The notes under the pieces were generated by a model that searched no databases, was not told the origin of the DNA, and saw only the letters and a list, made by a program, of their open reading frames with translations. Source: Nesterenkonia marinintestina (GTDB taxonomy: Bacteria; Actinomycetota; Actinomycetes; Actinomycetales; Micrococcaceae). Taken from it: a stretch of DNA of 64,000 nucleotides. Shown here one piece after another: positions 1 to 64,000 of the stretch; within the stretch, counting starts at the first letter, position 1; each line of letters starts with the position of its first letter. Where the stretch lies: positions 372,001 through 436,000 of the forward strand of contig NZ_JAOEFD010000001.1 of NCBI RefSeq assembly GCF_025420485.1, read 5' to 3'. Made by a program: the position numbers and the translations under genes.

Positions 1-1194
1 CCGGCGTCCGTCGGACTCGAGGATCAGATCGCCGGGCGATTCGAAGGTTCCGGCGAACCACGAGCCGACCATCACCTGGCTCGCACCCGCGGCCAGAGCC
101 AGGGCGACGTCACGGGGATGCCGGACCCCTCCGTCGGCCCAGATCCGCCCGCCCTGCTGACGGGCCGCCGCGGCGCACTCCATCACCGCGGAGAACTGCG
201 GCCGGCCGACCGCCGTCATCATCCGCGTGGTGCACATCGCGCCGGGACCCACACCGACCTTGGCGATGTCCGCCCCGGCGGCCATCAGATCCCGGACGCC
301 GTCGGCGGTGACCACGTTGCCGGCCACCACCGGCACGGTGCGGCCGTGGGCGTCGACCACCCGGCGCACTGCCTCCAGGGCGTCGAACATCTTCCGCTGA
401 TGGCCGTGGGCGGTGTCGACCACGAGCACATCGCTGCCGGACTCCAGCAGGGTCTCGGCACGTCCGGCGACGTCGCCGTTGATCCCGACCGCCGTGGCGA
501 CCCGCAGACGGCCCGCATCGTCGAGGGCCGGACGGTACATCGTCGAACGCAGCGCGCCTCGGGGCGTGAGCACTCCGGCCAGTCGACCGTCCGAGGCCGT
601 GACCGGCGCGAAGTCGGCGCCGACCGCGTCCATCTGGGTGAAGGCCCGCTCCAGACCCTCGTGCAGCCGCTCCGCGTCGAAGGGCGAATCCTCGGTGAGC
701 CCGAGCTCGTCCTCGGTGAATCGGACCTGCGGCATCCGCATGACCGAACCGGCGGTGGAGAAGCGGTCGAGCCCGACGCAGTCGGCCGCCGCCACGACGC
801 CGGCCAGGCGCATCTCATCGTCGACGACGCACACCGCAGGGTGGCTCCGCCTGTCCAGCAGGTGCAGCACGTCGAGCAGAGTGTCGCGCGGGGCCACCCG
901 CAGCGCGGTGTCGAAGACGGGGTGCGATGCCTTGACCCGGGAGACCACCTGGCGGACCACCTCGGACGGGACGTCCTGCGGGAGCACGCCGAGCCCCCCT
1001 CGGCGGGCCATCGTCTCGACCATGCGCCGACCGGTGACCGCCGTCATATTGGCGGAGACCAGCGGAATCCCCGCACCGGTGCCGTCGTCGGGAGCGATGT
1101 CCACCTCGGTGCGGGACATGGCCTCGGACCGCGACGGCACGAGGAAGACGTCGGAGTACGTGAGATCTGTGATGGGTTCGTTCAGCAGACGCAT
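1..1194 (-). CDS. guaB1: GuaB1-family IMP dehydrogenase-like protein / GMP reductase (C-terminus beyond window)
   Basis: An IMPDH/GMPR-family TIM-barrel protein; 398 residues are visible and the C-terminus runs off the left edge. It begins [24 protein letters not shown]-domain pair lies about residues 95-220. The nucleotide-binding glycines and catalytic loop [11 protein letters not shown] carry the active-site cysteine at 321. Actinobacterial GuaB1 proteins differ from the true IMPDH GuaB2, and the mycobacterial one was shown to act as a GMP reductase (GMP to IMP, purine salvage); that function is inferred here by family. The start ATG is divergent from kgd, and a TATCGT at 1239-1234 could be its -10 box. 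Family length suggests that about 80 residues are missing. Confidence 0.9.
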
Positions 1195-1250
1195 GGCGGG
1201 AGGGGAACCTCTTCGTCGTCGGGAGCATCAGACACGATACCCGGTGCAGT

Positions 1251-1279
1251 GGCGACCACGTCACCGAAGTCATTATGCT
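1251..1279 (+). promoter_or_regulatory. Candidate kgd promoter
   Basis: TATGCT at 1274-1279 is a good -10 box, with a weak -35-like TGGCGA about 18 bases upstream. It would give kgd a leader of about 180 bases. The rest of the 1195-1468 gap holds no other convincing gene. Confidence 0.4.
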
Positions 1280-1468
1280 GGGACCGATGAGCGCTAGGGA
1301 TCGTCAGGGTCGCCCTCGGCCCGCGACCGAGGAGCGACGAAGCTTCTCAGTCGCACCCCTGCGCCCGAAGGGTCCGCGTGGTCGTCCGGCGGGCCGACGG
1401 CCCGTACGTCCGGGATGCGGGTCCTTGGGAATCCGGAGAGAACACACCATGGAAGAGGCGTATCCAAC

Positions 1469-4400
1469 GTGCCAGATCTAACGTCCAGCCGACTCGCGGA
1501 GGAGTTCCCCGGAAACGAATGGTTGGTCGCCGACCTGTACGACAGGTTCAAGGACGACCCCGGCTCCGTGGACCGCAAGTGGGCAGACATCTTCCGTCGG
1601 CTCGAGGATGAGTCGACGGAGGCCTCTGCGGACCGCGGGTCCGACTCGGACGGGAAGTCGGGGCAGGACGATGCGCGCTCCGGCTCATCGAGGTCGTCGT
1701 CCTCGGACTCGGAGTCTTCGCAGGGGGACTCCGGCACGGATCCGGCCGCGTCCGACGAGACCACGCCGAGCACGGCCACTCCGGCCGACCCCGACGCGGC
1801 CCAGCGCCCGGACTCCGAGAAGTCTGGGGGGAAGTCCGGGGGGAAGTCCGGGGGGAAGACCTCCGAGGACTCAGGGAAGGACTCGGCCAAGACGTCCTCC
1901 AAGAGTTCGTCCAAGAGTTCGTCGAAGAGCACGTCCAAGGGCTCGGACGAGCGCGACGACGAGGGCTCGGACAAGAGCTCTAAGTCGCACAAGGCGCCGA
2001 AGAAGCCCTCGACCCGCCGCTCAGGCGGCTCCGGATCGAAGCCCATCCCTTCCGAGCCCACGCCGGCATCCACCGAGCGGACCGAGGAGAAGCAGGACGA
2101 GGTCACCCAGCTCAAGGGGATCTCCAAGGCGATCGCCGCGAACATGGACGCCTCGCTCAGCGTCCCCACGGCCACCACCGTCCGTGCGGTGCCGGCCAAG
2201 CTGCTCATCGACAACCGCGTGGTGATCAACAATCACCTGCGGCGCACCCGCGGCGGCAAGGTCTCCTTCACCCATCTCATCGGCTACGCCATGCTCAAGG
2301 CGCTGCGGGCCCACCCGTCGATGAACGTCACCTATGACGTCCAGGATGATCGCCCCGTGGCCGTCCAGCCCGCCCACGTGAACTTCGGCCTCGCCATCGA
2401 CATGCCCCGCCCCGACGGCACCCGGGCCCTGGTGGTCCCGAACATCAAGGCCGCCGAGGACATGAGCTTCACCGACTTCTGGGCCGGATACGACGACGTC
2501 GTCTCCCGCGCCCGGGACAACAAGCTCACCCCGAACGACTACGCGGGCACCACGGTCTCGCTGACCAATCCCGGCGGCATCGGCACCGTGCACTCGGTGC
2601 CGCGGCTGTCCAAGGGGCAGGCCTGCATCGTCGGAGTCGGAGCCCTCGAGTATCCCGCCGAGTTCCAGGGTGCGTCGGAGAAGACCCTGCACAAGCTGGC
2701 GGTCTCCAAGATCATCACCCTGACCTCGACCTACGACCACCGGGTCATCCAGGGCGCGGGCTCCGGCGAGTTCCTCAAGACCATCCACGAGCTGCTGCTG
2801 GGCAAGGACGGCTTCTACGAGGAGGTCTTCCAGTCCCTGCGCATCCCCCACCAGCCGGTGCGGTGGTCGGCCGACATCCAGGTCAACCCCGAAGAGCAGA
2901 TCAACAAGGTGGCCCGGATCCAACAGCTCATCCACGCCTACCGCGAGCGGGGCCACCTGATGGCCTCCGCGGACCCGCTGGAGTACCGGATGCGCGACCA
3001 TCCGGACCTCGAGATCGAGAGCCACGGTCTGACCCTCTGGGACCTCGACCGCGATTGGCCGACCGGCGGCTTCGGCGGAAAGCAGAGCCTGCCCCTGCGC
3101 AACATCCTCGGAGTGCTCCGCGACACCTACTGCCGGAACACCGGCATCGAATACATGCACATCCAGTCGCCCGAGGAGCGGCGCTGGTTCCAGGACGAGA
3201 TCGAGCACCCCTACGAGAAGCCCTCCCGCGACGAGCAGTTCCGCATCCTGGGTCGGCTCAACGCCGCCGAGGCGTTCGAGACGTTCCTGCAGACCAAGTT
3301 CGTCGGACAGAAGCGGTTCTCCTTGGAGGGCGGCGAGTCCCTGATCCCGCTGCTCGACGTGATCCTCTCCGAAGCGGCCGACGAGGGACTCGACGAGGTC
3401 ACCATCGGCATGGCCCACCGCGGTCGGCTCAACGTGCTGGCCAACATCGCCGGCAAGACCTACGCCCAGATCTTCCGCGAGTTCGAAGGCCGTGACTTCG
3501 GCACCGGCTCCGGAGACGTGAAGTACCACCTGGGCACCCGCGGAGAGTTCACCTCCGACCGGGGCAACTCCACGTCGGTGTATCTGGCGGCCAACCCCTC
3601 GCACCTGGAAGCGGTCAATCCCGTCCTCGAGGGAGTCACCCGGGCGATGCAGGACCGGCTGGACCGCGGGTCGAGCAGCCTGAACTCGTTCTCGGTGCTG
3701 CCGCTGCTGGTCCACGGCGACGCCGCCTTCGCCGGCCAGGGCGTGGTCATGGAGACGCTCAACCTCTCCCAGCTGCGCGGCTACCGCACCGGCGGCACCG
3801 TCCACGTGGTGGTCAACAACCAGGTCGGATTCACCACCGCGCCGCAGTCGGGCCGTTCGATGACCTACTGCACGGACATGGCCCTGGCCATCCAGGCCCC
3901 GGTCTTCCACGTCAACGGCGACGACCCCGAGTCCGTCGCCCGGGTGGCCGACCTGGCGTTCCGCTACCGGCAGCGGTTCAACAAGGACGTCGTCATCGAC
4001 CTGGTGTGCTACCGCCGGCGCGGTCACAACGAGGGCGACGATCCGTCGATGACGCAGCCGAAGATGTACAACCTCATCGAGGCCAAGCGCTCCACCCGCA
4101 AGCTCTACACGGAGAACCTGGTCGGACGAGGTGACATCACCCAGGAGGAGGCCGACCAGGCGCTGCAGGACTTCCGTCAGCGGCTGGAGCGGGTCTTCAC
4201 CGAGACCAACGCCGCCCAGACCCAGCCTGTACCCACCGTCGGTGAGGACGGCGGAGCCCTGGCGCCGACGGCGAGCGAGGTCGAGGACGAGGCCCCCGGC
4301 CGCGCGGAGGACGACACGGCGATCTCAGCCGAGACCCTGGCCCACATCGGTGAGGTCCACACGAACATCCCCGAAGGCTTCACTCCGCACCCGAAGCTGA

Positions 4401-5473
4401 AGTCGCTGCTCGAGAAGCGGGCCAAGATGGCCCGCGAAGGCGCGATCGATTGGGGCTTCGCCGAGATCGCCGCCTTCGGGTCGCTGCTCATGGAGGGCAA
4501 CGAAGTGCGCATGTCGGGGCAGGACTCGCGCCGCGGCACGTTCGTCCAGCGTCACGCGGTCTTCCACGATCGGGAGAACGGCGACGAGTGGTACCCGCTG
4601 AAGAACCTCACCGAGGATCAGGGTCGGCTGTTCATCTATGACTCGCTGCTCTCCGAGTTCGCCGCACTCGGCTTCGAGTACGGCTACTCGGTGGAGAACC
4701 CGAACTCGCTGGTGCTGTGGGAGGCGCAGTTCGGCGACTTCGTCAACGGTGCCCAGACGATCATCGACGAGTTCGTCGCCACCGCCGAGCAGAAGTGGGG
4801 GCAGCGGTCCTCGGTGGTCATGCTGCTCCCCCACGGCTACGAGGGGCAGGGACCAGACCACTCGTCAGGCCGGCCCGAGCGGTTCCTCCAGCTCTGTGCC
4901 GAGGACAACATGACCGTGGTCATCCCCTCGACCGGGGCGAACTACTTCCACCTGCTGCGTCGTCAGGCGGTCGCCCGCCCGCGGCGTCCGCTGATCGTGT
5001 TCTCCCCCAAGCAGCTGCTGCGGCTGAAGGCGGCGGCGAACTCGGTGGAGGACTTCACCGAGGGGACGTTCCAGAAGGTCATCGGCGACACCACGGTGGA
5101 GAAGTCGAAGGTCCGGCGTGTGCTGATCGTCTCGGGTCGCCTCTACTACGACCTGGAGACCACCCGCAGCAAGCACGACGACGAGAGCACGGCCATCGTC
5201 CGACTGGAGCAGCTCTACCCGATGCCGGTCGAGGAGCTGCAGGCGGAGCTGGACTCCTACCCGGAGGACGCGGAGTTCGTGTACGTCCAGGATGAGCCGT
5301 TCAACCAGGGGCCGTGGCCGTTCATGTACGTGAACTTCCTTCCGCTGCTGACCAAGGAGCTCGACCTGATCTCCCGCTCGGAGTCGGCCGCGACGTCGGT
5401 GGGACAGGCAAAGCGCCACGCTCGGGAGCTCGACTCCCTGCTGGCCCAGGCCTTCCCGCACCTGGACCTGTGA
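1469..5473 (+). CDS. kgd: Multifunctional 2-oxoglutarate decarboxylase/dehydrogenase (E1-E2 fusion)
   Basis: TCA-cycle enzyme joining a succinyltransferase (E2) and a thiamine-diphosphate E1 domain in one chain of 1334 residues. The N-terminal anchor (FPGNEWLVADLYDRF) is typical of actinobacterial Kgd. Residues about 50-210 are an unusually long Ser/Lys/Asp-rich linker with tandem repeats. E2 spans about 215-450 with the catalytic YDHRVIQG (His424). E1 follows, with the ThDP-Mg motif around NGDD (817-819). As in other members, no lipoyl domain is present, so the lipoyl group must come from another E2. The start is taken as GTG 1469, which has GGAAGAGG about 10 bases upstream and gives the family N-terminus; an upstream in-frame GTG-type start gives 18 unlikely extra residues. 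Monocistronic by appearance. Confidence 0.96.
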   Translation: MPDLTSSRLAEEFPGNEWLVADLYDRFKDDPGSVDRKWADIFRRLEDESTEASADRGSDSDGKSGQDDARSGSSRSSSSDSESSQGDSGTDPAASDETTPSTATPADPDAAQRPDSEKSGGKSGGKSGGKTSEDSGKDSAKTSSKSSSKSSSKSTSKGSDERDDEGSDKSSKSHKAPKKPSTRRSGGSGSKPIPSEPTPASTERTEEKQDEVTQLKGISKAIAANMDASLSVPTATTVRAVPAKLLIDNRVVINNHLRRTRGGKVSFTHLIGYAMLKALRAHPSMNVTYDVQDDRPVAVQPAHVNFGLAIDMPRPDGTRALVVPNIKAAEDMSFTDFWAGYDDVVSRARDNKLTPNDYAGTTVSLTNPGGIGTVHSVPRLSKGQACIVGVGALEYPAEFQGASEKTLHKLAVSKIITLTSTYDHRVIQGAGSGEFLKTIHELLLGKDGFYEEVFQSLRIPHQPVRWSADIQVNPEEQINKVARIQQLIHAYRERGHLMASADPLEYRMRDHPDLEIESHGLTLWDLDRDWPTGGFGGKQSLPLRNILGVLRDTYCRNTGIEYMHIQSPEERRWFQDEIEHPYEKPSRDEQFRILGRLNAAEAFETFLQTKFVGQKRFSLEGGESLIPLLDVILSEAADEGLDEVTIGMAHRGRLNVLANIAGKTYAQIFREFEGRDFGTGSGDVKYHLGTRGEFTSDRGNSTSVYLAANPSHLEAVNPVLEGVTRAMQDRLDRGSSSLNSFSVLPLLVHGDAAFAGQGVVMETLNLSQLRGYRTGGTVHVVVNNQVGFTTAPQSGRSMTYCTDMALAIQAPVFHVNGDDPESVARVADLAFRYRQRFNKDVVIDLVCYRRRGHNEGDDPSMTQPKMYNLIEAKRSTRKLYTENLVGRGDITQEEADQALQDFRQRLERVFTETNAAQTQPVPTVGEDGGALAPTASEVEDEAPGRAEDDTAISAETLAHIGEVHTNIPEGFTPHPKLKSLLEKRAKMAREGAIDWGFAEIAAFGSLLMEGNEVRMSGQDSRRGTFVQRHAVFHDRENGDEWYPLKNLTEDQGRLFIYDSLLSEFAALGFEYGYSVENPNSLVLWEAQFGDFVNGAQTIIDEFVATAEQKWGQRSSVVMLLPHGYEGQGPDHSSGRPERFLQLCAEDNMTVVIPSTGANYFHLLRRQAVARPRRPLIVFSPKQLLRLKAAANSVEDFTEGTFQKVIGDTTVEKSKVRRVLIVSGRLYYDLETTRSKHDDESTAIVRLEQLYPMPVEELQAELDSYPEDAEFVYVQDEPFNQGPWPFMYVNFLPLLTKELDLISRSESAATSVGQAKRHARELDSLLAQAFPHLDL
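1823..1858 (+). repeat. Three tandem 12-bp units inside the kgd linker
   Basis: The units read TCYGGGGGGAAG and encode Ser-Gly-Gly-Lys three times. Because each unit is 12 bp, gain or loss keeps the reading frame. Confidence 0.9.
1895..1939 (+). repeat. Second 12-bp-type tandem repeat in the kgd linker
   Basis: Imperfect units of the form TCSAAGAGYWCG encode Ser-Ser-Lys-Ser runs. Same low-complexity linker as the repeat at 1823-1858. Confidence 0.8.
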
Positions 5474-5576
5474 GGCGCAGAGCCGCCTGACCGGGTAACG
5501 TCTAGGGGTGCGACGGCAGCACCGCATCTGCGGCACGCCGTCGCGCCCCTGCATCGCGAAGAGAGGATCGGACGAG

Positions 5577-6176
5577 GTGGATCGCAGCATCAGAATCGTC
5601 GCCGTCGGCAATGAGCTGCTCACCGGTGTGGGCGATCCGCGCGCCCTGGGCTGGTGGGGCCGGGTGCTCGCCAAGACCCCGCGTGAGACCGTCCACGTCG
5701 AGGACTACGTGCTGGCGATGCCCGGAGAAGGCGTGGAGGCGCTGTCCCACCGATGGCAGGCCGAGGCGGCGCCCCGGTTCTCGGCCGAGGCCGAGAACCA
5801 CCTCGTCGTCGCCCTGAACGACACGGATCTCGACGGGCCCTCGAGCTCGGCCCGCTCCCGGCTGAACCTGGCCAATATCCTCGACCGCGCCTCGCAGGAG
5901 GGGATCCGGTGCCTGGCCGTCGGCCCCATCCCCACCCTCGACGCCGAGCGGAACCAGCGGATCTTTGAGCTCAACGCCGCCTACCAGGACGTCGCCATGC
6001 GCCGTTCCCACGTGTACGTGGACACCTACACACCGCTGGTGGACCACGAGCAGTGGCGTCACGACCTCGCGGCGAACGACGGCCGTCCGGGACAGGCTGG
6101 GTACGGGCTCGTCGCCTGGCTGGTGCTGCACCGCGGCTGGTACCAGTGGCTGAAGATGCACGAACCGACCTCCTGA
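5577..6176 (+). CDS. SGNH/GDSL-fold protein with a degenerate active site
   Basis: A 199-residue protein of the GDSL/SGNH hydrolase fold. Block I reads VGNELLTGVGDPRALGW, so the usual GDS (with nucleophile Ser) is GNE at 11-13. Block III keeps Asn-Asp (81-82). Block V reads NDGRPGQAGY (167-176), where the usual Asp-x-x-His lacks the histidine. The nucleophile and catalytic His therefore both appear absent, so lipase/esterase activity should not be assumed. The start is GTG 5577, with GAGAGGA about nine bases upstream; the upstream in-frame start would add 23 arginine-rich residues. A TAACGT at 5496-5501 may be the -10 of its own promoter just after kgd. Substrate unknown. Confidence 0.75.
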   Translation: MDRSIRIVAVGNELLTGVGDPRALGWWGRVLAKTPRETVHVEDYVLAMPGEGVEALSHRWQAEAAPRFSAEAENHLVVALNDTDLDGPSSSARSRLNLANILDRASQEGIRCLAVGPIPTLDAERNQRIFELNAAYQDVAMRRSHVYVDTYTPLVDHEQWRHDLAANDGRPGQAGYGLVAWLVLHRGWYQWLKMHEPTS

Positions 6177-6183
6177 CTCGGCA

Positions 6184-6211
6184 CCCAGTCTGCCGGCCCC
6201 AGTCTGCCGGC
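6184..6211. repeat. Perfect 14-bp tandem duplication
   Basis: CCCAGTCTGCCGGC occurs twice back to back in the gap between the SGNH gene and bL37. No function is evident. Confidence 0.85.
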
Positions 6212-6295
6212 CCTAAGTCCGTCGGCATACGGTCCGAGTCGCCGAGGACCGGTGCCGCTCGGTATGCTGGACTGTGATCGACGAAAGGAGTCCCC

Positions 6296-6370
6296 ATGGG
6301 AAAGCGCGGACGTAAGCGCCGGGACCGTCGGAAGAACAACGCGAACCACGGCAAGCGCCCCAACTCCTGA
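6296..6370 (+). CDS. Ribosomal protein bL37 (24 residues)
   Basis: A tiny basic protein, starting MGKRGRKRRDRRKNNAN and ending HGKRPNS, that matches the actinobacterial large-subunit protein bL37 known from mycobacterial ribosome structures. It has a strong ribosome-binding site (AAAGGAG, 6284-6290) five bases before the ATG. TATGCT at 6263-6268 is a likely -10 box, so it seems to have its own promoter. A perfect palindromic terminator follows. Most gene finders drop it because of its length. It lies next to rsrA-sigR on the opposite strand, a context in which bL37 is often met. In known structures it binds rRNA near the peptidyl-transferase region; that role is inferred here. Confidence 0.88.
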   Translation: MGKRGRKRRDRRKNNANHGKRPNS

Positions 6371-6432
6371 GGACCTGCCGGGCCGGTTCGCTCCGACCCC
6401 TGACGACGGTGCCCCTCGAGGCGCACACGAAC

Positions 6433-6468
6433 GCTGAGCCCCCGCCGAGATCTCGGCGGGGGCTCAGC
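6433..6468. terminator. Bidirectional hairpin terminator between bL37 and rsrA
   Basis: A perfect 36-base inverted repeat (18 bases per arm, arm starts GCTGAGCCCCCGCC) lies between the ends of two convergent genes. It lacks a U-tract, as is common in high-GC actinobacteria. Confidence 0.8.
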
Positions 6469-6503
6469 GGCGTCATGGGCCCGGGGACCCGGGACGGCAG
6501 ACC

Positions 6504-6824
6504 TCAGTCCGTGCGGTGACCGGCTTCGACGCGGATCGCACTGATCCGCTCCATGATGGTGACCTTCAGTCCGTCCGGAGCCCGCTCCACGCAGGAGCGG
6601 CGGACCACGGTGCGGATGATGCACTCGAGGTCGTAGTCCTCCGCACAGTCGGGGCAGGCCTCCAGGTGGGACCGCACCTCGTCGATCTCGCTGCGGCTCA
6701 GCGCACCGTCGAGGTAGTGGTAGATCCGCTCCAGCCGCACCCCGGCCTCAGTGGAGTCGGTGTCCTCGGGGGCGCCGCAGCAGCGCTCGTCGGCCGTGCC
6801 GGCGCTCATGTCCTGCTCTGTCAT
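6504..6824 (-). CDS. rsrA: Zinc-binding anti-sigma factor RsrA (mycothiol system)
   Basis: A 106-residue ZAS-family anti-sigma factor. The signature His-x3-Cys-x2-Cys is HLEACPDC (H53, C57, C60); further cysteines at 15, 16, 68 and 78 include candidates for the redox-active pair. In the Streptomyces model RsrA holds sigma-R until disulfide stress forms an intramolecular disulfide, ejects zinc and frees the sigma factor. The ATG overlaps the sigR stop codon (ATGA), so the two are translated in a coupled way, which fits an obligate partner. The downstream ATG at residue 6 is an alternative start. Confidence 0.9.
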
Positions 6825-7522
6825 GCGTCAGCCTCCTGCTTCCTGAAGCCTCGCTCACGGGCGTAGTCGGTCAGCAGCCCGCGCAGCAGCTTGCGGCCCC
6901 GATGCAGCCGGGACATCACCGTGCCGATGGGGATGTCGAGGATCTGGGCGATCTCCTTATAGGCGAAGCCCTCGACGTCGGAGAAGTACACCGCCAGACG
7001 GAACTCCTCCGGGATCTGCTGCAGCGCGTCCTTGATGTCGGAGTCCGGAAGGTGGTCCAGCGCCTCGGCCTCGGCGGACCGCAGCCCGGTGGAGGTGTGC
7101 TCGGCGGCCTGCGCCATCTGCCAGTCCTCGACCTGCTCCGTGTTGGCCTGCTGCGGCTGGCGCTGCCTCTTCCGGTAGATGTTGATGTAGGTGTTGGTCA
7201 GGATCCGGTACAGCCAGGCCTTCAGATTCGTGCCGGGCCTGTACTGGTGGAAGGCCGAGTAGGCCTTGGTGTACGCCTCCTGGACCAGGTCCTCGGCGTC
7301 CTGCGGATTGCGCGTCATCCGCAGCGCCGCCGAATACAGCTGGTCGACGTACTGCATCGCGTCACGCTCGAATCGGAGCCGACGCTGGGCGTCGGTCTCC
7401 GTCGCCACGTCGACGTGCGCTGAGTCTTCTCGGTCCTCTGCGTCTTCTGCGGTCACTTCGCGATCCTCCATCACAGGAGAGTCTACGCGCGTGCCCGTCG
7501 CGGCCTCCGCAGTGATCGTCAT
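6821..7522 (-). CDS. sigR: ECF sigma factor SigR/SigH (thiol-oxidative stress)
   Basis: Group 4 sigma factor: region 2 about residues 52-120 ([34 protein letters not shown]) and region 4 about 163-222 (helix-turn-helix [21 protein letters not shown]). It directs thioredoxin, mycothiol and proteolysis genes in the Streptomyces and mycobacterial models. The start was set at ATG 7522 because a consensus sigma-R promoter ends eight bases upstream, predicting a leaderless transcript; this gives 233 residues with an acidic N-terminal extension of about 45. Alternative starts are ATG 7588 (longer, needing an upstream promoter) and ATG 7471. In Streptomyces a longer, unstable sigma-R isoform comes from a similar second start, so both products are possible here. 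Operon with rsrA. Confidence 0.9.
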
Positions 7523-7530
7523 ATCCTGGG

Positions 7531-7558
7531 CAACCACGCTCCGGGCGCGCTGATTCCC
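7531..7558 (-). promoter_or_regulatory. Sigma-R-type promoter (autoregulation of sigR)
   Basis: On the reverse strand GGGAAT (7558-7553) is followed after exactly 18 bases by GTTG (7534-7531). This is the consensus of sigma-R/sigma-H promoters. Transcription would begin at or next to the A of ATG 7522. Confidence 0.8.
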
Positions 7559-7726
7559 GTCGGCGGCAGGATTGGGTAGATTGTTCATCGGACGCCTGTC
7601 GAGCGGACTCCGCTCGCACGGATCCTGTCCGACGGGGAGACGTCCCACGTCAGCCCGTCGGCAGGTCGCACTTCAGGTCCGCCGGGCGGCATGGCCGTCG
7701 CACCGGAACCGCCACAGGAGGATGAC

Positions 7727-8362
7727 ATGTCTCTGACCCGCAAGATCGCCCGCCCGCTGCTCGGCGCCGCCTTCGTCGCCGAGGGGATCGGCCGCCTGCG
7801 TCACTCCGGAGAGGCCGGCGACAAGCTGGAGTCCTCGTTGCAGGAGCTCGAGTCGATGGTGCCGCAGGCCGAGCAGGTGACCGGCAATCCGCAGCGGACC
7901 GCTCAGGTGCTGGGCGGCGTCGAGGTCGCCGCCGGGGCGGCGCTGGCCATCGGCAGGTTCCCGCGCACCGCCGCCTGCGTGCTCTCCGGGGTCCAGCTGG
8001 TGAACACCTACGTCGAGTACCGGGGCGCCCAGCTCGACGACGTCGGAGATCTGCAGTCCCAGCGGGCCACGCTGCTGAAGAACCTCGCGATCCTCGGCGG
8101 ACTGAAGATCGCCTCGGTGGACCTGGCCGGACGCCCGTCCCTGTCCTGGCGCGCTGAGCACCTGGCCAAGGACATGAAGAAGAACGGCACCGCGTTCCGC
8201 GACAAGACCATCAAGTGGGCCGAGGACCTCGGCGACGACGCCGTGAAGTCTGCCAAGGCCTTCGAGCGTGACGCGTCCAAGACCTTCAAGCGGGCCGAGC
8301 GCGACGCCAAGCGGTCGATCAAGCAGGCGGCCCGGGAGGCGGAGAAGAAGGTGGACTCCTGA
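7727..8362 (+). CDS. DoxX-family membrane protein with charged C-terminal tail
   Basis: A 211-residue protein. The N-terminal part (SLTRKIARPLLGAAFVAEG) and hydrophobic segments up to about residue 130 match the DoxX family of small four-helix membrane proteins, whose roles are mostly unknown (some are tied to quinone, thiol or oxidative-stress functions). From about residue 140 a lysine/glutamate/alanine-rich amphipathic tail (FERDASKTFKRAERDAK) follows, which could lie along the membrane or form a coiled coil. The start ATG 7727 has CAGGAGG six bases upstream; the earlier in-frame ATG has no such site. It is divergent from sigR, nine bases before aroA. Confidence 0.75.
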   Translation: MSLTRKIARPLLGAAFVAEGIGRLRHSGEAGDKLESSLQELESMVPQAEQVTGNPQRTAQVLGGVEVAAGAALAIGRFPRTAACVLSGVQLVNTYVEYRGAQLDDVGDLQSQRATLLKNLAILGGLKIASVDLAGRPSLSWRAEHLAKDMKKNGTAFRDKTIKWAEDLGDDAVKSAKAFERDASKTFKRAERDAKRSIKQAAREAEKKVDS

Positions 8363-8370
8363 GCCGCACC

Positions 8371-9792
8371 GTGCCGAGCACCTCTGCGACACCGGTGCCC
8401 CCGACCCCGTGGCCCTGCCCGCGGTCGGGGGCACCGGTGCGTGGACGGGTCGTCGTCCCGCCCTCGAAGTCCCTGACGAACCGACTCCTGCTGCTCGCGG
8501 CCCTGGCCGACGGCCCGTCGACGGTGGTGAACCCCCTCGACTCGCGGGACAGCCGCCTGATGCTCGAGGCCCTGCGCACCCTGGGCGCCGACGTGACGCA
8601 CATCGACGACTGGGAGGCCACGGGCGAACCGGCCGTACGGATCACTCCCCTGCCCGCCCCGGCACTCGGCGCGGACCTGCCGCCCCTGACGATCGACTGC
8701 GGCCTGGCCGGCACAGTGATGCGCTTCCTGCCCGCCGTCGCCGCGCTGACCGGGCGCACGGTCCGCTTCGACGGCGACCCGGAGGCCCGGGTCAGGCCGA
8801 TGGGCACCGTCCTCCGAGCCCTGGCCGACCTGGGAGCCGAGGTCACCGGGGAACCGATCGGAGACCCGCGGGCGACGGCTCCGTCGACGCTGCCGTTCAC
8901 GCTCCGCGCCTCCGGCGGGCTGCCCGGCGGCGAGGTCCGCGTCGACGCCTCCGGATCCTCCCAGTTCGTCTCCGGACTGCTCCTGGCCGCACCGCTGATG
9001 CCTGAGGGACTGACCGTCCGCCACATAGGAGACGACGTCCCGTCGGCCGAACACGTGGCGATGACCGTCGATGTGCTGCGGGACCTCGGCGCGGCCGTCG
9101 ACGACTCCGTCCCGCAGTGCTGGCGGGTCTCCCCCGGCCGGCCGCAGGCCTTCACCCGCAGGGTCGAGCCGGACCTCTCCAATGCGGGTCCGTTCCTCGC
9201 CGCGGCCGCCCTGACCGGCGGTGAGGTGTCGGTGCCGGGGTGGCCGGTCCGCTCCACACAGATCGGCCGCCGATGGACGGAGATCCTGCCCCGGTTCGGC
9301 GCCGAGGTCGACACCGCTCCCGAACCCTCGGCGGGACAGGGTGGGGCGACGGTGACCCTGACCGTCCGCGGAGCCCGCGACGCCGAGGGCGCACCGGTGG
9401 TCACCTCACCGGGGACCGTGGACGGCACCGCGGAGCTCACACCGACCGTCGCCGCCCTGGCTGCGCTGGCACAGGGCCCGACCACCTTCACCTCCGTGGC
9501 CCATCTGCGAGGCCATGAGACCGACAGGATCGCCGCCCTGGTGACCGAGCTGAGGCGGCTCGGCGCCCGCGCGGAGGAGACCCCCGACGGGCTGTCGGTG
9601 CTGTCCCCGGTCGACCGGGGCGGGACGGTCCGCTCCTACGCCGACCACCGCATGGCGACCTTCGGCGCCGTGGTCGGGCTGCGTCTCGACCACGTCTCGG
9701 TGGAGGACATCGGCTGCACGGCCAAGACGATGCCCACCTTCGCGCAGCTGTGGACCGATCTGGTGGACCCGACCCGGGGGACCGACGCATGA
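8371..9792 (+). CDS. aroA: 3-phosphoshikimate 1-carboxyvinyltransferase (EPSP synthase)
   Basis: Shikimate-pathway enzyme that transfers enolpyruvate from PEP to shikimate 3-phosphate. The 473 residues contain the diagnostic stretches PPSKSLTNRLLLLAAL (K33), DCGLAGTVMRFLPA, SGSSQFVSGLLLAAP, RGHETDRIAALV and YADHRMATFGAVVGL. It has a GTG start with only a weak ribosome-binding site, and lies nine bases behind the DoxX gene, so it may depend on coupling. Its stop overlaps the rsgA start (ATGA). The run aroA-rsgA-hisN is conserved in related actinobacteria, usually close to sigR-rsrA. Confidence 0.95.
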   Translation: MPSTSATPVPPTPWPCPRSGAPVRGRVVVPPSKSLTNRLLLLAALADGPSTVVNPLDSRDSRLMLEALRTLGADVTHIDDWEATGEPAVRITPLPAPALGADLPPLTIDCGLAGTVMRFLPAVAALTGRTVRFDGDPEARVRPMGTVLRALADLGAEVTGEPIGDPRATAPSTLPFTLRASGGLPGGEVRVDASGSSQFVSGLLLAAPLMPEGLTVRHIGDDVPSAEHVAMTVDVLRDLGAAVDDSVPQCWRVSPGRPQAFTRRVEPDLSNAGPFLAAAALTGGEVSVPGWPVRSTQIGRRWTEILPRFGAEVDTAPEPSAGQGGATVTLTVRGARDAEGAPVVTSPGTVDGTAELTPTVAALAALAQGPTTFTSVAHLRGHETDRIAALVTELRRLGARAEETPDGLSVLSPVDRGGTVRSYADHRMATFGAVVGLRLDHVSVEDIGCTAKTMPTFAQLWTDLVDPTRGTDA

Positions 9793-10973
9793 GTCGGCGC
9801 CGCACCCGCCGCGACTTCGACGAGTCCGACGTCCGCATCCGCCCCAACAAGCGCGGGTCTCGGCCCCGCACCAAGGAGTCCCCCTCCCACGACGACGCTG
9901 AGCTGGGACGTGTGGTCACCGTCGACCGGGGACGCTACACCGTCGTGCTCGATGTGCCCATCGAACCCACAGGGTCGGACCCGTCCGAGCCGGAGGCCCC
10001 TGCCCGGGTGGTCAGTGCGGTGCGCGCCAAGGCGCTGCGCCGCACACCGGTGGTCCCCGGGGACGTGGTGGCGCTGGTCGGCGACACCTCCGGCGAGGAG
10101 GGCACCCTGGCCCGTCTGGTCCGGATCGAGGACCGCTCCACCCTGCTGCGGCGCTCCGCCGACGACACCGACGACGCCGAACGCGTGGTGGTCGCCAACG
10201 CGGACCGGCTGCTGATCGTCGTCGCGGCGGCCGATCCGACGCCGCGCACCGGCTTCATCGACCGGGCGCTGGTCGCCGCCTACCACGCGGACATCGAACC
10301 GATCCTGCTGGTCACCAAGGCCGACCTCGCCCAGGACCCGGCCGATCCGGCGGGCCTGGTGACCCACTACGCCGAGCTGAGCCTGCAGACCGTGATCTCC
10401 GGACGGAGTGACGCACCGACGTCTCCGTCCTCCGACGACGACTCGCAGGAGCCGGTCCTGGACGCCGAGGCCGTCACCGAGCTGCGTCAGGTGCTGTCCG
10501 GGTCGGTGACCGCGATGATCGGCCACTCGGGCGTCGGCAAGTCCACCATGGTCAACGCACTGACCGGGGCGGATCGGGCCACCGGCGGAGTCAACGCCGT
10601 CACCGGTCGGGGACGCCACACCTCATCGTCGGCGGTGGCGCTGACGCTGGAGCCCGCCGCCGGCACGGCGCCCGAGCTCGCCCGCCGCTCCTGGGTCATC
10701 GACACCCCCGGAGTGCGGTCCTTCGGTCTGGCGCATGTGGGTCCCGACGACGTGCTCGCGGCCTTCGAGGATCTCGTCGAAGGCTCCGTCGACTGCGAGC
10801 CCGGCTGTCGGCACGAATCCCCACAGGGCGGCTGCGCACTCGACGAGTGGGTGGGCGAGGGCCGGGCCGGAGAGCACGGGCCGGCACGGCTGGCCTCTCT
10901 GCGAGGTCTGCTGAGCTCGCTGAGCGGCGCTGATGAGGGGCCGCAGACGAAGCGGCTAGGGTTGGGCACATGA
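9789..10973 (+). CDS. rsgA: Small-subunit ribosome biogenesis GTPase RsgA
   Basis: Circularly permuted GTPase that helps the late maturation of the 30S subunit. Visible are the OB-fold N-terminal half, G4 LLVTKADLA (about 175), P-loop GHSGVGKST (245-253), G3 DTPGVRSFGL, and the zinc knuckle CEPGCRHESPQGGC near 336. There are 394 residues, with a basic arginine-rich N-terminus. The ATG overlaps the aroA stop codon, and its own TGA overlaps the hisN ATG, so three proteins are made from one coupled message. Confidence 0.94.
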   Translation: MSRRRTRRDFDESDVRIRPNKRGSRPRTKESPSHDDAELGRVVTVDRGRYTVVLDVPIEPTGSDPSEPEAPARVVSAVRAKALRRTPVVPGDVVALVGDTSGEEGTLARLVRIEDRSTLLRRSADDTDDAERVVVANADRLLIVVAAADPTPRTGFIDRALVAAYHADIEPILLVTKADLAQDPADPAGLVTHYAELSLQTVISGRSDAPTSPSSDDDSQEPVLDAEAVTELRQVLSGSVTAMIGHSGVGKSTMVNALTGADRATGGVNAVTGRGRHTSSSAVALTLEPAAGTAPELARRSWVIDTPGVRSFGLAHVGPDDVLAAFEDLVEGSVDCEPGCRHESPQGGCALDEWVGEGRAGEHGPARLASLRGLLSSLSGADEGPQTKRLGLGT

Positions 10974-11833
10974 GCCAGCACATGACCAGCGCATACACCG
11001 AGGATCTCCGGCTTGCGCACACGATCGCCGACGCCGTCGACGCTCAGACCATGGCGGCGTTCACCGCTATGGACTTCGAGGTGGAGACGAAGCCGGACCT
11101 GACGCCGGTCACCCAGGCCGACAGGAACGCCGAAGAGACCATACGCGGCCACCTGGCCCGCGCCCGCGGACGGGACGCCGTGCTGGGCGAGGAGTTCGGC
11201 TCCACCGGATCGGGCCCGCGTCGCTGGGTGATCGATCCGATCGACGGCACGAAGAACTTCGTCCGTGGGGTGCCCGTGTGGGCGACGCTGATCGCCCTGG
11301 TGGAGGACGGCCGGCCCGTCATGGGAGTGGTCAGCGCCCCGGCGCTGAACCGCCGGTGGTGGGCCGCCGAGAACGGCGGCGCCTACACCGGCAGGAACCT
11401 GATGAAGGCCAGGCAGCTGGAGGTCTCCCGGGTCTCGGAGCTCTCCGACGCCTCCTTCTCGTACTCGAGTCTGCACGGCTGGCGGGAACGGGGGCGCTCG
11501 CGGAACTTCCTCGAGTTCACCGATGCGGTCTGGCGCACCCGCGCCTACGGCGACTTCTGGTCCTACATGATGGTCGCCGAGGGAACCGTCGACGTCGCCG
11601 CCGAGCCGGCGCTGGAGCTCTACGACATGGCCGCCCTGGTGCCGATCGTCACCGAAGCGGGGGGCCGCTTCACCTCGCTCGACGGTGAGGAGGGCTGCAC
11701 CGGTGCCGACGCGGTGGCCACCAACGGCATCCTGCATGAGCCGGTCCTCGCCGCCCTGGCGCCCGACGACCCCACGCCCTGGGCCCGCGAGGATGAGTCA
11801 CGAAGCCCCGAGACACAGCACGACGACGCCTGA
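10970..11833 (+). CDS. hisN: Histidinol-phosphatase of the inositol-monophosphatase fold
   Basis: A 287-residue Mg-dependent phosphatase. Metal-binding motifs are GEEFG (73-77), WVIDPIDGTKNF (86-97, with D89 and D92) and LELYDMAAL near the C-terminus. In actinobacteria this neighbour of rsgA is the histidinol-phosphate phosphatase HisN, filling the step missing from the his cluster at 15.7-19 kb; a broader inositol-phosphatase activity cannot be excluded. It is translationally coupled to rsgA (ATGA). A second ATG four codons downstream is possible. Confidence 0.88.
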   Translation: MSQHMTSAYTEDLRLAHTIADAVDAQTMAAFTAMDFEVETKPDLTPVTQADRNAEETIRGHLARARGRDAVLGEEFGSTGSGPRRWVIDPIDGTKNFVRGVPVWATLIALVEDGRPVMGVVSAPALNRRWWAAENGGAYTGRNLMKARQLEVSRVSELSDASFSYSSLHGWRERGRSRNFLEFTDAVWRTRAYGDFWSYMMVAEGTVDVAAEPALELYDMAALVPIVTEAGGRFTSLDGEEGCTGADAVATNGILHEPVLAALAPDDPTPWAREDESRSPETQHDDA

Positions 11834-11865
11834 GGGTCGCTCGCACGCTCAGGCATGAGGGAACC

Positions 11866-12624
11866 ATGAGCTCCGCATCCCACGCCGCACGGCACTCGGC
11901 CGCACCGCACTCCGTCTCACGGCAGACGCCGTTCGAGACGATCTCGCGGATCAGCTTCCTCGTCCTGGGTCTGGCCGCGAGCGCCGGCATCATCCTGTCG
12001 TTCGTCATCGGCTGGGGCAAGGACTCCGACCTTCCCCTGGGCTCGGGCTATCGGCACGTATTCTCCGCCGGCTGGTCCAATCTGCTCAACCAGCCGGCGT
12101 TCTTCACCTTCCTGTCCACCGCGCTGGTGGCGGTGACCTCCCTGATGCTCGCCGCGAAGCTGCACCGGACCTCGGAGATCTTCCGCGCACTTCGCCTGTG
12201 CGGGGTGATCTGCATGACCATCACCGGCGTCGTGTTCAACGTCCTGCTGCGCGAAGAGGCCCCTCTGCCGCCTCTGGAGCAGGTCAACGACGTCCTGCAG
12301 CACATCGTCCTGCCCGTGGCCGCACCGCTGCTCTGGCTGGTCTTCGGGCCCCGCGGACACGCCAAGCCCGCCCTGGTGTTCGTCTCGTCCTTCGTGCCGC
12401 TGTGCTGGTTGGCCTTCACCCTGGCCCGCGGGATGCTGATGGACTGGTATCCGTACACGATCCTGGACGTCCCGCGCCTGGGCTACGACGGCATCGGCAT
12501 CTACATCGTCTCGATCCTGGGCTCCTACTATCTGATCGGACTTCTCATGTCCGGCTTCGACCGCCTCATGCCGGCGCCCCGATCCGAACTGCGCCACACC
12601 GGAGGGATGTCCAGCTCAGGTTGA
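11866..12624 (+). CDS. Pr6Pr-family integral membrane protein
   Basis: A 252-residue protein with about six hydrophobic segments and the pattern of the Pr6Pr (FAR-17a/AIG1-like) family, including VFNVLLREEAP, LQHIVLPVAAPLLWLVFGP and a TyrPro-rich loop (DWYPYTILDVPRLGYDG). Molecular function is unknown. ATG 11866 has AGGGAA close upstream. A short hairpin spans the stop codon. Sequence after residue 235 is hydrophilic. It lies 32 bases after hisN and may be read through from it. Confidence 0.75.
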   Translation: MSSASHAARHSAAPHSVSRQTPFETISRISFLVLGLAASAGIILSFVIGWGKDSDLPLGSGYRHVFSAGWSNLLNQPAFFTFLSTALVAVTSLMLAAKLHRTSEIFRALRLCGVICMTITGVVFNVLLREEAPLPPLEQVNDVLQHIVLPVAAPLLWLVFGPRGHAKPALVFVSSFVPLCWLAFTLARGMLMDWYPYTILDVPRLGYDGIGIYIVSILGSYYLIGLLMSGFDRLMPAPRSELRHTGGMSSSG

Positions 12625-12629
12625 GCTGG
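12611..12629 (+). terminator. Short hairpin over the stop codon
   Basis: CCAGCTCA and TGAGCTGG form an 8-bp stem with a 3-base loop; the stop codon of the Pr6Pr gene sits in the right arm. It is a weak terminator or a simple RNA-end structure. Confidence 0.4.
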
Positions 12630-12649
12630 GACATGTAGGAATGAATGTC

Positions 12650-13297
12650 ATGAACTCCTGGTCCCGCCCCTCCGCCGCCGTCGTCGCCGTCCTGCTCAGC
12701 GCCGGCCTGGTGAGCGCCTGCAGTCCGCAGGACGGCATCATCCCGGCCGACGACTCCGACGAGACCGCCGAGGAGGCCGTGCCGTCGAACGAGCCGACGG
12801 TGGAGAACGCGACCTCCGCCGACGACGTCGACACCTCGCTGGACGTGGCGCTGCAGGGGGTCGACACCGCCACCGAGTCCGAAGACGGGATGGCCGTGTC
12901 CTTCGACAAGGACGGCGGCGAAGAGGCCGGGATGCACACCGGGATACTGGTCGACGAGACGGAGCTGCGCACCGTGGTGACCAGCCAGGACGGCACCTCC
13001 GTGGTCGAGACCATCGACTCCGGCGAGGCCGAGGAGACGGTCCGCGACCTGGCTCCGGAGGTCGAGGTGCCCCTGCTGCGGGCCATGGCAGTCGCCCGAG
13101 GGGATTCGGCCGGCATGGTGCTCGAAGCACATCTGGAGGACCGTGAGGGGGAGCTGATCGTCTGGCACGTCACGATGCAGGGCCCGGACTCTGAGAACGT
13201 CGTCGTCATCGACGCGCGCAACGGCGCGATCGTCCCCGAGGGCGACAACCCCGTCGAGGAGCAGAACATCGGTGGGGACCCGGACGCCGAGGACTGA
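12650..13297 (+). CDS. PepSY-domain lipoprotein (first of a pair)
   Basis: A 215-residue secreted lipoprotein. The signal peptide ends in the lipobox LVSAC, so the mature protein should be lipid-anchored outside the cell. An acidic linker follows, then two repeats resembling PepSY (for example VVWH-type ELIVWHVTMQGPDSENVVVID). PepSY domains are often periplasmic inhibitors or binding modules; the target is unknown. AGGA at 12637-12640 is nine bases before ATG 12650, favouring it over the ATG at 12641. The next gene encodes a paralogous lipoprotein, suggesting tandem duplication. Confidence 0.75.
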   Translation: MNSWSRPSAAVVAVLLSAGLVSACSPQDGIIPADDSDETAEEAVPSNEPTVENATSADDVDTSLDVALQGVDTATESEDGMAVSFDKDGGEEAGMHTGILVDETELRTVVTSQDGTSVVETIDSGEAEETVRDLAPEVEVPLLRAMAVARGDSAGMVLEAHLEDREGELIVWHVTMQGPDSENVVVIDARNGAIVPEGDNPVEEQNIGGDPDAED

Positions 13298-13395
13298 CCG
13301 CGGTGCCGCCCACGACGATGACTTCTCATCGTCCTCTCATCGACGCGTCGGAGACTGGATACGTCACACACCGACGATCCCACTCAGGAGGACCC

Positions 13396-14076
13396 ATGGA
13401 CACGATCACTCGCCGCAGCGGACTCACCGCCCTCTCGACCGCCGCCGTCGCGGCCCTGATGCTCACCGCCTGCGACTCGGCCGACGAGGCGCTGGACGCG
13501 GGCGACGACAACGAGCCCGAGTCCAACGTGACCGTGGGGGCCGACGAGGGTGACGAGCAGGACGATGAGCAGGACGATGAGCAGACCGAAGAGTCCGACG
13601 ATGAGGCCACCGACGAGGCCACCGGCGAGGAGGACGAGGACGGTGCCGGCGACGGTGCGGAGGACGTCGAGAACCACCCGGTCTACGGCGGGCTCTCGGC
13701 CGTCGAGGCGGAGTATCCCGACGGCATCGTCTTCGAGATCGACGACGAGGACTCCAGCTACGAGTGGCACGTCTACTCCGAGGGGACCGTGTACGAGGTG
13801 AAGGTCGACAAGCAGTCCCTGGAGATCGTCAGCACTGAGGAGGACGGCGCCCCCGGCGACGAGGAGCAGTCCGAACTCGACGCGATCGAGGTCGGACTGG
13901 AGGAGGCCCTGCGTTCGATCGAGGACCGGGCCGGTGATCCGTCGGGCGCCTTCGTCGATGAGGTCGAGCTGGACACCGAGGACGGCCTGGTCGTCTGGGA
14001 GATCGAGCTCGCCGACGGCACCGAGCTCGACGTCGACGTCTCCTCCGGCGACGTCGTCGGCGAAGAGTCCGACTGA
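13396..14076 (+). CDS. PepSY-domain lipoprotein (second of a pair)
   Basis: A 226-residue lipoprotein with lipobox LMLTAC and a strongly acidic spacer (runs of Asp/Glu) before two PepSY-type units, YEWHVYSEGTVYEVKVD and VVWEIELADGTELDVDV. A good ribosome-binding site (CAGGAGG) stands six bases before ATG 13396. It shares architecture with the preceding gene, but the spacer is longer and more acidic, which could bind cations. Function unknown. The next gene is a MarR regulator on the same strand with a possible promoter in between. Confidence 0.75.
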   Translation: MDTITRRSGLTALSTAAVAALMLTACDSADEALDAGDDNEPESNVTVGADEGDEQDDEQDDEQTEESDDEATDEATGEEDEDGAGDGAEDVENHPVYGGLSAVEAEYPDGIVFEIDDEDSSYEWHVYSEGTVYEVKVDKQSLEIVSTEEDGAPGDEEQSELDAIEVGLEEALRSIEDRAGDPSGAFVDEVELDTEDGLVVWEIELADGTELDVDVSSGDVVGEESD

Positions 14077-14174
14077 CCGGTCTCGGCCCCGTCACGACCG
14101 TCGACGGCCCGCATCGGTATCATGGTGGTCGCTGAGACCAGCACAGACGGACGAGGACGATGAGGTGAGGCGCC

Positions 14175-14702
14175 GTGACCAGCACGGACGGTATGGTGAG
14201 CGGCGCCGGGCCCACGGCTCCGGTCGCGGAGCAGCCGTGGCAGGTGCGCGGTCCGCACGACCGCACCGGCGCCTCGCCTCGGGCCCGCGCCTGGCGGACC
14301 TTCCTCGAGACCTCGGCCGTGGTGCGCAACAACCTGGAGAGGCACCTGCAGGAGCAGGTCGGACTCAGGCTCTCCGACTACAACTTCCTCCTGCTGCTCG
14401 CCGAGGCCGAGGACGGCTGTCTGCGCATGGGGGACCTCGCCGAACGCATGGTGTTCTCCCCCTCACGGCTGTCCTACCAGGCCAAGACCCTCGAACAGCG
14501 TGAGCTCATCAGCCGCTGTCCCGACACGCACGACCGCCGCGGGATGACGGCCCGCCTGACGCCGCAGGGCCATGACCTGTTCCGGCGGGCCTCCCATGTG
14601 CACGCCGCCCACATCCGGGAGCTGTTCCACGCAGTGGTCGACGAGGATGAGGCGCTGCAGCTGCAGAGGATCTGCCTGAAGATCCAGCGCAACGCCTCAT
14701 GA
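14175..14702 (+). CDS. MarR-family transcriptional regulator
   Basis: A 175-residue winged-helix regulator: DYNFLLLLAEAEDGCLRMGDLAERMVFSPSRLSYQAKTLE and the wing DTHDRRGMTARLTPQG. A GTG start has GAGGTGAGG just upstream. TATCAT at 14118-14123 is a plausible -10. MarR proteins usually repress neighbours and respond to aromatic or oxidant ligands; the target here may be its own promoter or the PepSY lipoproteins. Its end is marked by a large hairpin shared with convergent sseB. Confidence 0.85.
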   Translation: MTSTDGMVSGAGPTAPVAEQPWQVRGPHDRTGASPRARAWRTFLETSAVVRNNLERHLQEQVGLRLSDYNFLLLLAEAEDGCLRMGDLAERMVFSPSRLSYQAKTLEQRELISRCPDTHDRRGMTARLTPQGHDLFRRASHVHAAHIRELFHAVVDEDEALQLQRICLKIQRNAS

Positions 14703-14709
14703 GGTCGGC

Positions 14710-14766
14710 CCCGGACTGAGGACCGGCACACAGGCGCCCCGCCCCGGCGCCCGTCCTCAGTCCGGG
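14710..14766. terminator. Nested hairpin terminator between MarR and sseB
   Basis: A perfect 14-base inverted repeat (14710-14723 with 14753-14766) encloses a second stem (GGCGCC at 14733 and 14746). It serves both convergent genes, and the sseB stop codon lies inside the right arm. Confidence 0.75.
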
Positions 14767-15674
14767 TCGGTCAGGACGATCTCCACCGAGTCCGCCCGCC
14801 GTCGCAGCAGCTCCAGCTCCGCGACGCAGGTGCGCACGCTGGCCGCGGCGATCTTCCGATCGGTCTCGTCGAGACCCGGTTCGGGCACCACGGCGATCAT
14901 CAGCTCCGGCCCGCTGCCCCCTCCGGCCACGGCGACGCCGTCGGAGGTGGTCGTGCCCACTCCCCGACCGGGCCGCACGATCAGACGCCGGACCCCCGGG
15001 CTCTGGTCGACGACCTCCTCGAGGGCTGAGGCCACCTCCCGGTCCTCATAGGAGGGAGTCCAGGGCGAGCCCTGCGCCAGCGCCGTCATCGCGGGTCGGC
15101 GCAGGACGAAGCTCAGACGGCTCCCCGGGTCCAGGACGGCCAGGTCGGCCCCCTCCCCCAGGGCCGCGAGCATGATCCGTCCGCTCTCGGCCGCCACCGG
15201 TCGTGCCTGCCGGTGCCATTCGGTGAGCGCCTCGACGCCGGTGAACACCGGCATCGTCCTGCGGCCCGATGCCGACGTGATCGAGACCAGGGCGATGTCG
15301 GCCTGCTTGTCGCCGCCCGAACCCGGCACGGAGTCCGCCCCGTCGGGGCGCTCCCCCTCGTCCGCGAGGGTCGCCATGACCGGGACGAAGAGACGCTGAC
15401 CCCGCAGCGCGGCGACGAACCGAGCTTCGCTCAGCTCACCGGCGAGCAGCCGCTGTCGCGCACGGTCGACGGCGGGCGCGATCCTGCCGTCGTCGCCGTC
15501 GAAGGTGTGCAGGGGGTTGCCGTCCCCGGAGAGGTCGCGTCCGGACCAGGGGACGCCGGCCGAGTCCGCTGGTCGCCCCCGCTCGTCGGTGTTCGACCGC
15601 GCGAGCAGGGCGGCGATGTGGCCCGGCAGCTCGCGTGCGCCGGGTTCCTCGGTGTGCGCGGGCTCCTCCGTCAT
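14757..15674 (-). CDS. SseB-family protein
   Basis: A 305-residue protein with an N-terminal SseB-like domain about 55-165 (FVAALRGQRLFVPVMATL, PVFTGVEALTEWH) and a C-terminal region with LIVRPGRGVG. The biochemical role of SseB-type domains outside enterobacteria is unknown; homologues next to priA in the his cluster are common in Micrococcales. The ATG at 15674 is five bases after the priA stop codon, so it is probably the last gene of the hisC-hisB-hisH-priA operon. Its stop is in a terminator hairpin. Confidence 0.75.
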   Translation of the reverse strand: MTEEPAHTEEPGARELPGHIAALLARSNTDERGRPADSAGVPWSGRDLSGDGNPLHTFDGDDGRIAPAVDRARQRLLAGELSEARFVAALRGQRLFVPVMATLADEGERPDGADSVPGSGGDKQADIALVSITSASGRRTMPVFTGVEALTEWHRQARPVAAESGRIMLAALGEGADLAVLDPGSRLSFVLRRPAMTALAQGSPWTPSYEDREVASALEEVVDQSPGVRRLIVRPGRGVGTTTSDGVAVAGGGSGPELMIAVVPEPGLDETDRKIAAASVRTCVAELELLRRRADSVEIVLTDPD

Positions 15675-15679
15675 GCCGC

Positions 15680-16489
15680 TCAGGCGGACTCCGCGGCCAC
15701 CCGCAGCGCCTGGGTGAGGTCGAACCGACCGGCGTAGAGCGCCTTGCCCATGATCGCGCCCTCGACTCCGGTGGAGACCAGTCGGGCCAGGGCGGCCACA
15801 TCGTCGAGGGAGGAGATGCCTCCGGAGGCCACGACCGGTTTCTCGGTCCGCCGGCAGACCTCGGCGAGGAGCTCGGTGTTCGGTCCGCGCAGGGTACCGT
15901 CCTTGGTCACATCGGTGACCACGTAGCGCGGGCATCCCGCCTCCTCGAGGCGATCCAGGACCTCCCAGAGGTTCCCTCCCTCACGGGTCCACCCGCGGGC
16001 GGCGAGGGTCTCCCCGCGCACGTCGAGGCCGACCGCGATCGCCTCGCCGTGCCGCTCGATGGCCCGTGCGGTCCACGCCGGGTCCTCCAGCGCGGCGGTC
16101 CCCAGGTTCACACGCGTCGCTCCGAGGGCCAGCGCACGGTCCAGGGACTCGTCGTCGCGGATCCCGCCGGAGAGCTCGATGCGGATGTCCAGACGCTCCA
16201 CCACGCTGGCCATGACCTCACGGTTGTGCCCCCGACCGAAGGCGGCGTCGAGGTCCACCAGGTGGATCCATTCAGCGCCCTGCTCCTGCCAGGTCAGAGC
16301 CGCCTCCACCGGGTCGCCGTAGCCGGTCTCCGAACCGGACTCGCCCTGAACCAGCCGCACAGCCTGGCCGTCGGCGACGTCGACGGCGGGAAGCAGCTCG
16401 AGCGCGGGGATGCTCGCCGGCCCCTCGGCGGACGCGGGTGCGGTCTCAGATCCGGTCTCGGTTCCGGTCTCTGGTGGGGTGTCGGTCAT
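15680..16489 (-). CDS. priA: Bifunctional HisA/TrpF isomerase PriA
   Basis: A (beta-alpha)8 isomerase for ProFAR (histidine) that in actinobacteria also isomerises phosphoribosyl anthranilate (tryptophan). Catalytic aspartates are D37 ([10 protein letters not shown]) and D193 ([10 protein letters not shown]); the phosphate loops ELSGGIRDD and VASGGISS are intact. It has 269 residues from ATG 16489. An alternative GTG at 16561 overlaps the hisH stop (GTGA) and would add 24 low-complexity residues made by a short repeat of GATCGGTGC. Either way the N-terminus carries an unusual Thr/Glu/Pro-rich tail before the barrel. Part of the his operon. Confidence 0.9.
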
Positions 16490-16557
16490 CTGTGGTCCGT
16501 TCGTCGTCGGTGTGGTCGGTGCGATCGGTGCGATCGGTGTCTCCTCGGTGCGGCGCC

Positions 16558-17196
16558 TCACAGGGCGGTGATCCAGTTCTGCAGCAGCTGCATGCCGGCG
16601 TCGCCGGACTTCTCCGGATGGAACTGGGTCGCCGACAGGGGTCCGTTCTCGACAGCGGCGACGAAGTCGGCTCCGTGATGGGCCCAGGTGACCTGCGGAG
16701 CGCGCATGGCCTCGGACAGCTGGTCGAACTCCCAGCTCTGCACCGCGTAGGAATGCACGAAGTAGAAGCGCTCGTCCCGGATCCCGGCGAACAGCTGCGA
16801 GTCCTGCGGTGGCCTGACCGTGTTCCAGCCCATGTGGGGGACGACCACATGGTCGGGAAGTGCGGTGACCTCACCGGGCCACTCCCCCATCCCCGTCGAC
16901 GCCTCACCGTGCTCGACGCCGCGGTCGAAGAGGATCTGGTGGCCCACGCAGATTCCCAGCACGGGACGCCCCCCGGCGATGCGGCGTCCGATCCAGCGCG
17001 GTGCGTCGATCTCGCGCAGGGATCGGATCACGGCGCCGAACGCGCCCACTCCGGGGACCACCAGACCGTCGGCGGCGAGGACGGCCTCGGTGTCACGGGT
17101 GAGCTCCACGCGGGCCCCGGCGCGCTCGAGGGCCCGCACCGCGGAGTGGACGTTTCCGGAGCCGTAGTCCAGGACCACGACCTCGGGGCGGGCCAT
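16558..17196 (-). CDS. hisH: Imidazole glycerol phosphate synthase, glutaminase subunit
   Basis: Class I glutamine amidotransferase of 212 residues that feeds ammonia to HisF. The catalytic triad is visible as C83 ([10 protein letters not shown]) and H193/E195 ([10 protein letters not shown]). Its partner hisF is not in the window. The start ATG overlaps the hisB stop by one base, which indicates tight coupling in the order hisC-hisB-hisH-priA. Confidence 0.93.
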
Positions 17197-17813
17197 CAGA
17201 GGGACCCCTTGGTGGAGGGGACGGCGTCGGTGCGGGGATCGGATTCCACCGCCTGGCGCAGGGCGCGGGCGAAGGACTTGAACTGCGCCTCCACGATGTG
17301 GTGCGGATCCCGTCCGGAGAGCAGCCGCATGTGCAGGCAGATCCCGGCGTGGTAGGTGATCGATTCGAAGACGTGGCGGGTCATCGATCCCGTGAAGTGG
17401 CCGCCGATGAGGTGGTACTGCTGGCCCTCCGGCTCGCCGGAGTGCACCAGGTACGGTCGGCCCGAGACGTCGACGACCGCCTCGGCCAACGCCTCGTCCA
17501 GCGGGACGGTCGCCTGTCCGAACCGACGGATCCCGGCCTTGTCGCCCAGGGCCGTGCGCAGGACCTCACCGATCACGATGGCGGTGTCCTCGACCGTGTG
17601 GTGGACGTCGATGTGGGTGTCGCCGGCGGCCTCGACCGTGAGGTCGATCAGCGAGTGCTTCGACAGCGCGGTGAGCATGTGGTCGAAGAAGGGCACCGAG
17701 GTGGAGATCTCCGAGTGCCCCGTTCCGTCGAGGTCCATACGGACCGACACGGAGGATTCGCTGGTCCTGCGCTCCATCCGGGCGACGCGGTCGGCGATGA
17801 GTTCTGCTGCCAT
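17196..17813 (-). CDS. hisB: Imidazoleglycerol-phosphate dehydratase
   Basis: A 205-residue Mn-dependent dehydratase of histidine biosynthesis without the phosphatase domain found in enterobacterial HisB, as is normal for actinobacteria (HisN supplies that step). Motifs are [13 protein letters not shown] (H45), [11 protein letters not shown] (H71, H72, E75) and [15 protein letters not shown] at the C-terminal metal site. It lies 80 bases downstream of hisC. Confidence 0.95.
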
Positions 17814-17893
17814 GGCTCCTGCTCAGGGGGACGACGGGTGTCCGTCCGAGGCCCGCGGCCTCCGACGGGGTGCGCAGTCGAGTCTACGCGGAC

Positions 17894-19033
17894 TCAGCGA
17901 CCCCCGGATGCGGCCAGGTGTCGGCCCAGGGACCCGAGGAACGCGCTCGTCTCCTCCTCCGTGCCCGCGGTGACCCGCAGGTGGCCTGCGATGCCGAGCT
18001 CGCGGACCAGCACCCCGTCGTCGAGGAGGTGCTGCCAGGCCGCGTGGGCGTCGGCGAGGCCGCCGAAGAGGACGAAGTTGGCGTCGGAGGGAACCGGTTG
18101 CAGACCCATCGCGGTCAGTTCGTCCACGATGCGGTCCCGCTGGGCCTTGATCCGCTCCACATTGGCCATCAGCGCCTCAGCGTGGTCCAGCGCCGCCTCG
18201 GCGGCGGCCTGGGTGATCGCCGAGAGGTGGTAGGGCAGCCGGACCAGCCGCAGGGCGTCGGTCACCTCCGGAGCGGCCGCCAGGTATCCGAGCCGCCCGC
18301 CGGCCAGCGCGAACGCCTTGCTCATGGTCCGAGAGACGATAAGTCGGGGACGGCCGTGCAGCAGCTCCAGCGCCGAGGGCGTCCCCGGCTGACGGAACTC
18401 GCCGTAGGCCTCATCGACCACCACCATGGTCTGCGAGTCGCCGGCGGCCTCATAGGCCGCTTCGACCACGTCGAGGCCCAGCGCGGTGCCGGTGGGGTTG
18501 TTCGGCGAGCACAGGATGACCACGTGCGGCCGGTGTCGGCGGATCTGGGCGACGACGTCGTCGGGCCTCTGGACGAAGTCCTCACCGCGGGTGCCGGCGA
18601 CGTAGCGGCTGTTCGTCCCGCGCGCGTAGAGCGGGTACATGGAATAGGTCGGCGGGAAGGCCATCACCGTTCGGCCGGGTCCCGCGAAGGCCTGCAGGAT
18701 GTGCTGCATGATCTCGTTGGAGCCGTTCGCCGCCCAGATCTGTTCGGCGGCGAGCCCATGGCCCAGGAAGTCCGCCAGCTTCTCCCGCAGCGCGGTGAAC
18801 TCGCGGTCCGGGTAGCGGTTCAGACCGCGGGCGGCGGCACGGACGCGGTCCGTGATGGCCTCGACGACCTCCTCCGGCATGCCGTAGGTCGTCTCATTGA
18901 CGTTGAGCATCGCGGCTACCGACAGCTGCGGCGCACCATAGGGCTCCTGGCCCCGCAGCTCGTCACGGATGGGCAGTGCGGCGAGCCTGTCGGCGGTGGA
19001 TGAGGGAGAGTCGGCGGTCTGCTCGGTGGTCAC
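17894..19033 (-). CDS. hisC: Histidinol-phosphate aminotransferase
   Basis: PLP-dependent fold-type I aminotransferase, 379 residues. The Schiff-base lysine is K239 (VSRTMSKAFALAGGRLGY), with LCSPNNPTG and VVVDEAYGEF also intact. The GTG at 19033 lies six bases behind TACGAT on the reverse strand and has no ribosome-binding site, so a leaderless start is likely; the longer in-frame version would add 34 arginine-rich residues. hisD, which often precedes hisC in actinobacteria, is absent, and a LysM gene is found there instead. Confidence 0.94.
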   Translation of the reverse strand: MTTEQTADSPSSTADRLAALPIRDELRGQEPYGAPQLSVAAMLNVNETTYGMPEEVVEAITDRVRAAARGLNRYPDREFTALREKLADFLGHGLAAEQIWAANGSNEIMQHILQAFAGPGRTVMAFPPTYSMYPLYARGTNSRYVAGTRGEDFVQRPDDVVAQIRRHRPHVVILCSPNNPTGTALGLDVVEAAYEAAGDSQTMVVVDEAYGEFRQPGTPSALELLHGRPRLIVSRTMSKAFALAGGRLGYLAAAPEVTDALRLVRLPYHLSAITQAAAEAALDHAEALMANVERIKAQRDRIVDELTAMGLQPVPSDANFVLFGGLADAHAAWQHLLDDGVLVRELGIAGHLRVTAGTEEETSAFLGSLGRHLAASGGR

Positions 19034-19039
19034 CGCACC

Positions 19040-19045
19040 ATCGTA
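19040..19045 (-). promoter_or_regulatory. -10 box for leaderless hisC
   Basis: TACGAT on the reverse strand ends six bases before the GTG start. No clear -35 box is seen. Confidence 0.55.
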
Positions 19046-19115
19046 GCGAGCGCGCCGGTCCTCCCGGGAATGCGTGCCCCACGGGGCCCGTACTCCAGGC
19101 CGTGACCGGGCACGA

Positions 19116-19463
19116 TCAGCGGGAGACGGGGACATGCAGCCGCTGGCCCGGCTGGAGCTCCGAGGACTCGAGCCCGTTGAGCTCGGCGATCTGGGCGATC
19201 AGCGTCTGGACGTCCTCGTCCGCATCCACACGGGAGGCGACGCTCCACAGCGTGTCTCCGTGGCCGACGTCGACCATCTCAGCCTCGACTCCGACCGGAG
19301 CCTCTTCGGAGGCCTGCACCTGGTTGGCCGCCGCACCGGCCAGCAGCCCGAGCGCGAGGATGCCGAGGACGACGGCGGCCAGGACCGGCACACCGATGAG
19401 CAGGAACCGCCCCCGACGGGTCAGGGTGATGCCGGTCGGGGCGGAGGTATATGTGTGACGCAT
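19116..19463 (-). CDS. LysM-domain membrane protein divergent from lexA (likely SOS cell-division suppressor)
   Basis: A 115-residue protein with one transmembrane helix (about 19-45) and a C-terminal extracytoplasmic LysM domain (about 63-112, VGHGDTLWSVASRVD, QPGQRLHVPV). A peptidoglycan-binding protein head-to-head with lexA is a recurrent arrangement: Bacillus yneA, Corynebacterium divS and mycobacterial Rv2719c occupy the same place and delay division after DNA damage. The shared intergenic region contains LexA boxes. The role is inferred from position and architecture. GAGAGGTG is a suitable ribosome-binding site. Confidence 0.8.
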   Translation of the reverse strand: MRHTYTSAPTGITLTRRGRFLLIGVPVLAAVVLGILALGLLAGAAANQVQASEEAPVGVEAEMVDVGHGDTLWSVASRVDADEDVQTLIAQIAELNGLESSELQPGQRLHVPVSR

Positions 19464-19505
19464 GGGGAAGCACCTCTCTCATGGGTCGGTGGACCGACCC
19501 GCTGT

Positions 19506-19521
19506 TCGAAGCTGTGTTCTA
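19506..19521. promoter_or_regulatory. LexA box 1 (LysM side)
   Basis: TCGAAGCTGTGTTCTA matches TCGAAC-N4-GTTCGA at 10 of 12 positions. It lies 43 bases before the LysM gene start. Confidence 0.75.
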
Positions 19522-19525
19522 GTTC

Positions 19526-19541
19526 TAGCACATGTGTTCGA
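19526..19541. promoter_or_regulatory. LexA box 2
   Basis: TAGCACATGTGTTCGA has a perfect right half-site and 4 of 6 in the left. It is centred 20 bases from box 1, so two dimers could bind on the same helix face. Confidence 0.6.
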
Positions 19542-19569
19542 GTCATATCCAGACACACGTTCGAATATG

Positions 19570-19599
19570 TTGGTCCGGAAGTCGAAACTCCCGTAGCCT
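19570..19599 (+). promoter_or_regulatory. lexA promoter
   Basis: TTGGTC (19570-19575) and TAGCCT (19594-19599) are separated by 18 bases. A LexA box lies just downstream, where a bound repressor would block initiation. Confidence 0.6.
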
Positions 19600-19610
19600 G
19601 AAGCCATCGT

Positions 19611-19626
19611 TCGAACCGATATTCGG
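19611..19626. promoter_or_regulatory. LexA box 3 (lexA autoregulation)
   Basis: TCGAACCGATATTCGG has a perfect left half and 4 of 6 in the right. It overlaps the expected start of the lexA transcript. Confidence 0.65.
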
Positions 19627-19769
19627 ATGACGTGTTCGACCACACCGTCCGCGGGGAGAGCCTCCTCGGCTCGGTCCCGCGTCCTGGTCAGAGTCCACCA
19701 GGCACCTCTGACACGTCCGGCGGCACGGCATCCGGTTCGGCTCACCAGCGTCCGACGAGAGGCACCGGC

Positions 19770-20519
19770 ATGAGGCCCACCGAGCAGCCCGAGAAGTCGT
19801 CCAAGCCGCTGACCGATCGTCAGCGCAGCATCGTGGACATCATCCAGAGGTCCCTGGCCGAGCGGAGCTACCCGCCGTCCATGCGTGAGATCGGCGACGC
19901 CTGCGGCCTGGCCTCACTGTCCTCGGTGACCCATCAGCTGGCCCGGCTGCAGGAGCTGGGCTACCTCCGCCGCGTCCCGGGCAGGCCGCGCGCCATGGAG
20001 GTGCTCCGGGACTCCGACGGGCGTCTGCTCACCGAGGAGCTCACCCAGGAGGCTGGGGACGGCTCGGAGACCTCCGCGGAGCGCCGCGGCGGTGGGGACG
20101 ACTCGATCGTCGACCTCGACGCCTACCGCGACGAGGCGGACTCCCGCCTCTCGGACATCCCCGTGGTCGGTCGGATCGCGGCCGGCGGACCCATCCTGGC
20201 CGAGCAGCACGTCGAGGACGTGATCCCGCTCCCCCGTCAGCTGACCGGCGAGGGGGAGCTATTCATGCTCCAGGTCCGCGGCGACTCGATGATCGAGGCC
20301 GGGATCTTCGAGGACGACTGGGTGGTGGTGCGACGCCAGCAGACCGCTGAGAACGGAGACATCGTCGCCGCGCTGCTCGAGGACGAGGCCACCGTGAAGA
20401 CTCTGCGTCGTCGGGACGGCCATCAGTGGCTGCTGCCGCAGAACCGCGCCTACGAGCCGATCCTCGGGGACGAGGCGCTCATCATGGGGCGCGTCGTCAC
20501 CGTGCTCCGCAGCCTGTGA
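19770..20519 (+). CDS. lexA: SOS repressor LexA
   Basis: A 249-residue repressor-protease. The N-terminal winged helix ([26 protein letters not shown]) binds the operators; the C-terminal S24 domain has the Ala138-Gly139 cleavage site (GRIAAGGPI) and the Ser173/Lys210 dyad ([18 protein letters not shown]). Activated RecA stimulates self-cleavage and opens the SOS regulon, which here includes recA-recX and probably the divergent LysM gene. The hinge (about 90-130) is long and acidic. ATG 19770 has GAGAGG ten bases upstream; the frame stays open for 46 more codons upstream, but those cross the operators. Confidence 0.96.
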
Positions 20520-20534
20520 CCGACCGCGGCTGAA

Positions 20535-20550
20535 CGGCCGCTCAGCGGAC
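20535..20550. terminator. Possible terminator between lexA and the DinG-like gene
   Basis: A perfect 16-base palindrome, GCGGACGGCCGTCCGC, lies in the 48-base gap between convergent genes. Confidence 0.4.
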
Positions 20551-20567
20551 GGCCGTCCGCGGGACGC

Positions 20568-22592
20568 TCACTCAGAGGCGGCCAGGCGGCGCAGGGCACC
20601 CCGGACGACGTCGCCGTCGGTGGTCGGCCAGAAGTCCGGCATCGAGCGACGCAGGAACCCGCCGTACCGCGCCGTGGCCAGACGTGAGTCCAGTACGGCC
20701 AGCACCCCGCGATCCTCGGAGGTGCGGATCAGACGACCGGCCCCCTGTGCGAGCCGTGTGGCGGCATGGGTCGCCGAGACCTGCATGAATCCGTTGCCCC
20801 CGGAGCGGGAGACCTCCTGGGTGCGCGCGCTCATCAGCGGGTCGTCGGGACGGGGGAACGGTATCCGATCGATCGCCACCAGCCGACACGACCGGCCCGG
20901 GACGTCCACGCCCTGCCAGAGGCTCAGAGTGCCGAAGAGGCAGGTCTGCTCCTCCTCGGCGAAGCGACGCACCAGCGCCGACATGGTCCCTTCGCCCTGA
21001 CAGAGGATGGGGACGTCCAGCCGCTCCCGCAGCTGCTCCGCCGCCTCCTCGGCCGCCCGGCGGGAGGAGAACAGGGCCAACGTCGCTCCTCCGGAGGCCT
21101 CGATCAGCTCGGCCAGCTCGTCGCGCTGCCGGTCTGCGCTCCTCGGCGACGGCGCCGGCAGATGGGAGGCGACGTAGAGCATGCCCTGGGACGGATAGTC
21201 GAAGGGACTGCCGACGTCGACTCCGTCCCACTGGGGCGCACGGTCTCCCACTAGCCCGACGGAGCCGGCCACCGGGTCGAAGCTGTCGCCGACGGTCAGG
21301 GTCGCCGAGGTCAGCACCACCGTCCGGTCGCCGAAGAGCCTCTCGCGCAGCCGTCCCGCCACCGTGGTCGGAGCGACGTACAGGGTCGGCGGCTCCTCCG
21401 TGTCCGCCTCGCGATATCCCACTCCGGGGGTGAACCCGCCGGGACGGGTCAGCCAGATGACGTCGGCGGTCTCGTCGACGGCGAGCATCCGTTCGGCGGT
21501 GTCGTGGACGGCCTGCACGCGGGAGCGGGCGGTGGTCCGCCCGGAGTCGGCCTCCCCGTCGGCGGACTGGCGGGTGTCGGAGAGCAGGGTCCGCGCGGCG
21601 TTCCTGGTCAGCTCCAGGGCCTGTCGCTGCTGCGCGTCCGGGCCGCGGACCAGCAGTCCGGAGTCCCGCCCGTGGAAGGCGGCGTCCACGGCGGTCGCAC
21701 CGGAGACGAGGTCCTCCGGCTGGGCGTCGGTGTGGCGTCGGATCGACGATGCCGCGGCCCGGATGCTCTGGGCCGAGAGCTGCTCGGTCACCGCTGAGGT
21801 CACCCGGTCGGCGAGCTCGTGGGCTTCGTCGACGATGACCGCGTCATGCTCCGGCAGCACCTGCAGACCCTCGAAGGCGTCGATGGCCAGCATGGCGTGG
21901 TTGGTGACGACGACGTCGGCGTCCTGGGCACGCTCCCTCGCCAGCTCGGAGAAGCACTCGGCGGCCATCGGGCACCGCCGCGGCCCCACGCAGTCCACCG
22001 CGCTCACCGACACCTGACGCCACGCCCGGTCCGAGACGCCCTCGACCAGGTCGTCCCGGTCGCCGGTCTCGGTCTCCTCCGCCCACTCGCGCAGACGGGC
22101 GACCTCACGCCCCAGCGCGGTCCCCGGCCCTGCGGGCGCCGCCGAGTCCCCGGACTCGGAGGCGAGCGCGAACAGCGTCCGGCCGTCGTCCTCCTCGGGG
22201 AACCCTCCGTCGAGCTTGTGGCGGCACAGATAGTTGGCACGCCCCTTGACCAGTGCGACCTCCACGTCTCGGTCGAGCTCCTCATCGATGCTCTCCAGCA
22301 GGCGCGGCAGATCACGTCCCATGATCTGGGCCTGCAGGGCCAGCGTCGCCGTCGAGATGAGCACGGGGCGGTCGGCGTCGAGGGCGTGGACGACGGCCGG
22401 AACGAGGTAGGCCAGGGACTTCCCGGTGCCCGTGCCGGCCTGGACCAGCAGGTGTCGTCTTCGGCGCAGTGCGGAGGCGACGCGTCCGGCCATCTCCTGC
22501 TGACCCTCACGTCGGACTCCGCCCATAGCCCGGACGGCGTGGTCGAGCAGGCGGACGGACTCGAGATGGCCCGTCGAGGCTGTCGTGGTCAC
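20568..22592 (-). CDS. DinG/XPD-like ATP-dependent DNA helicase
   Basis: A 674-residue superfamily 2 helicase. Walker A is QAGTGTGKS (51-59) and the DEAH box is VIVDEAHELADRV. Cysteines in NYLCRH and VDCVGPRRCPMAAEC are spaced like the 4Fe-4S cluster of XPD/DinG helicases, and the late motif VAIDRIPFPRPDDP together with ATRLAQGAGRLIR is typical. It acts 5'-3' on R-loops and stalled forks in the E. coli model. The GTG start is followed by TTT AST-type Thr codons; hflX ends 12 bases upstream, so they are probably cotranscribed. Confidence 0.88.
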   Translation of the reverse strand: MTTTASTGHLESVRLLDHAVRAMGGVRREGQQEMAGRVASALRRRRHLLVQAGTGTGKSLAYLVPAVVHALDADRPVLISTATLALQAQIMGRDLPRLLESIDEELDRDVEVALVKGRANYLCRHKLDGGFPEEDDGRTLFALASESGDSAAPAGPGTALGREVARLREWAEETETGDRDDLVEGVSDRAWRQVSVSAVDCVGPRRCPMAAECFSELARERAQDADVVVTNHAMLAIDAFEGLQVLPEHDAVIVDEAHELADRVTSAVTEQLSAQSIRAAASSIRRHTDAQPEDLVSGATAVDAAFHGRDSGLLVRGPDAQQRQALELTRNAARTLLSDTRQSADGEADSGRTTARSRVQAVHDTAERMLAVDETADVIWLTRPGGFTPGVGYREADTEEPPTLYVAPTTVAGRLRERLFGDRTVVLTSATLTVGDSFDPVAGSVGLVGDRAPQWDGVDVGSPFDYPSQGMLYVASHLPAPSPRSADRQRDELAELIEASGGATLALFSSRRAAEEAAEQLRERLDVPILCQGEGTMSALVRRFAEEEQTCLFGTLSLWQGVDVPGRSCRLVAIDRIPFPRPDDPLMSARTQEVSRSGGNGFMQVSATHAATRLAQGAGRLIRTSEDRGVLAVLDSRLATARYGGFLRRSMPDFWPTTDGDVVRGALRRLAASE

Positions 22593-22604
22593 CGGGTCGT
22601 CACC

Positions 22605-24206
22605 TCACCGACGGTCCTGGTCGGCCGACGGCTCCACCCGGTGCCGTTCGAGCTCTGCGGCCAGTTCGGGACGCACCCGCACACTCATGCGCGTCCCTTC
22701 GGGCAGGTACTCGGAGGTCAGGATCTCCGCGTCCTCCCCGTGCAGGCGGGAGACGACGTCCCCTTCCGCGTAGGGCACCAGCAGCTCCATATCGATGTTC
22801 GGCCGGGGGATGGAGCTGCTGATCAGCTGGCGCAGCTCGTCGATCCCCTCCCCGGTTCGGGCCGAGACCAGCACGGTGTGCGGTTCGCGGCGACGGATCC
22901 GCTCGATCACATGGTCTTCGGCCGCATCCGCCTTGTTCAGGACGATGATCTCGTCGACCAGGTGGGAGTCCACCTCGGTCAGCACCTCACGGACCGCCCG
23001 GATCTGCGCCTCCGGTTCGGGGTGCGAGGCGTCGACCACGTGGAGGATCAGGTCCGACTCGGCGACCTCCTCCAAGGTGGAGCGGAAGGCCTCGACCAGC
23101 TGGGTGGGGAGCTGTCGGACGAATCCGACGGTGTCGGAGAGGGTGTACCCGATGCCGTCGGGAGTGGAGGCTCTGCGCACCGTCGGGTCCAGCGTGGCGA
23201 ACAGGGCGTTCTCCACCAGGACGCCGGCGTCGGTGAGTCGGTTCAGCAGCGAGGACTTGCCGGCGTTGGTGTAGCCGGCGATGGCCACCGACGGTACGGC
23301 GCGGCGGCGGCGGTTGGCACGTTTGGCCTCCCGGGCCGGCTTCATCGCGGCGATGTCCCGGCGCAGCTTGGCCATCCGCTTGTGGATGCGACGACGGTCG
23401 AGTTCGATCTGCGTCTCACCGGGACCGCGGGAACCGATGCCGCCGCCGGAGGCGCCCACCTGACCGCCGGCCTGGCGGGAGAGCGATCCGCCCCAGCCGC
23501 GGAGACGCGGGAGCATGTACTCCATCTGGGCCAGCTCCACCTGGGCCTTGCCCTCGCGCGACTTCGCGTGCTGGGCGAAGATGTCGAGGATCAGACCGGT
23601 CCGATCGATCACCTTGACCTTGACGATGTCCTCCAGGGCACGTCGCTGCGAGGGGGCCAGTTCGGAGTCGACGACCACGGTGTCGGCGCCGAGCTCCGCG
23701 ACCGCCTGTCGCATCTCTTCGGCCTTGCCGGAGCCGAAGTAGGTGCCCGGGTCCGGAAGGCTGCGCTTCTGGATGAATCCGTCGAGCACGGTGGAGCCGG
23801 CGGTCTCCGCCAGGGCCGAGAGCTCCCGCAGGGAGTGCTCGGCCTCCTCCGCCGGTCCGGACGTCCAGAGGCCGGCGAGCACGACCCGCTCCAGGCGGAT
23901 CCTGCGGTACTCGACCTCGGTGACGTCCTCGAGCTCGGTGGACAGCCCCTCGACACGACGCAGCGAACGCCGCTCGAACAGGTCGAGCTGGTCGCCGTCG
24001 ACCGCCGAATGGGCGCCGTCCTCCTGCAGCTCACGGGCCTGGGCGTCGAGGGGGTTCAGCCGGTCCGGTCCGTCGCTCACGAAGGGCGAGGCCTCATCCG
24101 CTGCGAGGATCCGGGCGATCGCCGCGTCGACCGCCTCGTCGCGCCCGGCGCCCGCTCCGCCGCTCGACGGGTCGGGATGGTCTGGGGTGTGCTGGTTCTT
24201 CGTCAT
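22605..24206 (-). CDS. hflX: GTPase HflX
   Basis: A 533-residue ribosome-associated GTPase that splits stalled or hibernating ribosomes. The N-terminal HflX domain contains DPGTYFGSGKAEEM and the glycine-rich GGGIGSRGPGETQIE linker. G1 is GYTNAGKSS (about 308), G3 DTVGFVRQLP and G4 LNKAD. The first ~90 residues are an acidic extension beyond the E. coli length. A TAGGAT on the reverse strand (24299-24294) is a possible -10. Location next to dapF and miaA-miaB is standard in actinobacteria. Confidence 0.93.
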   Translation of the reverse strand: MTKNQHTPDHPDPSSGGAGAGRDEAVDAAIARILAADEASPFVSDGPDRLNPLDAQARELQEDGAHSAVDGDQLDLFERRSLRRVEGLSTELEDVTEVEYRRIRLERVVLAGLWTSGPAEEAEHSLRELSALAETAGSTVLDGFIQKRSLPDPGTYFGSGKAEEMRQAVAELGADTVVVDSELAPSQRRALEDIVKVKVIDRTGLILDIFAQHAKSREGKAQVELAQMEYMLPRLRGWGGSLSRQAGGQVGASGGGIGSRGPGETQIELDRRRIHKRMAKLRRDIAAMKPAREAKRANRRRRAVPSVAIAGYTNAGKSSLLNRLTDAGVLVENALFATLDPTVRRASTPDGIGYTLSDTVGFVRQLPTQLVEAFRSTLEEVAESDLILHVVDASHPEPEAQIRAVREVLTEVDSHLVDEIIVLNKADAAEDHVIERIRRREPHTVLVSARTGEGIDELRQLISSSIPRPNIDMELLVPYAEGDVVSRLHGEDAEILTSEYLPEGTRMSVRVRPELAAELERHRVEPSADQDRR

Positions 24207-24498
24207 GATCTCCTCGAGGGGACCTCGGTCGCATCCGCCGGGTCCCCGGTGTCGGGCGGCCCGCCCGACGGCCCCTCACCGGGGCGTCCTCCCATCCTAC
24301 GACTCGGCACCGACACCCTCACGGCAGGAGGGGGTCGCTGTGGAGAGGTGGTGCTGGGTGCTCTGAGAGGCTGCCGGTGACCTCGCCGACGTCGACGGGC
24401 GATGGTCGGGCGCCGCGGGCCACGACCGCATGGACGGGCGCGTGGGGGCGCAGAACGGTTCAGATCCGGTACAGCCGCATGGGCGCCATCATAGCCGA

Positions 24499-24504
24499 TA
24501 CGAT
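24499..24504 (+). promoter_or_regulatory. -10 box for a leaderless methyltransferase gene
   Basis: TACGAT (with GA just upstream, GATACGAT) ends seven bases before GTG 24512, and there is no ribosome-binding site. The remaining 24207-24498 gap shows no gene; apart from the hflX -10 candidate nothing stands out. Confidence 0.55.
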
Positions 24505-24511
24505 GCTCTGC

Positions 24512-25135
24512 GTGAGCTCCGAGCACTACTTCACCTCCGCCCCCGGGTCGCCGATGCGCCGCCGCGAGGTCGACGTCGTCCTGGACGACCGTCGCACCTC
24601 GGTCGTCACCGCCAACGGGATCTTCTCGCCCGACGGGATCGACCGGGGCACCGAGGTGCTCCTGCGCCGCTCCCCCGACCCTGCGTCGTCCGGCCATCTG
24701 CTCGACATCGGCTGCGGGTGGGGACCCGTGGCCCTGACGATGGCGGTGCGATCCCCCGCGGCGACGGTCTGGGCCGTGGACGTCAACGAGCGCGCACGGC
24801 TGCTGTGCCGGGAGAACGCCGACCGGCTGGGGCTCGAGAACCTCGAGGTCATGTCCCCGGAGGAGGTGCCCTCCGGCGTCCGGTTCGACACGATCTGGTC
24901 CAACCCTCCGATCCGGGTGGGCAAGCAGGTCCTCCATGAGCTCCTGCAGCTGTGGCTGCCTCGGCTCGCCGAGGACTCCGAGGCGTGGCTGGTGGTGGCG
25001 AAGAACCTCGGGGCAGATTCGCTGCTGACCTGGATCCGCTCCATGCTCGCCGCCGTCGGCGAGGACTTCACCGTCGACCGTCCCGACACCGAGAAGGGCT
25101 TCCGGCTGCTGCGCGTGGCACGGCATCCCTCCTGA
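24512..25135 (+). CDS. RsmC/RsmD-like rRNA guanine-N2 methyltransferase, single domain
   Basis: A 207-residue class I SAM methyltransferase. Motif I is LLDIGCGWGPVALTMA, the catalytic NPPI motif is SNPPIRVGK, and the start SSEHYFTSAPGSP is typical of the actinobacterial one-domain RsmC-like group (E. coli RsmC has two such domains and methylates G1207 of 16S rRNA). Start GTG 24512 gives the family N-terminus and fits a leaderless transcript; an ATG at 24479 would add eleven residues and lies on the promoter. It stands alone on the forward strand between hflX and dapF. Confidence 0.82.
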   Translation: MSSEHYFTSAPGSPMRRREVDVVLDDRRTSVVTANGIFSPDGIDRGTEVLLRRSPDPASSGHLLDIGCGWGPVALTMAVRSPAATVWAVDVNERARLLCRENADRLGLENLEVMSPEEVPSGVRFDTIWSNPPIRVGKQVLHELLQLWLPRLAEDSEAWLVVAKNLGADSLLTWIRSMLAAVGEDFTVDRPDTEKGFRLLRVARHPS

Positions 25136-25144
25136 GCCGGTCCC

Positions 25145-26119
25145 TCAGGACAGGGTCATCCGCGCGACGATCTCCGCCGGACCGGAGAGCTCCACGTCCT
25201 CCGCCCCGTCGTCGCGGGAGGAGAACCTCACCCGCACCACGCCGCCGAGGACGCTGACGTCCCAGGTGTCGACCCCGTCGCCGGAGGCCCACACGCGCAC
25301 CGCCGCGGCCGCCGCGCAGGCGCCGGTGCCGCAGGACATCGTCTCGCCGACTCCGCGCTCGTGCACACGCATGCGCACCGCACCGACGCCCCGGTCGACC
25401 AGGGGTTCCGCGGGGACGACGAACTCGACGTTCGTCCCCCGGCGCGGAACGGGCTCCACACCCGGTGCTGTGGTCAGGTCGAGCTGTTCGAGGGCGTCGT
25501 CGTCGGGCAGGGCCACCACTGTGTGCGGGTTCCCCATGGAGATGGAAAGCGCCGGACGCGGGTCGGCGAGGCCGGCGGACATGACCAGTGCGTCGGACGC
25601 TTCGGCCCGAGCCAGCTCGGGATCGATGAACGACCAGATCCCCATGCCGACGGAGTATCCTTCGGGCACCCGCCGCATGGTGCGGACCCCTGCGCGGGTG
25701 AGGATGACCAGCTCCTGCCCCTGGTCGAGTTCGACCAGGGAGTCGCTGACCAGCAGGTGGGCGAAGGCGCGGACGCCGTTGCCGCACATCTCGGCCTCCG
25801 ATCCGTCGCCGTTGCGGTAGTCCATGAACCACACCGTCGGCGCCTCCGTCTGCGGGGTGCCCTCCTGGGCCGCGGAGATCTCCTCCCGGTGCTGCTCGAG
25901 GAGCCGGCGCCCGTCGGGATCGTGGGCGGCGGGCACCGCTCGGATCAGACCGTCCCCGCCGATGCCCAGGCGCCGGTCGCACAGCGCGGCCACATGGTCC
26001 GGTCGCAGATCGTGGTCGCCGGCCGGGTCGACGAGCATGACGAAGTCGTTGCCGGTCGCGTGGGCCTTGACGACCTCGAGACCGGTGAGCTCGTCCAGTG
26101 CGGCCAGGTGGTGGGCCAC
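25145..26119 (-). CDS. dapF: Diaminopimelate epimerase
   Basis: A 324-residue PLP-independent epimerase converting LL- to meso-diaminopimelate for peptidoglycan and lysine. The two catalytic cysteines are in EMCGNGVRAFAH and SCGTGACAAAAA. Substrate-binding HATGNDFVML, GNPHTVV and RRGTNVEFV are intact. It is slightly longer than usual because of an insertion around residues 65-95. It lies 55 bases behind miaA in the same direction. dapA and dapB are also in this window but in separate units. Confidence 0.95.
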   Translation of the reverse strand: MAHHLAALDELTGLEVVKAHATGNDFVMLVDPAGDHDLRPDHVAALCDRRLGIGGDGLIRAVPAAHDPDGRRLLEQHREEISAAQEGTPQTEAPTVWFMDYRNGDGSEAEMCGNGVRAFAHLLVSDSLVELDQGQELVILTRAGVRTMRRVPEGYSVGMGIWSFIDPELARAEASDALVMSAGLADPRPALSISMGNPHTVVALPDDDALEQLDLTTAPGVEPVPRRGTNVEFVVPAEPLVDRGVGAVRMRVHERGVGETMSCGTGACAAAAAVRVWASGDGVDTWDVSVLGGVVRVRFSSRDDGAEDVELSGPAEIVARMTLS

Positions 26120-26174
26120 GGGTCCTCCTCAGTGGTGGGGGTGCGTCGTCATGGGCTCATGCGACGGATCGGCG

Positions 26175-27173
26175 TCACCGACGGCCGTCGCGGTTCGGCG
26201 GATCCGTCCTGATGTGCAACAGCGCGGCCTCGGTGATCTGTTCCGTCGTGGTGTCCTCGTCGACGTCGATCCAGCTGATCCGGGGGTCGGCGCGGAACCA
26301 GGTCTCCTGCCGGCGCGCCAGACGCCGGGTGGCGACGATGATGTCCTCGACGGCCTCCTGCCGCGTCACGGCACCGTCGCGCACCGCCAGCATCTGCTGA
26401 TAGCCGATGGCCGCCGAGGCCGTTCGTCCGCTCCTCAGACCGGCCCGGTCGAGATCGGCGACCTCTGCCTCCAGCCCCTCGTCGACCATCTCTCGGACGC
26501 GGGCGGCGATGCGACGATGCAGCAGCTCGCGGGGGACGCGCAGGCCGATCTGCACCACCGGTGTCATGGGCTCGTGGTGGATCCGCCGCGGCATGTAGGA
26601 GGCGAAGCTGCGTCCGGTGAGCGTGACGACCTCCAGGGCCCGGACCAGGCGCCGGTCGTCCCGGACGGTCTCCGCCGAGGTGGGATCGGCCGCGGCCAGC
26701 TCCTGCCTGAGGACGTGCGCCCCTTCGGAGTCCAGTCGACGGTGCAGCGCCGCCCGGAGGTCGGGGTCGGTGGGAGGAAAGTCGATCTCATCCACCGCGG
26801 CCCGCACGTAGAGCCCGGACCCACCCACGATCAGCGGGGTCCGTCCTCGGGAACGGATGTCTGCGCAGGCGCTGCGGGCCATCTGCTGGTAGGAGGCCAC
26901 GGAGGCCTCCTGCGTGACGTCGAGGACGTCGAGCAGATGGTGCGGCACCGATCGGGACTCCTGCGCGGTGATCTTCGCGGTGCCGATGTCCATCCCCCGA
27001 TACAGCTGCATGGAGTCGGCGCTGATGATCTCTCCGCCGAGTCGCCGGGCCAGCGCGACGCCGAGCGCGGACTTTCCGGACGCGGTGGGGCCGACGAGCA
27101 CGACCACGGGGGCCCGTGCCGTCGGCGCCGCTCCTCCGAGGTCCTCTGCGGCGGTGCCTGAGTCGGGGTCCAC
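26175..27173 (-). CDS. miaA: tRNA dimethylallyltransferase
   Basis: Adds the isopentenyl group to A37 of tRNAs reading UNN codons, the substrate for MiaB encoded just upstream. It has 332 residues, with P-loop GPTASGKS (28-35), [38 protein letters not shown] and ARRQETWFR. The GTG start at 27173 is five bases after the miaB stop codon; a much longer open frame upstream is only the shadow of miaB. The first twenty residues are a variable Asp/Ala-rich tail. Confidence 0.94.
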
Positions 27174-27177
27174 GGGC

Positions 27178-28716
27178 TCAGAGCGCTCCCCGCAGCGAGG
27201 GCATACCCAGGGAGACGGCGCCCGGCTCGGCTCCGGCGACCTGAGTGGTGCCCACTCCGCAGGACTCCGCCTGCGACCGGTCCCAGGCCTCACCCGCCCG
27301 GGACCGGCGCAGTCGGTACTGGTCCGGGGTGGGGTCGGCCAGCAGGTGGAAGCCTCCGGCGCCGGTGATCGGGACGGTGACGAAGTCGCCCGGTCGGGGG
27401 CTCGGTGCTCCGTCGGGGACGGAGAAGTGCACGAGCCGGTGGTCCGGGGCCCTGCCGGAGAGCCGCCCGGTCTCTCGGCTCTTCGATCCGGCGTCGGCGG
27501 TGACCAGCAGCTCTCGGACGGCGCCGACCTGCGACCGGTTCTCCTCGGCGGTGATCCTGTCCTGCAGGGCGATGAGCCGTTCGAAGCGGCGCTGGACGAC
27601 GTCCTTGGGGATCTGGTCCTCCATCGCGGCGGCCTCGGTCCCGGGCCGCGGGGAGTACTGGAAGGTGAAGGCTGAGGAGAAGCGGGAGGCCTCGACCACC
27701 CGCATGGTGTCCTCGAAGTCCTCGTCGGTCTCACCCGGGAATCCGACGATGATGTCGGTGGTGACGGCCGCTTCGGGCAGCCGCTCCCGGACTCTGTCCA
27801 GGATGCCCAGGAATCGCTTGGACCGGTAGGACCGACGCATGGCCTTCAGCACTGCGTCGGAGCCGGACTGCAGCGGCATGTGCAGCTGGGGCATCACGTT
27901 CGGCGTCTCCGCCATGGCGTCGATGACGTCGTCGGTGAAGGAGGCGGGGTGGGGGCTGGTGAAGCGCACCCGTTCGAGTCCCTCGATCTCGCCGCAGGCG
28001 CGCAGCAGCTTGGCGAAGGCTGCGCGGTCTCCGAACTCCACGCCGTAGGTGTTCACGTTCTGTCCCAGCAGGGTGACCTCGACGGCACCGTCGTCGACGA
28101 GGGCTTGCACCTCGGCGAGGATCTCGCCGGGACGACGGTCACGCTCCCTGCCTCGGAGGGCGGGCACGATGCAGAAGGTGCAGGTGTTGTTGCACCCCAC
28201 GGAGATGGAGACCCACCCTGAGTAGACCGCGTCGCGCTTGGTGGGAAGCGTCGAGGGGAACGTCTCGAGGGCGTCGAGGATCTCGATCTCGGCGGCGTCG
28301 TTGTGGCGGGAGCGGTCCAGAAGCGTCGGCAGCGAACCGATGTTGTGGGTGCCGAACACGACGTCGACCCACGGCGCGCGTTCCTGCACGATGCGCTGGT
28401 CCTTCTGCGCCAGACACCCTCCGACGGCGATCTGCAGGTCCGGGTGCTCGTCCTTGACGGGTCGGAGCTGTCCGAGGTGTCCGTACAGCCTGTTGTCGGC
28501 GTTCTCACGGACCGCGCAGGTGTTGAACACGATGAGGTTCGGCGTCTGGGACTCCTCCTCGTGCCGGCTGTATCCGGCCTCTTCGAGGAGTCCTGCGATC
28601 CGTTCGGAGTCGTGGACGTTCATCTGGCAGCCGAAGGTGCGCACCTCGTAGGTGCGTGCGGGCACATCGGTCGCTGCGTCGGTCACAGGATTCTCGGTCA
28701 CGGAGGCGTCGGTCAT
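27178..28716 (-). CDS. miaB: tRNA-2-methylthio-N6-dimethylallyladenosine synthase
   Basis: Radical-SAM methylthiotransferase, 512 residues. The N-terminal UPF0004 cysteines are C30 ([12 protein letters not shown]), C67 ([10 protein letters not shown]) and C101 (VGGCLAQ), and the radical SAM cluster is CNNTCTFC (175-182). A TRAM domain follows about 385-450. It is cotranscribed with miaA, so both A37-modifying enzymes are made together. The N-terminal ~20 residues are an extension without conserved features. Confidence 0.95.
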
Positions 28717-28818
28717 TGGATGGCTCGCTGATCTTCCGGCGGGCGGAGGTGGATGGCGCGTCGTCTGCGCAGACGATTCTACGCCTCCGGGCCCTCCTCA
28801 CGCCGTCGGGCGATCTGC

Positions 28819-29430
28819 TCAGTCGGTGCGTTCGTCCAACGCCTCACGGACCAGGCGCATCGCCGCCGCCGGGCCGTGGCCGCGTCGACCGAGCATGGCG
28901 ACGAGGCGGCGCATGTGCTTCTCCCGCTCCCGGCGCTCCTCGGCCCCGTTCCCGGCCGGGATCGTCGTCTCACCCAGCCGTCTGTCCAGCAGCTCACGCG
29001 CCGCGGAGTCTTCGTCCTCGGAGGTGAGCTGATCGAGTGCCGCCTCGACGTCGGCCTCCGGCACGCCGCGGTCCTGAAGCTCGCGACGCAGCGCCCGGGC
29101 GCCGAGCCCCTTGGTCTCGTGCCTCGTCCGGACCCATGTCTGAGCGAACGAGGCGTCGTCGACGAGCCCCACGTCCTGCATCCTGTCCAGGACCTCGGCG
29201 ATCACCGGCTCCTCGAACTCCTTCTCACGCAGCGCCTCGGCGAGCTGATGGCGGCTCTTGGCCGAGCCGGTCAGCTTCCTCAGCACCAGCTGTCGGGCCG
29301 CGTCGACGTCGGACCGGGCCGTCTCGGCCGGACGGTCCTGTGCCTCCTCGACCGCGGCGGGGGCGGACTCTATGCGTTCCACCGCCCGCCGCAGGTCGGA
29401 GAGCGTCTGCTGCTGGGCCTGTTCCGTCAT
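28819..29430 (-). CDS. recX: Regulatory protein RecX
   Basis: A 203-residue modulator that caps or inhibits RecA filaments. The three-helix RecX repeats are recognisable (ARQLVLRKLTGSAKSRHQLAEAL, VLDRMQDVGLVDDASFAQTWV, ALRRELQDRGVP). It starts eight bases after recA, so the LexA-controlled message covers both. The first ~45 residues are poorly conserved and acidic. It ends 102 bases before miaB. Confidence 0.9.
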   Translation of the reverse strand: MTEQAQQQTLSDLRRAVERIESAPAAVEEAQDRPAETARSDVDAARQLVLRKLTGSAKSRHQLAEALREKEFEEPVIAEVLDRMQDVGLVDDASFAQTWVRTRHETKGLGARALRRELQDRGVPEADVEAALDQLTSEDEDSAARELLDRRLGETTIPAGNGAEERREREKHMRRLVAMLGRRGHGPAAAMRLVREALDERTD

Positions 29431-29438
29431 GGAGGGGA

Positions 29439-30488
29439 TCAGGCCGGGCCGTCGACGGCGTGCAGCTCAGGACCATCGTCCTGCACGCCGGCCTGCGGGA
29501 TGCCCATCTTCTGCTTGATGCGCCGCTCGATCTCGTCGGCCAGATCGGGGTTGTCCTTCAGGAACTGACGGGCCTTCTCCTTGCCCTGACCGAGCTGGTC
29601 TCCGTCGTAGGTGAACCAGGCCCCGGACTTCTTGACCAGGCCCTCCTCGACGCCGACGTCGATCAGCCCGCCCTCGCGGGAGATCCCCTCGCCGTAGAGG
29701 ATGTCGAACTCCGCCTGCTTGAAGGGCGGAGCCATCTTGTTCTTGACGATCTTCGCGCGGGTGCGGTTGCCCACCGCGTTGGTGCCCTCCTTGAGGGTCT
29801 CGATGCGACGGACGTCCACCCGGACCGAGGAGTAGAACTTCAGCGCCTTGCCTCCGGAGGTCGTCTCCGGCGATCCGAAGAACACTCCGACCTTCTCACG
29901 CAGCTGGTTGATGAAGATCGCGGTGGTCTTCGACTGGGCGAGCCGTCCGGTGATCTTCCGCAGCGCCTGCGACATCAGACGCGCCTGGAGACCGACGTGG
30001 CTGTCCCCCATCTCCCCCTCGATCTCGGCGCGCGGCACCAGCGCGGCCACCGAGTCGATGACCACGATGTCCAGCGATCCCGAGGAGACCAGCATGTCCA
30101 TGATCTCCAGGGCCTGCTCTCCGGTGTCGGGCTGGGAGACGAGCAGGGAGTCGGTGTCCACGCCCAGCTTCTCCGCATAGACCGGGTCCAGCGCGTGCTC
30201 GGCGTCGATGAACGCGGCGATCCCCCCGTTCTTCTGCGCGTTGGCCACCGCGTGCAGCGCCACGGTGGTCTTGCCGGAGGACTCCGGCCCGTAGATCTCC
30301 ACCACGCGGCCGCGGGGGAAGCCGCCGATCCCGAGTGCCCCGTCCATGGCGATGGACGACGTCGAGATGGTCTCGATCGGCGCCCGGGTCTCATCGCCCA
30401 GACGCATCACCGATCCCTTGCCGTACTGCTTGTCGATCTGGGCCAGCGCCGCCTCGAGCGCCTTCTGCCGATCCTGGCTGACTGCCAT
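29439..30488 (-). CDS. recA: Recombinase RecA
   Basis: A 349-residue homologous-recombination ATPase and LexA coprotease. Walker A is GPESSGKTT (67-75), and the L1/L2 loops and [17 protein letters not shown] are intact. No intein is present. ATG 30488 has GAGGTG seven bases upstream; a GTG two codons earlier is less likely. A LexA box lies 224 bases upstream of the start, predicting a long untranslated leader. It is followed by recX. Confidence 0.97.
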
Positions 30489-30711
30489 CTTCACACCTCA
30501 CGTGACGTCGTCGGTTGTCGAAGCGTCCCCGCACCGCACCGCGAACCGGCCCGCGAAGGGCCATGCTGCGGCGTGAGGATCGCTCTGCCTCCTGGCGTGC
30601 CCGACACTACGGGGAACCTCTGACATCACCGGAGTGCAGAGCGGCTTCTGTGGAGAACCCGCATCCGACGGGCGGACTGCGGGCGACCTGTGGAAGAGAC
30701 TACCGCACGCA

Positions 30712-30727
30712 TCGAACATAGCTTCGA
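30712..30727. promoter_or_regulatory. LexA box upstream of recA
   Basis: TCGAACATAGCTTCGA matches TCGAAC-N4-GTTCGA at 11 of 12 positions. It stands between the DUF3046 gene and recA. The 200 bases between it and recA contain no gene. Confidence 0.8.
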
Positions 30728-30753
30728 AGATGCTCGGCGTGTCCGCACCTCGC

Positions 30754-30972
30754 TCAGCGGCGGGGCGGGACGTCCTCGCCCAGCCGGCGCTCCGCGGGAA
30801 TCTCCTGCTGGTCGCACACGGCGTCCCAGACCTCACGGGGTGCCACACCGGACTCCAGCGCCTGCCGGGCCGTGAGCTGGTGGGCGCTCAGGACGAGCGT
30901 GTCGGCCAGGACATGGGCGTAGGAGGGGCCGAACTCGCCCTCCATGAGGTTCCAGAACCGGCTCAGCCGCAC
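30754..30972 (-). CDS. DUF3046 protein
   Basis: A 72-residue protein beginning MRLSRFWNLMEGEFG, a hallmark of DUF3046. This small family is almost always found just upstream of recA in actinobacteria, but its role is unknown. It begins four bases after the MarR-family gene stop codon, so it is in the transcript of that regulator rather than of recA, which has the LexA box in between. Confidence 0.85.
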   Translation of the reverse strand: MRLSRFWNLMEGEFGPSYAHVLADTLVLSAHQLTARQALESGVAPREVWDAVCDQQEIPAERRLGEDVPPRR

Positions 30973-30976
30973 GCGT

Positions 30977-31489
30977 TCAGGCTCCGGCCGCGGGGGCCGC
31001 GGACACCGACCGGGTCTGCCGGGCGGCCTCCGCCTGGGCTGCGTCGAACTCGGTGTAGGTGCGGTTCAGGCGGGAGATCAGACCGTAGAGCTCGGTGACG
31101 TCCGCATCGTCCCAGGATTCGAGCATGGCCAGATACCGCTCGGTGCGGTCGGCCTGGGCCTCCTCGAGGCGGCGCCGCCCCTCGGTCGACAGGTCCAGGC
31201 GCTGGGCCCGGCCGTCGTCGGGATCGGCGGTCTTGGACACCCAGCCCCGCGCGGTCAGGGTGCTGAGCTGGCGGGAGAGGGTCGGCTTGCCGATGCCGAG
31301 GTGGCGGGACAGCGAGGTCATGCGCATCGGACCCTCCTGCTGGAGGGTCGCCAGAAGGCTGTACGAGGAGGGCTCGATCTCCGGATCGATGAGCCGGGTC
31401 AGCTGCAGGGCGTTGAACCGTCGTCGGATGAACAGCCGGTTGAACTCGCGCTCCAGTGCGCTGACCGTGTCTCGTCGTCCGTCGCCCAT
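30977..31489 (-). CDS. MarR-family transcriptional regulator
   Basis: A 170-residue winged-helix regulator: SYSLLATLQQEGPMRMTSLSRHLGIGKPTLSRQLSTL and wing ADPDDGRAQRLDLSTEG. TACGAT lies six bases before the ATG; AGAAGG touches the start codon, so initiation could be leaderless. Its ligand and targets are unknown. It stands between clgR and DUF3046-recA, a position usually without a MarR gene in mycobacteria, so it may be lineage-specific. Confidence 0.85.
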   Translation of the reverse strand: MGDGRRDTVSALEREFNRLFIRRRFNALQLTRLIDPEIEPSSYSLLATLQQEGPMRMTSLSRHLGIGKPTLSRQLSTLTARGWVSKTADPDDGRAQRLDLSTEGRRRLEEAQADRTERYLAMLESWDDADVTELYGLISRLNRTYTEFDAAQAEAARQTRSVSAAPAAGA

Positions 31490-31495
31490 CCTTCT

Positions 31496-31501
31496 ATCGT
31501 A
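31496..31501 (-). promoter_or_regulatory. -10 box for the MarR gene at 31489
   Basis: TACGAT on the reverse strand, six bases before the ATG, within the 22-base gap after clgR. Confidence 0.5.
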
Positions 31502-31511
31502 GTGCCCCGGG

Positions 31512-31961
31512 TCAGCTGCTGCGGGCCAGCTCGCCGTTGGTCAGCTCATCCGGCACCCCGTCGGGCACGACGCCGGGTCCGAACTCACGCTGCAGCTCGG
31601 TGGGCACCGTGTCCGGGACCGTGTCCCGCACCCCTTCGGCGAACGCGATCCGCTCGGCGACCTGGCTGAGCATGGCCGACAGCGGGACGTCCAGGGCGGC
31701 GCAGATGGAGGCCAGCAGCTCGGAGGACGCCTCCTTCTGGCCGCGTTCGACCTCGGAGAGGTATCCCAGCGAGACGCGCGCGCGGTGCGAGACGTCGCGC
31801 AGAGTCCTGCCTTCGGACTGACGGATGCTGCGCAGGACGTCTCCGATCTCCTGCCGCAGCACCACACCCTTGGCCTCCGGGGATTCCACCGCGGCGACGG
31901 TCTCCTCGGCGACGTCCTTCCACCGGGTGACACCGTTGACGGTCACCGGCTGTCTCACCAT
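31512..31961 (-). CDS. clgR: XRE-family regulator ClgR
   Basis: A 149-residue helix-turn-helix protein. The DNA-binding part is [29 protein letters not shown], with the ClgR C-terminal extension. In Streptomyces, corynebacteria and mycobacteria ClgR activates clp protease and stress genes and is itself degraded by Clp. It lies downstream of cinA and pgsA, the normal ClgR position. ATG 31961 has AAAGGGAG six bases upstream; an earlier in-frame start would add 17 residues. Confidence 0.87.
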
Positions 31962-32043
31962 GGCGTCTCCCTTTCGTGGAGTATGGGCACTTCTGTCTTC
32001 TCTGGTGTCCACAACGGACTCCCGGCCCGAATTGTTCCCGAGC

Positions 32044-32631
32044 CTATCCGTGGGGCCTGTGGTCGGGCGGCACAGATTCTGCGAGATCTCTGAGCAGGCC
32101 CACCGCGCCCTCGACCGATCCGGCCCGCACCGCGGCGCGGTCGCCCTCGAACAGTCGCAGCTCAGCCCGACAGCGGACCCTCACGGGACCGACCTCAGTG
32201 CTCAGGGTGCGCGGCTCCCAGTCCTCGGAGACCCGCAGTCCGGCGCGCCTCAGCGACGCGGTGCGGACGGCGACCGCCGTCCAGACGGTCCCGACCGGCT
32301 GACCCTGATGGGGCTCCGGTCCCGCCACGCCGGTGGTGGAGAGGCCGACGTCCGCCCCCGTCGTCAGCAGGGCGCCGCAGGCCATGCGGCGGGCGACCTC
32401 GTCGTCGACCGCACCGCGCGCCTCCAGCAGCTCGGCCTCCACGCCGAGGAGGTCGGTCTTGAGCGCATTCGTGTAGGACACGACTCCCCCGCGTAGCACC
32501 GAGGAGACCCCGGGCACCTCGGCCAGTCGGGAGCAGACGGCCCCGGCGGTCAGCGACTCGGCCGTCGCCACGGTGAGACCCAGCTCCGTCAGCCGAGCCA
32601 CGAGCTCGGCGTCCTGGGACGGCCCGGTCAT
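32044..32631 (-). CDS. cinA: CinA-family nicotinamide-nucleotide amidohydrolase
   Basis: A 195-residue stand-alone C-terminal CinA domain (PncC), which deamidates NMN. Conserved stretches are [36 protein letters not shown] and [20 protein letters not shown]. The N-terminal MoeA-like domain of full-length CinA is absent, as in most actinobacteria. The ATG overlaps the pgsA stop, giving pgsA-cinA coupling. Confidence 0.9.
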
Positions 32632-33299
32632 CGGAGATCGTCGTCGTGGGGGTGGCCGGCCGTCCCGTCCGGGGCCCCTCCACCGGCCGCCCGGGCGTCA
32701 CGCCGCAGCCGGACGGCCTGCACCACGTAGTCGGCCCCGGTGATCAGGGTGACCACGAGGGCGGCCATCATGATCCAGAACGCCACGGCCGCGAGCCAGG
32801 TGGCGATCACCACCAGCGGCAGCAGCATCAGCTGGAGCCCGGCGCTCTGCAGGACCGTCTTGAGCTTCCCGCCGCGGGAGGCCGGCATGACCCCGTAGCG
32901 GATGACCACCATGCGCAGCACGGTGATCCCCAGTTCGCGGACCAGGATCAGCACCGTGACCCACCAGGGCAGCTCCCCGAGCAGCGAGAGCATGATGAGA
33001 CCGGCGCCGATCAGCAGCTTGTCCGCGATGGGATCGGCGATCTTGCCGAAGTCGGTGATCAGGTTCCGCGACCGGGCCAGGTCGCCGTCGATCTTGTCGG
33101 TGATCATCGCCGCGGCGAAGACCCCGGCCGCCGCCCACCGCCACGGGCCGTTCTCCGCCTCGAGCACCCCGGCGGCGGAGGCGGAGGCGTCCAGCAGCAG
33201 GAGTGCGACGAACACCGGCACCAGGACGATCCGCACCATGGTGAGGACGTTGGCGATGTTCAGCAGCGGAACGTGATGCTCCGGAGTGGGCGAGCTCAA
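32628..33299 (-). CDS. pgsA: CDP-diacylglycerol-glycerol-3-phosphate 3-phosphatidyltransferase
   Basis: Integral membrane CDP-alcohol phosphatidyltransferase of 223 residues. The signature DG-x2-AR-x8-G-x3-D-x3-D is complete (D71, G72, A75, R76, G85, D89, D93). It makes phosphatidylglycerol phosphate, the precursor of phosphatidylglycerol and cardiolipin. Its ATG lies 13 bases after ftsK. The C-terminal tail is hydrophilic and rich in Gly/Asp. Confidence 0.93.
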   Translation of the reverse strand: MSSPTPEHHVPLLNIANVLTMVRIVLVPVFVALLLLDASASAAGVLEAENGPWRWAAAGVFAAAMITDKIDGDLARSRNLITDFGKIADPIADKLLIGAGLIMLSLLGELPWWVTVLILVRELGITVLRMVVIRYGVMPASRGGKLKTVLQSAGLQLMLLPLVVIATWLAAVAFWIMMAALVVTLITGADYVVQAVRLRRDARAAGGGAPDGTAGHPHDDDLR

Positions 33300-33312
33300 G
33301 GGTCGGTTCCTC

Positions 33313-36300
33313 TCAGCGGCCGGTCAGCTGCCAGGCGTCGTCGTCGCCGGTGCCGGCCCCGTCGTGCCCGTCATAGTAGCCGTCGACCTCGGGCAGCGCC
33401 TGGGTGCGCTCGGCGACGTCCCGTGCGATCAGGTCCGCACTCGACATCGCCGAGACGGTCGCTCCCCCCTGCGGCGGGGCGCCGCGTGCAGGCTCGGACT
33501 GCTCGGGCTCCTCCCAGGACTCGACCTCCACGACGTCCTGCTCGTACGCCTCGGGCGCGTCCTCGGACGGGGCCGCCGACGGCGGGTCCTCCCCCCGGAT
33601 GGTCGCCAGCACACCGGGGAGCTCCTCGAGGGAGACCAGCACGTCGCGGGCCTTGGATCCTTCGGAGGGGCCGACCACGCCGCGGGACTCCATGAGGTCC
33701 ATGAGCCGGCCGGCCTTGGCGAAGCCCACCCGGAGCTTGCGCTGGAGCATGGAGGTCGAGCCGAACTGCGTGGTGACGACGAGCTCGGTCGCCTGCAGGA
33801 GCAGGTCGAGGTCGTCGCCGATGTCCTCGTCGATCTCCTTCGTGGCCTTCTCCGGGATCACATCGTCGCGGTACTGGGCCTTGAGCTGCGACTTCACATG
33901 CTCCACGACCCCGTGGATCTCCGACTCGTTGACCCAGGCGCCCTGCACACGCATCGGCTTGGCCATGCCCATGGGCAGGAACAGCGCGTCACCCTGGCCG
34001 AGGAGCTTATCGGCCCCGGCCGAGTCCAGCACGACGCGCGAGTCGGTGACCGAGGAGACGGCGAAGGCCATGCGCGAGGGCACGTTGGCCTTGATCAGAC
34101 CGGTGACCACGTTGACCGACGGACGCTGGGTCGCCAGCACCAGGTGGATGCCGGCCGCTCGGGCCAGCTGGGTGATGCGGACGATGGAGTCCTCGACGTC
34201 TCGGGGCGCGACCATCATCAGGTCGGCGAGCTCGTCGACGATCACCAGCAGGTACGGGTAGGGCCGCAGCTCCCGCTTCGAATCCGGTGGAAGCTGGATC
34301 TTCCCGGCGCGCACGGCCCTGTTGAAGTCGTCGACGTGCTTATAGCCGAAGTGGGCGAGGTCGTCGTAGCGGTTGTCCATCTCCTTGACGACCCACTGCA
34401 GCGCCTCGGCCGCCTTCTTGGGGTCGGTGATGATGGGGGTCACCAGGTGCGGGACGCCCTCGTAGGCGGTGAGCTCCACACGCTTGGGGTCGACCATCAC
34501 CATGCGGACCTCGTCAGGGGTGGAACGCATGAGGATGGAGGTGACCATCGAGTTCACGAAGGCGGACTTGCCCGCACCGGTGGCGCCCGCGACGAGCAGG
34601 TGCGGCATCTTCGCGAGGTTGGCCACGACGTAGCCGCCCTCGACGTCCTTGCCCACACCCATGACCATGGGGTGCTCGGTCCTGCGGGCCGCGTTCGAGC
34701 GCAGCACGTCGCCGAGGGCCACGACCTCCTTGTCCGCGTTGGGGATCTCCACACCGATCGCGGACTTTCCGGGGATCGGCGAGAGGATGCGCACATCGGT
34801 GGAGGCCACCGCGTAGGCGATGTTCTTCTCCAGGCTGATGACCTTCTCGACCTTGGTGCCGGGAGCGACCTCGATCTCGTAGCGGGTCACGGTCGGTCCC
34901 CGGGAGAAGCCGGTCACCTCGGCATCGACCCCGAACTGCTTCAGGGTGTGGTTCAGGGAGGAGACGACCTCGTCGTTGGCGGAGGTGTGCTCCTTGGGCG
35001 GCGGGCCCGCCGGCAGCATGGTCTGGTCGGGCAGGGTGTAGGTGACCTCGCCGGAGAGCTCCAGCTGCTCGGACCTGACCGGCAGCTCAGCAGGCGCGGT
35101 CGGCCGCTCGGGCTGCCCGGTCGGCTGCGGGGACGGTCGGGCGGCGGCGTGCGCGGCGGTCGGCGGCGTCGCGCCGACCACCTCGGTGGCCGCGGTCTCG
35201 GAGGCACGGGCCCCCTCGGGCTGCGGGGCGGACTGGGCCCCGGCACGCTCGCGGGCACGCCGGACCGCGTCCTCCTGCGCCGTGGGACGTCGGACTCCGG
35301 GCGGCACCGCGGGGCCGCCCTCGGCCGCGGAGGCGGCGTCCGAATCCGGCTCCAGGACCTCGTCGAAGGGTCCGGCGGAGGCACGCTGGGCCTCCTCCGG
35401 CGAGGAGGTCCCACCCTCGGAGCCGAAGGTCTCCTCGGGAGCCTGTTCGGAGTCTCCGGAGCCGAAGATCCGGGACAGCAGGCCGCGCCGGGGCTTCTCG
35501 GTCGGCCGGGTCTCCCCGCGGTCGACGTCAGCGCGGTCGACCTCCGAGCGGTCGACTTCTGTGCGGCCACCCGCAGTGCGGGATGCCCGTCCCGGAGCGG
35601 CGCCCGCCCCGGAGCCGGGAGACGCCTCGTGCGCAGGCTCCGGCGTCTCGGGCGGCTCGCCCACCACGTAGTCCTGCGCCACGCGGATGCGGTCCGGGAT
35701 GCTGCGCAGGGGGGTGTCGGTGAGCACCAGCAGACCTGCCAGCAGCAGCAGTCCGAAGAGCAGCCACAGCGGATATGCAGTGATCAGTGCGGCCGGGGGC
35801 ACGGTGAGGAGGTAGCCGACGATGCCCCCGGAGTCGAGCATGTCTGCGAAGGCGGCGTGCAGCGTGGGAAGCCCGTGGGCCAGGTGCCCCAGTGCCGCGG
35901 CGGACAGCAGGATCAGACCCTGGCCGATGGCGATGCGGCCGTTGGACTCGTGGTCCTGCGGATGCCGGATGTAGCGCACCGCCGTGATCACCAGCATGAC
36001 GGGGAGGAGCACCGCGGCCCAGCCGAAGGTTCCGGCGGTCGCCGAGTGGACGACGTCGACGACCACGTGGTCGAACTGGCGGGCGCCCCACCACTCGACC
36101 GCGGCGATCGCCGCGGCCAGCACGATGAGCATCAGGGCGGCGCCGTCGCGCCGGTCCTCCGGTGCGACCTCCGGTCGACGTCCGATCCCGCGCACGGCGG
36201 AGGCCACCGGCGCGGCCATGGCCGTCCACAGGCCGCGGACGGCCGCGACGAAGAGGTTGCCGCGCCGCGGTTCGGGTGCGGCCGAGCCGCGTGTGGACGT

Positions 36301-36387
36301 CGTCGCGCGGCCGCCGGAACTCTTCGACGAACCCTTCGAGGTTCCGTCGGCGGAGGCGGCGCGCGAGGGGGAAGTACGTGTCGCCAT
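33313..36387 (-). CDS. ftsK: DNA translocase FtsK/SpoIIIE
   Basis: A 1024-residue septal DNA pump. Four membrane helices lie in the first ~220 residues. A long Pro/Glu/Ala-rich linker (about 230-440) follows, then the RecA-type motor with Walker A GATGAGKS (about 601-608) and [19 protein letters not shown], and a C-terminal gamma winged helix ([22 protein letters not shown]) that reads polarity sequences. After gamma comes an extra acidic tail of about 100 residues. ATG 36387 is preferred over a TTG three codons upstream. It pulls chromosome ends through the division septum and activates XerCD in models. Confidence 0.95.
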
Positions 36388-36461
36388 GAGGTACAACCTA
36401 CCGCGCGTCGGCGCCCGAACCGGTCAGGGGCACACCTGTGCGCCCCAGGTCGGCGGAGGGA

Positions 36462-38144
36462 TCAGGTCTCGACGACCACCGGCACGATCATGGGCTTGCG
36501 CCGCAGACGCCGGTTCACCCACGAGCCGATCGTGCGCCGCACGATCTGCTGCAGCTGGTGGGTGGTGTGCTCCTTGTTGTCCTGGATGGCCTCGGTCAGC
36601 GCACGGGCGATCTTCGGCCTGATGTCCTTGAAGACCTGATCCTCCTCGGCCACGCCGCGTGCGTGGATGTCCGGGCCGGACACGATCTGACCGGTCTGCC
36701 GGTTGACCACGGTGATCACGGAGATGAAGCCCTCCTCGCCGAGGACGCGGCGGTCCTTCAGGTCGGCGTCGGTGACCTCTCCGACCGAGGAGCCGTCGAC
36801 GTAGACGTATCCGCATTCGATCTGCCCGGTGATCTCGGCGACTCCGTCGCGCAGGTCCACCACAGTGCCGTCCTCGCACTGCAGGACGCGGTCGGGGTCC
36901 ACGCCGGTCTCCACGGCCAGACGCCCGTTGGCGATCAGGTGTCGGGTCTCGCCGTGTACGGGCATCACGTTCTTCGGGCGGATGATGTTGTAGCAGTACA
37001 GCAGCTCACCGGCCGAGGCGTGTCCGGAGACGTGGACCTTGGCGTTGCCCTTGTGGATGACCTCGCAGCCCAGCTTGAGCAGTCCGTTGATGACCCGGAA
37101 GACCGAGTTCTCGTTGCCGGGGATCAGGGAGGAGGCGAGGATGACCGTGTCCTCCTCGCCCACCTGGATCGGGTGGTCCCCGTTGGCCATCCGGGACAGC
37201 GCCGCCATCGGCTCGCCCTGGGAACCGGTCGACATCAGCACGATCTCGTGGTCGGGGAGGTCGTCGACCTTCTTCATGTCGATCAGGATGCCCTCTGGCA
37301 CGTCCAGGTAGCCGAGCTTCGCCGCGATCGACATGTTGCGCACCATGGAGCGCCCCACGAAGGCCACGCGACGGCCGTGGGCCTCGGCGGCGTCGAGGAC
37401 CTGCTGCACGCGGTGGATGTGGGACGAGAACGAGGCGACGATGATCCGTCGCGACGACCGGCCGAAGTACTGGTCGATGACCGGCCCGATCTCCTTCTCC
37501 GGAGTGGTGAAGCCGGGGACGTCGGCGTTGGTGGAGTCGGTCATGAACAGGTCGACGCCCTCTTCGCCGAGCTTGGCGAAGTGACGCAGATCGGTGATCC
37601 GTCCGTCGAGCGGCAGCTGGTCCATCTTGAAGTCCCCGGTGTGGAGCACGGACCCGGCGTCGGTGCGGATGTGCACCGCCAGCGCGTCGGGGATGGAGTG
37701 GTTGACCGCGACGAACTCGCACTCGAAGGGGCCGAACTGCTCCACGTCGCCCTCGGAGACCGACAGGGTGAAGGGCTTGATGCGGTGCTCGGCGAGCTTG
37801 GCCTCGATGAGGGCCAGCGTCAGCTGGGAGCCGATCAGGGGGATGTCCGGCTTCCGGCGCAGCAGGTAGGGCACCGCGCCGATGTGGTCCTCGTGGCCGT
37901 GGGTGAGCACCAGTCCGACGACGTCGTCGAGGCGGTCCTCGATGTAGCTGAAGTCCGGCAGGATCAGGTCGACGCCCGGCTGCTCCTCCTCCGGGAAGAG
38001 GACGCCGCAGTCGACGATCAGCAGCTTGCCGCCGATCTCGAAGACCGCCATGTTCCGGCCGACCTCACCGAGCCCTCCGAGCGGGACGACGCGCAGGGTG
38101 TCGTCCTTGAGCTTGGGCGGGGTCATCAGTCGGTGAGCTGCCAC
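36462..38144 (-). CDS. rnj: Ribonuclease J
   Basis: A 560-residue metallo-beta-lactamase/beta-CASP endo- and 5'-exoribonuclease. Metal-binding THGHEDHIG (H82, H84, D86, H87) and later STGSQGEPMAAL and HASAGELLYCYNIIRPKNVMPVHGE are intact. Start GTG 38144 has GAGGAG six bases upstream; an ATG six codons later is the alternative. It lies 73 bases after dapA, as in most actinobacteria, and processes rRNA and mRNA together with RNase E-type enzymes. Confidence 0.95.
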   Translation of the reverse strand: MAAHRLMTPPKLKDDTLRVVPLGGLGEVGRNMAVFEIGGKLLIVDCGVLFPEEEQPGVDLILPDFSYIEDRLDDVVGLVLTHGHEDHIGAVPYLLRRKPDIPLIGSQLTLALIEAKLAEHRIKPFTLSVSEGDVEQFGPFECEFVAVNHSIPDALAVHIRTDAGSVLHTGDFKMDQLPLDGRITDLRHFAKLGEEGVDLFMTDSTNADVPGFTTPEKEIGPVIDQYFGRSSRRIIVASFSSHIHRVQQVLDAAEAHGRRVAFVGRSMVRNMSIAAKLGYLDVPEGILIDMKKVDDLPDHEIVLMSTGSQGEPMAALSRMANGDHPIQVGEEDTVILASSLIPGNENSVFRVINGLLKLGCEVIHKGNAKVHVSGHASAGELLYCYNIIRPKNVMPVHGETRHLIANGRLAVETGVDPDRVLQCEDGTVVDLRDGVAEITGQIECGYVYVDGSSVGEVTDADLKDRRVLGEEGFISVITVVNRQTGQIVSGPDIHARGVAEEDQVFKDIRPKIARALTEAIQDNKEHTTHQLQQIVRRTIGSWVNRRLRRKPMIVPVVVET

Positions 38145-38217
38145 AGGGTCTCCTCAGGGGTGGGGTGGTGATCGGAGGCGTCCGATCGTCGGTGGTGCGG
38201 TGTCCGCGGTGCGGACC

Positions 38218-39180
38218 TCAGAGGTTCCAGCCGGCCTCGCGCAGATCGGCGAGCACCAGCTCCTTCTCCGCCTCGTTGGCCTGGACGAGGGGGAGGCGCA
38301 CGTCGGTGCGGATGGGGAAGTCGAGCCAGTTGAGCACCAGCTTCGAGGAGACGGCCCCCTGGATGCGGGTCATCATCGCACGGATGACGGGGCCGAGCTC
38401 CGAGTGGTAGATGCGGGCCTCACGGAGGTCGTAGTTCAGCACCGCATCGATCATGCGGCGGAAGTGGCCCGAGGCGACGTGCGAGGTGACGGAGACCACG
38501 CCGGAGGCGCCCATCGCCATCCACGCCAGCACGTTCTGGTCGTCGCCGGAGTAGATCTCCAGGTCGGTCTTGGTCAGGACCTCCGTGGTCGCGGTGATGT
38601 CGTTCTTCGCGTCCTTGAGGCACTGGATGCGCGGATGCTCGGCCAGCCGGAGCATCGTCTCCGTGCTGACGGCGATTCCCGAGCGGCCCGGGATGTCATA
38701 GACCATCAGCGGCAGGTCGACGGCGTCGGCCACAGCGGTGAAGTGGGCGAGCACCCCGTCCTGACTGGGCTTGTTGTAGTAGGGGGTGACGGCGAGCTGT
38801 CCGTCGGCCCCGGCCCGCTCGGCACGTCGGGCCATCTCGAGGTCGTGGGAGGTGTGGTTGGTGGAGGTGCCGGCGATGACCTTCGCCCGGTCCCCCACGG
38901 CGGACTTCGCCGCGCGCACGAGCCCCTCCTTCTCGTGGTCCTCCAGTGTGGAGGTCTCACCGGTGGTGCCGGAGACCACGAGCGAGTCGCTGCCCTCCTC
39001 GACGAGCTTGTGGGCGAGGGCCTCGAAGGCCTGGTAGTCGACGCGGTCGTCGGCGGTGAACGGCGTGACCATCGCCGTGATCAGGTGCCCGAACTGAGGG
39101 TCCGTCTGGTCCGGGTGCTTGACCTCTCCCTCGGCCAGGTAGGGGTCGAAGTCCCGGGTGAGCTCGTTCTCGGTGGTCAT
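38218..39180 (-). CDS. dapA: 4-hydroxy-tetrahydrodipicolinate synthase
   Basis: TIM-barrel lyase condensing pyruvate and aspartate semialdehyde in the lysine/DAP route. The Schiff-base lysine is K189 (IQCLKDAKND), the proton-relay tyrosine is in TPYYNKPSQ, and SGTTGETSTL begins the barrel. It has 320 residues from ATG 39180. TAGGCT on the reverse strand is seven bases before the ATG and no ribosome-binding site is present, so it is probably leaderless. The frame is open far upstream, but that region is the divergent gene. Confidence 0.94.
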   Translation of the reverse strand: MTTENELTRDFDPYLAEGEVKHPDQTDPQFGHLITAMVTPFTADDRVDYQAFEALAHKLVEEGSDSLVVSGTTGETSTLEDHEKEGLVRAAKSAVGDRAKVIAGTSTNHTSHDLEMARRAERAGADGQLAVTPYYNKPSQDGVLAHFTAVADAVDLPLMVYDIPGRSGIAVSTETMLRLAEHPRIQCLKDAKNDITATTEVLTKTDLEIYSGDDQNVLAWMAMGASGVVSVTSHVASGHFRRMIDAVLNYDLREARIYHSELGPVIRAMMTRIQGAVSSKLVLNWLDFPIRTDVRLPLVQANEAEKELVLADLREAGWNL

Positions 39181-39186
39181 AGGTCG

Positions 39187-39193
39187 TAGCCTA
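39187..39193. promoter_or_regulatory. Shared bidirectional -10 element of dapA and the DUF418-like gene
   Basis: TAGCCTA contains TAGCCT on the forward strand and TAGGCT on the reverse strand, offset by one base. Each ends exactly seven bases before the start codon of its gene (GTG 39200 and ATG 39180). Confidence 0.7.
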
Positions 39194-39199
39194 CCGGTT

Positions 39200-40417
39200 G
39201 TGGACCGCACCAGCACCGTGGGAGGCGGCCTCGGCGCACGCGTGGTCGGGGTCGACGTCGCCCGCGCGCTGGCGCTGATCGGCATGATGCTCATCCATGT
39301 GCTCCCTCGGATCGACGAGTCCTCCGGCGAGGCCACGGTGCTGGGGCTGACCGCCGCCGGACGCTCGGCCGCACTCTTCGCGCTGCTCGCCGGCGTCGGT
39401 CTGGCTCTGCTGACGGGCGGGCACCGGCCCCACCGGGAGCGCGGGACCCGGAGCCGCGACCGTCGGCTGGTCGTGGTCCGGGCCCTGCTCATCGTCGTGA
39501 TCGGGTTCGTGGTCGCCGCGTGGGAGTCGCAGGTGGCGATCATCCTCGTCCACTACGGGCTGCTGTTCCTGCTGGCCGTTCCCCTGCTGGGGCTCGGCGC
39601 CCGTGCCCTGGCGGCGATCGCCCTCGGGTGGGTGCTCCTGGCGCCTCCGCTCCTGCGGCTGGTGATCACCGGACTGATGACCGACCCGGACTACCCCGGT
39701 GAGATGCGCCTGTGGCACTCCCCCGGCCTGCCCGATCTGCTGACCCGGCCCGGACTGCTGGCTCTGGATCTGTCGGTGACCGGATACTACCCGCTGCTGA
39801 TCTGGCCCGCCTATCTGATCGCCGGACTCGCCGTGGGCCGCTGCGACCTCAGCCGTCGGTCGGTCGCCTGGACGCTCCTCGGGCTGGGGGCGGGACTGGC
39901 GGCCCTCAGCGCGGCGGTGAGCTGGGCGACCCTGCTGGGCACCGACCTCGTCGCACGGCTCGACGTCTACGGCGACGGTCCGGAGGCCGTCCGCGCCGAT
40001 CTGCTCACCGGGACCCTGCTGCCGGTGGAGGCGGACCCCCGATGGTTCCTGGTGGCCGCTCCGCACTCCGGTTCGACCGCAGACCTGGTCCACACCATCG
40101 GCTCCGCCCTGCTCGTCCTGGGGGCCTGCCTGCTGGTCGCCTCCGTCCTCACCGGACGGAGGCGACTGCTCCTCGCTCCGCTGATCGGCGCCGGCGCGAT
40201 GCCGCTGACCCTGTACGTCGGCCACCTGGCCCTGCTGCATGCCTGGCACGTCGAGGGGTGGCCCCTCCACGGCGCGGACCCCGCGCCGATCGCCCTCGGC
40301 CTCGTCGTCGCGGCGCTGGCCGGAGGCGGGATCAAGGCCGCGCTGGGACGCCGGGGGCCGCTGGAGGCGGGGGTCCATGCGGCGGGGATCGCCGCGGCGG
40401 GACGGCATCCGTCCTAG
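39200..40417 (+). CDS. DUF418/DUF1624-like multi-spanning membrane protein (putative acyltransferase)
   Basis: A 405-residue protein with about ten hydrophobic helices. The beginning VVGVDVARALALIGMMLIHVLP matches the heparan-glucosaminide N-acetyltransferase/DUF1624 group, and the C-terminal half, with GAMPLTLYVGHLALLH, resembles DUF418. Such proteins may move acetyl or other acyl groups across the membrane onto surface sugars; no substrate can be named. Start GTG 39200 lies seven bases behind TAGCCT, without a ribosome-binding site. Divergent from dapA, convergent with galE. Confidence 0.75.
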   Translation: MDRTSTVGGGLGARVVGVDVARALALIGMMLIHVLPRIDESSGEATVLGLTAAGRSAALFALLAGVGLALLTGGHRPHRERGTRSRDRRLVVVRALLIVVIGFVVAAWESQVAIILVHYGLLFLLAVPLLGLGARALAAIALGWVLLAPPLLRLVITGLMTDPDYPGEMRLWHSPGLPDLLTRPGLLALDLSVTGYYPLLIWPAYLIAGLAVGRCDLSRRSVAWTLLGLGAGLAALSAAVSWATLLGTDLVARLDVYGDGPEAVRADLLTGTLLPVEADPRWFLVAAPHSGSTADLVHTIGSALLVLGACLLVASVLTGRRRLLLAPLIGAGAMPLTLYVGHLALLHAWHVEGWPLHGADPAPIALGLVVAALAGGGIKAALGRRGPLEAGVHAAGIAAAGRHPS

Positions 40418-40439
40418 GCGGTCTCCGGCAGGTGACCGG

Positions 40440-41426
40440 TCAGGCGTCCGGGCGGGACTCGGATCCGACCGCGGTGCGTGCCGCCCAGGCGTCGGCGATC
40501 ATCGCTCGGACCCCGAGCCTCGGCACCCACCCCAGCAGCCGCTCCGCACGGGCGCCGGAGGCCACGAGGACCGGCGGATCGCCGGCGCGTCGGGGCGCCT
40601 CCTCCGCAGCGAGGTCGGTCTCGGTGACCTCCCTGACGGCCTCGACCACCTCACGGACCGTGGTGCCCGTCCCGGTGCCGAGGTTGAGGATCTCGTGGGT
40701 GCCGGGGCGTGCGTGCTCGAGCGCCAGGACGTGGGCCTCGGCGAGGTCCGAGACGTGGATGTAGTCCCGCACGGCGGTGCCGTCCCGGGTCGGGTAGTCG
40801 GTGCCGAAGATCCGCGCAGGCTGATAGTCGTCCCCCGACCGGTGCTGCTGAGCCGCGGTGAGCAGGTTCGGGATCAGGTGGGTCTCCGGGTCGTGCCGCT
40901 CTCCCAGGTGTCCGTGGGCTCCGGCGACGTTGAAGTACCTCAGACTCACGGCGGCCAGCCCATGGGCCCGCGCCTCGGCGGTGAGCATGTGGTCGATGGC
41001 CAGCTTGCTGGCGCCGTAGGGATTGGTGGGCCGCGTGGGGGTGTCCTCGACGAGGGGCTCGGAGCCGGCGTCGCCGTAGACCGCGGCGGTGGACGAGAAG
41101 ACCAGTCGCGGCACCCCTGCGGCGCGCATCGCGTCGATCAGCGCGAGCGTCTCGACGATGTTGCCGTGCCAGTACCGCTCAGGGTGCTCCATCGATTCGC
41201 CCACCAGCGATCTGGCCGCGAGATGCACGACCGCCCCGAAGGTCGGATCCAGCACCTCCTCGACCCGGCGCAGCGGCAGTCGGTGGTGGGGCACGTCCGC
41301 CGCGACGGCGTCCGCATGTCCGGTCGAGAGGTCGTCGAGGACCTCCACGTCGTGACCGTCGGCTGCGAGCACGGCGGCGACGGCCCCTCCGATGTACCCG
41401 GCGCCCCCGGTGACCAGGATCCTCAT
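40440..41426 (-). CDS. galE: UDP-glucose 4-epimerase
   Basis: Short-chain dehydrogenase of 328 residues. NAD-binding GGAGYIGGAV (7-16), catalytic FSSTAAVYGD (S112/T113) and NPYGASK (Y137, K141), and the GalE-type RYFNVAGAHGHLGERHDPETHLIPNLL support epimerase function rather than a general sugar dehydratase. It interconverts UDP-glucose and UDP-galactose, useful for cell-wall and capsule sugars. The ATG at 41426 starts the fold; the reading frame stays open upstream only through the opposite strand of dapB. Divergent from dapB with 46 bases between. Confidence 0.9.
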   Translation of the reverse strand: MRILVTGGAGYIGGAVAAVLAADGHDVEVLDDLSTGHADAVAADVPHHRLPLRRVEEVLDPTFGAVVHLAARSLVGESMEHPERYWHGNIVETLALIDAMRAAGVPRLVFSSTAAVYGDAGSEPLVEDTPTRPTNPYGASKLAIDHMLTAEARAHGLAAVSLRYFNVAGAHGHLGERHDPETHLIPNLLTAAQQHRSGDDYQPARIFGTDYPTRDGTAVRDYIHVSDLAEAHVLALEHARPGTHEILNLGTGTGTTVREVVEAVREVTETDLAAEEAPRRAGDPPVLVASGARAERLLGWVPRLGVRAMIADAWAARTAVGSESRPDA

Positions 41427-41460
41427 AGTGCGCCATTCAACCACAGCCTCAGACGCCCGA

Positions 41461-41466
41461 TACCCT
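41461..41466 (+). promoter_or_regulatory. -10 box for leaderless dapB
   Basis: TACCCT (as GATACCCT) ends six bases before ATG 41473. No purine-rich ribosome-binding site is present. Confidence 0.55.
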
Positions 41467-41472
41467 GGTCCC

Positions 41473-42234
41473 ATGACGCGACGAGACATCCGAGCCGCCG
41501 TGGTCGGCGCCTCCGGACGGATGGGTTCCGAGGCGGTCCGCGCCGTCGACGCGGCTGACGACATGGAGCTCGTCGCCGGCGTCCGACGCGGCGACGACCT
41601 GGCACAGATCATCGAGGCCGGAGCCACCCATCTGGTGGATCTGTCCGTGCCCGAGGCCACTGAGGACAACGTACGGTTCGCCGTGTCCCACGGCATCCAC
41701 GCGGTGGTCGGCGCCACCGGGTGGGACGCCGAACGTCTCGAGAGACTCCGCGGCCTGCTCGACGAGAACCCGGGGGTCGGTGTGCTCATCGCCCCGAACT
41801 TCGCCCTGGGATCGGTGCTGGCCACCGCCTTCGCCGCGAAGGCCGCACGGTTCTTCGAGTCCGCCGAGATCGTCGAGCTGCACCACCCCGACAAGGTCGA
41901 TGCGCCCTCCGGCACCGCGGTGCGCACCGCCGAACTCATGGGCAGGGCACGGCGCGAGGCTGACGTCGCCCCCTCCCCCGACGCCACGACCAGCGGCCTC
42001 GACGGCGCCCGCGGCGCGGTCGTCGACGACGTCCGCGTCCACTCGGTGCGCCTGCGCGGACTCGTCGCCCACCAGGAGGTCCTGCTGGGGTCGCCGGGCG
42101 AGCAGCTGACCCTGCGCCACGACTCCTTCGACCGCGCCAGCTTCATGCCCGGAGTTCTGCTGGGGCTGCGCACCGTCGCCGACCGTCCCGGTCTGACGCA
42201 CGGACTCGACGGCTTCATGGATCTGGGGCTCTAG
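41473..42234 (+). CDS. dapB: 4-hydroxy-tetrahydrodipicolinate reductase
   Basis: A 253-residue NAD(P)H reductase of the DAP/lysine pathway. Nucleotide-binding AAVVGASGRMG (8-18) and catalytic ELHHPDKVDAPSGTAV (H137, H138, K141) are intact. It starts at ATG 41473, apparently leaderless. The next gene begins three bases after its stop codon. Separate from dapA by galE and a membrane gene; many actinobacteria have the two genes closer. Confidence 0.95.
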   Translation: MTRRDIRAAVVGASGRMGSEAVRAVDAADDMELVAGVRRGDDLAQIIEAGATHLVDLSVPEATEDNVRFAVSHGIHAVVGATGWDAERLERLRGLLDENPGVGVLIAPNFALGSVLATAFAAKAARFFESAEIVELHHPDKVDAPSGTAVRTAELMGRARREADVAPSPDATTSGLDGARGAVVDDVRVHSVRLRGLVAHQEVLLGSPGEQLTLRHDSFDRASFMPGVLLGLRTVADRPGLTHGLDGFMDLGL

Positions 42235-42237
42235 CGC

Positions 42238-42684
42238 GTGGTCTCCAAACTCTGGGCCTGGCTGTTCGCCGGTCTGCTGGTCATCTTCCTGGGCGGGGCC
42301 GTGGTCTCGGCCTGGCGCTTCCTGCGCGTCGACGACCTTGTGGCCCGAGTGATCGGGGCGGCCGTGCTGGTGATCGTCGGCGTCGGCGTCTGGTACCTCT
42401 GGCGCGAGCTGCAGCTGGCCTTCCGCTCGGAGCACCTGGGACGGATCCTGGAGTCGGAGGGAGGGCTCCCGGAGGACTCGGTGGAGCGCTCCCCCGGCGG
42501 GCGGCCGGACCGGGCTCAGGCCGACGAGCAGTTCTCCCGCTACGCCGCGGAGGCCGAATCGCGCCCTGAGGATTGGCGCAGCTGGTTCCGCCTGGCCATC
42601 GCCTACGACATCGCTTCGGACCGACGTCGTGCCCGGCATACGATGCGTCGCGCCATCCGGATGGAGAGGGGCGCGGACTCCTGA
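42238..42684 (+). CDS. Membrane protein with a TPR-like C-terminal domain
   Basis: A 148-residue protein with two transmembrane helices (about 7-25 and 37-57) and a cytoplasmic or external C-terminal part (about 95-148: EDWRSWFRLAIAYDIASDRRRARHTMRRAI) that looks like one and a half tetratricopeptide repeats. Similar small proteins follow dapB in other Micrococcales. Function unknown. It has a GTG start, probably coupled to dapB, and its stop overlaps the probable start of the next gene. Confidence 0.7.
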   Translation: MVSKLWAWLFAGLLVIFLGGAVVSAWRFLRVDDLVARVIGAAVLVIVGVGVWYLWRELQLAFRSEHLGRILESEGGLPEDSVERSPGGRPDRAQADEQFSRYAAEAESRPEDWRSWFRLAIAYDIASDRRRARHTMRRAIRMERGADS

Positions 42685-43994
42685 CGGCGGCGGCTCGGCT
42701 CGGCTTCGTCTGCGTCCACGGGATCGGGACCGCCGAGGACGGGCGGACCGCGCAGGAGGTCGCCGGCTGCGTCGCCCTCGCCGCCGAGCAGTCGGGCTGG
42801 CACGCCGCCCGGGTGACGGCGCCCGCGGCGGACGAGCCGTCGCCTGGGGTCTCCCTCGACCTGCGCGCCCCGGACGGGCGCCGGGTGAGCGCCGAGTTCT
42901 TCGACGCCCGATGGCACGAGCTGCTGGACCCGCCGCGCTATGCGACGGTGTTCGGGTGGGCGCTGCGCGCGGTCCCCGTCGTCACCGGCACCGCTCTGGC
43001 GGCCTGGACCCTCGATGCCGTCCGGTCGCGTCGTGACCGGCAGTGGTCGATGCTGCTGCACCTGGGCCTCCTGCTGCTGGGGCACTGCCTGTCCGCCGCA
43101 GTGATGGCCGCGGCCCTGGTCGTCGTGCTGGTCGCCTCGGTGGCCCCTGGATTCCGGCTCAGGTTCCGGCGCTTCATGACCGAGACCGTCGGCGACGCCT
43201 GGCTCTACAGCGCCGACCACCTGACCGCTGAGGTCCTTCCGGTGCTCGACCGCGCCTTGGACGTCTCGCTCCGGCGGACCGACCGCACCGTGCTGGTCGG
43301 CCACTCCCTGGGAGCGGAGCTGTGCCGACGTCTTCTGGCCGAGCGGGGAGCCTCGGGGGCCTCCGACGGCGACGGCGACGGCGATGGCGACGGCGAGGGT
43401 GACGGCGAGGGTGACGGCGACCGGGCCGCAGACGTGAGCTCGCTGTGGGTGGGCTCCGGTCGGACGATGCTGCGCATGCTGCGCGGCTCGGCCCGTCGCC
43501 CCGGCTACGCCGTCGGAGTCCTCGTCCAGCAGGTCGCGGCGCTCATCGGCTCCTCGGCGCTGCTGGTCGGCGTCCTTCAGGCAGATCCGCGCCTCGCGGC
43601 GACGGCCGGCGCGGGACTCATCGGTGTGCTGCTCACCTTCTGGTGGACGGTGGTGCGCGGGGCGGACACCGTGGGGCCGGTCCCCGACGACGCCGGCGGC
43701 CGCGTGCTCGCAGTGAGCTCACCGTTGGACCCCATCGGCGCGGGCTTCACCGGGCTCTCCGGACTGCACCGCTACATCCCCGTCGGTCGTCCGTTCGAGC
43801 TGCTCCGCGAGCACGTGACGTACTGGCGGAAGCCTGAGACCGGGACGGCGGTGCTGCAGATCGCCGGAGTCGAGGGATTCGCCCTGCCGGAGGAGCCGGC
43901 CCGGTACCCGTGGTGGACGTTCCTCGCGGGTGGTCTGATCGCGGCGGCCTGGGCCGGAGCGGCTCAGGCGTTCATCACGCTCAGCGGCAGGTAG
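42681..43994 (+). CDS. Membrane-embedded alpha/beta-hydrolase-like protein (unusual CTG start)
   Basis: About 437 residues. The N-terminus LGFVCVHGIGT gives the first strand and oxyanion HG, and VGHSLGAE (about 206-213) is a nucleophile elbow with Ser209. Two hydrophobic pairs (about 92-165 and 280-325) and a C-terminal helix suggest a membrane enzyme. A run of Asp-Gly and Glu-Gly lies about 229-247. In frame there is no ATG, GTG or plausible TTG close to the conserved N-terminus; CTG 42681 overlaps the previous stop codon (CTGA) and has GGAGAGGGG nine bases upstream. An alternative TTG at 42573 overlaps the upstream gene by over 100 bases. Substrate unknown. Confidence 0.65.
   Translation: MTAAARLGFVCVHGIGTAEDGRTAQEVAGCVALAAEQSGWHAARVTAPAADEPSPGVSLDLRAPDGRRVSAEFFDARWHELLDPPRYATVFGWALRAVPVVTGTALAAWTLDAVRSRRDRQWSMLLHLGLLLLGHCLSAAVMAAALVVVLVASVAPGFRLRFRRFMTETVGDAWLYSADHLTAEVLPVLDRALDVSLRRTDRTVLVGHSLGAELCRRLLAERGASGASDGDGDGDGDGEGDGEGDGDRAADVSSLWVGSGRTMLRMLRGSARRPGYAVGVLVQQVAALIGSSALLVGVLQADPRLAATAGAGLIGVLLTFWWTVVRGADTVGPVPDDAGGRVLAVSSPLDPIGAGFTGLSGLHRYIPVGRPFELLREHVTYWRKPETGTAVLQIAGVEGFALPEEPARYPWWTFLAGGLIAAAWAGAAQAFITLSGR
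43365..43421 (+). repeat. Asp-Gly/Glu-Gly coding microsatellite
   Basis: Nineteen codons alternate GAC/GAT/GAG with GGC/GGT. The first part is an almost pure 6-bp repeat (GACGGC). It lies within the hydrolase-like gene. Confidence 0.9.
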
Positions 43995-44905
43995 GCGGAG
44001 ACCACCCAGTGGGGTTCGTCCACCGCTTCGCTGATCTTCAGGTCCACCACCACCGAGGCCAGGACGTAGGCGTCGAGCGGATCGAGGCGGTAGGTGCTGC
44101 TGATGTGGTCCACCATGTACCGCACCGCGTCGCGTGCGGCGAGCCGGACGTCGGGTCCGATGCCCATCGTCGCGTAGAAGCCGGCGTCCTCGATCCCCGG
44201 CCGCAGGGGCCCGGGGGTCCGGAACTGCGGGGTCGGAATGCTGCGACCCCGGTGCAGGGTGACGCGCAGCCGCCCGTCCAGGGGCGCTTCGATCGCGGAG
44301 ACGCAGACCTCGCCGTCGCCCTGCGCGGCGTGCGGGTCGGCGAGGGTGAGCCGGCCACCGGGCGTCTGCACGGGGAGGAACACCCTGGTCCCGGCCACCA
44401 GGTCCCGGCAGTCGATGTTGCCGCCGAACGGCCCCGGCGGCATGACGTCTAGCGGTTCGTCGGTGTCGGGGGCGCAGGCCAGCACCCCGAGGAACGGCCG
44501 GACGGGGACCCGTGCGACGTCGAGGAAGTCCGCGGTCGCGGTGCCGTCGCCTTCGGCCGGGAACTCCCAGCGGTGCAGATGAGGATCGGGGAAGTCCTCC
44601 GGCAGCAGGCCCATACCGGGCAGGACGGCGGTCCAGCCCCATCCTTCGGGGGTGAAGTCCAGCAGCTCCAGCTCCAGGGTGTCCCCCGGTTCGGCGCCGT
44701 CCACCATGACGGGTCCGAGCATGGGATACAGCAGCTCCGGCTTCAGGGCGGGGACCGGATCACCGGGTCGGAAGTCGTCGAACTGGCCGCCTGCGGCCTC
44801 CGGCGCGGAGAACTCGAGGACGTCGCCGTCGGATATCTCCAGGGTCGGGGTGTGACGTGTGGTCCAGAGCCGATGATGCACATCGGGCACACGGTGGACG
44901 GTCAT
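43964..44905 (-). CDS. Acetamidase/formamidase family protein
   Basis: A 313-residue FmdA/AmdA-family amide hydrolase. Conserved blocks include LLPEDFPDPHLHRW, MPPGPFGGNIDCRDL, DPHAAQGDGEVC and a C-terminal MVDHISSTYRLDP. These enzymes release ammonia from formamide or short amides. The ATG at 44905 has AGGATGAGG upstream and lies four bases behind the mogA-like gene, so it is cotranscribed with it. Its 3' end overlaps the end of the convergent hydrolase-like gene by 31 bases. Confidence 0.85.
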   Translation of the reverse strand: MTVHRVPDVHHRLWTTRHTPTLEISDGDVLEFSAPEAAGGQFDDFRPGDPVPALKPELLYPMLGPVMVDGAEPGDTLELELLDFTPEGWGWTAVLPGMGLLPEDFPDPHLHRWEFPAEGDGTATADFLDVARVPVRPFLGVLACAPDTDEPLDVMPPGPFGGNIDCRDLVAGTRVFLPVQTPGGRLTLADPHAAQGDGEVCVSAIEAPLDGRLRVTLHRGRSIPTPQFRTPGPLRPGIEDAGFYATMGIGPDVRLAARDAVRYMVDHISSTYRLDPLDAYVLASVVVDLKISEAVDEPHWVVSAYLPLSVMNA

Positions 44906-44909
44906 GACC

Positions 44910-45527
44910 TCATCCTTCCTGAGGGGTCTCCTGATGGTCGGTGCCGTCGCCCCAGTCGTTCTGCGGCCGCAGATCGGCGACCTGGTCGCACAGCCCCGGG
45001 AGGATGTCCACCAGCACCTCCATCCCCTCACGGACCGCCTGCGGCGAACCGGGGAGATTGATGATCACGGTGCCCTCGGCCACCCCGGCGACGCCCCGGC
45101 TGACCGCGGCCATCGGTCGGGTCCGACCGGCGTGGACGCGCACCGCCTCCATGAGGCCGGGGATGCGCTTGTCCAAGAGCGGCTCGGTGAACTCCGGGGT
45201 GAGGTCGTCGGGCGTCAGCCCGGTCCCGCCGGAGGTGATGATCACTTCGGGGGCGACCGCGCTGAGCAGCTCGGAGAGGGCGGCGAGCACCCCCTCCCCG
45301 TCGGGGATGATCACCGGGGGCCGACACCCGAATCCGATGCGCTCCGCGTACTCCGCGACGATGGGCGCGCTCATGTCCTCACGCTGTCCGGTGGCCGCAC
45401 GGGTGGAGACGATGACGGGGGCGACCATCCGATCCGCGGGACGATCGGGGTCCCGCGGCCCCGTCGGCTCCCGGCCGTGCCGCCGGTCCTGCCCGTGAGC
45501 GTGCTCCTGATCCTGGGGGTGATCCAC
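44910..45527 (-). CDS. MogA/MoaB-family molybdenum cofactor protein
   Basis: Molybdopterin-binding domain protein. The diagnostic VIITSGGTGLTPDDLTPE and VIINLPGSPQAV stretches are present. MogA adenylates molybdopterin before Mo insertion. From GTG 45527 it has 205 residues, including a 33-residue His/Asp/Arg-rich N-terminal extension; ATG 45428 gives the standard family start (MVAPVIVSTRAATGQ) but leaves a gap of 109 bases after the PH-domain gene. GTGGAG lies close before the GTG. No other Mo-cofactor gene is nearby. Confidence 0.82.
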   Translation of the reverse strand: MDHPQDQEHAHGQDRRHGREPTGPRDPDRPADRMVAPVIVSTRAATGQREDMSAPIVAEYAERIGFGCRPPVIIPDGEGVLAALSELLSAVAPEVIITSGGTGLTPDDLTPEFTEPLLDKRIPGLMEAVRVHAGRTRPMAAVSRGVAGVAEGTVIINLPGSPQAVREGMEVLVDILPGLCDQVADLRPQNDWGDGTDHQETPQEG

Positions 45528-45536
45528 ATCTCCACC

Positions 45537-46016
45537 CTACAGGTGGGGATCGGCGAGGGTCCCCCGGTCGGGCCGCGGCGCCCGCAGCTCGGCGGCGAGC
45601 GCCTCCGGGGTCGGCGTCGAGACCAGGTACTCGGCGTCGACGGTGGTCAGGCGGACCGCCGGTCCTGCTGTGAGGTAGAGGTGGACGCCCTCGCGGATCC
45701 CGTGCCCCAGCGGCGACGACCCGACGGGGTGCGGCTCCGGTCGGGCGTCGCTCACGTGCTCCCATCGGATGCGCGCGTCGGCGAGGAATCCGCCGCTGAT
45801 CCGCACTCCGTCCCGGGAGAGGAGCACCAGCGGCCGGAGCCGGACGGCGGCGAAGAGCATGAGCACCAGCAGCGCCATGGACGCCAGGCCCGGATACGCC
45901 GATCCCGCGGTCAGGGAGAGCAGCAGCCCGGGGAGCAGGATCACGGCGGTGAGGATCCACAGCCCGACCCGTTGGACGGAGCTGAGTTCGGCACGTGAGA
46001 CCAGCACCTCGGTCAC
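45537..46016 (-). CDS. PH-domain-like (DUF3093-type) membrane protein
   Basis: A 159-residue protein with two adjacent membrane helices (about 17-62) followed by a beta-rich domain resembling bacterial PH domains (LVLLSRDGVRISGGFLADARIRWEHVSD). Function unknown. It starts with GTG three bases after the epimerase-like gene. Together with the Mog and amidase genes it forms a four-gene reverse-strand unit. Confidence 0.6.
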   Translation of the reverse strand: MTEVLVSRAELSSVQRVGLWILTAVILLPGLLLSLTAGSAYPGLASMALLVLMLFAAVRLRPLVLLSRDGVRISGGFLADARIRWEHVSDARPEPHPVGSSPLGHGIREGVHLYLTAGPAVRLTTVDAEYLVSTPTPEALAAELRAPRPDRGTLADPHL

Positions 46017-46019
46017 GGT

Positions 46020-47531
46020 CTATCGACTCCTGCCCAACACGTGGCGCAGACCGGTCTCGAGGTCCCGATGACGGAACCGATAGCCCAGCTGTTCCGCCCG
46101 GTCCGCGCTGACCCGCTGGTCCGCCTCGGCCAGCGCCTCGGCGCCCTCCCGGCCCAGCAGCAGCTGCGGCCCGAAGGAGGGCACCGGGATCACGGCCGGG
46201 CGGCGCAGCACCCGGCCGAGGGTCTTCGCGTAGTCGGCCGCGCGGCAGGGCTCCGGGGCCGCCCCGTTGACCGGGCCCCGGGCCTCGGGGTCCAGCACCA
46301 GGTGGGCGATGAGGCCGGCGATGTCGTCGAGACTGATCCACGGCTGCCATTCGTCGCGTCCCAGCGGACCGCCCAGCCCGGCGGCGAAGATCGGCAGAAG
46401 CTGCTGCAGCACCCCTCCCGAGGGGCTCTGCACGATCCCGGTCCGGACCGTGGCCACCCGGAGGCCGGCCTCCTCGGCCGGCTCGGCGGCGGCCTCCCAC
46501 TCCAGGCAGACCCTGGCGAGGAAGTCCTCCCCCACCGGGGCGTCCTCGGTCAGCGTCTCGGGAGCGTCGTCGATGCGGTGGGACGGGCCGGCGCCGTAGT
46601 ACCCGACCGCGGAGCCGCTGATCAGCGCGCGGCCGCGGCCGTCTTCCCGCTCCAGCCCCGCCAGGGTCCGGGCGATCAGGTCCGTGCCGCGCACCCTGGA
46701 GTCCATGACGCGCCGCTTGTGCTCTTCGGTGAAGCGGGCGGCCAGGGGATGGCCGGCCAGATGGACGACGACGTCGACCTCGCGCAGGTCCTCCGGGTCC
46801 AGCTCGCCGCGGTCCGGATCCCACCGGATCTGGTCGGGCCGCTGAGGCTCGGAGCGGGTGAGGCGCCGCACCGCGGCGCCGGCGCCGGTGAGGATCGCGC
46901 AGACCTGCTCACCGATCATCCCCGTGGCCCCGGTGACCGCGACCGTGGGGCGGGACTCCCCTGAGGCCCCCGTCTGCTGCGAGGCCAGGGTGCCGTGGTC
47001 GCGGTGGAAGGTGAGCTCGTCGAGGGTCTGACGCTCGCGGTGGGAGAAGATGCGTCGCAGTTCGGACTCGAAGCGTCGGGTCACGAGCGCCTCGACGGGG
47101 TCGGGCAGTCGGGAGGCGGCCGGGAGCTGATACTCGACGGATTCGCGGATGACGGTGCCGCCGTCGTCGGCGTCCTCGAAGATCCTCTCGTGCCGCCAGC
47201 GGGAGGCGGCTCCCGAGACCATCTCATCGGTGAAGCGACGGTCCTGCTCGAACTCGGTGTGGGCGGAGACCCACCGCACCCAGGGACGGAGCCGGACCGG
47301 CAGCATGCCGTCGGCGAATCCGGCCGCCGCCGCAAGCGCGGTGCCCATGATCCCGGGAGGATTGATCCCGATCGTCGAGGACGCCCCGGCTTCGATCCCG
47401 GCTTCGGGCTCGGCGACGACGGGACCCGCGAAGGGCGGGTGGAGTCGGGTCAGCGCCCCGGGACGGGTGTACCAGGCGAAGACGTCCTGACGGGAGAACG
47501 GCAGCCGGGTGTCGTAGCGGAACGTGGCCAT
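46020..47531 (-). CDS. TIGR01777-family epimerase fused to an SRPBCC domain
   Basis: A 503-residue two-domain protein. Residues 1-160 form an SRPBCC/START-like ligand-binding domain (FSRQDVFAWYTRPGALTRLHPPF), and about 195-503 is an NAD-binding SDR of the SulA/TIGR01777 type (VAVTGATGMIGEQVC, VVVHLAGHPLAARF, ALISGSAVGYYGAG). The fusion is common in actinobacteria. The substrate is unknown; SulA-like annotations are misleading. GGGAGAGACC upstream of the ATG serves as ribosome-binding site. Confidence 0.85.
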   Translation of the reverse strand: MATFRYDTRLPFSRQDVFAWYTRPGALTRLHPPFAGPVVAEPEAGIEAGASSTIGINPPGIMGTALAAAAGFADGMLPVRLRPWVRWVSAHTEFEQDRRFTDEMVSGAASRWRHERIFEDADDGGTVIRESVEYQLPAASRLPDPVEALVTRRFESELRRIFSHRERQTLDELTFHRDHGTLASQQTGASGESRPTVAVTGATGMIGEQVCAILTGAGAAVRRLTRSEPQRPDQIRWDPDRGELDPEDLREVDVVVHLAGHPLAARFTEEHKRRVMDSRVRGTDLIARTLAGLEREDGRGRALISGSAVGYYGAGPSHRIDDAPETLTEDAPVGEDFLARVCLEWEAAAEPAEEAGLRVATVRTGIVQSPSGGVLQQLLPIFAAGLGGPLGRDEWQPWISLDDIAGLIAHLVLDPEARGPVNGAAPEPCRAADYAKTLGRVLRRPAVIPVPSFGPQLLLGREGAEALAEADQRVSADRAEQLGYRFRHRDLETGLRHVLGRSR

Positions 47532-47644
47532 GGTCTCTCCCAGCGTCGTCGAGGTGCCTGTGTCGCGAAGCTACCACTGACCTGCGGCGATGACGAGGCC
47601 GGACGGGTTCCGCGGAGCGCTGCGGGCCGCACCGCGGCGGGGTC

Positions 47645-48946
47645 TCACGAGGGTGCGACGACGGTGACCGCCCGCGGGGAGGAGGCCAGCCGTCGGGCGA
47701 TGCCGCGCACGTCCTCGGCGGTCACCGCGGCGATGGTCTCCAGGATCTCGGAGACGTCGACGAATTCGCCGCGCACGAGCTCCGCCGATCCCAGGCGGGA
47801 CATGCGGGAGGAGGTGTCCTCCATGCCCAGGACGGTGGCGCCGCGCAGCTGACCCTTGGCCCGGGCGAGCTCCTGGTCGGAGACCGTGGCCTCTGTCAGC
47901 TTCTCCAGTTCGGCGGTCATCACGTCGACCACCGCATCGACCTTGTTCGGCAGGCACCCGGCGTAGAGGCCGTAGTAGCCGGCGTCGGTGTAGGCCCCGG
48001 AGAACGAGTAGGTGGCGTAGGCCAGGCCCCGGCGCTCGCGGACCTCTTGGAAGAGGCGGGAGGACATGCCTCCGCCGAGGATCGCGTGCAGCACGGAGAG
48101 GGCGAAGCGGTCCGGGTCCCCTGCGGCGAGGCCGCGTCCGCCGAGGATGACCTGCGCCTGTTCGATCGGCCGGGCGACGGTCTCACGACCTGATTGGATC
48201 GGGATCCCTCGGTCTCCGGCGACCCTCCGTCGGGCGGGCTCCGCGGCCGCGGCGGTGCGCCACGGCGATCCGTCGAGGGCCTCGGCGACCAGCCGGCAGA
48301 GCTCGTCGTGGTCCAGCCCGCCGGCGGCGGTGATGACCAGCTCCTCCGGGCGGTACCACCTGGAGTAGTGGGCGTGGACGTCGTCTCGGCGGGCGGCGCG
48401 GATGTCGTCGGGGGTGCCTCCGATGGGACGTCCCAAGGGGTGGCCGTCGAGGACCTGTCCGGCGAACCGCTCGTGGACGAGGTCGACCGGGTCGTCGAGG
48501 TCCATGGCCAGCTCCTCGAGGATGACGCCGCGCTCGGTCTCCATCTCCTCCGGATCCAGGACGGCTGAGGTGACCATGTCGGTCAGCACATCGACGGCCA
48601 TGGGCAGATCGGCGTCGAGGACCCGTGCGTAGTAGCAGGTCGACTCCTTGCCGGTCATCGCGTTCGAGTCCCCGCCGACGCCGTCGAATGCCGCGGCGAT
48701 GTCCAGGGCGCTGCGGCTCGAGGTGCCCTTGAACAGCAGATGTTCGAGGAAGTGGGTGGAGCCGTGCTGGTGGGCGGCCTCGTCGCGCGAGCCCACCGCG
48801 ATCCAGAAGCCGACGGTGACCGACCTCTGACCGGGCATCTCTTCGCTGAGGATCCGCACCCCGGAGGGCAGGACGGTGCGTCGGACGGAGGATCCCTCAT
48901 CGGAGTGGAGGGTCCCCTGAGTGTGCGGGTCGATGGTCACGCGCAT
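47645..48946 (-). CDS. M16-family zinc metalloprotease
   Basis: A 433-residue pitrilysin/insulinase-family peptidase. The inverted zinc motif HFLEH (H65, E68, H69) with E144-E145 downstream (VILEELAMDL) makes the active site, and the second homologous domain contains VREERG-like EVRERRGLAYATYSF. In most actinobacteria this gene (pepR in mycobacteria) directly follows pnp; here about 8.9 kb of other genes lies between. Substrates are unknown. An upstream gap of 113 bases contains no other feature. Confidence 0.92.
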   Translation of the reverse strand: MRVTIDPHTQGTLHSDEGSSVRRTVLPSGVRILSEEMPGQRSVTVGFWIAVGSRDEAAHQHGSTHFLEHLLFKGTSSRSALDIAAAFDGVGGDSNAMTGKESTCYYARVLDADLPMAVDVLTDMVTSAVLDPEEMETERGVILEELAMDLDDPVDLVHERFAGQVLDGHPLGRPIGGTPDDIRAARRDDVHAHYSRWYRPEELVITAAGGLDHDELCRLVAEALDGSPWRTAAAAEPARRRVAGDRGIPIQSGRETVARPIEQAQVILGGRGLAAGDPDRFALSVLHAILGGGMSSRLFQEVRERRGLAYATYSFSGAYTDAGYYGLYAGCLPNKVDAVVDVMTAELEKLTEATVSDQELARAKGQLRGATVLGMEDTSSRMSRLGSAELVRGEFVDVSEILETIAAVTAEDVRGIARRLASSPRAVTVVAPS

Positions 48947-49060
48947 GGCGGCCGAGGCGCTCCTGGGTCGGTGGTCGGGGCGCGGAACAGCCTACCTCCG
49001 AGGACGGACCTGTGGACGACGTCGGCCTCGCGTCACCGGTCTGTGGCAGTGTGAGGGGCC

Positions 49061-51298
49061 ATGACACCCCACCCCAGCTCAGAGCTCGCCGCCTCCGACG
49101 TCGACGGGCCCGAGGACCTCCATGCCGAGGCCCTCGGTCTGCTCCGTACGCTGACCGGCAGGGAGGCGCCGTTCCGCCCCGGGCAGGTCGAGGCCGTCTC
49201 CGCCCTGGTGACGGAGCGACGTCGGGTGCTGGTCGTGCAGCGGACCGGGTGGGGGAAGTCGGCGGTGTACTTCCTCTCGGCGAGCCTGCTGCGCCGCCGC
49301 GGCCGCGGAGTCAGCCTGATCGTCTCCCCGCTGCTGGCGCTGATGCGTGATCAGATCGACGCCGCCCGGCGCGCCGGTGTCAGGGCGCAGGCGGTGCACT
49401 CGGCCAACGCGCACGAATGGGACTCGGTGCTCCAGGCGCTGCGCGGTGATGAGCTGGACGTGCTGCTGATCTCTCCGGAGCGGCTGGCGAACCCGCAGTT
49501 CCGCGACGAGGTCCTCCCCGGGCTCCTGGGGCACCTCGGGATGCTGGTGATCGATGAGGCCCACTGCATATCCGACTGGGGCCACGACTTCCGTCCGGAC
49601 TACCGCCGCATCGCCGACGTGGTGCGGTCCCTGCCCCGGGAGGTCCCGGTGCTGGCCACGACCGCCACGGCGAACGCCCGCGTGGTCGACGACGTCGCCG
49701 TCCAGCTCGCCCCGGGGTCAGACGGGGGCCCCACATCAGGCGGCACCGCAGGCGGCACCGCTGGCCGCGCCGAGGACGGAGCCGACGGCGGTGATGAGGA
49801 GGTCATGGTGCTCCGCGGTGAGCTGGCCCGCGACTCGCTGCGCCTGGGGGTGCTCCGCCTGCCGGACGCGGCCCACCGCATCGCCTGGGTGAGCGAGCAC
49901 CTGGCCTCGATGGCCGGAAGCGGGATCGTCTACTGCCTGACCGTCTCACAGGCGGAGGACCTCGCTGAGCACCTGACCACCCAGGGCTACGACGTCGCCG
50001 CCTACACCGGACGGACGGACCCGCAGGAGCGGGAGCAGCTCGAGGCGGCGCTGAAGGAGGATCGGGTGAAGGCCCTGATCGCGACCAGCGCCCTGGGCAT
50101 GGGCTTCGACAAGCCGGATCTGGGGTTCGTCCTGCACCTGGGCGCGCCGTCGTCGCCGGTGTCGTACTACCAGCAGATCGGCCGTGCCGGCCGCGCGGTG
50201 GAGTCTGCGGAGGTGCTGCTGCTGCCGGGTGCCGAGGACGTCCGGATCTGGGAGCACTTCGCCCAGGCCTCGATGCCCACCCGCGCCCGGGCCGAAGCCG
50301 TGCTGGACGCCCTGGACGCCCATGCCGGAGCCTCCGAGGGCGAACCGCTCTCCACGGCGAAGCTCGAGGCCATGGTCGAGGTCCGTCGGAGTCCGTTGGA
50401 GCTGCTGCTGAAGGTGTTGGAGGTCGACGGGGCGGTGCGGCGCGTGCGCGGCGGGTGGGTGTCCGCCGGGCGGGGTTGGCACTACGACGCTGAGCGGTAC
50501 GCCCGGATCCTGGATCTGCGCCGGGCCGAGCAGCGGGCGATGCTCGACTACGAACGGCTCTCCGCGGGCCGCTGCCGCATGCGGTTCCTGGCGGAGTCCC
50601 TCGACGATCCCGCGGCGGCGGACTGCCGACGGTGCGACACCTGCTCGGGGCCGTGGTATCCGGAGCAGGTGGGGTCCGAGGCCGTCGCCGAGGCCGAGGT
50701 CGGGCTGGACAGGGTCGGCGTGGCGGTTCCGCCCCGGAAGCAGTGGCCGACGGGGCTCGAGGCCGTGGGGCTGGACCTGCGGGGCCGGATCCCCGCCGAG
50801 GAGCAGGCCGAGGAGGGACGTGTGCTGACTCGGCTCAGCGACCTCGGATGGGGGCCGATCGTGCGAGAAGCCCTGTCGGGCGAGGATGCGGAGGTCAGCG
50901 GGAGGATCCTCGACGGTGCGGTCCGGGTGCTCGCCGCCTGGGACTGGGGTCGGCGCCCCGACGTCGTCGTCGCGGTCCCGTCGAGGAGTCGTCCGCTGCT
51001 GGTCGGATCCGCGGCCCAGGGCCTGGCACGGATCGGGCGCCTGCCCCTGGCCGGCACCTTGGACCTGGTCGACGGTGGGCCCACCGGCTCCCCGGAGTCG
51101 AACAGCGCCTACCGTCTGGCCGGCGTGCGGGGTGCGTTCGCCGTGTCTGCGGAGCTGGCCGCACAGGTGCGCGGACGCCGCGTACTCCTGGTCGACGACG
51201 AGGTCGTCTCCCGCTGGACGTCCACGGTGGCCGCCGGCCTGCTGCGGGACGCGGGAGCCGAATCGGTGCTGCCGTTCGCCCTCGGTCTGCGGGGCTGA
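49061..51298 (+). CDS. RecQ-family DNA helicase with C-terminal phosphoribosyltransferase-like domain
   Basis: A 745-residue protein. Helicase motifs are QRTGWGKSAVYF (60-71) and VIDEAHCISDWGHDFRPDYR (163-182), with HLGAPSSPVSYYQQIGRAGRA at motif VI. The RecQ zinc cysteines lie in GRCRMRF and DCRRCDTCSG (about 504-526). The C-terminal ~110 residues resemble a type I phosphoribosyltransferase or ComF domain: VVVAVPSRSRPLLVGSAAQGL and VLLVDDEVVSRWTSTVAAGLL (about 707-727), the PRPP-loop pattern. No HRDC domain is present. An insertion rich in Gly/Ala (about 225-245) interrupts the motor. The first gene of the accessory block, on its own promoter. Confidence 0.88.
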   Translation: MTPHPSSELAASDVDGPEDLHAEALGLLRTLTGREAPFRPGQVEAVSALVTERRRVLVVQRTGWGKSAVYFLSASLLRRRGRGVSLIVSPLLALMRDQIDAARRAGVRAQAVHSANAHEWDSVLQALRGDELDVLLISPERLANPQFRDEVLPGLLGHLGMLVIDEAHCISDWGHDFRPDYRRIADVVRSLPREVPVLATTATANARVVDDVAVQLAPGSDGGPTSGGTAGGTAGRAEDGADGGDEEVMVLRGELARDSLRLGVLRLPDAAHRIAWVSEHLASMAGSGIVYCLTVSQAEDLAEHLTTQGYDVAAYTGRTDPQEREQLEAALKEDRVKALIATSALGMGFDKPDLGFVLHLGAPSSPVSYYQQIGRAGRAVESAEVLLLPGAEDVRIWEHFAQASMPTRARAEAVLDALDAHAGASEGEPLSTAKLEAMVEVRRSPLELLLKVLEVDGAVRRVRGGWVSAGRGWHYDAERYARILDLRRAEQRAMLDYERLSAGRCRMRFLAESLDDPAAADCRRCDTCSGPWYPEQVGSEAVAEAEVGLDRVGVAVPPRKQWPTGLEAVGLDLRGRIPAEEQAEEGRVLTRLSDLGWGPIVREALSGEDAEVSGRILDGAVRVLAAWDWGRRPDVVVAVPSRSRPLLVGSAAQGLARIGRLPLAGTLDLVDGGPTGSPESNSAYRLAGVRGAFAVSAELAAQVRGRRVLLVDDEVVSRWTSTVAAGLLRDAGAESVLPFALGLRG

Positions 51299-51399
51299 CC
51301 GGACCGGTCGGACGGCGTCTGGCCTGGTCACGGCCGATTTCGTATAGTCGGGAAGCAGAGTCCCGTACGTCGACGCACACCCCCGAGGAGGCCGGCCCC

Positions 51400-52020
51400 G
51401 TGACCGTCGGATCACCGAAGTTCCGCGTCAAGCCCACCCTGCGCGGGGACGGTGTGACGCTTCGGCCCATCAGCGCCGACGATGCACGGATCATCCGGCC
51501 CCTGCTCGTGGACCCCGAAGTGCTGCACCTGACGGGCAAGGTCCACTCCTCCACACCCACCGAGGACGACCTCGAGGAGTTCTCGCTGCACCGTCTGGAG
51601 GAGATCTACGAGTGGTGGGCCGAGGACGACCTGCGGCAGGTCTGGGTGATCATCGACCTCGAGCAGGACCAGATCATCGGAGAGGCGTTCCTCACCGATC
51701 TGGACGAAGGCTCGAACTCGTGCAGCTTCCGGATATGGATCTCACGGCGCAGGGACCAGGGTCTGGGGACCGAGGCCAGCCTGCTGGCCTTGGCCTACGC
51801 CTTCGAGGAGCAGCATGTCCACCGGGTGGACCTCGAGGTGTACGACTTCAACCACCGCGCCCGTCACCTCTACACCAAGCTCGGCTTCGTCCACGAAGGA
51901 ACCCTCCGTGAGGCGATGTGGAGCGACGGACGCTGGTGGGACGCCCACGTGATGGCCATGCTCCGCCATGAGTGGGACGCCCTCTACGGGCGAGAGGGCG
52001 CGCGCCGGTCCCGGGACTGA
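51400..52020 (+). CDS. GNAT-family N-acetyltransferase (RimJ/RimL type)
   Basis: A 206-residue acetyltransferase: GVTLRPISADDARIIRPLL at the start, and the acetyl-CoA loop SRRRDQGLGTEASLLALAYAFEE followed by VHRVDLEVYDFNHRARHLYTKLGF. The closest types acetylate N-termini of ribosomal proteins or amino-sugar and polyamine substrates; the substrate here is unknown. GTG 51400 has CGAGGAGG eight bases upstream and TATAGT at 51343-51348 is a strong -10. The open frame upstream is a shadow of the helicase gene. Confidence 0.85.
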   Translation: MTVGSPKFRVKPTLRGDGVTLRPISADDARIIRPLLVDPEVLHLTGKVHSSTPTEDDLEEFSLHRLEEIYEWWAEDDLRQVWVIIDLEQDQIIGEAFLTDLDEGSNSCSFRIWISRRRDQGLGTEASLLALAYAFEEQHVHRVDLEVYDFNHRARHLYTKLGFVHEGTLREAMWSDGRWWDAHVMAMLRHEWDALYGREGARRSRD

Positions 52021-52029
52021 GCACTCGGC

Positions 52030-52842
52030 TCAGGCCAGCCGCACGGGCTCTGCCGAGGTGTCCGCGGGAAGCTCGTCCGCCACCGCGGTGACGGCGATCT
52101 GGTTCAGGATCACCTCGGCACCCGCATTGGACAGGAACGCGGTGTCTGCGGCGTCGCGCCCGGTGGCGATACGCACCATCGACCGCCGCGGGGCCAGGTC
52201 GGTGGCGTCGAGCGCGTACCAGGCGCCGTCGACGTAGGCCTCGGCGATCGCGTGGAAGTCCATCGGTGTGAGCCCGGGCGCGTACACCGCGGCGAGTCGG
52301 GTCGGGACGTCGCGGGCGCGCAGGAGGGCGATCACCAGGTGCGCATAGTCGCGGCACACGCCCCGGCGGGCGAGCATCGTCTCGGTGGCGCCGTCGGTCG
52401 GCAGGGAGGAGCCGGGCACATAGCTCAGGCGGTCACGGACCCACCCGGTCACCGCATCGATCAGCTCGAGGCCCTCGAGCCCGCGGAACTCCGCCGCGGC
52501 CGTGGGCCACAGCTCGTCCGACTGGCAGTATCGGCTCGGTCGGACGTAGCGGATGAGGTCGGCCGGGCTGATCGCCTCCGGGGCGCCCTCCCCGGTGACG
52601 GTGACGGTATAGTCCAGCACCACATGTCCGGCCGAGGCCCGCACGTGGTGCATCCGGGTGCCGTGGAGGTCGGGGATCTCGCGGGGCGTGAGCTCCGCAC
52701 CGTCGTGGGTGACGGTCAGCGTCTCCTCCATCGCACCTCGTCCCTCGGACGACGACCACCGGTCGGCGGCGGCGACGATGAAGGCCAGGTCAGCCTGCCC
52801 TCTGAGGGTCAGATCCAGGTGCGCCGTCGCCGTCCTCTGCAT
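52030..52842 (-). CDS. Transglutaminase-like cysteine protease-fold protein
   Basis: A 270-residue protein with an N-terminal beta-rich transglutaminase-N-like domain and a catalytic core with the triad C163 (RRGVCRDYAH), H197 (MDFHAIAEAY) and D212 (YALDATDLAP). Such cytosolic transglutaminase-like proteins may be peptidases or amide-bond enzymes and are often near ATP-grasp/alpha-E genes, which are absent here. GGAGG before the ATG is a strong ribosome-binding site. It starts 12 bases after the helicase gene of the MazG pair, in the same direction, so the three genes may be one operon. Confidence 0.82.
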   Translation of the reverse strand: MQRTATAHLDLTLRGQADLAFIVAAADRWSSSEGRGAMEETLTVTHDGAELTPREIPDLHGTRMHHVRASAGHVVLDYTVTVTGEGAPEAISPADLIRYVRPSRYCQSDELWPTAAAEFRGLEGLELIDAVTGWVRDRLSYVPGSSLPTDGATETMLARRGVCRDYAHLVIALLRARDVPTRLAAVYAPGLTPMDFHAIAEAYVDGAWYALDATDLAPRRSMVRIATGRDAADTAFLSNAGAEVILNQIAVTAVADELPADTSAEPVRLA

Positions 52843-52854
52843 GCCTCCAACTTG

Positions 52855-54726
52855 TCACAGGCGGTCGGAGCGGACAACCGGCCCCTGCTGAGGCGCCGGC
52901 ACCTCACCCTCCAGCCGGAGGTGGCCCAGGTCGGCGGTGGGTGCGGCGCGGCTCCCCCGGTCGCCGGACGGCGGGTCGGCGAGGAACGGGACGAATCGGC
53001 TCAGGCGCCGGCGCAGGGGCGGGTCGCAGACGTAGAGGAACGTGCCCCGGATCCCGCGGGTCATCAGCACCGTGTAGATGTTGATGACGTAGGCCCGTAT
53101 GTCCTCGTCGGAGAACGTGAGCCCCAGCTTCGGGTTGTTCTCCCTGCCCTTGGGGTCTGCGTAGTGACCCCGGTCGAAGGTCGTCCGGCCGGTCGTCTCG
53201 TCGTAGCGCAGGTCTGGCCCGATGATGACTCCGGCGTAGTTCAGGTCGTAGCCCTGCAGGGTGTGGATGGATCCGACCTCGTCGAGGGCGTTCGGTGAGT
53301 TCGCCCAGTCCTTGTCGGTGGAGTTCCAGCGGAAGCGGCGGCCGTCGAGTGTGAAGTCGTACTCCGTGCGACGCTTCCGCCCCGGCTTCGAGGTCCACTC
53401 CCATGCGTAGCCGGCGGCCATGCGTGCCAGACCGTGCTCTGCGTCGAGGGCGCGAATGTGGTCGTGCATGGCGCCGGCGTCGTCGAACATCGCCAGCTGG
53501 TATTCCCCGAGGTCCAGTCCGTCGGGGTCCCCTCCGGAGAGCATCGCCCGCACCGCGGGGATGTACCCCTCACCCGCGTTCAGCCGGAGCTGCGAGACCA
53601 GGCGGTGATGGCCGCCCGAGTCCTTCGCCCGGTCGATCAGGTCCTCCACAGAACGACGATCGAGGTCCCCGGGGCGGACCGTCTGCTCCTTGTCCAGGAG
53701 CAGGATCTGGTGGCAGCTCTGCTTGCGGATCCAGTCCAGCTGGGTGCGCTGCAGGTCGTCCTCGCCGAAGAGCCGACGGGTGATCTCGGCGAACCGGGTG
53801 TTCTGCTTCGCCGAGGGCTGGTTCGACCTCCGGTTGAGTCGGTGGGCCTCGTCGACGATGAGGACGTCGTAGGGCTGCGGCGACTCACCGACGTCGAACG
53901 GTGTGAGGATCATGCCCTCATCGAGGTCGGGGGTGCGGGCGAAGACCCGCTTCAGCGAGGTGCGCAGCGCCTGCTGCGGAACGACGAAGCCGATGTGTGC
54001 GTCCCGGAAGTGCCCCCGGTTCACCGCCGTGAAGTGGTCGGCGAAGCGGGCCTGCCGGTCGATGTCGCGGTGCATCTCGTCGTCGGTGACGGATCCCAGG
54101 TCCCTGAGGAGCTTGGCCAGGTAGATCGCGACCACCGTCTTCCCGGTGCCGGGTTCGCCCTCGACCACCAGGGGCCCGCCTGCGGAGCTCTGCGCAGCAG
54201 TGATGTCCCGCACCAGCAGCTCCAGGACGGCCTCGACCGCGAGGGCCTGCTCCTCGGTCAGGGTCTTGAACGGTGAGAGCTTGTAGAGGTCGGAGTTGTG
54301 GATCTCCTCGACCGGTCGGGTGAGGAAGCCGGCGCGGTGGAGCCGCTCGAAGACCTCCTCGAAGTCGTCGCGGTACCGCCTGCGGTCGAAGTAGTCGGCG
54401 TCGAGGATTCCCTGATTGCGGTTGAGCACCTCGAAGCGACCGTCGCCGGCGAGCAGCCGGATGAGCTGGGACTCCAGGTCCAGCGCCGCAGACTTGTTGA
54501 ACTCGTCGTGGCGGAACACCCGTGCGCAGGTCAGGGCGCTCTTCGTCGGCGACTCGAGGTGCTGGTGGAGCCGCTGGTCGGCGCTGAGCGTCTCGCCGAC
54601 GTAGACCTGCGAGTCGTCGTGCAGGGCGTACACCACCGGCCAGCTCCGATACCGCGGAGCCGCCTCCACGGCGCGGTCGAGCTCGTCATGGCCGAAGGCG
54701 AAGACGTCGACCTCAAAGCCGGTCAT
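52855..54726 (-). CDS. GIY-YIG nuclease fused to DUF2075 superfamily 1 helicase
   Basis: A 623-residue two-module protein. Residues about 30-105 are GIY-YIG-like: VYALHDDSQVYVGET supplies the two tripeptide strands, R52 and H56 (RLHQH) and E85 (LDLESQLI) the likely active-site residues. Residues about 150-600 are the DUF2075 P-loop domain: GEPGTGKT (190-197), VDEAHRLNRR (291-300), and late HTLQGYDLNYAGVIIGPDL with VLMTRGIRGTFLY, the helicase motifs V-VI seen in Schlafen-type and UvrD-like proteins. It probably cuts or remodels nucleic acid. Its ATG lies inside the MazG-like gene (14-base overlap). Target and trigger unknown. Confidence 0.85.
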   Translation of the reverse strand: MTGFEVDVFAFGHDELDRAVEAAPRYRSWPVVYALHDDSQVYVGETLSADQRLHQHLESPTKSALTCARVFRHDEFNKSAALDLESQLIRLLAGDGRFEVLNRNQGILDADYFDRRRYRDDFEEVFERLHRAGFLTRPVEEIHNSDLYKLSPFKTLTEEQALAVEAVLELLVRDITAAQSSAGGPLVVEGEPGTGKTVVAIYLAKLLRDLGSVTDDEMHRDIDRQARFADHFTAVNRGHFRDAHIGFVVPQQALRTSLKRVFARTPDLDEGMILTPFDVGESPQPYDVLIVDEAHRLNRRSNQPSAKQNTRFAEITRRLFGEDDLQRTQLDWIRKQSCHQILLLDKEQTVRPGDLDRRSVEDLIDRAKDSGGHHRLVSQLRLNAGEGYIPAVRAMLSGGDPDGLDLGEYQLAMFDDAGAMHDHIRALDAEHGLARMAAGYAWEWTSKPGRKRRTEYDFTLDGRRFRWNSTDKDWANSPNALDEVGSIHTLQGYDLNYAGVIIGPDLRYDETTGRTTFDRGHYADPKGRENNPKLGLTFSDEDIRAYVINIYTVLMTRGIRGTFLYVCDPPLRRRLSRFVPFLADPPSGDRGSRAAPTADLGHLRLEGEVPAPQQGPVVRSDRL

Positions 54727-55033
54727 ACTTGGTGCTCCGTCCGCGGGCCTTCTCCGCCGGGTACTTCTCTCGGGTGGTGGCCAGCTTCCGGCGCACGATC
54801 TCCGCAGGGTCGTGTCCGAGCCGGTCGGCGAGCAGGAGGCAGTAGGTGAGCACGTCGGCGAGTTCGGATTCGACGGCGTCGGGCTCGGCGTCCTCCGACC
54901 ACTGGTAGCACTCGAGCAGCTCACCGGCCTCCACCGCGATGCTCTTGGCCAGGTTCTGCGGCGAGTGGAACTGGGACCACTCACGTTCGTCCACCATCCG
55001 GGCGATCTCTCGGGTGAGCGCGCTGCTGTCCAT
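54713..55033 (-). CDS. MazG-like nucleoside triphosphate pyrophosphohydrolase
   Basis: A 106-residue all-alpha NTP-PPase. The Mg-binding ExxE...ExxD pattern is EAGE (35-38) and ELAD (57-60), in VEAGELLECYQW and ESELADVLTYCLLLADRLG. Proteins of this type hydrolyse (d)NTPs to monophosphates, clearing damaged nucleotides or lowering nucleotide pools. ATG 55033 is seven bases behind TAGCCT and lacks a ribosome-binding site, so it is probably leaderless; the longer open frame upstream crosses the divergent promoter. It overlaps the nuclease-helicase gene by 14 bases, so the two are coupled. Confidence 0.88.
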   Translation of the reverse strand: MDSSALTREIARMVDEREWSQFHSPQNLAKSIAVEAGELLECYQWSEDAEPDAVESELADVLTYCLLLADRLGHDPAEIVRRKLATTREKYPAEKARGRSTKYDRL

Positions 55034-55040
55034 AGCCGTC

Positions 55041-55046
55041 AGGCTA
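55041..55046 (-). promoter_or_regulatory. -10 box of the MazG/helicase operon
   Basis: TAGCCT on the reverse strand ends seven bases before ATG 55033. On the forward strand TACCGT (55058-55063) is five bases before the Nudix ATG, so two divergent promoters lie within 35 bases. Confidence 0.6.
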
Positions 55047-55068
55047 CCAACGGCCGATACCGTGGAGT

Positions 55069-55665
55069 ATGGGCATCCTAGACAGCCGTGCACCGCGATC
55101 AGTCGTCTCTTCGCAGACGGTCCGTACGACACCGATCTTCGACGTGGTCGAGGACCGGGTGCGTCTGAGCCCCGAGGCGGACCCGGTCACACGCGCCTAT
55201 CTGCGGCATCCCGGCGCCGTCGCCGTCCTCGCGGCGGACGACGACCTCCGAGTGCTGCTGATCCGTCAGTACCGACACCCTGTCGGCGAGGAGCTGTGGG
55301 AGATCCCGGCCGGTCTGCTCGACGTCGAGGGCGAGCCCCCGGAGGAGACGGCTCGCCGCGAACTCTTCGAGGAGGCGGACCTGCGCGCCGAGCGCTGGAC
55401 GCCGCTGGTGGAGCACCTGCCCAGCCCGGGGTCCACCGACGAGGCGGTGCGCCTGTTCCTCGCCGAGGGGCTCCATGAGGTCCCCGAGGACCAGCGGCAC
55501 CGCCGGGAGCATGAGGAGGCCGAGATCGTGACTCGCTGGGTGCCGCTGTCCGACCTCGTCGAGGCGGTCATGAGCGGCTCCGTACGCAACGCCAACACCG
55601 TGGTCGGCGCCCTGGCCCTCCAGGCCGTGCATATGCGGGACCGTGCCCGAGCCGGTGCGGGCTGA
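55069..55665 (+). CDS. Nudix hydrolase (ADP-ribose pyrophosphatase type)
   Basis: A 198-residue Nudix protein. The Nudix box spans about 82-104 (GLLDVEGEPPEETARREL then FEEADL), with R97, E98, E101 and E102 for metal binding, and VLLIRQYRHPVGEELWEIPAG is the ADP-ribose pyrophosphatase hallmark. It would split ADP-ribose or related nucleoside diphosphate sugars. The ATG is 35 bases from the divergent MazG ATG; GTGGAG is too close to be an ideal ribosome-binding site, so a short or absent leader is likely. Confidence 0.9.
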   Translation: MGILDSRAPRSVVSSQTVRTTPIFDVVEDRVRLSPEADPVTRAYLRHPGAVAVLAADDDLRVLLIRQYRHPVGEELWEIPAGLLDVEGEPPEETARRELFEEADLRAERWTPLVEHLPSPGSTDEAVRLFLAEGLHEVPEDQRHRREHEEAEIVTRWVPLSDLVEAVMSGSVRNANTVVGALALQAVHMRDRARAGAG

Positions 55666-55717
55666 CCGCTAGGATGTGATGCGGAACATGTGGTGGAGCC
55701 GCAGTCAGGGAGGTCAG

Positions 55718-56161
55718 ATGGCCGAGCAGTACGATGAGACGTCCACCGGCGCACAGGCGTCCGACGCCCCTCGGACGGGGGCGGAGCCGCTGCGGAGGCG
55801 CACCATGGACTACTACGGCTTCGTCGACTCCGGAGACACCTCCGGCCTGTTGGACTGGTTCGCCGCCGACGCCGAGTATCGGCGCCCCGGCTACGAACCG
55901 ATGATCGGCACCGAGCAGCTGCGGGCGTTCTACGAGGGTGCCCGTGTCATCGACTCGGGCGTGCACCAGGTCGACTCCATGGTCGTCGACGCCGCCGCAG
56001 ATGACGGGAACGTAGCCGTCCGGGGTCGGTTCACCGGTCGGCTGAAGGACGGCACGGAGGTCGAGGTCGGATTCGCCGACTTCATCGAGTATCGCCGGGA
56101 CGAGGATGACAGTCTGCGCGCCCGACTCCGCATCACCTACTTCGACTCCCCCGCCGTCTGA
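55718..56161 (+). CDS. SnoaL/NTF2-like protein
   Basis: A 147-residue alpha+beta-barrel protein with the cone-fold pattern MDYYGFVDSGDTSGLLDWFAADAEYRRPGYEP and later VRGRFTGRLKDGTEVEVGFADF. Members are polyketide cyclases, isomerases or simple binding proteins; catalytic residues cannot be assigned. ATG 55718 has GGGAGG six bases upstream. It lies 52 bases behind the Nudix gene and four before the acetyltransferase gene. Confidence 0.75.
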   Translation: MAEQYDETSTGAQASDAPRTGAEPLRRRTMDYYGFVDSGDTSGLLDWFAADAEYRRPGYEPMIGTEQLRAFYEGARVIDSGVHQVDSMVVDAAADDGNVAVRGRFTGRLKDGTEVEVGFADFIEYRRDEDDSLRARLRITYFDSPAV

Positions 56162-56165
56162 ACCG

Positions 56166-56609
56166 ATGGACCCCGCCAGTCGGACCGACGGGTACATCCG
56201 TCGTGCCTGCGCTCCCCCGCTCGAGGACTATCTGCGCCTGCGACGTGACAGCGGACTCTCCCCGAAGACCGCCGAGCAGGCCGAGCCCGCCCTGTCAGGG
56301 TCATGGGCCTGGCGCCACGTGACCGACGCAGAGGGCGTCGTCGTCGCGATGGGACGGGTGATCGGCGACGGCGGCTGGTACTTCCACCTGGCGGACATGG
56401 CCACCGACCCGGAGCACCAGGGCAGGGGCCTCGGCCGCGGCGTCCTGGACTCCCTGGTGCGGGAGATCCTCCGGCGCGCCCCCGCAGACCCCTACATCAC
56501 CCTGATCGGTGATCCGCCGGGGCAGCACCTCTACACGACCTACGGATTCACCGACGTATCACCGTCGCTGGGCATGGTGCTTCCCGGCCACGCCGCCGGA
56601 CAGGTGTGA
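56166..56609 (+). CDS. GNAT-family N-acetyltransferase
   Basis: A 147-residue acetyltransferase: the acetyl-CoA loop is DPEHQGRGLGRGVLDSLV, with LYTTYGFTDVSPSLGMVL at the C-terminus. Arrangement LRRDSGLSPKTAEQAEPAL near the start resembles the YpeA/phosphinothricin-resistance-like small GNATs. The substrate is unknown. It follows the SnoaL-like gene by four bases and is convergent with the deacetylase gene, whose stop is six bases away. Confidence 0.85.
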   Translation: MDPASRTDGYIRRACAPPLEDYLRLRRDSGLSPKTAEQAEPALSGSWAWRHVTDAEGVVVAMGRVIGDGGWYFHLADMATDPEHQGRGLGRGVLDSLVREILRRAPADPYITLIGDPPGQHLYTTYGFTDVSPSLGMVLPGHAAGQV

Positions 56610-56615
56610 GCCGCC

Positions 56616-57725
56616 TCAGAGCCCGGCGAGCCGCACCGCATGGTCCACTGCCTCGCGTTCGTGGGGCATCAGCTCCTCGCCGCCCTTGCCGGACAGGGTC
56701 TCGGCGAAGGCGTCGTCGACTCCGGAGGTGATGCCTGCCAGCTCCTCGACGACCTTCAGACCGCAGAAGGGCAGGTAGAACGGGTTGTAGCCGCCCTCCT
56801 GCACGCACACGAGCCGGCCGCCGGAGACTTCGGCGGCGACGTCCATCACCTTCCGAGTCAGGGTTCCGTAGTCGGCGGCGCGGAGCATCATCCGTGCCAG
56901 AGGGTCCATGATCGAGGCGTCGAACCCGCTGGCCACGATGATCAGCTCCGGCCGATAGCGACGCAGCGCCGGGGTCACGACCGTGTCGAAGGCGTACTCG
57001 TAGGCACCCATGCCGCCCCCGGGCGGCAGCGGCACGTTGATGCTGAACCCCTGTCCCGCGCCGGCCCCGCGCTCTTCGGCGAAGCCCGAGTCCGTCGGGA
57101 AGCACCTGTTCTGGTGGACCGAGATGTTCAGCACGTCGTCTCGGTCCCAGAAGATGTCCTGGGTGCCGTTGCCGTGGTGCACGTCCCAGTCGACGATCGC
57201 CACCCGTGGGACGCCGAGCCGCTCGCGGGCGTAGGCGGCGGCGACCGACGCGTTGCCGAAGATGCAGTAGCCGCGCCCGATGCTCCGCTCGGCGTGGTGG
57301 CCCGGAGGGTTCACCAGGGCGTAGCAGTTCTCGACGGCGCCGGAGACGACGGCGTCGACCGCCGTCAGCGCGCCTCCGGCGGCCAGCAGTGCGATGTCCA
57401 GGCCGCCGTGGCCGAAGGAGGTCTCACCGTCGCCGGCGTCGCCGCCCTTGGGGAGGAGGCTCTGCGCGGCGATCCGCTCGTAGTAGTCCTCGTCATGGAC
57501 CCGAAGGATGTCCTCCCGGGTCGCCGGGCGGGCACGGACCGGAGTCAGCGAGTCGATCAGTCCCGAGGCGGAGATCAGCTCGTGCATGCGCCGCTTGGTG
57601 TCCGGGTGGGCGACGTGGTGGGTGATCGGCTGGATGCCCGCGGCCGCATGGGCCGGCATCATCGGGCCGGTCCCCAGGTCCGCCCAGCCGTACGTCGTCT
57701 CCCAGACGTAGCCGGTCCTCGTCAC
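56616..57725 (-). CDS. Class II histone-deacetylase-like amidohydrolase (AcuC/AphA superfamily)
   Basis: A 369-residue zinc hydrolase of the arginase-deacetylase fold. The tandem His pair is in NPPGHHAERS (H143, H144), zinc ligands D181 and H183 in VDWDVHHGNGTQ, and the third in VASGFDASIMD. Bacterial members deacetylate polyamines or proteins. The 5' region VWETTYGWADLGTG is typical of the bacterial class II-like group. GTG start with GGCAGG upstream. It neighbours, tail to tail, a GNAT acetyltransferase, so an acetylation/deacetylation pair is conceivable but unproven. Separated from pnp by a terminator hairpin. Confidence 0.88.
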   Translation of the reverse strand: MTRTGYVWETTYGWADLGTGPMMPAHAAAGIQPITHHVAHPDTKRRMHELISASGLIDSLTPVRARPATREDILRVHDEDYYERIAAQSLLPKGGDAGDGETSFGHGGLDIALLAAGGALTAVDAVVSGAVENCYALVNPPGHHAERSIGRGYCIFGNASVAAAYARERLGVPRVAIVDWDVHHGNGTQDIFWDRDDVLNISVHQNRCFPTDSGFAEERGAGAGQGFSINVPLPPGGGMGAYEYAFDTVVTPALRRYRPELIIVASGFDASIMDPLARMMLRAADYGTLTRKVMDVAAEVSGGRLVCVQEGGYNPFYLPFCGLKVVEELAGITSGVDDAFAETLSGKGGEELMPHEREAVDHAVRLAGL

Positions 57726-57813
57726 AGTGGGGCCACCTGCCTTCGCCGTCGATCATCCGCGGGTCAGGACTCACCAGACACCAGCGGATCCGGAGAGTCA
57801 AGCTGAGACACGG

Positions 57814-57859
57814 CGGAGGCCGGCGACCCGTCCTCAGGGGAGCGGGCCGCCGGCCTCCG
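57814..57859 (-). terminator. Hairpin terminator downstream of pnp
   Basis: A 12-bp stem (CGGAGGCCGGCG with its complement) encloses a 22-base loop, about 55 bases after the pnp stop codon on the reverse strand and before the deacetylase gene. Confidence 0.65.
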
Positions 57860-57885
57860 ATGCTCAGCGGTCGGATCGTCGTCTC

Positions 57886-57911
57886 AGACCCTCAGGCCGA
57901 GACCCTCAGGC
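57886..57911. repeat. 12-bp direct repeat next to the pnp stop codon
   Basis: AGACCCTCAGGC occurs twice, two bases apart, immediately after the end of pnp. No function is evident. Confidence 0.8.
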
Positions 57912-60167
57912 TCATTCGCCCTCGACGACCTGGTTCACCGACTGCTTCTCCTCGCCGGAGCCGTCGTCCTCGGTGACCGGAGCCAGGGACAGCTTCCCGC
58001 GGTCGTCGATCTTGGTGATCTCGACCTGGAGCTTCTGACCCACACCCACGACGTCCTCGACGTCGTCGACGCGCTTTCCGTCGTTGAGCTTGCGCAGCTC
58101 GGAGATGTGGAGCAGTCCGTCCTTGCCCGGAGTCAGGGAGACGAAGGCGCCGAAGCTGGTCAGCTTGACCACGGTGCCCAGGTAGCGCTCCCCCACCTCG
58201 GGGACCGAGGGGTTGGCGATGGCGTTGATCGCCGACCGAGCGGCCTCGGCGGCCTCACCGTTGGTGGCGCCGATCAGCACGGTGCCGTCGTCCTCGATGG
58301 AGATGTCGGTCCCGGTGTCCTCCTGGATCTGGTTGATCATCTTGCCCTTCGGGCCGATGACCTCACCGATCTTGTCCACCGGCACCATCACCGAGATGAT
58401 GCGCGGAGCGAACGGGGACATCTCGTCCGGCGCGTCGATCGCCGCGGTGACCACGTCGAGGATGTGGACGCGGGCCTCGCGGGCCTGCTTCAGCGCCGCA
58501 CCCAGGACCGAGGCCGGGATGCCGTCGAGCTTGGTGTCGAGCTGGATCGCGGTGATGAACTCGCCGGTGCCTGCGACCTTGAAGTCCATGTCGCCGAAGG
58601 CGTCCTCGGCACCGAGGATGTCGGTCAGGGCCGCGTACCCGGTCTCGCCGTCGACCTCGTCGGAGACCAGACCCATGGCGATGCCCGCGACCGGAGCCTT
58701 CAGCGGCACACCGGCGTTGAGCAGCGACAGGGTCGAGGCGCAGACCGAGCCCATCGAGGTGGAGCCGTTGGAGCCCAGCGCCTCGGACACCTGACGGATC
58801 GCGTAGGGGAACTCCTCGCGGGAGGGCAGCACCGGGACGATCGCCCGCTCGGCCAGCGCGCCGTGACCGATCTCGCGACGCTTCGGGCTTCCCACGCGTC
58901 CGGTCTCACCGGTGGAGTAGGGCGGGAAGTTGTAGTTGTGCATGTACCGCTTGGTGGTCTCCGGCGACAGGCTGTCGATGGTCTGCTCCATCTTCAGCAT
59001 GTTCAGCGTGGTGACGCCCATGATCTGGGTCTCGCCGCGCTCGAAGATCGCCGAGCCGTGGACCCGCGGCAGCACCTCGACCTCGGCGGTCAGCTGACGG
59101 ATGTCCGCCAGACCGCGCCCGTCGATGCGGACCTGGTCGCGCAGGATCCGCTGACGGATGACCTGCTTGGTGACCGATCCCAGGGCCTTGCCGATCTCGG
59201 CCTCACGACCCTCGAACTGCTGCCCCTCGCCGGCGAGCTTCTCCACGAGCTCGGACTTCAGGGCGGCGTCGGCGGCCTCGCGCTCCTGCTTGTCGGCGAT
59301 CTGGTAGATCTCCGTCAGACGCTGCTCGGCCTCGGCCTGCACCGCCTGCAGCGCGTCGTCCTGGTAGTCGGCGAAGATCGGAACCTCGACGGCCGGCTTG
59401 GCGGCGCGACGGGCCAGATCCGCCTGTGCGTCGCACAGCGCGGAGATGAAGGGCTTGGCGGCCTCGAGCCCCTCGTGGACGATCTCCTCGGTGGGAGCGG
59501 TGCGTCCCTGCTCCTTGACCAGCTTCCAGGAGTGGTCGGTGGCCTCGGCCTCGACCATCATCACCGCGACGTCGCCGTCGACCTTGCGGCCGGCCACGAC
59601 CATGTCGAAGACGGCGTCCTCGAGCTGGGAGTGCTTCGGGAAGGCCACCCACTGCGGGCCCTCGCCGTCGTCGATGAGCGCCACGCGCACGCCGCCGATC
59701 GGGCCCGAGAAGGGCAGGCCGGACAGCTGGGTGGACATGGAGGCGCCGTTGATGGCGACGACGTCGTACAGGTCGTCCGGGTTGATCGAGAGCACGGTCT
59801 CGACGACCTGGACCTCGTTGCGGATGCCCTTGGTGAACGCCGGGCGCAGCGGACGATCGATCAGCCGGCAGGCCAGGATCGCGTCGGTGGTGGGGCGTCC
59901 CTCGCGGCGGAAGAACGAGCCAGGGATGCGGCCCGCGGCGTACATGCGCTCCTCGACGTCGACCGTCAGCGGGAAGAAGTCGAAGCCCTCGCGGGGGTGC
60001 TTGCCGACCGTGGTGGCCGACAGGATGGTGGTCTCCCCGTCGAGGGTGATCAGTGCCGAGCCGGCGGCCTGCTTGGCCAGGCGGCCGGTCTCGAAACGGA
60101 TGGTGCGGGAGCCGAAGCGACCGTTGTCGATCACTGCTTCGGCGGTGTGAACCTCAGAACCCTGCAT
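57912..60167 (-). CDS. pnp: Polyribonucleotide nucleotidyltransferase (PNPase)
   Basis: A 751-residue phosphorolytic 3'-5' exoribonuclease and RNA-tailing enzyme. Two RNase PH domains flank an alpha domain ([38 protein letters not shown]), followed by a KH domain ([19 protein letters not shown]) and an S1 domain ([15 protein letters not shown]). It also makes or degrades guanosine tails, and in actinobacteria was once named GpsI. ATG 60167 has GGAG ten bases upstream. A compound stem-loop precedes it, as in E. coli pnp, where RNase III cuts such a structure for autoregulation. Confidence 0.96.
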
Positions 60168-60408
60168 TCTCAGGGTCTCCTCTCTGTTCTGCGTTCGGTG
60201 GTCTTTCGGGCACACCGGTGCAGAGAGGGGCATCGACGCACATGGCGGTCTTCGATCGAAGCCCACGGACGATGCCGAACGGCGACCCTGAGGGTCGGGG
60301 CGTCCGGCGCGGCTTCCGTAGGCCACTACCGAGGACCGGGGCACGTGCGGTGCCACGCCTCTCCCTGCTCTCCGGTGAGAGCCTCTGGGGAACAGTCTCC
60401 CATACACG

Positions 60409-60454
60409 ACAGGTGGCCCCAACGGTCTCGGAGACCGTGTACGGAGCCACCTGT
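60409..60454 (-). promoter_or_regulatory. Compound stem-loop between rpsO and pnp
   Basis: Outer arms ACAGGTGGC (60409-60417) and GCCACCTGT (60446-60454) enclose a 17-base palindrome (60422-60438). It could terminate rpsO mRNA or be an RNase III processing site in the pnp leader. The rest of the 342-base gap shows no gene. Confidence 0.6.
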
Positions 60455-60509
60455 GTGAACAGTCGGAGAACGGTGCGTGCACCGCTCCGACGTGCGGATG
60501 CGGACCTGG

Positions 60510-60779
60510 TCAGCGACGCAGCCCGAGGCGCTTGATCAGCGAACGGTACCGCTCGATGTCCTTGCGCTCCAGGTACTTCAGCAGACGACGACGGCGACCC
60601 ACCAGGATCATCAGGCCACGACGGGTGTGGTGGTCCTGCTTGTGCTCCTTGAGGTGCTCGGTCAGGTCGGTGATGCGACGGGTCAGGACCGCGACCTGGA
60701 CCTCGGGGGAACCGGTGTCGCCCTCGACGGTCGCGTACTCCTTGATGATCTCCTGCTTGACAGCGGGATCCAAAGCCAT
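60510..60779 (-). CDS. rpsO: 30S ribosomal protein S15
   Basis: An 89-residue protein, with [20 protein letters not shown], the rRNA-binding [34 protein letters not shown] and a C-terminal [20 protein letters not shown]. It binds the central domain of 16S rRNA. AAGGAG precedes the ATG. The ribF-rpsO-pnp order is universal in actinobacteria. The leader of about 120 bases could hold an autoregulatory S15 site, as in other bacteria. Confidence 0.97.
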
Positions 60780-60905
60780 GGAAGTGCTCCTTGAGTCGTG
60801 TACCGCGAACAGTGCCCGGCCGGTCCGGGCCGGACCCGTGACCGTCAGGTGCCCGCCGCCGCGGACTGCAGCAGGGCATGCGTCATCTCAGAAGACAACT
60901 TGCCC

Positions 60906-60934
60906 AGCCTACCAGAGCACGCGGGTCGGGTCAC
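60906..60934 (-). promoter_or_regulatory. Candidate rpsO promoter
   Basis: On the reverse strand GTGACC (60934-60929) and TAGGCT (60911-60906) are 17 bases apart. It overlaps the 3' end of the methyltransferase gene. Confidence 0.5.
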
Positions 60935-61800
60935 CGCGCCCGGCGCCTCCGGGCGGAGTGGAGCACGGTGACGTAGGGCAGGGGAACCGTCCCGCCCGGC
61001 ACCAGTCCCAGGTGCTCGACGAGATACCAGTCCAGGTTCCCCCGCCGTCGCGCCCGCTCACCCTCGTCGGCGGTGAGCCATGAGCTCAGCGTCGTGCTCA
61101 GACGTCGGATCTCCTCCGGGGTGATCGCCCGTTCCCAGGGCAGCTCATCGGTGGTGACCTCGCCGAAGCCGGGACCGAAGTCGGGCCGCCACCCGGGCCG
61201 ACGGACGTCGCCGGCCCGCATGATGCGGGTGAGCCGGTGCACCCAGGGCACCGAGGTGTCGAGGTGGTTGGCGATCACCGCCGCCGCTCCCCCGGGGTCG
61301 AGGATCCGCTCCAGCTCGCGGCGGACCTCGTCGCCGTCGAACCAGTGCCACGCCTGGGCGGCGACGGCGAGTCCGGCCCATCCCGTCCCGATGTCCGTGG
61401 ATTCGGCCTGTGTGCGGCTGATCCGCAGCGTGCCGCCGTCGAGCGCCTCCGCGCTGCGCTCGGCCATGACCTCGGCCATGGGGCCGCTGGGCTCCACCGC
61501 CCGAACCTCCGCGCCGCGGGACAGCAGACTCCGGGTCAGGATCCCCGTCCCGGCTCCGAGTTCGGCGATGCGCGGACGTCGCCCCTCCGCCGATGCCGCG
61601 AGGTCGACCAGCCGCCGGACGGCCTCCTGCGGGTATCGCGGCCGCATCGCGTCGTACTCCCGGGCCTGGGAGAGGTCCGAGGACTCGGCGAAGGAGCCTC
61701 CCAGCCGGCGACGGCGCCCCTGGTCGACGATCAGGTCATGGGCCTCGGAGCGCGTCCGGGGACGGTTCGGCCGTGCGGATCCTGCGGGGACGTCGCCCAA
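60931..61800 (-). CDS. Class I SAM-dependent methyltransferase
   Basis: A 289-residue protein of the UbiE/Methyltransf_11 type with motif I IAELGAGTGILTRSLL and VRAVEPSGPMAEVM, then AAQAWHWFDGDEVRRELERIL. The beginning YDAMRPRYPQEAV is common in actinobacterial members. The start codon appears to be TTG 61800, with GAGGG eight bases upstream inside the end of ribF; the next ATG is 51 codons later and cuts the fold. Substrate unknown. Probably cotranscribed with ribF. Confidence 0.8.
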   Translation of the reverse strand: MGDVPAGSARPNRPRTRSEAHDLIVDQGRRRRLGGSFAESSDLSQAREYDAMRPRYPQEAVRRLVDLAASAEGRRPRIAELGAGTGILTRSLLSRGAEVRAVEPSGPMAEVMAERSAEALDGGTLRISRTQAESTDIGTGWAGLAVAAQAWHWFDGDEVRRELERILDPGGAAAVIANHLDTSVPWVHRLTRIMRAGDVRRPGWRPDFGPGFGEVTTDELPWERAITPEEIRRLSTTLSSWLTADEGERARRRGNLDWYLVEHLGLVPGGTVPLPYVTVLHSARRRRAR

Positions 61801-61803
61801 CGG

Positions 61804-62799
61804 TCAGCCCTCGACGGCGCGGCGGTTCTGGGAGTCCAGGGCCGTGACGTCCTCGGCGGCCAGCGCCTGGCGGGCCTGCAGCACGTCGATCTCCATCTGT
61901 CGGATCAGCAGCGCGATGCCCTCGAAGGCCACCATCCCTCGGAGCCGCTCCACGAACTCCACACGCACGAGCTGGCCGTAGAGGTCGAAGTCCTCGATGC
62001 GCTCCTTGGGGCGGTCCATGACGTGGGCCTCGACGACGCGCCGGGTCAGCCCCTCGAACGTCGGATTGGACCCCACCGAGATCGCCGCCGGCCACCGGCG
62101 GAACTGCGCATCGATGAGCCAGCCCGCGTAGACGCCATCGGCGGGCACCATGCCCTCGGAGTCGTCGGAGAGGTTCGCCGTGGGGAAGCCCAGCTCCCGC
62201 CCGCGGGCCTCACCGTGGACCACTGTCCCGATCACGGCGTGGGGACGCCCCAGCACCTCACGGGCCGCGGCCACGTCGCCCTCCGCCAGGGCCTCCCGCA
62301 CCCATGTCGACGAGCACCTGCGGTCCCGGCCGAAGTCGTCGACGCCGAGGACCTCGAAGCCGAACTCCTCCCCCAGGGCGACCATGGTGTCGAACGAGCC
62401 GCTGTTGTCCCGACCGAACCGGACGTCATGACCGACCACCACGACGGAGGCCTGCAGCGCCTCGACCAGGTAGGTGCGGACGAACTCCTCGGCGGTGAGT
62501 CGGGCGAGGTCCAGCGAGTACGGGATCATGAGCATGGCGTCCACACCCGCGGCGGCCAGCCGACGGATCTTCTCGGTCACGCCGGTGAGCATCTCCGGAC
62601 AGTCGGCCGGTCGGTGGACCTGCAGCGGATGAGGGTCGAAGGACAGGGCGACGGCGGAGGCCGAGCGGGCCCCGGCGGCCGTCACGAGCTGTTGGAGGAC
62701 CTCCTGGTGACCACGATGGACACCGTCGAAGTTGCCGATGGTGACCGCCGTGGGGCCGGGGTCCGCAGGCACCTCATCGAGGCCGTTCCAATAGTGCAC
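61804..62799 (-). CDS. ribF: Bifunctional riboflavin kinase/FAD synthetase
   Basis: A 331-residue enzyme. The N-terminal nucleotidyltransferase begins TAVTIGNFDGVHRGHQ, with GHDVRFGRDNSGS and RDRRCSSTWVREAL; the C-terminal riboflavin-kinase domain shows GEARGRELGFPTANL and VGSNPTFEGLTRRVVEAHVM. It makes FMN and then FAD. GTG 62799 has GAGGAG seven bases upstream and yields the family N-terminus. TACAGT on the reverse strand (62833-62828) may be its -10. Located in the truB-ribF-rpsO-pnp backbone. Confidence 0.94.
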   Translation of the reverse strand: MHYWNGLDEVPADPGPTAVTIGNFDGVHRGHQEVLQQLVTAAGARSASAVALSFDPHPLQVHRPADCPEMLTGVTEKIRRLAAAGVDAMLMIPYSLDLARLTAEEFVRTYLVEALQASVVVVGHDVRFGRDNSGSFDTMVALGEEFGFEVLGVDDFGRDRRCSSTWVREALAEGDVAAAREVLGRPHAVIGTVVHGEARGRELGFPTANLSDDSEGMVPADGVYAGWLIDAQFRRWPAAISVGSNPTFEGLTRRVVEAHVMDRPKERIEDFDLYGQLVRVEFVERLRGMVAFEGIALLIRQMEIDVLQARQALAAEDVTALDSQNRRAVEG

Positions 62800-62884
62800 G
62801 TCACTCCTCGCAGACGAATACAGATCGACTGTACCAGCGGCGTCCGACGCGCCCTGGGCGCGGACGGGCCTCCTGTGGGCCCGG

Positions 62885-63328
62885 TCAGCGGTGGTCGCCG
62901 CGCGGACCGCCCGGCCGGTGGCGCCACAGCCAGTACAGCCCGACCACGGGCAGCACCAGGGGCACGTAGCCGTACCCCGAGCCGAAGTGGGACCAGACCG
63001 TGTCGTCGGCGAAGAGATCGGGGACAAGCACAGTCCAGAGTCCGACCCCGAGCACTCCGAACAGCTCGATGAGCACCGCCGACATGGCGGTCTTCCACGC
63101 GGCCACCGATCGCCGCGAGAGGGCCACGGTCGCGACCACGTAGACCAGCGCGGCGAAGGCCGAGAGGAGGTACGCCACCGGGGCCTCGGCGAAGTGGAAC
63201 ACCGACTGGTACAGCGCCCGCGCGGTGGCAGAGACCGCGAAGATCCCGTAGGCGGTGATGATCAGCATCCCCACCCCGCGGTTCCGAGGCGTCTGCACGG
63301 CCCCGCTCCCCTGGTGTCCGGCACTCAC
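62885..63328 (-). CDS. Four-helix membrane protein of unknown function
   Basis: A 147-residue protein with about four transmembrane helices (MLIITAYGIFAVSATARALY, VAYLLSAFAALVYVVATVAL, SAVLIELFGVLGVGLWTVL, YVPLVLPVVGLYWLWR). The hydrophilic ends are short. It resembles small actinobacterial membrane proteins found between truB and ribF; no function is known. The GTG start overlaps the previous stop codon (GTGA), so it is tightly coupled to that gene. The open frame further upstream is only a shadow. Confidence 0.72.
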   Translation of the reverse strand: MSAGHQGSGAVQTPRNRGVGMLIITAYGIFAVSATARALYQSVFHFAEAPVAYLLSAFAALVYVVATVALSRRSVAAWKTAMSAVLIELFGVLGVGLWTVLVPDLFADDTVWSHFGSGYGYVPLVLPVVGLYWLWRHRPGGPRGDHR

Positions 63329-63693
63329 AGCGCGCTTCCCCACCAGATCTCCTCCATGCGGTACAGCATCACGAACACCACCGGGCCGACGAAGCTCATC
63401 ACCAGGTTCGACCACCGGGTGCGGTCCACCATCGCCCAGACGAACACGCCGACGGGCAGCAGCAGCGCGGTCAGGACGTAGCCCCAGAACTCCCAGCCCT
63501 CGCCGACGATCGTCGCCGCGGAGACCAGCTGCCGGAATCCGGCATACACCCCGTAGGCGATGAGGTAGAGCTCGACGGCGGCGAGCGAGACGATCGAGGA
63601 GTCCGCCGGATGGCCGCGCAGAGCCGTCATGACCCAGCATGTCAGCATCGAAGCCGCGCACACCGCTGTGCCGACGACGAACATGACCGTCAT
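63325..63693 (-). CDS. Four-helix membrane protein of unknown function
   Basis: A 122-residue protein, almost entirely hydrophobic, with four predicted helices (MTVMFVVGTAVCAASMLTCW, SLAAVELYLIAYGVYAGFRQL, VLTALLLPVGVFVWAM, VMSFVGPVVFVMLYRMEEIWW). It is coupled to both neighbours: its ATG overlaps the truB stop codon (ATGA), and its TGA overlaps the next GTG (GTGA). The two small membrane proteins may form a complex. No family function can be named. Confidence 0.72.
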   Translation of the reverse strand: MTVMFVVGTAVCAASMLTCWVMTALRGHPADSSIVSLAAVELYLIAYGVYAGFRQLVSAATIVGEGWEFWGYVLTALLLPVGVFVWAMVDRTRWSNLVMSFVGPVVFVMLYRMEEIWWGSAL

Positions 63694-64000
63694 GAGCCGT
63701 CTTCCGAGGTGCGGAACACGAGCTCCGGCTTGGCCTGCAGACGCACTGCGCCCCGGCGGGCCGCCTGGGCGGCCTCACCGGAGGCCGAGGCGTCCGACTT
63801 CGCCGGAACGTCCTGCAGCAGAGCCACCAGCTCGCCGTCCGGGTCGAAGGCCGCGGTCAGCACCTCGGACTCCGAGGCGGTGATCCGCCGACCGTGACCG
63901 ACGTCCGCCGCCTCCTCAGCGGTCAGGTCCCTCCGCGGGAAGAGCAGGGCCGCAGCCTCAGCCAGACCGATGTAGCCGAAGTCCTCGGCCAGATCGTTCA
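63690..64000 (-). CDS. truB: tRNA pseudouridine synthase B, C-terminal part (start beyond window)
   Basis: The last 103 codons of a reverse-strand gene. The visible sequence contains LAEAAALLFPRRDLTAEEAA, then VGHGRRITASE and ELVALLQDVPAKS, which matches the TruB C-terminal domain of actinobacteria (PUA-like tail that ends with an extra ~30 residues). TruB makes pseudouridine 55 in tRNA. The catalytic domain is outside the window. Its place before ribF-rpsO-pnp agrees with backbone order. Confidence 0.82.
   Translation of the reverse strand, partial: NDLAEDFGYIGLAEAAALLFPRRDLTAEEAADVGHGRRITASESEVLTAAFDPDGELVALLQDVPAKSDASASGEAAQAARRGAVRLQAKPELVFRTSEDGS

Follow-up and report, generated by a model that had tools for sequence, protein, structure and literature searches.

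The window analyzed here, a 64,000-nucleotide stretch of contig NZ_JAOEFD010000001.1 from Nesterenkonia marinintestina, carries on its minus strand a module of two overlapping genes. The upstream gene (54713 to 55033) encodes a 106-residue MazG-like all-alpha NTP pyrophosphohydrolase, predicted to be of the DCTPP1 (dCTPase) type, and the downstream gene (52855 to 54726, ATG at 54726) encodes a 623-residue protein in which a GIY-YIG nuclease domain (residues ~29 to 105; 54412 to 54642) precedes a superfamily 1 (SF1) helicase/translocase domain of Schlafen group 3 (SLFN-g3, formerly DUF2075; residues 186 to 568; 53023 to 54171). The C-terminal tail of this protein (52855 to 53010) is unconserved in the family alignment and probably disordered, with pLDDT below 50 at residues 586 to 623. 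The end of mazG at 54713 lies past the start of the helicase gene, giving an overlap of 14 nt (54713 to 54726), and a putative leaderless-type -10 box, TAGCCT (55041 to 55046), stands 7 nt before mazG. The first-pass annotation, made from the sequence alone, had described the overlap, a single promoter, and the combination of domains, and had proposed on these grounds that the two proteins act together, possibly in defense against phages.

The overlap was borne out at its coordinates and strand, and it is a property of the family. It measures 14 nt in 15 of 15 loci from Nesterenkonia, its family, and its order in which MazG stands beside a full-length helicase; among these relatives, the helicase of locus L035 has no detectable MazG. 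In a second set of 80 actinobacterial loci (Microbacteriaceae, Micrococcaceae, Brevibacterium, Nocardioides, and others, with a few genomes repeated from the first set), MazG adjoins the helicase in 78 and overlaps it by exactly 14 nt in 74, so that within the GIY-YIG subfamily the two genes are almost never found apart; helicases lacking an adjacent MazG do exist, as in L035 and L084. Unannotated loci were given gene calls by a codon-usage script, and these calls are approximate. Exactly 6 to 7 nt ahead of the mazG start, 71 of 73 modules have a TANNNT box, compared with 9 of 1,460 random ATG or GTG codons, and the module thus looks as if it has its own leaderless-type promoter, in keeping with the single promoter first suggested. 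At one locus of Herbiconiux moechotypicola (L092:3009-6161), MazG (3009 to 3311) and the helicase (from ~4470) lie ~1.1 kb apart, possibly through an insertion between them. The genomes of Leucobacter massiliensis (L110 and L111) and Micropruina (L090 and L091) each contain the module twice, with identical MazG; the copies are on one contig in opposite orientations in the former and on two contigs in the latter.

The larger protein matches PF09848 (SLFN-g3_helicase) over residues 186 to 568 with an E value of 1e-61 (209.7 bits against a cutoff of 24), and the Walker A and B motifs, DE-H, and Arg557 are invariant across the family alignment; by this profile match and its intact SF1 motifs, we assign it to the SLFN-g3/DUF2075 helicases. 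Scanned by itself, the window protein falls just under the cutoff for the GIY-YIG family PF01541 (3.5e-4; 21.2 bits against 22.6), and all 24 family members scanned match this profile, the best at 5.4e-7. Residues Y33, Y42, G44, R52, H56, E85, and N102 are invariant among 56 aligned sequences, and we classify the protein as a GIY-YIG protein on the basis of the family matches and the invariant Y, Y, R, H, E, and N residues. An AlphaFold model (pLDDT 86.5, pTM 0.86) found RecD2, Dna2, UPF1, nsp13, and human SLFN14 as its best Foldseek matches, all of them partial.

The smaller protein matches the MazG-like family PF12643 (2.7e-18), and by sequence it also matches dCTP pyrophosphatase 1 chains (2.7e-17, 36 to 37% identity). 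Its AlphaFold model (pLDDT 88) superimposes on mouse dCTPase (6sqw) with a TM score of 0.79 at 36% identity, and in a structure search it was nearer to mouse and human DCTPP1 and an archaeal relative than to other MazG proteins. The metal ligands E35, E38, E57, and D60 (ExxE...ExxD) are invariant in the family alignment (invariance was counted over 56 and 57 aligned sequences), as are Trp19, His23, Asn27, Trp45, and Tyr64, which align with Trp47, His51, Asn55, Trp73, and Tyr102 of DCTPP1 and which we take to line the base pocket. With PF09848, PF01541, and PF12643 all matched and the named catalytic motifs invariant across the family, both the domain combination and the intact active sites described at the outset were upheld, and the MazG assignment can be narrowed further than the first-pass annotation had taken it: by sequence, fold, and metal site, the protein is of the DCTPP1 type, with the corresponding activity predicted. 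Human DCTPP1 hydrolyzes dCTP as well as 5-methyl-, 5-formyl-, and 5-halo-dCTP (PMC7162842). The window protein shares with DCTPP1 (RS21-C6) its metal-site residues and conserved tryptophans; it differs in being bacterial and coupled to a nuclease-helicase, and it is known here from sequence and model.

When compared with PADLOC models, the pair proved not to be a member of any PADLOC-defined system. The helicase gave only partial matches, the best at 1.6e-7, with no full-length match to one system, and MazG gave none. Nhi likewise couples a nuclease to an SF1-type helicase, and the window protein shows weak similarity to Nhi and AbiO (PDLC02372, 3.6e-5; PDLC02350, 2.8e-6; to 2e-15 in the wider family), but this is confined to residues 156 to 209 in the ATPase core, its nuclease is GIY-YIG, and it is paired with MazG; whole-protein similarity to Nhi or AbiO, including the nuclease, was not found. 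Two PADLOC candidates share single stretches with it, PDC-S14 the GIY-YIG part (1.6e-7) and PDC-S41 the C-terminal part of the helicase (6.2e-6), both as partial matches to candidates lacking a MazG model. The window proteins match none of the mREase_IV or McrBC families and by homology are no known type IV enzyme; those families are matched only by genes that neighbor the module elsewhere. Schlafen proteins have the SLFN-g3 helicase domain in common with the window protein (SLFN14 as a structural match, SLFN11 as a very weak profile match), but by Pfam the latter has a GIY-YIG domain in place of the Schlafen core RNase domain and on that criterion is not a Schlafen. A 2025 preprint on bacterial Schlafens is cited in PMC12839542. 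Our literature search, in which subscription papers and preprints were thinly covered, returned no description of DUF2075 together with MazG and GIY-YIG, and judging by titles and abstracts, none of the papers naming DUF2075 concerns defense. By analogy, the module probably works like nuclease-helicase immunity of the kind seen in Nhi, AbiO, and type IV enzymes.

The module is distributed patchily within the genus. An intact helicase is present in 13 of 30 Nesterenkonia genomes (the assembly containing the window is 2.58 Mb), decayed copies are present in two (G017 and G023), and the remainder have none. On a tree of pnp, the pattern of presence requires 9 changes, compared with a mean of 9.5 for shuffled labels, and the helicase of G006 is close to those of G025 and G008, while pnp places G006 elsewhere. 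Helicase identity to the window's copy is ~55% within the genus, where that of pnp is ~88%, and the GC content of the module is 3 to 13 points below that of its surroundings in all 16 loci tested. Two patterns had been named in advance as counting against the proposal. For the first, presence in all close relatives at the same site, what we found was patchiness and, as described below, other cargo at one site; the second, two genes usually found apart, is contradicted by the near-constant pairing described above.

That site belongs to one clade of the genus. In G016 it is occupied by the module, which has on one side a pyridoxamine-phosphate-oxidase-like gene with a terminator-like hairpin after it and on the other a DUF2975-like/HTH gene pair (names read from the sequence). 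The DNA absent from sister genomes amounts to ~2.27 kb, the two module genes alone. Between the same flanks (84 to 93% identical DNA), G028 carries a type I restriction-modification (RM) system (HsdM, 1.4e-264; HsdS, 2e-59; HsdR-like, 2e-26), and next to the same left flank G019 carries a BREX system (BrxA, 1e-61; BrxB, 3e-50; BrxC, 0; PglZ, 2e-182; BrxL, 4e-279); the right flank was not found in G019. The other occupants are a helicase remnant with other DNA, including an ISL3 transposase, in G023, and other, seemingly degraded DNA in G011, and an McrBC system lies in the same zone of G018, ~10 to 13 kb away. Nothing else found here argues as strongly for a defense role as the replacement of the module by BREX or type I RM. 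A BREX set headed by a small mads_1-like HTH gene lies at L203:2987-15654, in a sister genome within the genus.

The window's own copy lies at a different site, among ordinary neighbors (genes for a transglutaminase, a NUDIX protein, RecQ, and pnp), and no defense island was found immediately around it. The RecQ-family helicase (49061 to 51298, plus strand) has an extra C-terminal part and matches PADLOC PsyrT at 1.2e-204, although we noticed no adjacent gene resembling its partner PsyrA. The Actino-pnp cis-regulatory RNA (Rfam RF01688) upstream of pnp (60244 to 60340, minus strand) is known and expected. Summed over some 60 loci, PADLOC families numbered 112 in genes beside the module and 86 in genes ~8 kb away, an enrichment too weak for us to use as main evidence; type IV enzymes account for five of the module-adjacent genes and are absent from the families listed for the distant set.

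SauUSI-like type IV enzymes (PLD, helicase, and DUF3427; PADLOC mREase_IV) adjoin the module in seven loci. They resemble the window's protein in being nuclease-helicases but belong to another helicase family, and their PLD nuclease is unrelated to GIY-YIG/SLFN-g3. Some of these neighbors have a NUDIX pyrophosphohydrolase of their own, in a parallel design (L033, L043, and L069 in Actinobacteria and a Lactiplantibacillus plasmid, where the genes run NUDIX, type IV enzyme, MazG, GIY-YIG helicase). On a Priestia plasmid, the order is MutT, an MrcB_N/HNH protein, MazG, SLFN-g3 helicase, and type I RM genes, and distant relatives in Paenibacillus and Limosilactobacillus have a DUF3578 gene and type III CRISPR genes alongside. 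We considered a NUDIX partner as a general rule for SauUSI-like enzymes and dropped it, since a NUDIX gene accompanies them in only 2 of 18 loci of the class sample; we treat the arrangement as a parallel and not as a law. A SauUSI-like type IV enzyme is also encoded in the genome containing the window, next to a NUDIX gene (L281; G000:C5:16974-18740) and on a contig other than that of the module.

The pairing, already found to hold for the GIY-YIG subfamily, extends beyond it, which the first-pass annotation had missed. Among 197 genomes sampled from the class, 34 have a helicase match; MazG is also present in 27 of these and is adjacent in 18 of the 27. All six GIY-YIG modules with a full-length match share the overlapping layout. 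MazG adjoins 12 of 28 distant helicases, whether upstream, downstream, or divergently oriented, and in three small genomes a downstream MazG overlaps the helicase by a few nucleotides. Most distant helicases carry another N-terminal domain, with a D...ELK motif (VDVILAG...VVVELKQW); no named Pfam family matches this domain, which reads like a PD-(D/E)XK nuclease. MazG is common apart from the helicase in one genus of the sample (g49). Of 25 plasmids with MazG, 12 encode the helicase as well, where 0.014 would be expected, the two genes always being on the same strand and within ~10 kb of each other. These plasmids include examples from Priestia, Lactiplantibacillus, Ligilactobacillus, Marivirga, Halomonas, and the archaeon Halalkalicoccus, so that the linkage spans Firmicutes, Bacteroidota, Proteobacteria, and one archaeon; the Lactiplantibacillus and Ligilactobacillus helicases have the GIY-YIG domain. 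The window's own GIY-YIG subfamily was found neither on viral contigs nor, at comparable identity, on plasmids. Mobile phage cargo was considered and rejected, as IMG/VR holds no relative; a relative at 49% identity is present on a 10.6-kb contig labeled "Bacteriophage sp.," for which we do not accept a phage origin.

SLFN-g3 helicases whose N-terminal domain is PD-(D/E)XK-like have a feature of their own, a near-invariant leader, GCGGCCCGACGGGCTTCC...GGACATGCCCCCACCCGCACGAGTCACTTCGTGCTGCCTGGGGG, immediately 5' of the start codon. It occurs in 20 of 297 genomes of the class, and each of the 20 exact matches to the pattern precedes a helicase gene of this type, for example at L222:3333-3465, L231:3339-3471, and L234:3338-3470 (minus strand) and at L224:396-528 (plus strand). 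The leader has no match in Rfam 15, and none was seen upstream of GIY-YIG modules. It may control translation, because the predicted fold, for which covariation is minimal, has its G-run base-paired. Three loci (L222, L227, and L231) have two copies of the leader ~2 kb apart, and in L222 the second copy stands before a further helicase-family gene whose N-terminal domain is similar.

Taken together, the exchange with BREX and type I RM, the type IV neighbors, and the linkage to the same type of MazG across phyla lend genomic support to the joint role in phage defense that was first proposed, and we regard a defense function as likely. More specifically, we lean slightly toward an anti-phage module in which a GIY-YIG/SF1 nuclease-helicase is the effector and a dCTPase-type MazG clears dCTP or C5-modified dCTP. 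The SF1 helicase/translocase would load on and move along foreign DNA, most likely phage DNA that is C5-modified or replicating, and the GIY-YIG domain would cut the DNA so engaged; that DNA cleavage is the effector step seems fairly probable. Modified cytosine as the trigger is suggested by two things only, the neighbors and the type of MazG. As for the part played by MazG, the use that we favor, tentatively, is the removal of C5-modified dCTP, which would keep such nucleotides out of host DNA and so spare the host from its own nuclease; our reasons are the type IV neighbors and the parallel pair of NUDIX and type IV enzyme. That MazG would instead, or in addition, lower the dCTP available to the phage during infection is a rather unlikely use.

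The preferred division of labor could be reversed, with the nuclease-helicase sensing phage DNA and the dCTPase emptying the dCTP pool until phage replication stops. Systems based on dCTP deaminase or dGTPase do halt phage replication by nucleotide depletion, the DCTPP1-type fold prefers dCTP, and the retention of MazG while the N-terminal domain changes between GIY-YIG and PD-(D/E)XK-like fits either an effector or a shared accessory. We nevertheless consider this unlikely: a 106-residue dCTPase that has no visible regulatory domain and is translated first would be constantly active, and sensing alone would not need an intact nuclease, yet all catalytic residues are invariant.

Still less probable are two readings without phage defense. 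The small first gene, overlapping start, leaderless-type promoter, and near-obligate pairing are compatible with a toxin-antitoxin or addiction-like locus, in which MazG would be the antidote to a toxic helicase-nuclease and the pair would persist because it secures its own locus. Against this speak the divergent and reversed gene arrangements seen across the wider family, helicases without an adjacent MazG (L035 and L084), and the lack of plasmid-borne members of the GIY-YIG subfamily at comparable identity, and the replacement by BREX or RM and the type IV neighbors point to defense. Housekeeping DNA repair combined with cleaning of the nucleotide pool, the rival named in the first-pass annotation, agrees with the ordinary genes around the window's copy and with the known presence of GIY-YIG proteins, SF1 helicases, and MazG in repair or house-cleaning, but we judge it the most improbable of all. 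The module is absent from more than half of the genus and distributed no better than at random on the pnp tree, it evolves fast, it is low in GC and has decayed copies, and patchiness and replacement by defense systems at one site together led us to reject plain housekeeping as the main reading.

If the preferred reading, a nuclease-helicase effector with a dCTPase-type partner, is correct, this would be a common two-gene immune module missing from PADLOC. A nuclease directed at modified or replicating DNA may then need a pool-cleaning partner so that host DNA does not become self-marked. Beyond Nesterenkonia, it is a doubtful but conceivable extension that these loci form a widespread class of bacterial and archaeal immunity, with an SLFN-g3 helicase, an exchangeable N-terminal nuclease (GIY-YIG or PD-(D/E)XK-like), and a dCTPase-type partner that removes C5-modified dCTP to guard against autoimmunity, so coupling restriction to sanitation of the nucleotide pool. 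The preferred reading would also give a bacterial setting to the Schlafen-family helicase domain and to DCTPP1, a human cancer-related enzyme, and an SLFN-g3 helicase beside a DCTPP1-like MazG would serve as a marker for finding further systems of this kind.
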